This document shows positions 1-64,000 of a stretch of DNA of 64,000 nt, one piece after another. The notes beneath the pieces were generated by a model. That model was not told the origin of the DNA. It was given only the letters and a program-made list of their open reading frames with translations, and made no database searches. Source of the DNA: Halichondria panicea (Eukaryota > Porifera > Demospongiae > Suberitida > Halichondriidae); contig NC_087384.1 in NCBI RefSeq assembly GCF_963675165.1, positions 5,945,182-6,009,181 of the forward strand, in the 5' to 3' direction. The translations under genes were made by a program, and so were the position numbers. Position 1 is the stretch's first letter. The number at the start of each line of letters is the position of its first letter.

Positions 1-735
1 GTTAAGGTGACTCCAAGGTATTTAACTTCACTTGATGGGTTGATAGTCTGACCATTTAAGGAGATGGTGAGCCTTGGGCCGTTTTTGGATCGAGAAATTG
101 GGAGGTACTGAGTTTTCTGATGGTTAGGGGTGAGACCGTGTCTTAGTATCCAGTTTGTAACTTGGTGAAGGTCTCCCTGAAAATCCTCCAGCTCGGCGTT
201 TGTGTTGATCGGTTTAAAGAGTAAGATGTCGTCGGCATAAAGCATGAGGTGGCAGTCTCTCGAAAGTGAGAGTTTTGAAATGGAGTTCATGGAGATGTTG
301 AACATGAGGGGTCCAGAATGGACCCTTGAGGGACGCCTGAGGTCACAGGCATAGTGGATGATGATTTACCGTCAAGGACTACTTGTTGGGATCTCAAGGT
401 GAGATAGTCCCTGAACCAATTCAGTAGTGGTCCCTGGATTCCAAACGAGTGGAGTGCTTTGATGAGTTGGTTGTGCGGTACCGAGTCGAAAGCTTTCCTG
501 ACATCAAGAAATACCGCAGCAATTTGAGAGTGTTTTGCAAGCATGGAGTGCCAGGTGTTAGTGACTTTTAGGAGAGCTTCTTGAGTGGATGACCTGGGAC
601 GGAATCCAAACTGGATGTTTGAGAGCAAGCTGTGCTTGGTTATGAACTTGGAGACATGGACATGAATTAGTCTTTCTAAGATTTTCGAGGGAAGGGACAG
701 GAGAGATATAGGTCTGTAGTACATGTACATGTATA
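1..735 (-). mobile_element. Non-LTR retrotransposon reverse transcriptase fragment, frameshifted, cut by window edge
   Basis: Read on the minus strand this is the palm and fingers of a LINE-type reverse transcriptase. From about 730 downward it encodes an RPISLL segment, a FGFRP segment, an AFDSVPH segment (first catalytic Asp) and a SGVPQGS segment. In another frame, at about 238-215, it encodes the YADD catalytic box, followed by a thumb-like stretch near the window edge. The SGVPQGSIL and GPLMFN parts are in different frames (about 310-320), consistent with a one-base deletion, so the copy is dead. Nothing upstream of the RPISLL block is recognisable, which fits 5' truncation, usual for LINEs. 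The family is of CR1/Jockey/RTE style by motif wording; the clade cannot be fixed by eye. The 3' end lies beyond base 1. Confidence 0.85.
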
Positions 736-753
736 AAAGCAAGAGTTCACTAG

Positions 754-826
754 GAACTATTAATAGCTTATGTTATGTATAGCTTTGGCATCTCCACCGA
801 GGCATCAGCATCTGTGATGCTGTCAT
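754..826 (-). repeat. Dispersed repeat family R1, 5'-end fragment
   Basis: The reverse complement matches the start of the longer copy at 57734-58292 (core 'gatgcctcggtggagatgcc' followed by an 'aaagct...aacataa' tail) and the copy at 42297. It abuts the retrotransposon fragment. Confidence 0.6.
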
Positions 827-2575
827 ATAATTGATGTATAATTGCATAACATGCCTGCATTATACTATACATTTAACATAATATAGAACAATGTATAATG
901 TGCATAATGTCACATTTTATAAGGGATTAGTAATTGTCACTGTGTATAATAATTATGCGTAATGTCAAATGTTGTGAGGTAGTTGGTGTTAGAGTTATAG
1001 GGTTTGGCTTACAGGTCAGTCTAGAGAGTAAAATACCACAATAGATGAGTTGTTGTATATCAACATTGTAAGAAATCATGATGATATACCATTGTATATA
1101 TAGGTGAATCTACAAGGCCGATTAAAATAATCGGCCTGGAATCGAGGCTAAGGTAAATCGGAATAAGCTACAAACATTATTCAAAAATATTTCCCCAAAA
1201 GTTGTTGTTGCAAGCAAGAAAGAAAAGTATAGTGTTATATAATTATAGATTTATACACGTACATGTACGTACACATAAACTTCAGCTGTAGATTCTTAGT
1301 GGGAAATCATTTTAGGTGAAAATGGGGGTGATCGAAGCATTATTTTGCAAATCCACGAATTAAAATCCAAGAAAACATGACTAGAAGCCGTTTACATTGA
1401 TTCTTGAGCAGTTGCAGTGTGTACACACTTACAAACACAAACACAAACGCAATTATAATTATATGCGCATGCGCGTGCACACCAAGGCATTGCTGCTATA
1501 TACAATAACCAGAGACACAGAAACAAAGAATGGGGTAAGTGTAACTCCATACATACATCTTCCTGAAATTTATAGCTATATATATCCACATGCATTTTAT
1601 TTAGTCGTAGTAGTAATTAAACAGGGAAGTCTATCAGCAATATTGCTGGTCTTCCTTCATAAGTGTAACAAGTGTTATATTGAACTATATATAGCTGAGT
1701 CTTTGGCCCTTTTTGAGTTCCAGTATATTTCCCCCCACAAATGTGGAGAGCAGTGCAAGATTGGCTATTATTTAGCAGTTATACATGTGCACACTGGTAT
1801 TTGGAGTTCAGACAGTGGTTGCATGTAAGTAAGTATGACCGCATTACATGCAGTTAATGTATTTAACATGCATGTGTACAAACAATACATAAAATGTGAC
1901 ATTATAATTATATATTAGATATTGCCCAGTACATGCAATAACTATATAATTAATTAATTTTGTTGCCCAATGACGTCAAACTCTTCTGATTGGTCAAGTT
2001 ATTCCCTAATAATAGACATGTGTTTGACCATAGTAAATTATTAGTTTTGCGGCTTCCCACAACTAGTGCAAAAGAAAAATGGACCAATTAAGTTATTGGG
2101 TGGTATAATTATAGATAAGTCAAAAGCAGATTTCATCCACTGCATTTTCACACCAAGTGCAAAATGCCATATATTGCAGTTCAGTATATGGTTGCTAGTG
2201 ATGCAACATGCCATACACAGAGCACTATAGATTGCTTTGATCTGCCCATTCACTGGGTAACAAGCACATGAAGTGTATGCAAGAATATAGGATTGAGTAT
2301 ATCATCTCTCATTTATACTAGCTATAGCTATAGCTCGATCCACAGCAAAAACACATATGTTATATGAGATGCACATTTATGTTACTGTATAACAGAATGT
2401 GTTTTTACTGTAAGATTAAAAGTGTTGTCACATAATTATAGAAAGCACCTTTATCTCTTTGCATATATATAAACACTACCACCATTTATATCCCGTTGCT
2501 ACGTTGTTGCCAAGTGCAATATGCAGCATAATGCACTGCTGAAAGTCATAATGCACTGACCGCAAAGTGCATGCA
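827..2575. other. Intergenic, AT-rich, no gene recognised
   Basis: Many short 'aattat' and 'acatgtac' strings. The only structured parts I see are a half palindrome at about 1115-1150, ending in the sequence also found at the 6819-6912 hairpin, and an R1 fragment at about 1330-1490. The open frames of about 140 codons here lack any recognisable motif and overlap repeat sequence. Confidence 0.5.
1330..1490 (+). repeat. Dispersed repeat family R1, 3'-half fragment
   Basis: Bases about 1335-1430 match 58097-58205 (shared core 'attattttgcaaatccacga', then an 'aaaatccaag' stretch, a 'catgactagaagcc' stretch and a CA-rich tail). The following segment, 'gcgcatgcgcgtgcacaccaa' in style, corresponds to the end of the 57734 copy. 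Confidence 0.55.
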
Positions 2576-2680
2576 TATTAATTTAATTTTAATTTAATTG
2601 TCTGTTTAATTGCCAGAGGGGCGTTGTTATTTCTCATGCGTATTAATTTAATTTTAATTTAATTGTCTGTCTAATTGCCA
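2576..2680 (+). repeat. Direct duplication of a 40-bp AT-rich segment
   Basis: 2576-2615 and 2641-2680 are nearly identical (one visible mismatch), separated by 25 bp. Each ends in 'aattgcca'. No function is evident. Confidence 0.7.
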
Positions 2681-3232
2681 AAGTATGTCCAGCCATGCAG
2701 GAATGAATGTTCAGCACTGCTGGAGTTTCTTCTTGCAACCATGCAGGTTTAAAATTGTCCAAGATTCATTTTATTTGTGGAAGATTCTGTGTTCCTAGAC
2801 CTAGTCCTCGACCTCGTGATGCATGTCAATATTCTGCTTCACCGTAGCACTAGAAGTGGCTCTTTTTGCTGGGGACATGAGCTGTTTTGCAGCAGTGTAG
2901 AAGCGAGCTTTCTTGGCTTGGTTATGAGGCCGAGCGTAGACCAGCAGCTAATACATGTATTCACTGAGTAGTGGGGTGGGGCTGTTTCTTTGCAGCAGTA
3001 AGTGGGGCGGGGCTATTTTGCATCACCAGAAGTGGGGTGGGGCTGTTTTGCAGATTTCAGTTGAAACTCCAACAATTTTGTGTCAAGCCATTCGTCGGTC
3101 ATGCCAATCTTATACGCTGCAGATACTGGCGTCTAGAAGAGAGAAGAGATGGAGCTGTGTCTAGAGTTGTCTCTGTCTTTTTTTGTGCTGTTTATAAGGA
3201 CAGTGTTATGTTGCTATGCCCTCGGGATATAA

Positions 3233-3332
3233 ACTAGTTATAACACATGCACTCGGGCTGCATGGCATATATTACACTCAGCTGGCGCCCTCGTGCTTCA
3301 GTGCAATATATTCCATACGTGTTATAACTATA
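3233..3332. repeat. Imperfect inverted repeat
   Basis: 'agttataacac' near 3235 and its complement near 3320-3331 bracket about 75 bp that also contains shorter complementary blocks ('ggcatatatt' against 'aatatattcc'). It looks like an old foldback element. Confidence 0.4.
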
Positions 3333-3898
3333 ACATACAACCTAACAATAACTGGTACGTTCTTTTGTATGAACTATACAGTATACCCATTTTAATATTT
3401 ACGGCTCAGGATAGTGATAGTGATAGTGATGTTGAATGTATTGCGGTAGAATCATCAAAATATATATACCACCATACAAAATAACCCGCTATAATTGTAC
3501 AGTATAATAATAATTATAGTCAGGCCCTCCATTATTCAAAACCTCGATGATCCAGCTTGATCATTTTCTTTGTAATTCAGAAAATGGGCGCGTCCCTTAA
3601 ATGAGCATGCACATTGCAGCCATTACCATGGAGACAGACCTGCTTATCTTCTGCGCCTGATGCACAGACAACCATCAGAGGAGGTATACGACATGCAGGA
3701 GCAATTATATATAGGCTTGATTGATTACACTCTGTTCACATGTATAGGCATATAGGTTTATTAATGTGCTGAGTCAGCTAATCAAGTCGAAAATTGATCG
3801 TACATCTTCTGGACAACCATGCATGCATGCAGTACTACATGCATGCTGCTTTATCAATTAAATGGGTGGAGATCAATTAAGGCGTGATTTATGGACAC

Positions 3899-4020
3899 AA
3901 TAAGTTTCCTGGGGTTTTGGGAATTATGAAGAGATACAAGGATGGTCCCAGGCCACTATGTATATAGACTTCATTGTAAAACATCACGTGAATCATTTCC
4001 ATTTCCAATCCCTCTTTTAC
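3899..4020. repeat. Dispersed repeat shared with 55338-55452
   Basis: About 115 bp align in the same orientation with 55338-55452. Both contain 'gaagagatacaaggatgg' and, further on, 'gtgaatcatttcc'. Both copies lie upstream of a small possible coding exon (4208 and about 55700), so the unit may be a shared promoter-proximal segment or simply a repeat. Confidence 0.65.
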
Positions 4021-4207
4021 TCTATCTATGCTGGAAGGGTGGTTTGTACAAATCCAACGAACTGACCTGGATCCATCCCTGCTAGATCTAGCTTGTTTCA
4101 CTTTGCATATTGTTTTCTGCAATGAAGGAAAGATTATTATTTCCTCAACCTCCTCACCCCCATGCAGAAATGCACCATGGAAAGTCGAGATTATTCAGAT
4201 AAAGGAG

Positions 4208-4366
4208 ATGGGGCAATATCACAAGGAGGGCCTTCAGGCGGTAGAGGTCGGCCTACAATATGTGGGTTACGGACTGTTGATTGTTGGAATCGGCGTTGGC
4301 TTCGGCCTCGTCAGTGTGGCGTTAGGTCTTACTTTGGGTTTAAGATCCAAAAATAGCAATACAAAG
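4208..4366 (+). CDS. Possible small membrane-protein exon (hypothetical)
   Basis: An ATG at 4208 opens a 53-codon frame. It has a short polar head followed by a long glycine-rich hydrophobic stretch with GxxxG-like spacing (residues about 16-46), then a basic RSK end that runs into a plausible splice donor (aaag|gtaaat). The frame is also open upstream to 4028. I do not recognise a family. The hydrophobic helix with a basic flank is what would be expected of a single-pass or hairpin membrane segment. No downstream exon could be placed with confidence; a frame at about 5143-5262 is a weak candidate. It could be chance coding. Confidence 0.3.
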
Positions 4367-6818
4367 GTAAATGTATATAATTATATGTGTTCGTCAAGAC
4401 TGCGATAGGAATGTGTACCCCCTCCGCAGTGTCAATGTGTATACTAAAAACAAACATTCGGCTTTACCTCGTGCATGCAATTATAGAGGCCTTACTATTG
4501 CTTGTCAGACATTTGCACGAATCCGCACTATGAGTTCAGTGTACTGGGCCTGCATGTTTTACCACAATGCATTGCACTTGTAGCATGCTCATGTTAGACC
4601 TCCTCTGATTGCTTGTTGCTCATGCTATTTATCCCATACCGTAGAAACTGGATTATTAGCGCTTACTCGATTATATATATAAGGCCATGCAAAGTCAATT
4701 TGTAGTTTCTCAGGCTATTATATTCCTAAAATAGCAAGCGGATTGAGGCAAATAATAAAATTTATGATATTCATAGTTGAAAACACAATAAGCAGAAGTG
4801 CATAATTTTATACTACAAAAAACCATTTTATTGTTATAATAACTAGCTTGCATTGTCTATAGCTGCCAGGAATCTAGTAGGCAGTTTTTGCCCTGCAGAA
4901 TAGAGGAGATCGCTGGCGTGCTAGCATCATATTCAAAGTATTGTGAGAGAAAGTTTCTACTATAGCTCTGATGCCAGAGAATGATGCTGCAAGCAAAGGT
5001 CAAGTGTCATTCCAGTATTCCAGTAGTCCATTCCACTGATTCAAGACACCCTATGCAAAAAATAAAACATGAATATTGATCATCATAATAATTATATATA
5101 CATGTATAAAGATTTTGTTGATTTTGCACACATTACTGTACACAGACTTGAGCGTTGACGAAGAAGATCTTAACGAGTCAGTGTACATTTTAGCCAAACA
5201 TTTTTCGTATATTAGTAACCCAGCAATTGTTGTTGGGGTGAGCGAAGCGAGTTCCTATACCTAGTCATCAATGTTGAAATTTTGTCTGTCTGTCTGGCCT
5301 TGACCTTATTTTTTACTCAAACTTTTTACCCATGTTACTATTTTATCCATAATTTTGCTTTTTATCACACTGCTTCTCAGTTATGAAGAGCCATGCAGCG
5401 TTACTCATGACAGAAAGTGTGTAAACAGCCTCATTCCTAGACCGATTTTTATTCAACTTCGGAAACTGGGAATTGAGGCTAGTTTAGAGGAGGTATAGGA
5501 CAGGTCTATTTAGGTTGCTAATGAGGGTATATATTTATCGTACAAGGGTCTTAATTGCACATGATATCAGTGTTTACTCACGTGGCAGTGCGACAAGCGA
5601 TTATACAAGCACGTTAGAAGTGAACAGTCTCCAACAGAGCTAGCTAGAGATTGGCTTTGATTGAGTCTACAATATGTCTCAGAAGAGAGATTATGGGTCT
5701 CCAACGGGCCAAACACAACAGCAGCCTCGGAAGAAACCGTCTAGTCACACTTGTACCCCTCTAAACAGACTTTGAGCAAACGACTATAGTGTTTGACCCC
5801 ACCGCATGTTTAGTGCTGACTCTAGCTAGCTGTTAGAGACTGACTTGCTTGTAATCACTATAGCTAATAGCATAGATATTCGAGAAGAGGGATGGGAACC
5901 GCAATCAGATGTGCCCATGTATATACCAGGAAAATATCAATCCATATTACGCCTCAGCAAAGCCCAGGAAATCCGTGGGAAGTCCTTACTAAACCCTCTA
6001 TACACCGCTGATTCTAGTGCATATATTTGTATTCTAACTGGATCACTTGTGTGATGAATGTTACAAGAATATAACGGGACATGTATCTATACCTGTGAAA
6101 ATATATAATCTTAAGGTAATTGGCCTGGAATTGTGGCTACTGTAAGAATAGAATATACAGTAACCACATCTCAGAGAAGTGGAGGCATACAACGGCCGAC
6201 TTTATATGCACCAGCGGGGTCACAAGCCACTATTAAGAGCTTACAGCGCCACATTGAAGAGACTGAAACACGTGAAGTTGAACACAAACGATTGAAGCAA
6301 AATTTTAAATAGTTAGAGAAAGCATGGATTGAGCACTTCCTCTCTCTGCTGCGTAGCCTATTGAAAAAGTGCAGTATATCATTTACCCAGTATCCATTTT
6401 GAAGAAGACTTGAGATAAGAACCTGGCTCTCTTCATGGGAGCTAGCCTGACCCCTCCCAACCTGGCCATATAGTAGTCACAAGGTATACGTACTCTCTGC
6501 TGTGCACCTTATAATATTCCTTTTTTATTATAGCAACACATTTTTGCAATGCAAAAAATTAGCGGTATGCTAATCTGCAACCCGAGAACCAGAAAAATAC
6601 ACGAACATGAACAGTAACACTACATGGTTCTTAAACTCTGGTTCGGCTTAAATTTTGAGATGGAGGATATATCAAAACAGAGAATTCCATTCAGATATTG
6701 TTCTTGGTAGAAAAGTTTTTTCGTGCGAAGGGGAATGATAGCTGGACACTAGCTGTTAGGGTGCCGGTGTTCCTTCTTCATTTCTTCTCAGCTCAAGTGC
6801 TGCTGCATGGGTACTCAC
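4367..6818. other. Intergenic, no gene supported
   Basis: Only short frames without recognisable motifs. The segment near 6119-6140 again shows the 'ggcctggaattgtggct' type sequence seen at the ends of the 6819-6912 hairpin, so it contains at least one decayed relative of that repeat. Confidence 0.4.
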
Positions 6819-6912
6819 TAGCCTCGATCCCAGGCCGAGTTTTCGCTTTTATAACGGATAGTTGTTCGCCTAACCGTTATAAAAGCGAAAACTCGGCCTG
6901 GGATCGAGGCTA
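6819..6912. mobile_element. 94-bp hairpin MITE with 10-bp flanking duplication
   Basis: Two perfectly complementary 39-bp arms (6819-6857 and 6874-6912) starting with 'tagcctcgatcccagg' surround a 16-base loop. The same 10 bases, 'gggtactcac', flank it on both sides (6809-6818 and 6913-6922), as expected of a target site duplication. A 9-10-bp duplication suggests mobilisation by a Mutator-like transposase (inference). Confidence 0.8.
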
Positions 6913-6984
6913 GGGTACTCACCTGTTTTCATGACAATGTTACACAACAAAGTTAGACAAATCAGCCGTCTTCTACTCATTATT

Positions 6985-8250
6985 ATGACATGCAGTGCTT
7001 CGAAAAAGTAAGGCTCATGCACTGTGGGCAAGTGCAATATTTTCTAGACTTTGTGCATGGCACAGTCCATATGCACCCCACCTTTACCACTAATCACTAT
7101 GCATCCACGGTTTCTGTAAAATGGAATCGCTGTATAAGAAGACTCATGTGTGGTGCGAGCCAACCTTCCATAGATCGTAACCTGAATCTGGCCAACCAGA
7201 TTACCCAAGCCATGGGCTACCTCCATGCCAGGGGGATAGTGGCCAAGGACCTCACTATATATACCAAGAACATATTTGTACAAGGGAAAGGTGGTCATCA
7301 CTGACACAGGACTCTCCAACGTCACAGACAACTACTGGCTACAGTAAGTTGAGAGTAACAGACATGTAGCTTAAATTAGTCCACACACATTTACGTCCAT
7401 CACACCATCAATTGATTCCTATGTTGAAGTGGGTACAGTATTTAGAATGTGTATTGCAACACATGTATTTTGTATATTGCTGTCTTCAATTATTGTCAAC
7501 TCACTCATCCCCCCCCCCCTTCCAGATAACCCGAGGCCCAGTGCAAGCTTGATTGCACTGTTGTTGCTGCATGGCGTTTTTGAAGCAATACTAACGAGTA
7601 ATGCCCTCAGGCCTGCATGTAGATCGATTGCATGGTCTACATAATTATTCTGTGATGAACTAGCTCGGCTTGTACAGCAGTTCATTGTACATTTTGCCAT
7701 AAGTTCGCAAAACTTTATCAAAATTAACAATTTTCTTCTTTTCTATAGGACTGTGTTGTACGAATCGAACTGCTTGTTCGAAGGTTTCCATTTTCCACTG
7801 ATATCTAAGCTTATGGCTTCCCACTGGACCCCACGTCAGTAGTGTTCTAAGAGGGCAGTGGGAACAGACCCGACATCCAGGCCAGGGACATTCCTAGGAG
7901 AATCAAAGGTGTGTGTGAGAGTAGCATAAATGTATCAGTAAAAGCGTCGATCTTTACCTAACACAAATGTGTGTTAGGTAAAGATAGACGCTTTCACTGA
8001 TATGAATTGTGGTTAGTGAGGTAATGATCAATGTTGTGCAGTACTCATAGTTGACACTCTGTTTTTTGTTATTACAGGATCTGCTGCTGGATTGCATGCA
8101 TCCTGATCCGAAGATGAGGTTCCCATTCACGACCATCAGTGATGCATTGATCAAGCTCTCTCGCAGGAAGACACCCATCTCCCAGAGCCCCTCCTTTCCC
8201 ACTAATCTCTCACATTCTTCAGAAACTGTCAATTTTTTGAAGGACCATAC
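6985..8250 (+). pseudogene. Decayed protein kinase (KSR-like) gene remnant
   Basis: At 7185-7330 the plus strand encodes a kinase catalytic-loop region: MGYLHARGIV, then VAKDL where a typical kinase has HRDL and KSR has HKDL, then an N-I-F segment. After a one-base shift comes VVITDTG where DFG is expected. The order and wording (GMGYLHAKGIV..., KVVITDFG) resemble kinase suppressor of Ras more than other kinases. A later segment at 8078-8200 resembles the kinase C-lobe end (a DCMHPDP...RFPF block and an ALIKLSRRK block), and 7749-7800 could be an intermediate exon. The frameshift, the lost DFG, the missing HRD His and no recognisable N-lobe argue for a pseudogene. A 70-bp hairpin (7933-8002) sits inside it. 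Confidence 0.55.
7933..8002. repeat. 70-bp near-perfect hairpin
   Basis: Arms 7933-7965 and 7970-8002 are complementary with one or two mismatches around a central 'aatg' type loop. Probably a foldback MITE inside the decayed kinase locus. Confidence 0.7.
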
Positions 8251-8672
8251 CTTTTTTCTTCATCACTCAAACCACTGCATTACCTTTGTCACATCATGCA
8301 TGCAGAAACTTACTTTTCTCAGAGTGTCTAGATGTTTTAAAATGCACTTTGTTTACAAGTTGATATCTGTTTTGTTTTTTTTGTAAAGTGTGGATGTGTG
8401 TATTCTGAAAAAGTGTTTTTAACAAATCTGAAAACGCAACACAGCTATTACCTATCGGCTGGTCACCATGTAATCTAGATCGTGCTCAATACAGATAACA
8501 GAAGCTGTTTCTAGAACAGTATACTAGCTTTAGTTGCTGCATGTGTGGATTATTAAATTAGATAATTACGGTGCAGTAGCACAATAAATTATTATTATAG
8601 TACAGAGTTCAAATACATACACAGTGGCGAGGTACTAGGTACGTACAGCTTGTACAGAGGTACTAGGTACGT
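8251..8672. other. Intergenic upstream of BAP1, with a short tandem repeat
   Basis: Nothing coding is seen. Just before the BAP1 start codon, 'gaggtactaggtacgta' occurs twice (about 8628-8644 and 8655-8671). This could lie in the 5'UTR. Confidence 0.5.
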
Positions 8673-10598
8673 ATGTCTTGTGCACCTAACCATTTGTCTG
8701 GAAACGGTGGTGTTGAGGAATGGCTGGAGCTTGAGAGCGATCCTGGAGTGTTCTCTCTGCTTGTAGAAGACTATGGTGTGCGTGGTGTCAAAGTTGAGGA
8801 GATCTACGATCTTTCACAGAAGTTCGACTCCCAAGTTTTGGGATTTGTGTTTCTCTTTCGCTATGAGCTGACTGATAGACGAGCAAGAAAGAAGGCTCGA
8901 GATCTGTCCGATATTGCAAGCTACGTAGTGGATGATAATATTGTCAACGACATGTTTTATGCCCACCAGATTATCACTAATTCTTGCGCAACACACGCCC
9001 TCCTGAGTGTACTTCTCAATTGCCGAGATCTCAATATTGGCCCAAACCTAACACGCCTCAAGGAATTCACAAAGGGTACGTACCTCAATACATAGCACGA
9101 TAACTTACACGCTACACATCACTCTTATACACTGATTACATGTGTTTTAATTGGAAAATTTGGCGAGTGTTTTTAATCCCAAGATCACACAACATCATTG
9201 CTGTAGTAGCCACGCCTGAGACGCCAAATTAAAAGTTGGTTCAAATGGCTCATTCGATACAATATCCGCCAAATGTTATACAGTAGTTTATACCACCCTG
9301 TACCAACTTGTGCAATTTTATTCTTATACCTTTACTATCTACGTCCACATATATACATGATTGTATAGTTGACATCTTGAATATTATTTTCTTTCTTTTC
9401 AGGCTTGGATCCAGAGAGCAAAGGATTTGCGATTGCCAATATGATGGAACTTGCCCACATCCACAACAAGCATGCCCGCCCCCCTCGCACAATGGTGCCC
9501 CCCGTCGGGGGTCGAAAATCATCGATTGTCTCGTCAGCGTACGCTCTTCTCCCCGATACTTACCACTATGTGAGCTTTGTTCCGATTAATGGTCGGCTGT
9601 TTGAACTAGATGGACTGAAAGAGTTTCCGATTGATCATGGCCCTTGGGGGGAGCTAGAGAAATGGACCGATCTCTTTCAACGTACATTGACACAGCGGTT
9701 GGTGGAATCTCAAGATTGTCTCTTCAATCTGCTTGCACTTGTTCCGGATCCTGTTCCCCAGATCTCCGAACATTTGAAGAGGCTTCATAACGAGCAAACA
9801 GAGCTACTGAAGAATGCAGTGGAATTAGCTCGGGAGGTCATCAGTGAACGAGGGGAAAAAGTGCCAGTAGAGGAAAAACCTTTATTGTGTGAAAATGATT
9901 TGAAGCAAGAAATACCAAGTATGAGTGCTGATATATCAAACACTACTGATGAAGAGAGGTCAAAGACTGTTATCAAGCAAGAAGCTGATGACGATAATGG
10001 AATTGCTGATGTGAAGAAAGAGGACTCTCCCAATACTACTCCAGAGAAATTATCATCCGATAATACCCCAAAAAATGATGACGCTAATTCCGATCAAGAT
10101 ACCAAATCAGAGACAATAATGAACACTCACGAAGAACCCATGATGGATTGTACTGAGCCCTCCCAATCAAGTCAAGTAGCTGCCTTCCTTGGTGACGTCT
10201 CTAAAGATCTACCAGCTGATGCAAGCGAGTTAGACGCTGTTGCTAACACTCCATTGGATTGTGATGGTTTACCCCTGAACGAGAGACTCCATATTGCCGT
10301 GGCAAAGGTGGTGATGAATTACAAGGAAGCGGAAGGATATAAAATGAAACTAAAAGATGAAATTGAGACAAAACAGAGATTCCGTGTTGAGCACTCGAGG
10401 AGAATTCATGATTACGATGCGTTTGTGTTCGATTTTGTTAAGTGCATGGCCCAAAACAAGCAGCTTCCGGAGAGGCTATTGAGGCGTCCTATTATTGCCC
10501 CACCCCCCAAGGGAAACGTTGGTGGGAGGCGGAAGAGAAAAAGAGGAGCAGGTAGACCCAGGACTACATTATTACTGAACGGAGATGAAGTTAGTTAG
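8673..10598 (+). CDS. BAP1: Ubiquitin C-terminal hydrolase BAP1 homologue
   Basis: A UCH-family deubiquitinase; family members remove ubiquitin from histone H2A in the PR-DUB complex in the nucleus. Two exons: 8673-9075 and 9403-10598, donor G|GTACGT, 532 residues. The N-terminal UCH domain carries Gln99, catalytic Cys105 in [15 protein letters not shown], His189 in [18 protein letters not shown] and Asp204. The wording around Cys and His is that of BAP1 rather than UCHL5. A long acidic, Ser/Thr-rich linker follows (about 300-425), then a ULD-like helical region (about 428-490: [10 protein letters not shown]...YDAFVFDF) and a basic tail [12 protein letters not shown] that fits BAP1's C-terminal nuclear-localisation and DNA-contact segment. 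It is shorter than human BAP1 (729 aa), mostly in the linker. The next gene is the globin, same strand, 430 bp on. Confidence 0.93.
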
Positions 10599-11029
10599 TT
10601 AGAAAAGAAATTGATTTTGTGGTCTTGTTTTGCAGTTTGCAAGAATGTGTGCTAATTACATTGATTGATTATAACTGTATGGCTTCATTGCATGGAAGTG
10701 AGAGGTACGATATCACCTCATGCGATAGTATTCTAGCTCAGTAGTAAACTAACTCTAACCGCTGCTAGCTGCATTGTCTCTGCTCCCTGGGGTGCATGTG
10801 TGTAGTGGTGCCTGAACTAACTTGATTGTCTAAAGAGATCACCTCAACTTTGCTGTAAGCACACCAGTAAATAGCTATAGCTAGATTTAGCCCACTAGCT
10901 GCTTGTAGCTGTAAATCCTATTTCTAAATACTTATGGCTTAGACTTAATTGAAAAGCCTTAGTCCCCTATTAAGACCATACACAGTAAAGGCTTTCATCC
11001 ACTGGTTTGCATGCAGGCAAGGTGTAACC
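10599..11029. other. BAP1 3' region and globin upstream region
   Basis: No coding sequence recognised. It holds the BAP1 3'UTR and presumably the globin promoter. Confidence 0.5.
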
Positions 11030-12907
11030 ATGTCTCAGACTGAAGTAACTCCAGCTGTGGCCAACGACACAAAGCCAGGAGCTAAAGAACAAGAGGAGGA
11101 CCCTCTCTCAAAGATCACCCCAGCTCAACTGTCTCTCATCACTGAGACCTGGGCGATAGCGTCTGTCGACCTACAAGCTGCAGGCCTCGTCATGTTCAAG
11201 AAGTGGGTGAATTAAACAGCAATTGTTGAGTAATGAGCCTTACGAAACGCCTTGTATTAGTTGTATATACTATGTACTCAGAAAAACCACTAATAAATCA
11301 TGTAAAGCATTCTTCAGAGAAGATACATGTCAGATATACAGCAGCTCATTTGTTTTAAAACAACTCCTAATTGAATTAATGCCCTGAAGCACTAGAGGAA
11401 TAACTCCTTCCTGAATTCTTACAGATAGCACTTTATCTAAAAGCAACATCTACCACAATATTGAATTATCAAAGGTATAATTAAGTGGAATTTTATGCTT
11501 TATAGTAAGACACAGAAGCTTTCCAGAATGAGGTAATGCGATTCCAGTCTATAAAGTATTCAGTATATTCCCTGGCTTCCTAGTGGGTCATCCAGGAAGG
11601 TTGTGTCTATAGGCAGACCTATAGATTCATCCATCATCATTATTTCGGAAGTCAATTGCACTGGAATGATATTGAGGCTAGAATTTTGTAAACGTTTACT
11701 TAGAACTCACTTTTTGTGGCCAAAAGGTCCTGGTCTGTAGTGAGTCTGGCCAGTTGTGGTGGTGGCCGCAGAGCCATTTTTTGTAAAAGTGATGATCTCA
11801 AAGCAGGAAATATTTGGTCAGTTAGGAGCATGGAAACTGTAGAAATGCACTCATTTACACACACTGGAGGTATAGTGAGAGCAAAATGATCACACTTGTA
11901 TCCAAACACATGCACATTATTATTGTATCACCTTAGGAAATAATGTCTATACACAAATATTAAATATTATGTTTGTGTGACCCTGTAGGCCATATACATG
12001 TAATCGTTTCGTTCTGTTTCCTTTGAAACTGCATGTATGCAGTTTAGTTTCATGATATATTCATGTGCTCATTTCTCCACATGCACAGACTATTCGAGAT
12101 AGCCCCAGAGCTGATTGAAATATTTCCATTCGACGGAGAGGACTTGAACGATGATAACGTGAGCCTGAGGAAGCACTCAATGCAAGTGATGCAGAGTATT
12201 AACGACGCCCTTGGAATGGCCGACCAACCAGAGGAGCTAAAAGAGACACTTATTGGCCTCGGAGTGGTTCACAACATGAGCAACGTCCAGTTAGAAAGTT
12301 TTGCTGTAAGTCTGCATTATAAGAGTACACATTTTCCCAGGGCATTAGAAACACATTCAGTTTGTATAATTATGTTACATTGTCGGGTTTCCCCTTGCTT
12401 GTTTTTTATTTATCAGATTTAACTACAGTAGTTTCTTTGAAGCCAGGATAAATCCGCCAATTAGTCTAGTGGCCTTACTAATCAAGTGGCTACTTCCTTT
12501 CTGAGGTGTAGGGGACCTCATGTGCAGTGTGATAGCTGCACACAATGTAGACAAAGTAGACAAAGGTGGCTTCATGCACTACTGTGGCTGGCGGTCAAAA
12601 ATAGATCAGCACATTCATTATAATTACTCCATTCTTTTACTCCTCCCCTCCCGACACTCAAACACATTTCAGGCTATCCATTTTGTATAATACAGCTAAT
12701 GTACTATTTAGCTACTATGAAATTTGGGTAGAAATGTAACCCCTCCCCTGTCCCCCCCCACAGCCTGTTGGACAAGCATTAATCTATGCCTTGGGTGATG
12801 TTTGCAAGGACAAGTTCACTTTCGAAGCAAGGACCGCCTGGGTAGCCCTCTATACAGCAGTACAACACTATATGACTCTTGGTATGATCGAAGGATTAGA
12901 CGCTTAA
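11030..12907 (+). CDS. Globin, neuroglobin-like
   Basis: Three exons (11030-11202, 12089-12305, 12764-12907) join to 177 codons plus stop with all junctions in frame. After a polar N-terminal extension of about 27 residues comes a globin fold: helix A (TPAQLSLITETW), the B/C region (AGLVMFKKLFEIAPELIEIFPF), distal E7 His87 in LRKHSMQVM, proximal F8 His119 in GVVHNMSN, and a G/H region ending in TAVQHYMTLG. The spacing and the FAPVGQALIYAL wording resemble metazoan neuroglobin-type globins. Heme binding and reversible O2 or NO chemistry are expected from the family; the specific role is unknown. No signal peptide, so cytosolic. The start was chosen at 11030 because the upstream in-frame ATG at 10949 would add residues unlike a globin. 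The downstream neighbour is IFT20, convergent. Confidence 0.9.
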
Positions 12908-13369
12908 CACTTTATATATGAACCACACATCTCTGTAATATCAAATGCAAAAAATTTTATTTCTTATAATAATTCAATGTTATCTAGCTTAGTATTATTA
13001 TATTATTATCCTGCATGCAGGTCTAAGATGCAGTTTTTATAATTATTATAATTGATTGTTGTAACTCATCTTTTTGTTCTAAAATTGTGTTTTTATTGGC
13101 ATCTTTGATTTACCTTAGGCATTTCCTGTGTCAAATTCTGGAATGACCCATACACAAGGGTGTTGGTCAGGTTGCCCTTAGAAACCCCATCATACCATCT
13201 GTGATATCATTACAGTGTTGTTCACACAAATTAAACTGATGATGTTCAATAATTAAGCAAACTGAAACTGTAAAGATTATTGTGTCCTACAGATGTCATA
13301 GAAATGAGAAATGAGAATATTATTGGTACAGCACTCTCTAAAGTTTGTTGATAAACATTAAGTTAATTT
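12908..13369. other. Convergent 3' intergenic space between globin and IFT20
   Basis: AT-rich, with no coding signal. Contains the two genes' 3'UTRs. Confidence 0.5.
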
Positions 13370-13991
13370 TCACTTAATGCCAAAGTCTTCAAAAAATTCC
13401 GTTTGTTCCTTCTCCACTTGCAGCAGGGACTCATACTGTATACGGTATCTGTAGTGAGAAAAAACAAACAAGTTATGCACAATTAGAGATAATTATTATT
13501 CAGTTACAAAAGCGTGCATGCAGCTAATTACTGTAGCGTTGGCATGTGGAGGGGACCACAGTCTTACAGCTGGTTAAACAATGTGAATGTTTAAGCCCTT
13601 GTAACATACAATTTTTATGAGATCACTTGTGATAGCAACAACCGAAAACCCTAAAAGCACATCCTGAACTGAATACACATGACCTTTAGCTGCTAGCTAC
13701 CTCTATTGGGTATAATGCAGTTAAAAAAACAAACAGGCACATCCTGTATGGCCTATGATATAGTATAGTAAATATTGTTTTTACGCAAAATGAAAATTCA
13801 TTATTTAGTAAGGTCAGGGTAGCGTACTGAATGGGACACTTCAAAAATGAAACTCACACATAAACTTCACAACAACAGCAACAAAAACAGAATAGAAAAA
13901 TTTTCCCAACCACATCCTTGTCTGTATCTGAGTGTTTCCTCCTAAAACAATACTAGCTGGAAAAGCTCCACCACTTGAGGCACAATGCACC

Positions 13992-14038
<47 letters not shown>

Positions 14039-15551
14039 AAGAGTTTCCAAATACAGTGGTTAGGTCCCTGTAAGGTTGTTGGTCTATGGGACACAGGAAG
14101 CAGCTGCATTTAACCAGTACACATCAGGTGTTAATGAGAGCAGACAGTCACTTTACATTAAGCATCCATAGAAACAACTATACTTGGGTTAACCTGACAC
14201 TTCAGGAAAAGTTTTTTTAAATTATAGATTCATGTTTCCTACTGTCAAGAACGTGTGTTTTTTCTCATGTTTCAGACCATTCTTGGCATATTTTTCTCTA
14301 GACGCTACAGCGTTAAGTATGCACAAATTCTCATGTCACTTGCCTACACATCAGGAAATGTAATGCATGTAAACAGAGTATAACACCGGACGAAGTTAAT
14401 TAAATTCTTCATGCTAAAAAGACACCATAATTATGAACACTGCTAATGTTAAGCATGCAAGTAAAGAACACTGGAAATTGTGTTGGATCGAAATCAACTC
14501 AATGTTAGCATGCAAGGAAAACAAAACTGGAAACTCAATTTTAATATTTCCAAATTCATTTTTGTGGTAATTTTGAGGTGTTTCATGTCCAAGCGCCCCA
14601 TTAAGCAAATAATGGCCCGCCCTGCGTACTAACCTACACAGACGATAAGTAGCTATTAACACAGGACATAACAGATTGAATAGCAAACTGCACCAGTGTG
14701 TGTGCATGTCTCAACATGCCTCTCTAATTGCATTTTCTTTTCAGCGATGAGTGCTTGAAGTTGCTGCTTTTGCGAGTCTCTTTCTTTAGCGATTGATTTC
14801 AGATGATTCCGCGAACCAATGGCCTTCATTTTCTCTCTCTCCACTTGCTTGGCTAGTCCATCCACCATTCCTATGAAGCTACCCACCAGACCCTGGAACT
14901 CACTGATCTCTGTACAGGTTTAATTATAGTTGCCAATTAGTGACTCTGTGTGACACATTGTATTGCACTTTTATTATTTATATTATACCCAGGATCTAGG
15001 AGTGCATCTTCGTATATATAGCGCCAAATTTTTGGGGCATGTAATTTTCATTTCGAAAATGTTGCGCCTCAAAATGGCGAATCACTGTATATTTCCGCTA
15101 TATGTTTATTTTTGAGCAATCTGTGAAATACATGGTCCTCGAAAATTTGGCGCTATACGGCTAATGACCCGTCACTATCCAGGGGGATTGCTTTCAACAA
15201 CAGCACTAGCTGGAACAATCATTATGTAAGTAAAAATGTAGTCCAGCCCCTCCCACCTAATGCGTATCTATAATTAGCTACAACTATTCTAGTTCTTAAG
15301 TTGAAGGTGTGTATAATACTCATAGAATTATGTATCTACAAAGCTAGAAGCTAGATACCACACTTAAACAGTGCTACTTTTAATAATTATGAAGCCACTC
15401 AACAGTGCTTTTGAAGCCACTCACTGTCTACAAACTCCTTGCATTCATCCTTGAGCTCCTCTGTGTCAGTCGCAATTTTTGGTTCAATCACTCGTATCTT
15501 GGATAGCTCATCATAATGAAACCCCTCTGTTGGCTGTGTAGGAACCGACAT
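13370..15551 (-). CDS. IFT20: Intraflagellar transport protein 20
   Basis: A small coiled-coil subunit of the IFT-B complex that links Golgi sorting to ciliary transport. Three exons on the minus strand (15551-15425, 14909-14720, 13448-13370) give 131 codons plus stop; human IFT20 is 132 aa. Recognisable blocks are [58 protein letters not shown], and [11 protein letters not shown] followed by a short acidic tail. The intron 2 donor is a GC (AG|GCATGT). No GT donor in the area keeps the conserved frame, so this appears to be a GC-AG intron. Start codon at 15551 (MSVPTQ); an ATG 13 codons upstream lacks conservation. The gene shares a short upstream region with HFM1, which starts 158 bp away on the other strand. 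A CA microsatellite (about 13993-14034) lies in intron 2. Confidence 0.95.
13993..14034. repeat. (CA)n microsatellite in IFT20 intron
   Basis: About 20 CA units; simple repeat. Confidence 0.9.
15021..15153. mobile_element. TA-flanked MITE, 133 bp
   Basis: Ends are inverted ('gcgccaaatttt' against 'aaaatttggcgc') and both sides carry TA (15019-15020 and 15154-15155), as in Tc1/mariner-type insertions. It lies in IFT20 intron 1. Confidence 0.7.
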
Positions 15552-15709
15552 TACCGCTATCTTCACTTTGATCTTGTTGCCTATCAGCAATGGTTGTCAT
15601 AGCTACCTACTTTACAGCTGTGAGAGATTAAAGGGGCTTACCCTAATCAAGTCAAGACGGTCATGCATTTCTGCTATTCTCAGTATTAACAGTGGCAGGG
15701 CTAGGGGGA
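15552..15709. promoter_or_regulatory. Shared upstream region of IFT20 (-) and HFM1 (+)
   Basis: The two start codons are 158 bp apart, back to back, so any proximal promoter must be shared or overlapping. I recognise no specific factor site. Function is inferred from geometry. Confidence 0.55.
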
Positions 15710-25002
<9,293 letters not shown>

Positions 25003-25162
25003 TAACCGAATCAAACTATAATTATACGAACCCTCCATGAATCACTTGAACTCAGTATCAAAACAACAATTCATCATGACATTGTCACAAGTTATGTACA
25101 TTAATTATGTTACATGTTTACTGTACGTCTCTCATAAAAAAAATTTCAGCAAAATTTCTTGT

Positions 25163-27629
25163 CTATAACTGTGGCTTAGGAACAGAGAACAGAGCCTTAG
25201 TGTCCAATCTCACAAACTGCCTATCAAATGCATTAGCTTTAGGACTAGAGCTATCCACAGCAGCATTTGATATGTACATCATGTCGTTGCCAAGGTCATA
25301 GACGACAGCTTGTAGGTTGCCAGTCTTGACACTGCCAATCATGTTGATGACCTGGGTGGCATTAATGTGACCGTGCTGGGCATGTAGGAGGCTGTTCCAG
25401 CAGCCAAGATGGACGCCCCAGTACACTAGATCTGTGTGTAAGAGAAAGAGTGTGTGTGTTTGGAAGGTGTGGAAGGTGTAGGGTTTACGTGTGTGTGTGT
25501 TTGGAAGGTGTAGGGTTTACGTATGTGTGTGTGTGTATGTGGGAGTCAGTATATTAGCTAATAGGAATGAGGGGAAATAAATACAGTAACCCTGTGTGGT
25601 ACACGTGGGAGGCCAAAACTTTGTGCATGCATACGTACCAGTAAATGTGTTTGTGAGGTACTATGTAAGAGTATACTCTTATTACAATACCTACCTGTCA
25701 TGTTGTAATCCTTGTAACAAGCATCATCACAATGCTCTCTATTAAACCTGTCCTCGTCAATCTGAGTGATACTCTTGTCATCAAACCACTGCAGCAAAAA
25801 CAAACACGTTCACGTTGCTGTATGCACTATATAATGTGTGAGGCTGACCTTGGCTGTTGACTTGGAGTACTCCACCAATCTAAAGGTCTTGAGGTTCCCG
25901 TCTCCCACACCCAGCCAGATGGAACAGGTGCGATGAGCATTCTCTATGCGCCTAAAGCAAAAGGAACACACTATCCATAAAACAATGTTCTAATAAAAGA
26001 GTTAAGGCTATTTTGAAGACGCTGTACATAATCGTAACTTACTGGAGAGCTTCGTCGAGTGTGTTGTCAAACTGCAGAATGTCCCTCATGAGAATATTGA
26101 AGGGGATGCCAGCTCTCGATTCCTCTCCAAACGTCATGTCAGAGTGCTTCTCTGAAATGGCAATCTTGGAAGACGACACTCCTGCACAGAGCAATGTATC
26201 ATACTACTGACAAAAATTAATGCTTGTAGATAGGGTGGGTACAGTTAACTTTGAGAAACCATAAATTGAGTTAAAACGTCCAATTTTCAAAACTAGCATT
26301 TGGTAGCTTTTTACACCATAGTGTGCTTAGAAAAACGCTTTCAGGCCTACATTTTTCATATTTGAAAAGAGCGCGGACAGTAAATCTAGCACTACTCATC
26401 TCAGTTCAGCTAGAGTAGTACGGTTTTCAGAAAATACTCAGATAGAAATTGTCTTCTGCTGTTAACTCAATTACCTGAAATGGAAGCGATCCAGCCAGTC
26501 CAGCCGACGTTGATGAAGGGGTGACCTTGATCAGGATGGTAGACTACCACAGCAGGGGCTTGTTGCAGCGGACCATCTGCATCCCAGTCCAAGGAACGGA
26601 GCTAAAATGAGCAGAGGGGAGAGAGAGAGGTAAACGGTTTTAGTGGTTGTTGATGGAATAGTTCAGTACAACTCACTTGTATCATTCCGGAAGGATCACT
26701 GAGTGCACTCCCCCAGGCACCCAACATAGAACAGCCAGCCTATAGGAGAGAAAAAAATTCACTCGTTTACTGATGCTTTATATTAAGGGACCTACCTTAA
26801 CCAGTTCGGGCAGCATGTGAACTCTACGTAGGAGCTTGTAGTCGACGTCTGCCCCATCAGCCACACCTTCTAGCTCCTCCAGGAAGTACTTGGGGATGTA
26901 TCTCTTGGTTAGATCATAAGTGATATCTAGAGCACCGTCTAGACCATACTTGGCTACTAGTTGTTGAAGATCCTTCGGTAGGAAAGTGATTTCGTTTTCT
27001 ATCTCTTGTTCGACATGTTGGAAAAAGGCAGGAATGATCTTGTTGATCTGGTCCTTGAGTAGCTTTCCCTGAGCAAAGCCCATTGAGTAGGCAGACCCAT
27101 ATACATGGACCACTGTGGATTTATAAAACAGGTAACAGGTTTGTGGTACATTTTGTAGACCTAGCCATAGTAATATAAAGCAGTGGGCTAGGAAGCAATT
27201 TCTCAATGGGGGCTGGGGCTCTAGTTTTTTGAATGGAAAAAGAGTAAGGCTATCTACAGAGTGCAGCTTGGATAAGTCATCTCTACTTAATAGCCTAGAA
27301 ATATTAGGGGGGCGAGCTGGAGCCCCTTCCTACTGTAAAGCTTTAAGCGGGCTATAGGATTGCTAGTCAAACATTGTCATTGATGCTGTGCACAACTTAC
27401 CATATATTTCATCGTCTCCCTCTCCAGCAGAGTAGAGAGATCCATTGATGGTCTGAGTCTTGAGTGCAGGCTCACCTACCCAAGGCTTGATGGTGTTCGG
27501 TTGTCCTGAGCATGTTCCATCCATGTTACCCTCAGGCTCCTGGTAGTAGAGCACTCCCTTACAACTACATTGCTGGCAAAGGAGGAGCAAAAAAGGGAGA
27601 GCAGCTAGTAACCTGGAGAGAGACATCAT
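25163..27629 (-). CDS. Secreted C45/DCD1A-like Ntn amidohydrolase
   Basis: Eight minus-strand exons (27629-27401, 27112-26796, 26739-26677, 26601-26475, 26181-26043, 25951-25849, 25788-25695, 25431-25163) sum to 446 codons plus stop. An N-terminal signal peptide (MMSLSRLLAALPFLLLL...CSCKG) predicts secretion or lysosomal delivery. The body has the family's YGSAYSMGFAQGKLLKDQ entry, a helical region, then AGCSMLGAWG. Cys185 there is the expected N-terminal nucleophile exposed by autocatalytic cleavage (family knowledge: peptidase C45, acyl-CoA:6-APA acyltransferase-like, Dictyostelium DCD1A). Next come RSLDWDADGP and INVGWTGWIASISG, a region matching the DILQFDNTLDEAL segment, and near the C-terminus an H-I-N-A-T segment and NDMMYISNAA. 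Substrate unknown. It is head-to-head with C6orf120. Confidence 0.85.
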
Positions 27630-27905
27630 CTTGACCTTTCTTCTCAATTGAGCTGCTTTGCAGAGCCATGTGACACTGCAATTATGCAAAGCAGCCCCTC
27701 CCCTAAATCTATGAATCCATGAATGCACTTGTCTCTCTTGAAAGAGATGACGTGTTGAAAGTTGGAATAGCCACGACCCAAGCCAAATCACCATCAAGCA
27801 AGAAGCAACTAGAGCTCTTTCATCATATATCACACACAGTATACAACATTGAGATATGGAATAAAGACTATCACTCCTATCCTCAGTCAGATGTGCTAAT
27901 ACAAG
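27630..27905. promoter_or_regulatory. Shared upstream region of the C45 gene (-) and C6orf120 (+)
   Basis: 276 bp separate two divergent start codons, both encoding signal-peptide proteins. Promoter function inferred from geometry. Confidence 0.5.
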
Positions 27906-28826
27906 ATGCCTTCACTAAAACCAGGAGCACTACTAAAACTTCTCATTCTAGTGTACATGTATCTACTTCACTTCTCGTCAGCATACAAAGTCATTAACAC
28001 ATTCCATGACACAGTCCATGCAGGAGAGGTCAAGTACTACAGTCTCGAGTCCCGTTCCCCTGTAGTGCTGGCACTACACTCAATAGAGGGTGACGCGGAC
28101 ATTTTTGGAGCGCCCACGAGCAAAAACAGTAAACCCTCTGCCAGTTCGTTTGAGTACATGTCGGCATCATGTGGTCTGGACGTGATGGTCTTGCCAATGA
28201 GTGATAGTGTGAGGCGTGTGAGTGTCGGGATATTTGGACATGTACGTCACGAGAGGACGCAGTACGAGGTGTGGGTGGTGGAGCCAGAGGAGGAGGACGT
28301 ACTCAAGTATCAGGTGAGTGGGTGTGGCTGTTACTGGTACTACCGTATGCACCCTATAATATGATTATATAATCAAGATCATGTTTAATAAAATAATGAT
28401 GAATTTAGATTGTGCTATAATTATTCGAAATGTCCAAGTGGTGTTTAGAGTGGTGCCTAAATGGGATAATGCGGTGGTTGTCTTATACACGGCTTACAGA
28501 ATTTGTTTGGATACATTTCGCATATTTACAACCTGAAGTGTCAATAATGTAATAAGTGAGTTCTTTTCATTTTTTACTGACAATTCTTTACGCAGGTGTG
28601 GGAGGTTGATCCAGAGACAATGAGAAAGCAGCTGGTGATTGATGTGGACCCTCTGTTTCTTTCTAACGACCCTACACTACACAGTCTACTGGACTCCCTC
28701 TACTCGGCTGGGGGATTTGTTGGCAGGACCCAAACTGGAGCAGCTGATATACTCAGAACATTATTGGAATGGACTGGATTTATTTTGTTGAAAGTGTTAG
28801 AAGTAGGAGTAGAGATATTGACGTAG
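27906..28826 (+). CDS. UPF0669 family secreted protein (C6orf120 homologue)
   Basis: Two exons (27906-28313 and 28596-28826), phase 0, 212 residues. An N-terminal hydrophobic signal (KLLILVYMYLLHFSSA) precedes a beta-rich domain with the family landmarks GDADIFGAP, MSASCGLDV and VGIFGHVRHE, close to human C6orf120's GDADLYV, SATCGPD and GVYGH. The C-terminus ends in a hydrophobic helix (EWTGFILLKVLEVGVEIL), matching the hydrophobic end of the human protein. The extracellular jelly-roll-like fold is known for related pre-peptidase C-terminal domains; function is poorly known. The insertion between about 136 and 190 is lineage specific. AACS starts 386 bp downstream on the same strand. Confidence 0.85.
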
Positions 28827-29212
28827 ACTAGACTGTTAACTAATTTTCAGCCCAGTCTGGTTGAGTAGATAGCATTATTATGATACACAAAGTAATCTTG
28901 GTTGATTTAATATTGATTGGTAATGAGCGTTACAGTTAGCAATCTCTAGCTAATTTTAATGCCACACCTATTTTCACTCTGGGCGGGGCTACATGACACT
29001 TAGGCGGCCTGAATTCGAGGCTAATGAGAAGTACTGCAGATCAGCCCTACCCCCTGAGGGGAAGCCCTTCAACATCCTGAACAGGAAGCTGAGTCAGCAA
29101 ACAGCAGTATATAACCAGTTGACCTTCAGACTTCTACAGTTTATACAAAAATTAATATTTGGTTTGTGAGCTGAGGTTTAACGTTTGTATGCGAAGCTAA
29201 CTTTACTGAGGA

Positions 29213-32200
29213 ATGGATGCCCCTACAAAGATGTGGTCCCCTAATGGACAGGAGACTAAAATGGACGAGTTCAGAGAGAGAGTCAATAAAGAGCTCAAGC
29301 TGACATTGAGTACGTTTGTGCATGCATACTTAAGTATGAGCTATGAGTACGAGTATGAGTAAGCTATGAGTCTTAAAATACTACTGCTATTCTGACACAC
29401 AATGCAGTTGTTATAATAATTATTGGCTTTGTAAATTTTTAATTATATTCATTGACCAAAGGTGACCATGAATGTGCTGATTCTCAGCTGATTTTGCTAG
29501 TCTCTCACACCACCTGACTGCAGTCATGCCACTGGCAGTATGTGTGTGTGTGTAGGTAGTGTAGCACACATGCACTCGTTACTAACCTTTCCTTATAATA
29601 CTACTGTGGGGGCGGGGGGGACGAGCTTGACTGTATCGGCTTCTTGTGGGGCTCCACTAGGAAGGATACGTATTGTTCCCACTTTTTCTGTATAGCAGAT
29701 ACTTCCTTTGCAGGCATTAAGGGCCCAAAGATTTTGAATACTACACTATAGAAATTTAATTAGTAATTGCATTAACTCTTCCCACCACACACACGCACAC
29801 ACAGAAACGTATGCAGACCTGTGGCAGTGGTCGGTTGATCGGTATGACCAGTTTTGGGAGCAGTTCTTCCACTACTCCACCCTCCAGTACTCGTGTGTCT
29901 ACGAGAAGGTGGTGGACACAAGTAAAAACATAGCGGAAATCCCGGAGTGGTTTCAGGGGTGCAGGATGAACTATGCAGAGAACCTGCTCCAGCACCAGGA
30001 CGACAAAACTGCCATTATCACTTATGGTATGAGAGCCAGAATAATTGTAGAGTGTTTCTGTTCTGTCACCATGCATTCTATCTCGTTACCAACTTTTCCG
30101 GCATCTTGTACTGTATAATAGAAAGTCCGAGTATTTTTTTAACCTTCCACCCCCCTCCCAATGTGCATGTACATTGTAGGTGGTGCTCAGTTTCTGATCA
30201 AATTTTGTACCAAGTTTCGTAATAATACTAGCTCAGTATACTAGCTCAGTAATCTAGCATGCAGCCATGCTGTACACTCAGTATACTAGCTCAGTATACT
30301 AGCATGCAGCAACCCATGGCACACTGTACAAATTGTATTCCTTGTCCCTCTGCAGGTGAGGGCCAAGAAGGTGTCTCCGTCAGCTTCTCTGAGCTCCGAC
30401 AGAGGGTGGCTACGCTAGCGGCTGCAATGAGGGGGTATGGCATTGGAGAGGGGGATAGAGTCGTCGGGTACCTTCCTAACTCCTCCTTTGCAGTGGAGGC
30501 CATGTTGGCTACTGCTAGTATAGGAGCAGTGTGGAGCTCCACCTCTCCTGACTTTGGAGTATCAGTGAGTTTATTCTTTGCTTTTGATTTAGTTATTGCC
30601 GTCCTATTCTTTGGAGCTCTCTAAGAGCTACAGAATCCCGGCTTTGAAATCGGGACTCCAAAAAAGAATAACCTTCCTCTTCGAAATTACCTCCATTCTC
30701 GCATGTAAAAACTTATTGAGTTGTGGCCACTCAAACGTAGTTAGCAAATGCCCACACCACACACACACACTCCACACCTTCATACCCCCACCCACCCACA
30801 CTCCACATCTCTCTCCACACACATACTCCACACTTCCCTCACACACACACACACTCCACACCTCCCTCACACACACACACACACTGTAGGGAGTACTGGA
30901 CAGGTTCACCCAGATCAAGCCCAAGCTCATCTTCTCTGTGGAGGCCGTCCGCTACAACAACAAGACTCATAGCCACCTTCAAAAGCTGTCTGAAGTGGTT
31001 GCTGGTTTGCCTGCTCTGGAGATGGTGGTCATCTTCCCCTTTTGTGGGACACAGAATATCGACACAAGCTCAATACCAAACAGGTGAGAGAGAGACAGGC
31101 AATTATGCAAAATTTTCATAAACTATCAAATGAATTCTCGCAGTTTTAATATCAGACTATGCTCTACAATACGAAAAATATGAAAATTTCCACCATACAA
31201 AAATAACCCACTATACGGTATTATCCCCAAGTGAAATACCGTGTGCTCTACATTATTGAAGAACATTTTAATTTCTTGGTATTGTACCCAGCTACACACT
31301 GTGCATGTATCATAATTATTGTGTATCATTGACTATGCCCCCCTACAGTGTTTTGTTTGAGGACTTTGTGGAGGACTTCAGGGGGGCAAAGGAATTGAAA
31401 TTTGCCCAACTCCCCTTTAACCACCCCCTCTTCATCATGTTCTCCTCTGGTACCACTGGGGTGCCCAAATGCATGGTGCACTCAGCTGGGGTAAGTCACT
31501 ATAGCAACAGCATTCCGTAGTAGATTAATTGTGTAATTTGGGAGATACTACAAATGTATGAACATGTAAGTGAGTGCTAATACATGATTATGCTCTTGGG
31601 TATAATTGTGTGAATACTATGTAACCAGATCATTAAGTGGTAGGAAGTTTATTTGCCATTTCTCTCTCAGGGCACTCTGATACAGCATCTGAAGGAACAC
31701 ATTCTCCATGGCAACATGACAAGCAGTGATGTCATGTTCTATTACACAACAGTATGTTAAGACACTAGCGACTAAAAATTGAACATTGACAAGCATATTA
31801 TTATAGTGTTGAGATGAGGCTCTGGCTTGGCACATCTGTTGCTATAATTGTGTATTTTGTAGCATATAATAATTATGCATTAATTTTATATTGGTTATGT
31901 AATTACAATATTAATTCCTCAGACTGGATGGATGATGTGGAACTGGCTGGTGTCTGCGCTGGCAGTGGGAGCTACTATAGTGCTGTACGATGGCTCTCCC
32001 TTCATACCCTCTCCCAATGTGCTCTGGGACTGTGTCGACAAGTTTGGGTGAGTGCAGCAGCTGTGTCGGATTGTGACAGCTGTATAGGATTGTGCCTCAG
32101 CTAGTAAGCTTTGACATGTACTCTTGTACATGTGTATGTGTGTACTCTAACCTATAGGCTGAGATGCTAGTGCATGTACATGTGTGTGTGTGTACTCTAA

Positions 32201-32631
32201 CTTATAGGCTGAGATACTAAGCAAGCTCAGTTAGTGCAACTATGCAAAGAGCTCTGTACGTACATGTACGTATTAAAGTGACTAAGATTTAACATTCTCT
32301 GCTTTTCCCTCCACATGTAACTACGTGTTTTATGGACAAAATACTAATTTTCTTCCATTATGTCCTTACTTCTATATACACACGACCCCCACACACACAC
32401 CCCTCACACACGCCCCCTCACACAACACACGTACAGTATAACAATCCTGGGAACAGGTGCCAAGTGGTTGTCAGCTCTGGAGGAGCGCAACATTCACCCG
32501 ATAGAGACCCACTCCCTCACCAGCCTCCATACCATCCTCTCCACCGGCTCACCCCTCAAGCCTCAGAGCTACGACTACGTGTATACTCGCATTAAGGATG
32601 ACATCATGCTCGGATCAATCAGTGGTTAGTG

Positions 32632-32680
<49 letters not shown>

Positions 32681-34957
32681 GGGGGGGGATGGAGTAAACA
32701 GATTGTAACGGTATAATAAAAATTTCGATTTGCCCAATTTTTCCGAGATCCTATTACATACTCTCTCCTTCTGCTTTTCCATGGTAGGTAATTGCAATGT
32801 CATATTTGGGGTCAAAGTGCATCACCCCACCCCCTTTTCCCAATCCAGGAGGTACGGACATCATCTCGTGTTTTGCTGGTCAGAACCCGACTGTGCCAGT
32901 GTACAGAGGGGAGCTTCAGAGTAGGAACCTGGGCATGGCTGTGGAGTGCTGGGACACCGACGGTGGGTGGTGGAATCATGCACTTAATATAATTATGCTG
33001 GGATATGGCTCTTTGAAATTTCTTTAGAATTGTGCTAAAATAGTGTGGTGGGAAGTGGCTTTAGAATGCGTGTACCAGCTAGCTAGGCTGGCTTAATAGT
33101 GTAGAAAGTACGACGGAGCTTAGAATTACTAGGCATGGCTCAGAGATTGTCCGTAAATACATCACTTTAAAAGCAATTATTGGTACGACTTCTCTTAGCT
33201 AGCTAAGACCTTATTTAAGAATTCCAAATCTTAGTGTCTGGTAACCATATTTCACCTGGGTCACCTGATATTGACTTAATTACTACACATGCCCCACCCC
33301 CTGTAGGTAAGGAGGTGCTTGACGACAGTGGGGAGCTGGTGTGTACCAAGCCCTTCCCCTCCATGCCCACCCACTTCTGGAATGATGACGATGGCATCAA
33401 GTACACCAAGGCATACTTCACAAAGTTCCAAGGTGTGTGTGTGTGGGTGTGTGGGTGTGTGCGTACGTGTGTGTGTGGGTTGGAGGGGTTGTAAACAAAA
33501 GAATAAAAATTGTGAGGAACTGCTGACCGGAGTGCATGTAAGATAAATATTGCTTACATTTGTATAAGACATGAATGGTTAACTTCTACTAAATGTAAGT
33601 ATCTGTGTCTGTGTCTGTGTCTGTGTCTGTGTGCCTCAATTATTTTAGCAATTAGCCTCTGGAATAACGTTGAGTGTGGGCAGAATATCGAGGCATAATC
33701 ACGCCCACGCTCAACGTTATTGCAGAGGCTAATTGCTACATTGAGGCACACGTGTCATACCTCCTCTAGTGTGTGTCTGTGTGTTGAGTGTGCCCCCTGA
33801 CATGTGTGTTGCCTAGCAGCTGTTGATATTGTTGTCTTCTTTGATTAATTGCCCTAATTAGTGACTATCTAGTTATCGTGTATATAATAATTATGTGTGT
33901 GGGGGTGGGTTGGCTTTCAATCTGTTTAGCATAATTTATTATATCAATTTTAAAGCCTCATCCATTCTAAACTGTAATAGTATCGAAATCCATCAAAATT
34001 ATGTTAGGCGTATAACACATCATTTTCGAGGTTCAGTACAATTTGTGAAAACCATGAAAACTACCAAAAAATGATGGGGCTCAAAAATGGTTATTTTGGT
34101 ACGTGATTTTTATGTTCTGCACTCACCCTCCCCCTCACACATGTGTGCAGGTGTGTGGGCCCACGGTGACTATTGTGTCATTAACTCTCGGACAGGTGGA
34201 ATCGTCATGCTTGGACGAAGGTGGGTTTCAATATTACTGTCCCATTAATTATAATTATACTCTAATTCGTTCCTCCTATAGCGATGGTACTTTGAACCCT
34301 GCTGGAGTCAGATTCGGCAGTGCAGAAATCTACAACATAAGTGAGTGTAACTTCTTCTAATTATACAACAATAAAATTGTTTTGCCGAGCTCATTAACTC
34401 ACTGATTTCTCCAGTTGAGCATATGGAAGGCATAGCCGATAGTCTGTGTGTGGGTCAGCGTATTAGCGGTGGTGATGAAAGGGTTATCCTCTTCCTCAAG
34501 ATGACACCCGGCCACTCATTCTCGGAGGATATTGTCAAAAAGGTCAAGGTTCAACTCAGGACACAGCTATCCGCTAGACATGTACCGGCAGTTGTCTTGG
34601 AAACCACAGACATACCAGTAAGTTTATTGTATGTCAGGACTTGAATGTGAGGAGTTTCATCATAATTATGCGTTTTCTTTTTCACGAGACAGTACAAAAT
34701 AATGTAAAAGTATGATTAATTGCATGTGACTGTACGCATGTATTTTTACACTTTGTACGCAACCTCACCACCACCCCCCCCCCCCACACACACACACACA
34801 CACACAGTACACCATCAACGCTAAGAAGGTGGAGGTAGCTGTTAAGAAGATAATCTCTGGAGAGGAAGTCCAACAAAGAGGGGCGCTGGCCAACCCGCAG
34901 TCGCTCGACTTGTACTACAACATACCAGAGTTGCAGCTATCAGGACAGAACCACTAA
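29213..34957 (+). CDS. AACS: Acetoacetyl-CoA synthetase
   Basis: Activates acetoacetate to acetoacetyl-CoA with ATP in the cytosol, feeding ketone bodies into lipid and sterol synthesis. Fourteen exons (29213-29309 ... 34808-34957) sum to 659 codons plus stop; human AACS is 672 aa. Landmarks: an N-terminal ACAS_N-type region ([16 protein letters not shown]), the [15 protein letters not shown] segment, AMP-binding P-loop [10 protein letters not shown] (about 271-280), [17 protein letters not shown] and [12 protein letters not shown], then [18 protein letters not shown], and a C-terminal [15 protein letters not shown] lysine region where the adenylation lysine sits. All are diagnostic of AACS over acetyl-CoA synthetase. 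Several acceptors are preceded by long CA tracts (before exons 4 and 14), and the exon 10 donor continues into a (GT)n-rich tract. Confidence 0.96.
30750..30888 (+). repeat. CA-rich low-complexity tract before AACS exon 4
   Basis: Degenerate CA and 'ctccacac' repeats running up to the splice acceptor at 30888-30889. They act as the local pyrimidine-containing stretch. Confidence 0.8.
32633..32688 (+). repeat. (GT)n followed by a G run in AACS intron 8
   Basis: About 20 GT units ending in a run of Gs, shortly after the exon 8 donor. Confidence 0.9.
33630..33750. mobile_element. Foldback MITE in AACS intron 10
   Basis: Arms 33630-33681 and 33702-33750 are complementary with few mismatches (outer 'tgtgcctcaat', inner 'acgttgag'). 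A (GTGTCT)n tract sits immediately to its left (about 33601-33630). Target duplication not clear. Confidence 0.75.
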
Positions 34958-35258
34958 CTTATAACTAGCTTTGTGGACTCTATCTCTATGCCATATATTT
35001 TTAGCACAGCGAGTTGTTTTTAGGAACTAATTTACAATGTTTACATGTACCCCCCCTCTGTTAAGTAACAGCTGCACAGATTTTATTATGTAATTGACAT
35101 GAACACGTTTAAATTAATGCAGATCTCAGACAATTTTCAATTGATATTGAACACAGCGCTATACAAAATTGAGAGATAATTATAAATCGGTTGATATCAC
35201 AAATAAGTTAAGAGTTAATAAGAACTTGACCAACGTATACGTAAGAGGTGGGTCATTG
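34958..35258. other. Tail-to-tail space between AACS and the coiled-coil gene
   Basis: 301 bp of AT-rich 3' sequence for both genes; no coding signal. Confidence 0.5.
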
Positions 35259-38200
35259 CTATGAGTGTTTGCTGGACGTGGAGAGATGCAACGAGGGAAC
35301 AGCTGATCTCTTGAGGCTCTTTATCTGACTCTCAATCTCCCTGGATAGGGGAAGGTAGACATTTAATAAGTTAAGAGTGCTGAGCTTTATGACTCATGCA
35401 GTCACAAACATGCATGTACTACACTACACATTGACTGCACCGTAATTATTGCACTAATAATTACTATGAGACATCACTGATCAGTATAATTATATACCTA
35501 AGCTACAAAAACAGCTACAGTACCTTGACCGCCCCCCCCCCCCCACCAACCCACCTTGTAGAGGCGTGTGATTCGTGCATTGAGGCCGAGTGCTTGTCCA
35601 TGTCAGATTGCATCTGTCCCATGTCCTCCCTCAGAGACACAAGGTATGACTGGAGACCATGCAGCTTCCTACAAGGAAGCAATAATTATTATTATGAAGC
35701 ACTAACAGACTCGCATAGTTTTTGAAGGCCAATAACTTGAGTAAAATTTCGATGCCTTAATTATATATCCATTTGTACTACATGGTACGATACATTATTA
35801 TAGAGATAGTGGGGAGCTACACCAGCACTAACGTGGTACAAAGGTCATGGGATTTGTATGTACGTAATAATGAGGCACTTCACATGCACACTACCTTTGG
35901 AAGGCCATAACTTCATGGAAAAGAAGCATTTCTGTTCAGATCAAAATACACTTTCAAAGGTTTTAGACACACCCACTCACTTGTTCTTAGTTCCTAGCTG
36001 CTCGTGAAGAGCATCAATCTCCCCGGACTTCTGTATCTCCGCGACCTTTTGACCCTGCTTCCTGGCCTCCTCCAGTCGTGATGTCATCTCCGTCTGCATG
36101 GCCTGAGTGTAACCGAGGGTTTCACCAGCACCACTGCCGTCACGTGTCCGTCTTCCCTGTGTCTGTGTGAGGGTTGCACGTATACTAATTATACTTACTA
36201 GCAATGAAGGTAGGTATTTCAAAGGGCTACAAAATACATTTTTAATGTGAAAAATGCACAATTTTATGAGTAATCAAAGTCAGCGATCAAACTGGCCAAT
36301 TTTGGGAAAATATACAGCAACAACACAAATTTGTACGGTAGAGACAACAATTTTGTGCCACTAAAAACTCTCATATGTTCATAAACAATTAAGCAGTACT
36401 AAAAGATTCGTGTCCCATTGTTTGTCAGGTGACCAGCCACCATTACTGACCTTTTTACTGGCAGCCTTTGCTCGGTGCAGATCATCTAACTTTCTCTTTA
36501 TACCCTCCTTTTCGGCGACCGTCTGTGCTAGTCCTTGCTGCTCCGTTAACCATCGATCCAGAGCACTTATCTCAGCCCCACTGACCACACCCCCTGGACC
36601 ATCTGTGGACGAGATAGATAGATAGATTGTGAATACACTGTACAGTACATTAAACGTAACAGCTACTGTCATTCATACACTGTATGAGATGATGCGAATA
36701 CAGTCATACAAACATTCAGTATCACATCACACATACAACAATGCTCACATAGTGTACATGTATATGTACATTATACTGAACAGTATAACCAATACCACAC
36801 TGTCGGCACACCTGGCTCATTTCCAGCTGAGCTGTCCACTCGGCCGTGACGGAGCAGCTGTGCTCTTAACCCTTCCATCTCCTCCGCATGTCTCTTGTTT
36901 GCCAGCTGTAACTCGTCTTCTAACATGTTCCTTTCCCCCTCAAGCGCTTGTACTTGTGCTTGTAACTCTTGTGTCAAAATGTTTAACTGTGCTTCTTTTG
37001 TTCTCAGTAACGTACTCTGTGCTTCAGTCGTTTGCAATCGTTTGTTAAGTTCAAAAGATACCTGTTCTTTTTCAGTTGTGAGGTCCGCCATTGCTTCTTT
37101 AAGACTATCCATTTCACCGGCAATCTCTGACAATTGTTCCTCTAAATCTTTCAAACGTCTATCTTTGCTCAAAAGCTCACTACTCAACTCGGCCAATTTC
37201 TTCCTTTCTTCTTTTTCAGCCTCCTTTGAGGTCTGTTGTGCTCGCTTAGAATGTTGTAGCTGTTTCTCGAGCAGCTCCATTTTCTCGGCAATGGCTTCAT
37301 CTTCAAGTTCTTTCTCCTCGAGAACACGTTGTGCTTGAGCGGATAGTTTCAGAAGACACGCCTCCCTCTTTGCCAGTGCCACCTCCAACCCACCTGTATG
37401 GTCCCTCATAGCGCCCTGTGTTAGCTCCATACCAGACAGTCGTCCAGTCAGCTTCTCAATGTTAAGTTTCAACTCTTGAATCTCGTCACGCAATTTCAAC
37501 TCGTTTTCTTGTCCATTTTGCTTCAGTTTTTTCACCACCACTGTGCCAGCTCTTTCGATTTCGTTTTTCTGTGCCATTTCCTGTTCAAGTTGCTCGCCGA
37601 GCTGCTTGTTCTGTCGCGTGAGATTCTCCGTTTGGCTCTTTAGTTTGTCCCTCTCTCTCTCGGCTTGTCTTAGACTACTCCTCAGTTGAGGGGTGGCATT
37701 TGCTTTCAACGGACTCTCCAGCATCACAGATGCGTTTCTAAGCTCGCTTTTCAATCGATAATTCTCGTCTTCAAGTTTGGACACAGCCGAATCGTGTTCT
37801 TGCATCGCTTCTTCCATTTCTCTCTTAGTTTGATCTTCAATTCTTTTCAACGTTCGCAGCTCTGTCTCCAAATGGTTAGCTTTGGCTTGAGCCTTGATCA
37901 GCTCTCCTTGGTGTGCAATTTTCAACGAATTCACTTCAGCCTGCAACTGTGATTTGTCCCGTACTAGCTTCTGAAACTCCTCCAAACTTTTCGAAGGTGA
38001 GGTGTCCAATTTGCCTTCAAGATGAGCCTTCTCTTGTTTCAATTGTGCCAGTTGTTCATCCAATTCTTTCTTGGCCTCCCTCAAAGAACACAGTTCGTCC
38101 TCCATTGAATCTTTCTCTGTGGCAAGGTGGGAAATAACTCGGTCCTTTTCTTCCACACTATCTTGTACATCTCCGCTCTTGGTGGCTATTGACTGAAACT

Positions 38201-41200
38201 GGTCTTGCAGGTTCTTGAAGTGATCGATTATTTCTCCCGATTGTGATTCAAGGGTTTGTAATTCTTCAACTTTTTCTTCAAGTAGACGATCTTTTTCCAT
38301 TAATTGTGAGGTAAGGTTTTCGTTGTCAGCTGCCATTGCTCGCCTGGCTTGCTCGGACGTTCGCAAGATGGAGTCCTTTTCCTTGAGAGCAGATTTCAAT
38401 TTTCCCTCCAATATAGCTAACTGGTGTTTAGTTTCATCAAGTTCGGTTTCGAGAAACTTTCGCCCGTCATTAGTCATATCCAACTCCTGTTTCATAATCT
38501 CCCTAGCATCTTTAAGACCTTGTAAAGCCGCGCCTTTACCGACCAGAGCGGCCTCTGCATCTCGTAGACTTTCTTGCAAACCGCTTTCCAATTCCTCCAT
38601 TTTCGATTCTTTGTCACAAAGTGTTTGTTGAGTAGCTTGCAGCCTGTCCTTGAGTTCTTTGGCAGTGTGGGTTAAAACTTCATTCTTCATTTCAACATCC
38701 TCTGCTTTCTCCTCAGACTCTTCTTTAGCAGTTAGAGCATCAGCTAGTTCAGATTTCAATTTATCGACCATATCTTCCTGGAATTTCACCGCTTTTTTCA
38801 ATTCATGCGTCTCTGCTAACACATTTTCAAACGAGTCCTCTCTCGATATAACGTCGGCTTCGATAGCTTCTAGCTCACTGACCATTCTAGCTTTGTCATG
38901 GAGTACAGCTCTCTGTAACTGACCGATTTGATTCTGAAACAATGAGTTCTCTTCCAACAACTGTTCGACCTTGATACTCTGTGCTATTGCGTTGGCCTTC
39001 GCTTCACTTAGCTCGCGTTGTAGCTTCCCTTTAGTTTCCATTGAGTCTTGAAGTTGCTGATGCAGCCATCCTTTAGCTTCTTCCAGAGCTCCATAACTGG
39101 CTTCCAGAGACGACGATTTCGACTGCTCTCCACTCAATTCACTTTTCTTCTTTTCTAGTTCACTTCGAGCATCTTTAAGCTTCTTTTGTGACAACGCTGT
39201 GGCCTCTTTTTGTTCCTTCAACGCTGCTCTAGATTCGGTGAGCTGTCTGTCCAGTTTTTGAGAATGTTCTTTTTCTTCAGCTAATTCACGTCCAAGAACA
39301 GCCCCCGCCATTTTCTCCCCATCAATTTTGTCCTCAAGTTCCTCTCTCAATTGTTTAAGTTCTTGGCCATTATTAGAGGACAATTGTGATAAATTGTTTG
39401 AATTTGGTCGAATGTTTTTCTGTCTTTCTTTCTCAAGCGCCTCAGTTAAATCGTCGAGTTGAGCTTCGGCTTGACTCAATTTCGACTGCAAATTTGCTCG
39501 ATCTTTGAGAGTGTTTTTACATTCGTTAACGACACTTTGCAGCTGCCCTTCGAGGTTAGCTTTAGCCTGCAGGGCTTTGGTCAGTTTATCCCTGAGCGGT
39601 CCAGATTCAGACTCTGGCAACAGTTGATAAGATCCATCTTCGCTGGGGGTCCTTCTTGTAGACGGTACGAGTGACGACAATCGAGGGGTGGGGGGCGAGT
39701 GCTTATCAGATGAAGATGAGTTGCGATGCCACTTATTCTTAGGTTTATCGGAGGCTTGGATATGCGAGGGTAACTTTGAAGGTTCGGGGGTCGTAGATCT
39801 GTGGTCAGATAATGACCTGGGTAGACCAAGGCTTTTATTCTCAACCGGTGTGGGGGTGTGTGATTTCCTAGCGGAGGTCACTTCTATCGGGAGGGTGACG
39901 GGTATCATGTGACTGCTAGAACCAGCTGTTAGGTTTTCCTCTGCCGAATCAAACGGATCGTTCAGGTACGCCTCTGTAAGATGCTGCACTGATACCACTG
40001 AGCTTGTCTCGATATCCGAATCATCGTGTCTAATAGACAATCTGTGTGGAGGGAACTCGGCGCCTTTGGGGGAGGGAGGCAACAAAGGTAAAGTTGAGGT
40101 CTTTAGTGAGGTAAAGGCACGGTCAGAATATTGTTCATGAGTTGAATCTTCGTTCTCTTGTGGTAATTTCTCGACAAATTCAATTGATTGTCCGTCGGTC
40201 TGCGCTGTAGTAGTTTGGTTTCCATGGAGATCAGGGATGGGTGTGGCATCTCTGGAGGTGTGATCAACTGTTTCTTCACTTTGCTGTGAGACTGTGTTGT
40301 CTAGACTAGGTATTGTGCTGGTTGCCATAGGGACAGCGTTTCTGTCAAGGTCCGATGAGTATGGTGAGCTGGTGAGAGGCTCTCGAAGGTCAAAGGTCTC
40401 ACTGTCACTGACGATGGAGGGTGTGGCAGAATGGGCGTGTCTCAGGCTGGCATTACTAGAGCGACTCACCTGCATAATCAATCAGATACATACATGCACA
40501 TGTTAATAATGTGGTAGGTAGATCTATATGTACACTCGTTCTTTGAAGCTTGTATGTACACTCTATAAATTATGCTATTAATACTTGTGCCTATACAGAT
40601 CATCGGGGTATCATTTGTTTTTCGGCTGTGTATGGCCAAATTGCCAAATTAGCAAATATGAACTTGATACAACAGTTAAAAGGTCTCTTTCTAAGCTTTC
40701 ATAACATCGGATCCATGGAATCTAAGTTATAGCAGCTGAAAGAGTTCCCGAATCATTGATTTAAAACGGGGGGAGTGTAGTTGGAAATATCCTAAAAGAA
40801 AATTTTAGGGGGGGGGGGTAGGAGTTGGTAGATTATGCTCGACTATTATGCTATTCTTTTATGCTCAAGTTAGCAGCCTATTATTCTTTTCAAATTGCCT
40901 ATTATTCTTTTCAAATCACATAGGCCCCATGTCGCTGCACAAGTAACATCAAACTATAAGTAATGGCCACATGACTCCATCTATTACACTACCAAGGAGA
41001 TAATTAACCATCAGTACTTCCATCAGTCTACAAATGTTTTTACTATGCATGACTCGTACTGACCTGTACTTCTAAAACCTGCATAAAGGTGCCTATTATG
41101 CCAGCATAATTTTCACCCCAAAAAATGTACCTATTATGCTCAAAATTACGCCAGTATAATCTACCAACCCCTGGGGGGGGTAAAAGCCCCCCTGAAAGTA

Positions 41201-41625
41201 ACCCTGCTATAGGTACGCACACATGTACATGTACATAGGATATGACATTGTAAATATGAAACCAAAACACACAACACACACACACACATAATTATGCGTA
41301 CCTGAGTCGACAATATACCGAAACTCTCTGTCACAGAGGGTGGTTTCGTTGGGTGTGGTTTAGTACTCGGCAGTGTGAAACTATACAACAGTCCACCCTC
41401 GTTGTCCATGCTTACGGGAAATCCCCCACCCACGCGATTAGGACCAGCCCTCAAGGCAGACAACACACTCAGGTCCGTCGGACGACTTTCTGGTAATAGG
41501 TGTGACCTGGGCTGTTGTACCACACCCACTGACGGGACAGACTTGAGGACGGGGTCGGAAGGGTCAATTTGGCGATCATCAGCCGAAAAAAAGAACAAAT
41601 TATCGGCTGGAGAATTATCTGCCAT
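35259..41625 (-). CDS. Large coiled-coil protein, family not recognised
   Basis: Six minus-strand exons (41625-41302, 40469-36812, 36602-36451, 36156-35981, 35668-35555, 35340-35259) sum to exactly 1501 codons plus stop. The N-terminal about 390 residues are Ser/Pro/Thr-rich and disordered-looking, opening with an acidic hydrophobic motif (NLFFFSADD). From about 400 to near the end the sequence is almost continuous heptad-rich coiled coil (Glu, Lys, Leu, Gln), with a Gly-rich break around the exon 3-4 junction (GSGAGETLG). The C-terminal tail is short and basic, Ser-rich. Architecture is that of centrosomal, golgin or tether-type scaffold proteins, but no diagnostic domain is visible and coiled coils attract false matches. 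It is tail-to-tail with AACS. A fragment of its 5' end is duplicated at 57105-57267. Confidence 0.85.
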
Positions 41626-42583
41626 TATGTTGTACCGTGTAGTAGGAGTCCACTTCTATTAAATTATGTCTCTTTGATCCCTACATAATGAGTATATAAA
41701 ATCATAAAATCATTTTTGTGTTAATGGTCTTACTTTTATATTGAGGGTCTGTTAGCCTAAAGAATTAGAATAGTTCAGCTAGCTAGCTCAGCAGGAAGGC
41801 AGCCATGCATGCACAGAGTTGTTAGGGAGTGGTTTAGTTAGCAAGGAGGGGCTGCAAACTTGATCTCAACTATATTATATTTATAGCATGCAATGAAGTG
41901 GTGCTAACCCTCGGCTGGGTATATACAGTTTTGTATGTATGATACGAAGAGCATGGAAGCTGGCCAAGTAGCAAATAATATGAGCAATGAAGACTCTACA
42001 GGCATGCTCATAATTCTAGCTTTCTACTTTAGTGCCCTTTTCCATTGTTCCTGGTACAGGATCACTTCAGCTGTGAATACATACCTCGATAAAGGACGCT
42101 TGTATAATTATAGGCCTAAGGTCAAAGTTCATGGACATAATTTATTATTAATTAACAATAAAATAATTATTATTATGCATGGTCTTAGTTAGATATTATA
42201 CTGTGTCATAATTAACAATGAAAAAAAGGCTACTTTTTAATTTTTTTTTCAAGCATAAGGACAAAAACCAAGTAGCAACTGAATACAATAAAAAGCACCG
42301 CGGGTGCTGATGCCTCGGTGGAGGTACCAAAGCTACATTAACATAAAACTACTAATAGCTAGCTAGCTTTTATACAAATATTTATATCATGAACATTTTT
42401 AATTTTGCTGCATGCAATCACAGGGAAACTTAAATAGTGGTAATTAATGATCGACCATTATTGTCAATGTTAAAAACGATCGATACCAAAAGTTAATACT
42501 ATCAGATTCACTGCCCACTTTATACAAACCACTTCCGGTGACTCAAAGTAGCGCTGGGGTTATTCGGGCTCCGGAGCTGGTGG
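41626..42583. other. Upstream of the coiled-coil gene; repeat fragment, no gene
   Basis: Holds the presumed promoter of the minus-strand coiled-coil gene and an R1 repeat fragment (42297-42490). Short frames only. Confidence 0.5.
42297..42490 (+). repeat. Dispersed repeat family R1, 5' half
   Basis: Matches 57734-57910: 'gcaccgcgggtgctgatgcc' at the start, then a 'tcggtggag' stretch, and later a 'gatcgaccat' and 'aaaacgatcgat' pair in the same order. Confidence 0.65.
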
Positions 42584-43346
42584 TAGACTCGCAAGCCACT
42601 CCCTTTTCTCTGATTGGACGGGGGCGGGAGAAAAGGGACTGGTGACTCTGGGACACATTTTGTGTCTCTACCAGAATTTGGGTAGAGATTATTCATTGAT
42701 TTTTCCACGTGATCCAAATATTGCGTGAGGTTAAGTAGAATTGCGTAGCCTGCAAAAGTGATCGCGGGCTTCTTAGCTACAGTTTAAGAATGGATGCTAG
42801 TGCTAGAAAGGAGAAGATGATGGAGTAATAACATCATCAGGCATTCAGCTAGGATATAGTCATCTAAGACACCAGCAGAGATTAGCTTGTTTTAGTTTTA
42901 CGTGATGAGAACTGGCAGCCGAAAGTCATTGGTTGCCTAAAGCTTTTAATAACCTGTACAATACAAGACAGATAATGGCAGACGGCAGCAGTTGAATTGA
43001 GAGTAGTCAGACTTGTACAAGCTGTCTTAAATCGCTGCCACTCCTCGGTTCAAAGAAGGACTGCCAAGATTTCTACGTTCATCAGCTGTTCCATGCTAAT
43101 CCACAAGTTATGGCACAACAGACACTGGTACAAGGATCTATAAAATCAAAAGGCTGGCTAAATAGATCTGTATACTTGTCTCCTGTGTGTCTTTAGCTTT
43201 TGACGCATCAGAATAAATTGGATAATTTGCACGTGACATTAATATTTAATAGCATTCCTGATTTACACAAGCTGTAGCCCAGAGTCACCAGTCCCTTTTC
43301 TCCCGCCCCCGTCCAATCAGAGAAAAGGGAGTGGCTTGCGAGTCTA
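42584..43346. mobile_element. MULE-type MITE: perfect 69-bp TIRs, 9-bp target duplication
   Basis: 42584-42652 and 43278-43346 are exact inverted complements over 69 bp, beginning 'tagactcgcaagccactccc'. The nine bases 'agctggtgg' flank both ends (42575-42583 and 43347-43355). Long TIRs plus a 9-bp duplication are the signature of Mutator-like elements (established knowledge). The 625-bp interior has no convincing coding frame, so it is non-autonomous. The perfect arms and perfect duplication imply recent insertion. Confidence 0.9.
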
Positions 43347-43697
43347 AGCTGGTGGTGGGTCAACTGGGTACCGGTGTCACAGGACACGGCCTCCCCCAGG
43401 ACAGGAGCTCCGGGGGGGGTTTCGTCCTTAGGATAAATCCTCCCCCCGGAGTTTCTGTCCTAGGACAAAAGCTCCTACCCCAGGACCAGAGCTCCCCCAT
43501 TCTGCGGTGCAGGTGAAAGTCAGTCCACAGGTAATCTGAGAGGACTAAGCTAGACTAGGCTACGAAGTAAACAGCCATAGACAAAGCCTAACTAGATGCA
43601 ATAGATGCTGTATCTATTATGTTATAGATCTCAATACTCAATATATACAACAATGCAAGAGAAAGAAGTACAATAAATATAACCAAAAGTGCACAAA

Positions 43698-46613
43698 TCA
43701 TAAAGTGATGCAACCAGAACAAAACCAATTACCTACTGGTTCTTTGCGAATTTTGGCACAGCGATAGTGATACCACTCACTACATTTGTCACACATGACC
43801 ATATCCTCAAAAGAGTCCGGTCTCTTGCACATGCAGTATATTGTAATGGCAATGGTTTGTGGTGTTGGTCTTTTTGGCATCGCTTTCTTTGTGCGAGGGA
43901 ACCGTGAGAGTTTGCCCTTCTCAAAGCACTTAATGAGATGTGCTCTCATTTTGGCCTCATCAAACACTAGAGAATCCACATTATCGTTCATAGCAGCGTG
44001 ATATGCAGCAGCAATGCTAAATAGTCCGCAGTTGTTAGCACCCTCTTGCTGCTGGAGAGCCACCACAGAAATCAACAGCCCATTGCATTGAATTAATGGG
44101 CTATACACTTGTGCTATCTGGAGCTCAGTACTTGGGGAAAGCGTTCCATTGAAGCAGCTGTCGTACAAATACAGTTCACCCTTAAACAGAGAAGTGGCAA
44201 TCCAGTGCTGTTGTTCTTCAACAAAGAAGATTTGCACAGCTGCATGTGTACAAGTAAAATTATCATAATTACATAAACGTTGTGTTACCTGGGCCTTGAT
44301 TATTGGAAACTGGTGGAAATGCCTTTAATTGGGCCAAGAGAGTATTATAGCAGCCTTCAAACTTAAGGAATTGCATCGATAATAACTGGTGGGCTGCGCG
44401 CATATGCTTGTCGGAGAGCATACCACCTATTGCACTCAACACGTTTAGATCTAGGGTCTTTCAGCCACATAGTTCCCTATAATTATATACACAGAAGTCT
44501 AAGAATTGTACAAGATATATACACAGCTTATACAGAATATTCTACCAAGAAAATAGACATGTTATGATAATTATATATTATTACCTGACTCTTTTGTTTA
44601 TTCCTAGGAGGTGACTTGCAAGGATCTTTTGTGTCAAGAGGACGCTTATCACGCTTATCTTGCTTTTGAGAGGGTATAGGTCAGGCTTTTGAGAGGGTAG
44701 GTCAGGTTTTTGAGAGGGTACATCAGGTTTTTGAGAGGGTACATCAGGCTTTTGAGAGGGTAGGTCAGGCTTTTGAGAGGGTAGGTCAGGCTTTTGAGAG
44801 GGTGCATCAGGCTTTTGAGAGGGTAGGTCAGGCTTTTGAGAGGGTAGGTCAGGCTTTTGAGAGGGTGCATCAGGCTTTTGAGAGGGTAGGTCAGGCTTTT
44901 GAGAGGGTGCATCAGGCTTTTGAGAGGGTAGGTCAGGATTTTAAGAGGGTACGTCAGGCATTCGTTTATTCTTAGGTGATTTGACTGGAGAAGAGTGGTT
45001 GTCTTCAGAGCCAGGAAGAGTGTTTTCTTCATCGTTGGTTTCTGTAAAATGTTTTAAGCATAATTATATAGCAAGGAACACGACAGAAGGAGGTTATTGC
45101 TAGCCACACTTTACCTGGAGAGTAGTATTCCTTTAGCAGTACCCCATTGTAACACTTTTTCAATACTTTGCCGCTCCCAGACTGCAACTCGTATCTACCC
45201 TTGTCAAGGATCTTATGGACAATATATGAACCTTTCCAGGTGCAGTCCATTTTCCCTCCCATTCGATGAGAATTGGCCATATTCTTTAGCATGACACTGC
45301 TGCCAACTGGATAACTCTACGACAAAAATGGCAAAAAAATAAGCTAAAGTTTGCTATATAAAATAATACCTTCAAAGAGTTATGCTTGTTGTCATACTGC
45401 TGCTTCTGTTTTTGCTGTGCAGCATGCAGCAATGTTCTCCTTGGCATTGAGGTGACAGCGGTCACGAATTTCCATCAACCTTCGGAGAATTCCATCCATG
45501 TCTTCTCCGTCTTCTTCATCTTCAGTCTCCTCTCCACTCAATTGGTCAGCAGCTCCTCTATCTTCTATAGCGTCGGCACCATCTCGTTGATCCATATCAA
45601 AAGTAACAGCTTTCCACGGGTGGCGATTGAACATTAGGAAAAAGGGTGTGTACTTTGATGACGCCTACAATCAAAAAATAATATATGCATGCATGATATA
45701 ATAATTAAAATTTTACCTGTTTTGATATGCGATAGGCATAAAGAGCAGCAGAGAGATGCTGATCCCAGTCATCAGTACTAGAATCGATTACCTTCTTGAG
45801 AGTGTTCACTAGAGTCTGGTTGAAGCGTTCATCAAGGCCATTTGTTTGTGGGTGGTAAGCACTTGATACGCAGTGCTGTATGTCAGTCAACTGAAAAAGT
45901 CGGGTGTTGATTTCGTTGACAAACTCTCTTCCTTGGTCTGATTGAATCACTTTTGGCCACCCATGCCTGCAAAATGTGTCAAACAGAAATTTTGCTACAC
46001 CTTCTGCTGATTTTGATGGGAGTGGGGCAGCCTCAGGCCACTTAGAGAAATAGTCTGAGAGGGTGATAATGTACTTGTTTCCAGAGCTCGTTTCAGGTAG
46101 AGGTCCTACCAAGTCAATACCAACTCTGTACCAGACCTTTGTCACAGGGATGGGGTGTAGTTCTGCTCTGGGTTTCTGCAGTTGGTGATTCGTTCGTTGG
46201 CATTTGTCGCAGTGCTTGCAGAGCTGTATGACGTCAGCATGTAGGCCTTTCCAGTAGAAATCCTGAGCAACCTACATGCATGAAACAGATATAATTATAC
46301 TTTATGATGATAAATATACCTTTTCATAGGTCTTGTCTCTCCCAAAATGCATCCCATCCAGTCCATCGTGGCACATGTTTAGTATCCTGCTTTTCTCCTC
46401 TTGCTTCACCACAACTCTTCTCATTCTATGCATGCCAGTGCTGTCCTTCTCAGGCAGGTATAAACATTGTTGCTGCAGAGCATATCTTTGAGCTTTGTCT
46501 CTTATACTTATCTTGTCATTAGTGGAAAGCCCGTCTCTGTATTTCTTCTGGCCAGCATTGCTGGCAGCAGTCTTGTACAGCAGTATGTCCTCATACTCTT
46601 GTTGAGTAGCCAT
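43698..46613 (-). pseudogene. Ginger1 transposase: H2C2 finger, DDE integrase, Ulp1 protease, PHD finger; broken
   Basis: Minus-strand exons: 46613-46320, 46271-45717, 45664-45370, 45316-45115, 45041-44585, about 44457-44289, 44239-43698. In order: an HHCC zinc finger (HDGLDGMH ... CKHCDKC); an integrase core with Asp in GIDLVGPLPE, Asp in VIQSDQGREF and Glu in NGLDERFN, 35 residues after the second Asp; a GPY/F-type module (WKGSYIVHKILDKGRYEL); a low-complexity linker of repeated PDLPSQK heptads; a Ulp1/C48 protease with QQHWIA (His), LYDSC (Asp) and QEGANNCGLF (Gln, Cys); and a C-terminal PHD finger (C-M-C ... MCDKCSEWYHYRC ... WFCSGC). Three lesions are visible: a 7-bp duplication that shifts frame near 45419-45432, a CAA-to-TAA stop in the linker at 44943-44941, and a 2-bp insertion near 44675-44678. 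The copy therefore probably makes no full-length transposase. Confidence 0.88.
44668..44950 (-). repeat. 21-bp coding minisatellite in the Ginger linker
   Basis: About 13 tandem 21-bp units; in the transposase frame each reads PD[LAV]PSQK. Both a stop and a 2-bp insertion fall inside it, as expected of slippage-prone sequence. An open frame reading TYPLKSL here is a shifted frame. Confidence 0.88.
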
Positions 46614-46911
46614 TCTGATTGCTAACAGTCTATACATTTCACATGCACGCGCACGCTTATTATACTAAAGCCTTGACAGGTTTTGACAGGGTACATATGT
46701 ACCCGGATGATATATCCTGGGGGCGGGGATTCTGTCCTAGGACGAAACCACCGGGGAGGCATTGTCCTAAGACCGCAGGCTCTGGGGGAGAAACTGTCGC
46801 CCGGAGGTTCTATCCTATGACACCGGGTGTCGGGAAACTGGCATCTGCCATCAGAGCGCTACTTATCCGGAGTTCTGTAACTCACAGTATGCACTGCTCG
46901 GTGTGGTGTAC

Positions 46912-47683
46912 CAGAGATACAAAAGAAAGGGGATTGGAAACGACCGCCCACGCCCTATGTAAAAGGACTGACATCCGGTGAAGCACTCCGTGTAATTATT
47001 GCGCTCGCAAATAATTACATGGAGGACTGTCTACGGTTTTGTATCCCTGGTTTCTAGCTCTCCTATCCACTAGAGATCACTCAGAGCCTGGGAGATACTT
47101 GAGAGAAGTAAGCTTATACCACTGACAAGCTCTAAGTCAGTTGTCTTTACTCTGTTTCCAATTTTTTTGAGTTTAGCTTGAATTACTCTATGTCAACTTT
47201 TTTCTGTCCCTCCTGTAAAGTCAAAACAGCAAAGGACATTGCTTGACTTGGTTATTATGTATCTAAGTGCTACATAGAATGGCTTCATGCTATAAATAAG
47301 CTGTACTGTTCATAAACGTTTGCAGTATAGTCCTTCAAACTGCTTTAGTATACTTTTAGACACACCACGGGCCTGTCCCTCCTACGACTTCATAGTAAAG
47401 GCTATTTCTTCTTGCATAGCATTTATTTGTCTAGTAATAGTGGCTGCGTTGCTTAGTCGACTTTTTAGAGCTAAATTCTCTTTACTTTTTAGAAAAATCA
47501 ACGTTAAAAATGATAAATTTCACTGTTTCTATGTGCACATTGTAGAGCAGTCAAGACAGGTAATGAGCATGCTGACTATAAATATAATCCTTTGTAGTTT
47601 TAGCCACGCCCTATAACGCGGAATGCTTCACGCAAAAATTTCGTAAAAATTTCCTTTCCAATCCCCTTTCTTTTGTATCTCTG
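46912..47683. mobile_element. Non-autonomous element with 29-bp TIRs (hAT-like ends)
   Basis: 46912-46940 and 47655-47683 are exact inverted complements starting 'cagagatac'. Both ends are followed by the same seven bases 'ggtgtac' (46905-46911 and 47684-47690). CAGAG-type ends suggest hAT, whose duplication is normally 8 bp, so the assignment is tentative. The interior has no recognisable transposase. Confidence 0.65.
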
Positions 47684-47690
47684 GGTGTAC

Positions 47691-47920
47691 TTTATGCTGC
47701 CCTCGAAAGCAGTACTTATGCTGCCCTCAAAAGCAGTACTTATGCTACCCTAAAAAGTAGTACTTATGCTGCCCTCAAAAGCAGTACTTTATGCTACCTT
47801 AATTAAAAAGTAGTACTTATGCTACCTTAAAAGCAGTATACTTATGCTACCTTAAAAGTAGTACTTATGCTGCCCTCGAAAAGCAGTACTTATGCTACCC
47901 TAAAAAGTAGTACTTAACCC
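47691..47920 (+). repeat. Minisatellite, units of about 23-27 bp
   Basis: Nine or so units of the form 'ttatgctgccctcaaaagca' plus 'gtac', alternating with a 'ctaccctaaaaagtagtac' version. Each unit contains a small self-complementary 'gcagtac' or 'agtact' core. It starts directly at the right border of the hAT-like element. Confidence 0.88.
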
Positions 47921-48059
47921 CTAAGCAGTTTCTGGCCAGATCGCTTTTTTTTGTAACGTTGGCACTCAGTTAATTATGATCTGCTTGCCATTGTTTCAGC
48001 TTATATAATTGAGAGTGACAAAGTTAATGTGGTATTAATATGTATAATAATAATAAGCA

Positions 48060-48497
48060 CATTTACTAAAATAGCTAGCTTCTTCAGCAGCTCTTTCTGA
48101 CTCTCTTGTAACTAACAAAAAAGCTAGCGCTTTAGTGCAAGTTAAGGCTAACTCATAAGTTGAATGGAAAGTTTGTGCGAACAGATGATGCTATGAAGTC
48201 TGAAGTCTTCAGAATCTTTCATAGCATCATCTGTTCGAGACTTCCAGACTTCATAGCATCATCTGTTCGCACAAACTTTCTTCAGTGAAGAGACTGCAAC
48301 AGCCTTCAATGTAAGTCAAACTAGCCACTAGCCATAACTCGAGAAAGAAGCTTTAGTTTGCTAATTCACGAATCTAGAAAGTGGCTAGAAGCCTATAGAA
48401 TGGAACAGACACACACATACACACACCATACTATCTAGCACACACACACACACAGTCAGCTTTACCGTATCCCTCGTGCGGCTACGGCTCAAGGCAT
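48060..48497 (+). repeat. Dispersed repeat family R1, 3' part with internal hairpin
   Basis: Shares with 57940-58292 the 'gctagcg' and 'agtgcaa' region, the 'aattcacgaatc' core, the 'ctagaagcctatagaa' stretch, a CA-rich tract and the 'accgtatccctcgtgcg' end. A perfect 36-bp inverted repeat (48167-48202 and 48245-48280), with a third partial copy in its loop, lies inside and is absent from the 57734 copy. Confidence 0.6.
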
Positions 48498-48984
48498 AAT
48501 TAAAAGAAAAACATGAGACAGAAACGAACAGAAAAACATGTTAAAAAGTACAAGTGACATAAAGGACAGAACAACATGAACATGTACACATAAATCATGT
48601 TTGTGAGATTAGTCTGCATGGTGTTTTTTTTTAAAGGTGAACAGACTATCACACATGAAATGATTGCAGATGGTAGGGAGTTCCATAGCCTAAATAACAC
48701 TTACGAAAAATGATGAGTTGAAGTATAAGTGGCAAGTACACAACAATGTTTTTAGTTCTTGCAATTGAATATTTTATGCCTTCATCCCTGCAGAAAAAAA
48801 ACGTGCTGAATTATTTATAATTATAATATTTATTTTTACCTGATTTACGAAAGAGAACATTACACCTGTGGAATATAGTGTGTGACGCTTTCCAAGCTAC
48901 CCAGGAGGTACGTCACTGAGCTCGTTCATATTATAGTGATTCGGCCCATAGGACCCCTACACTCTCACATCCCAGGGAGAGCCC
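48498..48984. other. Intergenic, nothing recognised
   Basis: AT-rich with short frames only. Confidence 0.4.
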
Positions 48985-49100
48985 CCCCAGCCAGATCCAG
49001 AACGCACACCCTGCAGTCAGACCCAGAACGCACAGCACACCAGTCAGAGCCAGAACGCACACAAGTCAGAACCAGAACCAGAATCCACCACCAGAGCCAC
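48985..49100 (+). repeat. Short tandem repeat
   Basis: Four to five degenerate units of about 21-25 bp built on 'cagtcagacccagaacgcac'. Confidence 0.75.
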
Positions 49101-49194
49101 GACAGTCTGGAAGGAAACTTTACGTGACAAGGAGAAACACCAATTACGCAATCTCAACAGAATTGCTAACTCTTAGACTGATCCGACTAAAAAA

Positions 49195-49780
49195 ACATTG
49201 CTAGGGTTGGCCGGGGAAAGCACCAAAAGGCATGGGAACAAAAAATTTGACAAGAGCATAACTCAATCTGTTACAACGTCATTCACATGTACATTTTTCC
49301 CAACTATTTCGTTGGTGATTTCTGGCCAATCCTAGCGCTGGTAGGGTGATGTTCAATTCACTACAACATGCAGTATACATGCATTTTGGAGGAACCGATT
49401 ATTTATTTATTTGTGAGACATTATGATCATTGACCATGCAAGCTAATATATACATTGTCTGAATATGAGTTCTGTGATGTATTACACAATCCATTCATGC
49501 ATCACCATGCATGTGTACGTGCATGTGATGACATGGAAGTAATGATGTGGACTAGTTGATGGAAGCTGGTATATGGACCTGGAACACAGTTAATACTACA
49601 TCTCCTAATTACAATTCCTGTCTAATATAGTTAATTGTGATGCAATTTATCAACACTATATATAGCTAGCTGTACATGCATGTTCATGCATGATGTTGTA
49701 ACGGATTGAAGTGATGCTCTCGTCAAATTTCTAGTTCCCATGCTTTTTGGTGCTTTCCCCGGCTAATTCTAGCAAAATTT
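49195..49780. mobile_element. MITE with imperfect inverted termini of about 80 bp
   Basis: 49200-49285 and the complement of 49690-49775 align well: 'ggccggggaaagcaccaaaa', then a 'catgggaac' block and an 'aaatttgac' block in each. The interior is non-coding. The exact ends and target duplication are not resolved. Confidence 0.7.
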
Positions 49781-50177
49781 CACCAGCACACATTTCAATT
49801 AGGTAATGCATAAGAGGACCGCCAAGAAGCAGTATAATTATAGAAGTTCAAGAAGAGAATACAGGACTGCATGGTAATTCTTTATGTTTAATAAGTGTAG
49901 CTGTACTTTGAGTGCATGCAGTGTTGCAAGAGCATGCATGCATGGAGGCCTATATGCATGCCTATAATTTATGCCTGTGGTATATAGATCTATAATATAG
50001 CCAGGCAGTGGAGTGCATGTACATGTATAATCAGAGCAAGACCAGGCATTCTTTCTAACAAACGGCCTGCATGGTCTCGAGGCTAGTACGGAGTATAGAG
50101 ACTCTATATAGGGAAATCATTGCAGTGGAAATTTTATAGCGCGCGGGTGGTGTTTTTCGGAGATCTAGGTTCCACCG

Positions 50178-50632
50178 AGAGTGCATAAGAAGAGAAGAGT
50201 GTCGAACTACTGATACTTCTACACAAACACTGTGCACAAAGTAACGTGACATCCTGTCAATTGCACGTGAGCAACTCGCAATTGATGACGTCTGCGCATA
50301 ATTACGTGCAATGCACAGAATTTGTTAATAGTGAATAAAGAGTGCAAGTGAAGAGGATCAACTCGACTATTGTCTATTTAGATGATTTTTGTGAAGAGAT
50401 CGTCTCCTATCAGTGTGCAGTGAGCAGCTCCATGAGCTCTGAACGTTAAACGCGAACAACTAGCTAGATTTGTTCGATAACCACACCCCTAAAAACGTCA
50501 CGGTTAACATTTACTAGGAGATTACTAGTAAGTTTACAATACTTTTATCACGTGCGAGTCATGTTACTTTGTGCAGAGTGTTTGTGTAGAAGTATCTCAG
50601 TAGTTCGACACTTTTCCCTTCTTATGCACTCT
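50178..50632. mobile_element. MITE with about 75-bp TIRs and 11-bp near-duplication
   Basis: Left arm from 50178 ('agagtgcataagaag...') and right arm ending at 50632 ('...cttatgcactct') are complementary over about 75 bp with small gaps. Flanks are 'aggttccaccg' (50167-50177) and 'aggttccactg' (50633-50643), one mismatch, consistent with a MULE-type duplication. Confidence 0.7.
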
Positions 50633-50770
50633 AGGTTCCACTGTAGTTTCGTAAAGTTCACAACCATGCACAAACACAAAAGAAGTCAAAACCACCACTC
50701 ATACCCAACCTATAACATTTCAGTGCTCATAATAATCACAAAAATTAACAATAGTTCGTAACCATTTGTA

Positions 50771-51697
50771 CTAAAGTTCAGTTTCTGGAGCTACTACTGT
50801 TCTGTACTTGTGTTCTCCACATGTACACCTAGCTATTTGTGTTCCAGTCAACCGACTAAAATTAAATTTTTCCAATGCATGTGATTTTCTTCCAAAGTAC
50901 ACACCTATAGCAATGCAGACTGGAAGAGTGATCACTATCAATGGGGCAACTACTAATCCAGTGCATCCAAACCCAAATCCAATCAAACCGCCAATTACAG
51001 CCGCCCCTGTTTTGTCTTTTTTAACAATCTTCTTAGGTTTATTTAGCTTTTCAACACACAAAGACTTGAAGGCTACTACCCAATTTGGTATATCTAACAG
51101 TTGAAGATTATCGTAGTAACCAACTGGAATAAACAATATCTTTTCGGCACTTCGTCGCTTCACACCTATACTTGAAATCAAACATTTTCTGACACATGAC
51201 TCCCACTGTTGAACTTCGTTCTTAAATGCTTCCTGCTTTTGTTCAAATGTGAATCTTTTCCATTGAGGTCGTTGAATCTCCAAGTTATTAGCAAACGTTA
51301 AAGCAATGATAGCGTTCTCCCAAATGGTTTTCCCCAATTTGCTTGTCAATAATTCCATAGCTACAACTCCAGGGCTTTCTTCGGTAAAGCGGGTGTCTGT
51401 ACACTTCAAACAAAATATAACTAAGTCTTGGCAAGAAATCTTTTCTTGTATTTCCATCAAATGATGCTCTTTGTTGTTTGAGCCACTAAGAAGACCAGGA
51501 GTATCCCAAATCATACAGTTAGTACCATTTAAATTGCAGGTCTTGGGGACTATTTCAGTCGTGTTTACGCTGGATATGTCGCATCCCTCCTGCAATCGCT
51601 CATTAATGAGTGTATTGATCAAGGCAGATTTCCCACTTCCAGTAACACCGGCCACCAAAATATTGCACAATGAACGATCTTCAAGCTCAAACTCCAT
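50771..51697 (-). CDS. AIG1-type GTPase (GIMAP/Toc34-like), single exon
   Basis: 308 residues. P-loop GVTGSGKS at 17-24, then a Thr region (VNTTEIVPKT), G3 WDTPGLL, and a G4 position reading LTFANN rather than the usual N/T-K-x-D, as often in AIG1 GTPases. A glycine-rich hydrophobic hairpin near the C-terminus (about 230-270, GGLIGFGFGCTGLVVAPLIV...) predicts membrane anchoring. AIG1-family GTPases act at endomembranes and in immune or survival functions in plants and animals; the role here is unknown. Start at 51697 is the first Met before the P-loop. It is divergent from the next AIG1 gene (254 bp between start codons), and a decayed copy of it lies at 53258-53735. Confidence 0.85.
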   Translation of the reverse strand: MEFELEDRSLCNILVAGVTGSGKSALINTLINERLQEGCDISSVNTTEIVPKTCNLNGTNCMIWDTPGLLSGSNNKEHHLMEIQEKISCQDLVIFCLKCTDTRFTEESPGVVAMELLTSKLGKTIWENAIIALTFANNLEIQRPQWKRFTFEQKQEAFKNEVQQWESCVRKCLISSIGVKRRSAEKILFIPVGYYDNLQLLDIPNWVVAFKSLCVEKLNKPKKIVKKDKTGAAVIGGLIGFGFGCTGLVVAPLIVITLPVCIAIGVYFGRKSHALEKFNFSRLTGTQIARCTCGEHKYRTVVAPETEL

Positions 51698-51950
51698 TAT
51701 GATTTAACAATCAGTACAGTCAATATGGTACAGTAGATCAATCTAAGGTTCCATTACATGCATGATTAATTACTCAAAGTGGAACACAATTAGAAATGGC
51801 TCTATATATAGAGTCTATAATAATTGTTATTAGGTCATTTCTAATTTTTGTATTTAAAGAATGTATTACATCACATGATTCTTTAGATCTTTGTAATGAT
51901 TAGATAGATAGTCAACTCAACTCAATTCCAAAAACAGATCTACGACTGAA
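51698..51950. promoter_or_regulatory. Shared upstream region of two divergent AIG1 GTPase genes
   Basis: 253 bp between opposite start codons, with a partly similar counterpart at about 53740-53895 in the duplicated copy ('catcacatgattctt' and 'agatctttgtaatgatta' in both). Conservation of these strings suggests promoter elements or merely recent duplication. Confidence 0.5.
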
Positions 51951-53105
51951 ATGGCAGAAGGACAAGGACCCTCCCCACCATTAGATGGGAATAATGTAGA
52001 TCTAAGTGATAGTTGCCGGGTAATGCCAAATGACTTGGACGACTCGATAATAGAACAGGGTGAAATTCAGCAATTACTAACTGCAGATAAAGTTCCACCT
52101 GAATTAAAAGAAATTGACCCATCAAATATCAAACATTTGTATGACAACTGCCGAGACATTCATATTGTCATGACTGGAGTAACAGGATCAGGGAAATCAG
52201 CGATTGCAAATGCACTTCTTGGAAATTCGAAGGAGACCTCGGATATGTTTGCGGAGGGAAGTTATCTTGATCCCTGTACACAAGAGGTTGCTGGCAAGAA
52301 ATCAAGACGGAATCACAAGATAAAGCTGACTGTGTGGGATTCACCAGGACTCAAAGATGGCACTAGTAAGAAACATCAGAAACAATATCTAAAAGAGGTA
52401 GCTGGTGTTATGAGCGTGTACGGGTACGATTTAAGCATTCACTGCATCAAAGCAGATACTCGATTTGTTGATGGTGAAGACAACGGGTCTGTACAAGCAA
52501 TGAAAATATTGACAAAGAAATACGGTAGCAAGTTCTGGGAAAAGACAGTAATTGTTCTCACTTTTGCGGATGTCATCGAATCGTTTAACCCAGAATGGAA
52601 AAGGCTTGGAGAAGAAGAAAAGATCGTTGAGTTTCACAAACAAGTTTTGAAATACGACCATCAAATCAGAAAAAATTTGGAGGAATGTGCAAAAGTTAAA
52701 AAAGAGATTGTGAATCAAATCCGAATAATTCCTGCTGGTCACTATTCAGAACCAAAGCTTCTCGATCGAAGCTACTGGCTCTCTACCCTTTGGTTTCAAT
52801 GTCTTGATACCATCCCAACTTTAGACGCTAAAGCTTCTCTCGTGCGTTATCATCAAGATAGACTTGTTGAAGAAGATCCTTTCCAGAACCCTGAAAATTG
52901 CAACATTACATTAGATGTTTCTTTTGTTCCTCGAGATTTTCTACGGTTTAAACGAAAGTGGGCAATAATTGGAGCAGGATTCGGTGCATTTGGAGTGTTT
53001 TTGGCATTAATAACCATACCTTTAGGCTACTGGGGAGGTGGTAAATGGGGTCAAAAGAAATACATCATTAAAAACTGCCGCATCCAAAGACAGTTACCGT
53101 GTTAA
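51951..53105 (+). CDS. AIG1-like GTPase, copy B1
   Basis: 384 residues, single exon. After an acidic N-terminal region of about 65 residues come the P-loop GVTGSGKSAIANALLG, a Thr-containing switch region (CTQEVAGKKSRRNHK), G3 WDSPGLKDGT, LTFAD at the G4 position, and a C-terminal hydrophobic segment IIGAGFGAFGVFLALITIPLGYWGGG followed by a basic tail. A membrane-associated regulatory GTPase is the likely product. It is clearly paralogous to the gene at 53896-54993; long blocks are identical. The C-terminal membrane segment is also shared in style with the divergent neighbour. Confidence 0.85.
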   Translation: MAEGQGPSPPLDGNNVDLSDSCRVMPNDLDDSIIEQGEIQQLLTADKVPPELKEIDPSNIKHLYDNCRDIHIVMTGVTGSGKSAIANALLGNSKETSDMFAEGSYLDPCTQEVAGKKSRRNHKIKLTVWDSPGLKDGTSKKHQKQYLKEVAGVMSVYGYDLSIHCIKADTRFVDGEDNGSVQAMKILTKKYGSKFWEKTVIVLTFADVIESFNPEWKRLGEEEKIVEFHKQVLKYDHQIRKNLEECAKVKKEIVNQIRIIPAGHYSEPKLLDRSYWLSTLWFQCLDTIPTLDAKASLVRYHQDRLVEEDPFQNPENCNITLDVSFVPRDFLRFKRKWAIIGAGFGAFGVFLALITIPLGYWGGGKWGQKKYIIKNCRIQRQLPC

Positions 53106-53257
53106 ACACTCGCCCACGTGCAATCGTTTTCTTAGTAATGGAATATTATGGTATATAATAACATACATTGTATTATTATAATTTATATTTGATATGTAAT
53201 TTTAGTGTATAATTATTATGTATACTTATTATTTTATGTCCTATAGAACTACTATTT

Positions 53258-53735
53258 CTACTTGAAATCAAACATTTTCTGACACATGACTCGCGATTCC
53301 ACTGTTGAACTTCGTTCTTAAATGCTTCGATCCTCAAATGTCAATCTTTTCCATTGAGGTCGTTGAAGCTCTAAATTATTAGAGCAATGATAGCGTTCTC
53401 ACAAAACATTGCCCCCATGCCCAATTTGCTTGTCAATAATTTCATAGCTACAACTCCAGGATTTTCTTTGGTAAAGCGGGTGTCTGTACACTTCAAATAA
53501 AATATGACTAGTCTTGGCAAGAAATCTTTTCTTGTATTTCCATCAAATGACGCTCTTTGTTGTTTGAGCCACTAAGAAGACCAGGAGTATCCCAAATCAT
53601 ACAGTTAGTACCATTTAAATTGCAGGTCTTGGGGACTATTTCGGTCGTGTTTACGCTGAATATGTCGCATCCCTCCTGCAATCCAATATCGCTCTTTAAT
53701 GAGTCCATTGATCAAGGCAGATTTTCCGCTTCCAT
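53258..53735 (-). pseudogene. Decayed copy of the 50771-51697 AIG1 GTPase
   Basis: Minus strand, aligning with 51170-51650 of the intact gene. It keeps the IVPKTCNLNGTNCMIWDTPGLL stretch nearly unchanged, but has small insertions and deletions (near 53300, 53385 and 53690), has lost the N-terminal start and most of the P-loop, and lacks the C-terminal half. It sits upstream of and divergent from copy B2, just as the intact gene sits relative to B1. Confidence 0.88.
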
Positions 53736-53895
53736 ATAGATCTAGAGTTCATTTACCCTAGGTAATTTTTAATCTTATTATTGTGGAATGTAGCATCACA
53801 TGATTCTTAGATCTTTGTAATGATTATTAAAAGACCTAGATACTCCTACACCAATAGTCAACTTGATTCCAAAAGTAGATCTATATACGACTGAA

Positions 53896-54993
53896 ATGGC
53901 AGAAGGACCCTCCCCGAATGACTCGGACGACTCAATAATAGAACAGGGTGCAATTCAGCAATTACTAAGTGCAGATAGAATTCCACCTGAATTAAAAAAT
54001 GTTGACCCATCAAAAATCAAACATTTGTATGACAACTGCCGAGACATTCATATTGTCATGACTGGAGTAACAGGATCAGGGAAATCATCGCTTGCCAATG
54101 CACTTCTTGGAAATTCGAGTGAAACCTCGGATATGTTTGTGGAGGGAAGTGATCTTGATCCCTGTACACAAGAGGTTACTGGCAAGAAATCAAGACGGAA
54201 TCACAAGATAAAGCTGACTGTGTGGGATTCACCAGGACTCAAAGATGGCACTAGTAAGAAACATCAGAAACAATATCTAAAAGAGGTAGCTGGTGTTATG
54301 AGGGTGTATGGGTACGATTTAAGTATTCACTGCATCAAAGCAGATACTCGATTTGTTGATGGTGAAGACAACGGGCCTGTACAAGCAATGAAAATATTGA
54401 CAAAGAAATACGGTAGCGAGTTCTGGAAAAAGACAGTAATTGTTCTCACTTTTGCGGATGTCATCGAATTGATTAACCCAGAATGGAAAAGGCTTAGAGA
54501 AGAAGAAAAGATTGTTGAGTTTCACAAACAAGTTTTGAAATACGACTATCAAATCAGAAAAAATTTGGAGGAATGTGCAAAAGTTAAAAAAGAGATTGTG
54601 AATCAAATCCGAATAGTTCCTGCTGGTCACTATTCAGATCCAAAACTTCTCGATCGAAGCTACTGGCTCTCTACCCTTTGGTTTCAATGTCTTGATACCA
54701 TTCCAACTTTAGACGGTAAAGCTTCTCTCATGCGTTATCATCAAGATAGATTTGTTGAAGAAAAAGATTCCCCTGAAAAGTGCAGCATTAAATTAGATGT
54801 TCCCTTTGTTCCTCGAGATTTTCTGGAGTTTAAACAAAAGTGTGCAAGAATTGGAGCAGGAATAGGTGCGTTTGGATTGTTTTTCGCGTTAATAACCGTA
54901 CCTTTAGGCTACTGGAAAGGTAGTACATGGGGTGAAAAAGAGTTCATTGCTGAACACTGTCGCATTGAAAGACAGTGTGAGTCACAGTGTTAA
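53896..54993 (+). CDS. AIG1-like GTPase, copy B2
   Basis: 365 residues from the Met at 53896 (MAEGPSP), which matches the start of copy B1; an in-frame ATG at 53863 would add 11 residues absent in B1. Same landmarks as B1: GVTGSGKSSLANALLG, WDSPGLKDGT, LTFAD and the C-terminal hydrophobic segment (GAGIGAFGLFFALITVPLGYW). Differences from B1 are mostly single-base and conservative, with short deletions in the N-terminal acidic region and near residue 300. The frame is fully open, so both copies look functional. Confidence 0.85.
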   Translation: MAEGPSPNDSDDSIIEQGAIQQLLSADRIPPELKNVDPSKIKHLYDNCRDIHIVMTGVTGSGKSSLANALLGNSSETSDMFVEGSDLDPCTQEVTGKKSRRNHKIKLTVWDSPGLKDGTSKKHQKQYLKEVAGVMRVYGYDLSIHCIKADTRFVDGEDNGPVQAMKILTKKYGSEFWKKTVIVLTFADVIELINPEWKRLREEEKIVEFHKQVLKYDYQIRKNLEECAKVKKEIVNQIRIVPAGHYSDPKLLDRSYWLSTLWFQCLDTIPTLDGKASLMRYHQDRFVEEKDSPEKCSIKLDVPFVPRDFLEFKQKCARIGAGIGAFGLFFALITVPLGYWKGSTWGEKEFIAEHCRIERQCESQC

Positions 54994-55147
54994 ATTATAT
55001 ACAATTTTACTTTATTTTGTACTGGGCGTAATTATACTTTTATTGTTACGGAAATGGAATTCTGGGTGTATATAAATTATGTATTATTTGTAACGTCTTC
55101 CTATTATCATAATTATACATGTATTTTTGACTGCTATTGTGAGTTAA

Positions 55148-55230
55148 TAATGCCTCGAGGCGTAGTCGCACGAGGGATACGGTAAAGCTGACTGTCTCTG
55201 TGTCTGTTCCAGCTGTAACTGCTCAATGGT
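55148..55230 (-). repeat. Dispersed repeat family R1, 3' terminus
   Basis: The reverse complement matches 48440-48497 ('cagtcagctttaccgtatcc', then a 'ctcgtgcg' block and 'aggcat' end). Confidence 0.6.
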
Positions 55231-55337
55231 TGCAATGCGTCGAAAACTAACAGCTTCTATAGGCTCATGTTTTTTGGATTTTGATTCAAATATAAATATC
55301 AAAAATCAGTAATATGGGGGTAGCTCTGAGATGTATG

Positions 55338-55452
55338 CAATAAGTTTCCCAGGCTTTCGCGGGAATTGTGAAGAGATACAAGGATGGTTTCAGAGCCACT
55401 ATATGTAGACTTTATTGTAAACATCAACGTGAATCATTTCCGTTTACAATCG
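55338..55452. repeat. Dispersed repeat shared with 3899-4020
   Basis: Same orientation and about 115 bp alignable, as described for the first copy. Confidence 0.65.
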
Positions 55453-55699
55453 ATCTTTCTTCATGGTGTAACTAAGAAGTACAGTGAAAAGCTCACTATA
55501 TACAATGCAATGTATTACAATTAAGTCAGACAGAGGAACTTTATAGAATTTAACAACTGTGGATGTATTGTGCTAGAATTTAACAACTACGGAGGTATTA
55601 TGCTATTTTTGCTGTAAGGAAAAAAATGTGTACCATCGTGCTAAATATACGGCCAGCAACCATAAATCAGAGCTTATTACAGTGGTACCAAGACAACGG

Positions 55700-56035
55700 A
55701 AATCCAGAATGAGCAGATATAGCAGACCAGGAAACATTCACTCAAAGCCTCCGACAGTTGAGTTCTCAGCTAAATGCAGTGAGCACAAATATACAAATGG
55801 CCAAGAAAATTAAACCAAGTTTCGAAAATACAAAACAAGCTGTTACCGAGCTATTGAGACGCTTGTGGATACAATCAGTTAAGGAGATGCACGCATATAT
55901 ACGAGATTTAATCACAGATTCAGTCAATGTGACGATGCAACTACTGTGAAGCAGTGCTTTAATGAAGTTTTTAGCACTGTTAATCAAGTTTCACGCGATT
56001 CCAGAAGAGTCATGCAAGCACAGGCTAGTGTGTAA
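55700..56035 (+). pseudogene. Possible decayed coding fragment, helical, family unknown
   Basis: One frame gives a hydrophilic, helix-prone stretch from a DQETFTQSL segment through QMAKKIKPSFENTKQ to a stop at 55949. A one-base shift at about 55940 continues it as VKQCFNEVFSTVNQVSRDSRR to about 56035. No start codon is seen, so it could be a frameshifted gene remnant, a spliced exon, or chance. Not recognised. Confidence 0.25.
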
Positions 56036-56141
56036 TTGCTTTATCTTTTACTGCTAGAAACCGTAGAAACAATAAACATGCTATGAACAGCTGCACACAT
56101 GTATTGTATATAATAATGTATACTAGAATGATCTATAAATA

Positions 56142-57050
56142 CAACCTTTTTCACCTCACTTGAAATATACATTTTAAAAACAAAAAAAGAAATGTACCAC
56201 TAATTGACCTCAGGTATGTACCTATAGTAATGGTCAGAGCTGGGCATGTTCACAGTTTCATGAATGATTGATTGTGCAAGACCAAGTAATAATGGGGGAA
56301 CCTGGCCGTACAAAATCCTATCATGAGGATCTGAGGTGGAGAATGGTATATGGCAAAGGCTTGTCAATTGCTGTACCATTAAGGAAGCAGTAGATAGACT
56401 GTTTGTTGCTGAAGCTACTGTTTGGAGGGTTGTTGATAGATTTCAACACACTGGAGATGTGTCTGCTAATAAAGCCAGCCCAAGGGAGCACTGTCTAGAT
56501 GATCTCACGATAAAACTGATCGTCATTGAGATGATTTGAAAAGCCGACTACCTGAAATTCAGATTACTGGTAGATCTACAAGTGCTGCCACACTATGCCG
56601 TGCACTTAAACGTCTATAGGATTCACTTTAAAGAAGGCTTAGATCTAGGTCTTGCACATCACTCTAAAGAAGGCTTAGATCTAGGTCTTGCACAATCTAT
56701 CATTCATTAACAATTTGAAACTGTGAACATGCCCAGCTCTGACTACCGTAAACGTTGAAATTTTCGACGCATCAAAATTTCGCACTTTCTGCACTAGGCC
56801 CACAATTCTTAAATTTCGTGCGCATAAATTTTCGTCCGTTATATTAACGTAGGTGTGGCTACCATGTACACGTACACCCACGTATATATTTAATTTCGTG
56901 CGTTGAGCCAAGGACGAAAAAAACGAAATTAAACACCCGTCGAAAATTTCAACATTTACGGTATTACTATGTACATACCTGAGGTCAATTAGTGGTACAT
57001 TTCTTTTTTTGTTTTTAAAATGTGTATTTCAAGTGAGGTGAAAAAGGTTG
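56142..57050 (+). mobile_element. Tc1/mariner/IS630-type element with long TIRs, internally deleted
   Basis: Terminal repeats of over 120 bp begin 'caacctttttcacctcactt' at 56142 and end with its complement at 57050. Both ends are flanked by TA (56140-56141 and 57051-57052). The interior encodes, from the ATG at 56292, a helix-turn-helix DNA-binding start (SYHEDLRWRMVYGKGLS), then in a shifted frame an AEATVWRVVDRFQHTGDVSA segment. This is the N-terminal domain style of IS630/mariner-related transposases. The catalytic domain is missing and the frame is broken, so it is non-autonomous. Its right TIR is interrupted by another MITE (56746-56961). Confidence 0.8.
56746..56961. mobile_element. 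216-bp MITE nested in the right TIR of the 56142-57050 element
   Basis: Inverted ends 'ccgtaaacgttgaaattttc' against 'gaaaatttcaacatttacgg', with TA on both sides (56744-56745 and 56962-56963). Removing it rejoins the right TIR so that it matches the left TIR at about 56230. Confidence 0.9.
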
Positions 57051-57104
57051 TACATGTAAAACACAGTGACATAAATATAGAGATTCCTACCATTCTGCTG
57101 CGGT

Positions 57105-57267
57105 TGGAGGGGTCAATTTGGCGATCATCAGCTGCAAACTATCGGCTGCAATATTATCCTGTATTTATAATTATTGTGTAGATCTAGGAAAATCCACTTT
57201 ACAATTTGCCTCTTCAATCCCTGCAAGGAGTATATGAATCACATACTGATTGCGGTCTTACTGTGAG
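57105..57267 (-). repeat. Duplicated 5' fragment of the coiled-coil gene
   Basis: Aligns with 41557-41735, spanning the first codons and upstream region of the coiled-coil gene ('ggggtcaatttggcgatcat' and later 'gagtatat'). The start-codon region is changed and no gene body follows, so it is a non-functional genomic duplication rather than a processed copy. Confidence 0.65.
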
Positions 57268-57489
57268 TGTCATGTGTCTGTAGCAGCGCATGCGCATGAA
57301 GTTCAATAAGTAAGAGCTAGGGGAGGGGCTACTGTATTCACTGCATATAGTGTATACGTACATGCATGTACAAAAAGTCTCTCGCATTGAACAAAAATGA
57401 ATCATTTATATACATAATTCATGCATGATGTACACATGATTTATGAACACGTTATCCAGAAATTACTAACAATTATAGGGAAAGAGTAG

Positions 57490-64000
<6,511 letters not shown>

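Follow-up and report, generated by a model that had tools for sequence, protein, structure and literature searches.

A very probable Ginger1 DNA transposon with a decayed coding frame, and its relatives, in the genome of the sponge Halichondria panicea

A gene-like stretch of Halichondria panicea contig NC_087384.1 combines a retroviral-type integrase with the inverted ends of a DNA transposon, and so raises the question of what kind of mobile element it is and whether it can still make its own enzyme. In the window, that is, the whole stretch of 64,000 nucleotides that was analysed, we conclude that it is almost certainly a Ginger1 DNA transposon copy that has decayed. Membership of Ginger1 is assigned by features, because the integrase tree compared integrases of this genome and held no named Ginger1 or Ginger2 sequence. 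The Ginger1 reading was that of the original prediction, and it is supported here by the borders, the CCGG duplication, the order of the domains, the family of copies and an empty site of one deletion copy.

The element, a member of what we call family A, occupies positions 43375..46822 (3448 bp), with its gene on the minus strand and its reading frame broken. It is flanked by target-site duplications of CCGG at 43371..43374 and 46823..46826, which were placed from the sequence and from the borders of other copies, and the outer limits of 43371..46826 given in the original prediction are exact to the base. The left terminal inverted repeat (43375..43485, plus strand) starts with TGTCACAGGA at 43375, and the right one (46715..46822, minus strand) stops with TCCTATGACA at 46822. 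End-to-end alignment shows that these predicted TG...CA ends of about 110 bp do pair, imperfectly, with 77 of 113 aligned columns identical (68%) and a score of 74, far above the best of 39 in 500 shuffles. The termini begin TGTCA, which fits the Ginger1 description of inverted ends that are about 40-270 bp long and start with TGTNR, and the 4-bp duplication of that description, CCGG (or CCGT/ACGG), occurs in 27 of 28 two-ended copies of family A. To call the ends intact was thus right, but the term does not extend to the coding frame of this copy.

A search of the genome itself (131 Mb in 39 contigs) returned 93 matching pieces, which were grouped by hand. Family A comprises at least 41 elements including the window copy, a lower bound because 40 of 82 candidates were scored, and the other 40 elements were examined together with their flanks. 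A pattern search gave 43 two-ended matches, from which 15 internal matches of 100 bp or less were dropped to leave 28; 27 of these are flanked by CCGG on both sides, and the remaining one, L024, by CTGG and CCGG. Among 11 one-ended copies, ten have CCGG and one (L018) has CCGT; this class includes L021, which extends to within 7 bases of the other end and lacks the terminal bases and CCGG there. Two copies, L026 and L039, have neither end. L045 and L046 have both flanks in common and may be one duplicated insertion, so that the CCGG/CCGG copies represent at most 26 separate insertions; L012 and L043 have the same 5' flank. Further copies, which the original prediction had proposed to seek, therefore exist, and the 28 two-ended ones carry the same two inverted ends rather than different borders.

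The transposase gene is read on the minus strand as seven exons and six introns with a product of about 800 residues. The introns lie at common positions in the aligned copies and have GT-AG boundaries; the few exceptions come mainly from copies that are truncated or rearranged. From alignment of copies, splicing and Pfam, exon 1 (46320..46637) contains an N-terminal motif region and the start of an H2C2 zinc finger, and exon 2 (45717..46271; Pfam, PDB profile, splicing) the remainder of the finger and the D,D35E integrase core. Exon 3 (45370..45664), 295 nt here and 291 in most copies, carries the integrase end and an acidic stretch, and exon 4 (45115..45316; copy comparison, PDB profile) the GPY/F module. 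Splicing and tandem-repeat analysis place a PDLPSQK-type repeat linker in exon 5 (44585..45041), within which a 21-bp tandem array of 14.1 copies spans 44662..44959 on the same strand. Exon 6 (44289..44476), 188 nt here and 202 in many other copies, begins a Ulp1-like protease, and exon 7 (43698..44239; Pfam, PDB profile) holds the Ulp1-like catalytic residues, a C-terminal PHD finger and the stop codon. In L040 and L041, which are 0.53% apart, exon 2 is 846 nt long instead of 555, an excess of 291 nt.

In the window copy the frame ends at codon 381, so this copy cannot encode a complete transposase, and any movement would depend on enzyme from another copy. Early termination was found in 22 of 23 spliced two-ended copies of family A (in L009 at codon 583). 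The single exception, L024, is open through the end of the PHD finger over 783 codons; its exon 6 is 72 nt shorter than in most copies and a serine replaces one PHD cysteine. Of the one-ended copies, L014 is open to codon 798 and L020 to codon 760; L019, without a normal exon 1, has an open frame that starts at exon 2.

Fourteen family A copies have in common a 1077-bp deletion, and 12 of them are two-ended; one member of this class, L033, has the same 3' flank as L032 and may be a duplicate. The median mismatch among the 12 two-ended deletion copies is 0.54%, against 1.46% among the 11 longer two-ended copies. We considered and rejected the possibility that the deletion class is a shortened autonomous element: the deletion begins in the GPY/F exon and reaches the protease exon, and each of the 12 copies that were spliced terminates early, eight of them at codon 181. 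This broken form has spread to different sites, most likely with enzyme supplied by other copies.

The integrase assignment of the original prediction holds in each of its parts. The rve domain scores above the Pfam cut-off in the window copy, the H2C2 finger scores 25.0 against a cut-off of 25.5 with a profile match that ends at the start of an intron, and 35 residues separate the second D from the E when counted on the sequence. The best PDB match of the integrase is Ty3 (E 3.6e-24), and a second, weak stretch of this match covers GPY/F; the integrases of Ty3 and PFV top the PDB matches of the core. In the predicted GPY/F-like module, sister copies, L009 and L020 among them, have KGPYIV and the window copy has KGSYIV. 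In the YPYY region, which lies upstream of the finger and was compared by eye, family A has KYR and LYL, and families B and C (described below) have EYP and LYY; neither the P nor the final Y of the motif is evident in family A.

These features bear on the choice among integrase-type DNA transposons. An origin from Ginger2/Tdd or from another eukaryotic superfamily of this type (IS3EU/GingerRoot, IS481EU) is suggested by the TG..CA ends and short duplications that several such groups have. According to the available text of Bao et al. (PMC2836005), however, Ginger2 lacks GPY/F and has the AT-rich target RTATAY, and in the accessible part of a later account (PMC10045372) IS3EU has TA..TA termini and duplications usually of 6 bp, and the duplications of GingerRoot are 6 bp long, whereas the element described here has sister copies with GPY and a CCGG target; we therefore regard such an origin as very unlikely.

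A second alternative is that only the integrase end of a Gypsy LTR retrotransposon is left at this locus. It would account for the best PDB match being Ty3 and for an identity of 28-42% between the window integrase and 16 of 17 Gypsy-like integrases of the same genome (23.5% to the remaining one), a label that rests on an rve match plus, for many, a long open frame. Against it, 28 copies have the same inverted ends and 27 of them a 4-bp duplication, those ends are inverted rather than direct and lie at constant borders, and no reverse transcriptase match was detected with Pfam in the six reading frames scanned. A tree of 235 columns, built from four Ginger-like integrases (families A-D) and the 17 Gypsy-like ones, all from this genome, placed A-D in one clade with support of 100/100 and within none of the Gypsy-like lineages, so the integrase does not fall inside a Gypsy-like lineage of this genome. 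The tree gives no order between that clade and the Gypsy-like lineages, and L069 and L064 form long branches. It agrees with the finding, in the available text of Bao et al. (PMC2836005), that no Gypsy lineage groups with Ginger1 or Ginger2 at significant support. A Gypsy remnant is, in our judgement, extremely improbable, and the empty site described next weighs against it as well.

An empty site with a single CCGG, which the original prediction had proposed to look for, was found for one copy, L035, a deletion derivative inserted on contig C11 within a gene-like cluster whose similar units all lie on one strand. This cluster (C11:940133-1293366) has more than 30 such units over about 350 kb. 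The query consisted of the two L035 flanks joined with one CCGG (296 bases), and 34 sister places match across the junction over 287-296 of the 296 bases, 31 of them over the full length; two further places cross it over shorter stretches. Two of the 34 are 100% identical to the query and therefore have a single CCGG, a statement limited to these two. The filled place matches the query only as halves, 1-151 and 146-296. The insertion can be dated only loosely because such clusters can homogenise.

For the window copy, no empty site was found among the 40 places scored out of 545 candidates. Its 5' flank, at least over the 122 bp to the left of the element (window 43225-43346), belongs to a high-copy repeat with those 545 candidate copies, 40 of them scored. 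Elsewhere in the window lie three related frames (50771-51697, minus strand; 51951-53105 and 53863-54993, plus strand), which by eye resemble AIG1/GIMAP-type GTPases with a C-terminal membrane stretch. The joined-flank search found no clean empty site for L045/L046: over about 100-174 of that query, many ends of family C match across the junction, mostly at 89-97%, and are about 3 bases shorter at that point. Of two longer matches, one covers 100-292 at 91% and the other 1-292 at 78%. Insertions of family A or B (L024, L076/L077 and L045/L046) abut or sit in apparent terminal sequence of family C (CCGGTGTCATAAAATTTT...). Two adjoining Ginger ends together form the palindrome TGACACCGGTGTCA, which may itself be a favoured target.

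A third possibility, a host gene domesticated from Ginger1 in the manner of GIN1, has the multi-exon structure and the open frame of L024 (one of 23 spliced copies) in its favour. It is hardly credible, since there are 41 copies, almost all of the 28 two-ended ones have flanks of their own with CCGG, 22 of the 23 spliced frames are broken, and empty sites exist.

The Ginger1 transposon of the window has relatives in three further families of the same genome. In the integrase core, family B (L049) is 59% identical to family A, family C (L050) 55% and family D (L068) 51%. Family B has 20 integrase matches at 95-99%, and among ten copies examined nine have equal duplications (seven CCGG, including L088, whose ends were read by eye, one ACGG and one CCCA) and one has unequal ones. 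The one family C copy examined has CCGG on either side. In family D, where the look covered reading frames only, neither ends nor Ulp1 nor PHD were seen.

The Ulp1 protease proposed in the original prediction finds support through a relative and a weak profile match. Pfam did not detect a protease in family A or B, and a family C homologue, 45% identical, scores 27.0 for C48 against a cut-off of 20.7. The protease profile has SENP1 as its top PDB match, at a weak E of 0.031, with the catalytic H, D, Q and C aligned; across four related protease sequences the catalytic D, Q and C fall in one column and the H is one place off in one row. For family A, the sequence thus weakly suggests a Ulp1 protease.

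The PHD finger is above the Pfam cut-off in the window copy, and its best PDB matches are Spp1 and YNG2 (E 1.3e-9 and weaker), followed by ING proteins. The PHD fingers of Spp1, YNG2 and ING read H3K4me3, and some PHD fingers among the PDB matches, such as that of BAZ2B, read unmodified H3. The YCxC, MVxCD and W residues align with the Spp1, YNG2 and ING fingers, and the Y, M and W that we take to be the cage residues of ING2 are aligned and present. The finger of the window family thus resembles H3K4me3 readers, and binding to this mark is a prediction. The original prediction could not place it in the described Ginger1 architecture and treated it as an addition, which is wrong: Ginger1-9_HM is annotated 'Ulp1, PHD' in Table 1 of Bao et al. 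(2010, PMC2836005), so that the PHD finger belongs to that architecture. The present element is a new member of Ginger1, not a kind of its own.

The available text of Bao et al. (PMC2836005) makes no mention of the repeat linker. All three families examined (A, B and C) have a proline-rich tandem-repeat linker between GPY/F and Ulp1, with a 21-bp unit of PDLPSQK type in 14.1 copies in the window copy, a 24-bp unit of KPDVPSSH/KPAAPSSH type in 14.5 copies in L049, and a 24-bp unit of PPERDDQQ type in 9.8 copies in L050. Position and proline-rich repeat nature are kept and the unit differs by family, a pattern that may be new. In the family A copies compared, exon 5 is between 269 and 483 nt long, a range that leaves out L023 (219 nt), in which a deletion cuts this exon.

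A Ulp1-PHD frame was also seen at L051 (C9:1839900-1844900), where two minus-strand frames, at 481-1299 and 2854-4479, place it downstream of a pogo-like transposase frame with DDE_1 and HTH_psq matches. This Ulp1-PHD frame is 35% identical to that of the window family, with C48 at E 0.17, below the cut-off, and five further Ulp1-PHD copies in the genome are 38-39% identical. If L051 is a single element, as it may be, the Ulp1-PHD module would reach into another superfamily.

Outside CCGG there may be a weak preference for TAC, which may be new. Read outward from CCGG on either side, TAC occurs in 10 of 54 family A flanks and in 4 of 200 background flanks (p 4.5e-5, uncorrected for the many comparisons). 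TAC was tested after the position counts had been viewed, and the flanks include related ones, L012 and L043 having one in common. In family B it occurs in 3 of 18 flanks, too few to confirm a preference. Targeting of CpG-rich DNA was also considered: at 100, 200, 500 and 1000 bp, the surroundings of 27 insertion sites (26 for 1000 bp) had nearly the same GC content and CpG ratio as those of 35 CCGG sites in the window. This was a simple comparison of means, in which the largest gap, at 100 bp, was a CpG ratio of 0.63 at insertions against 0.55. There is no clear difference, and the comparison bears neither for nor against H3K4me3 targeting.

If the enzyme follows retroviral-type integrase chemistry, the spliced transposase of about 800 residues would hold both inverted ends through H2C2 and GPY/F, the D,D35E core would attach the 3' ends to both strands of CCGG at points 4 bases apart, and the gaps, once filled by host repair, would become the duplicated CCGG. 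More speculatively, the Ulp1-like domain might remove SUMO or a related tag from host proteins that act in repair or silencing, and the PHD finger might hold the complex at H3K4me3 chromatin. A role for Ulp1 in repair was suggested by Bao et al. (PMC2836005), in whose available text the way in which Ginger1 is cut out is described as unknown. As a tentative idea with a smallish chance of being right, the Ginger1 transposases of this genome might aim their insertions, the PHD finger reading H3K4me3, the integrase picking the palindrome GTA-CCGG-TAC, which is longer than CCGG, and the fast-changing, proline-rich linker, rebuilt from other units in each family, setting the reach from the integrase to Ulp1-PHD.

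In 2010 Ginger1 was found in four animal species, according to the available text of Bao et al. (PMC2836005), and our search of the literature, within the parts of sources at hand, found nothing on a sponge Ginger1. The present work adds a genome in which several Ginger1 families occur; one of them, family B, has about 20 near-identical copies. This near-identical family and the clean L035 empty site together make the sponge a usable system for Ginger1 questions, such as how an integrase-type enzyme leaves its old site and whether the PHD finger steers insertion; the linker and the young family B are of modest value.

Among known systems, Ginger1-9_HM of Hydra is like the window element in its Ulp1 and PHD C-terminus, its introns and the CCGG-type target of its group, a likeness by description only and drawn from the available part of Bao et al. 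(PMC2836005). Ginger1-9_HM is 3,758 bp long, with inverted ends of 120 bp and two introns, whereas the window element has 3,448 bp, ends of about 110 bp and six introns; in Table 1 of that paper the largest number of introns is four, which six would exceed. The OTU-bearing Ginger1 elements (Ginger1-1_HM and others), as described in the accessible text, share the integrase modules, ends and target and have OTU where the window element has Ulp1. Ty3/Gypsy integrases have the same order of H2C2 and D,D35E, but the window element differs from Ty3/Gypsy in lacking LTRs and a detected reverse transcriptase and in having the inverted ends of a DNA transposon, a protease and a PHD finger. Spp1, YNG2 and ING, the closest matches of that finger, are subunits of chromatin complexes and not transposases, unlike the protein that carries it here.
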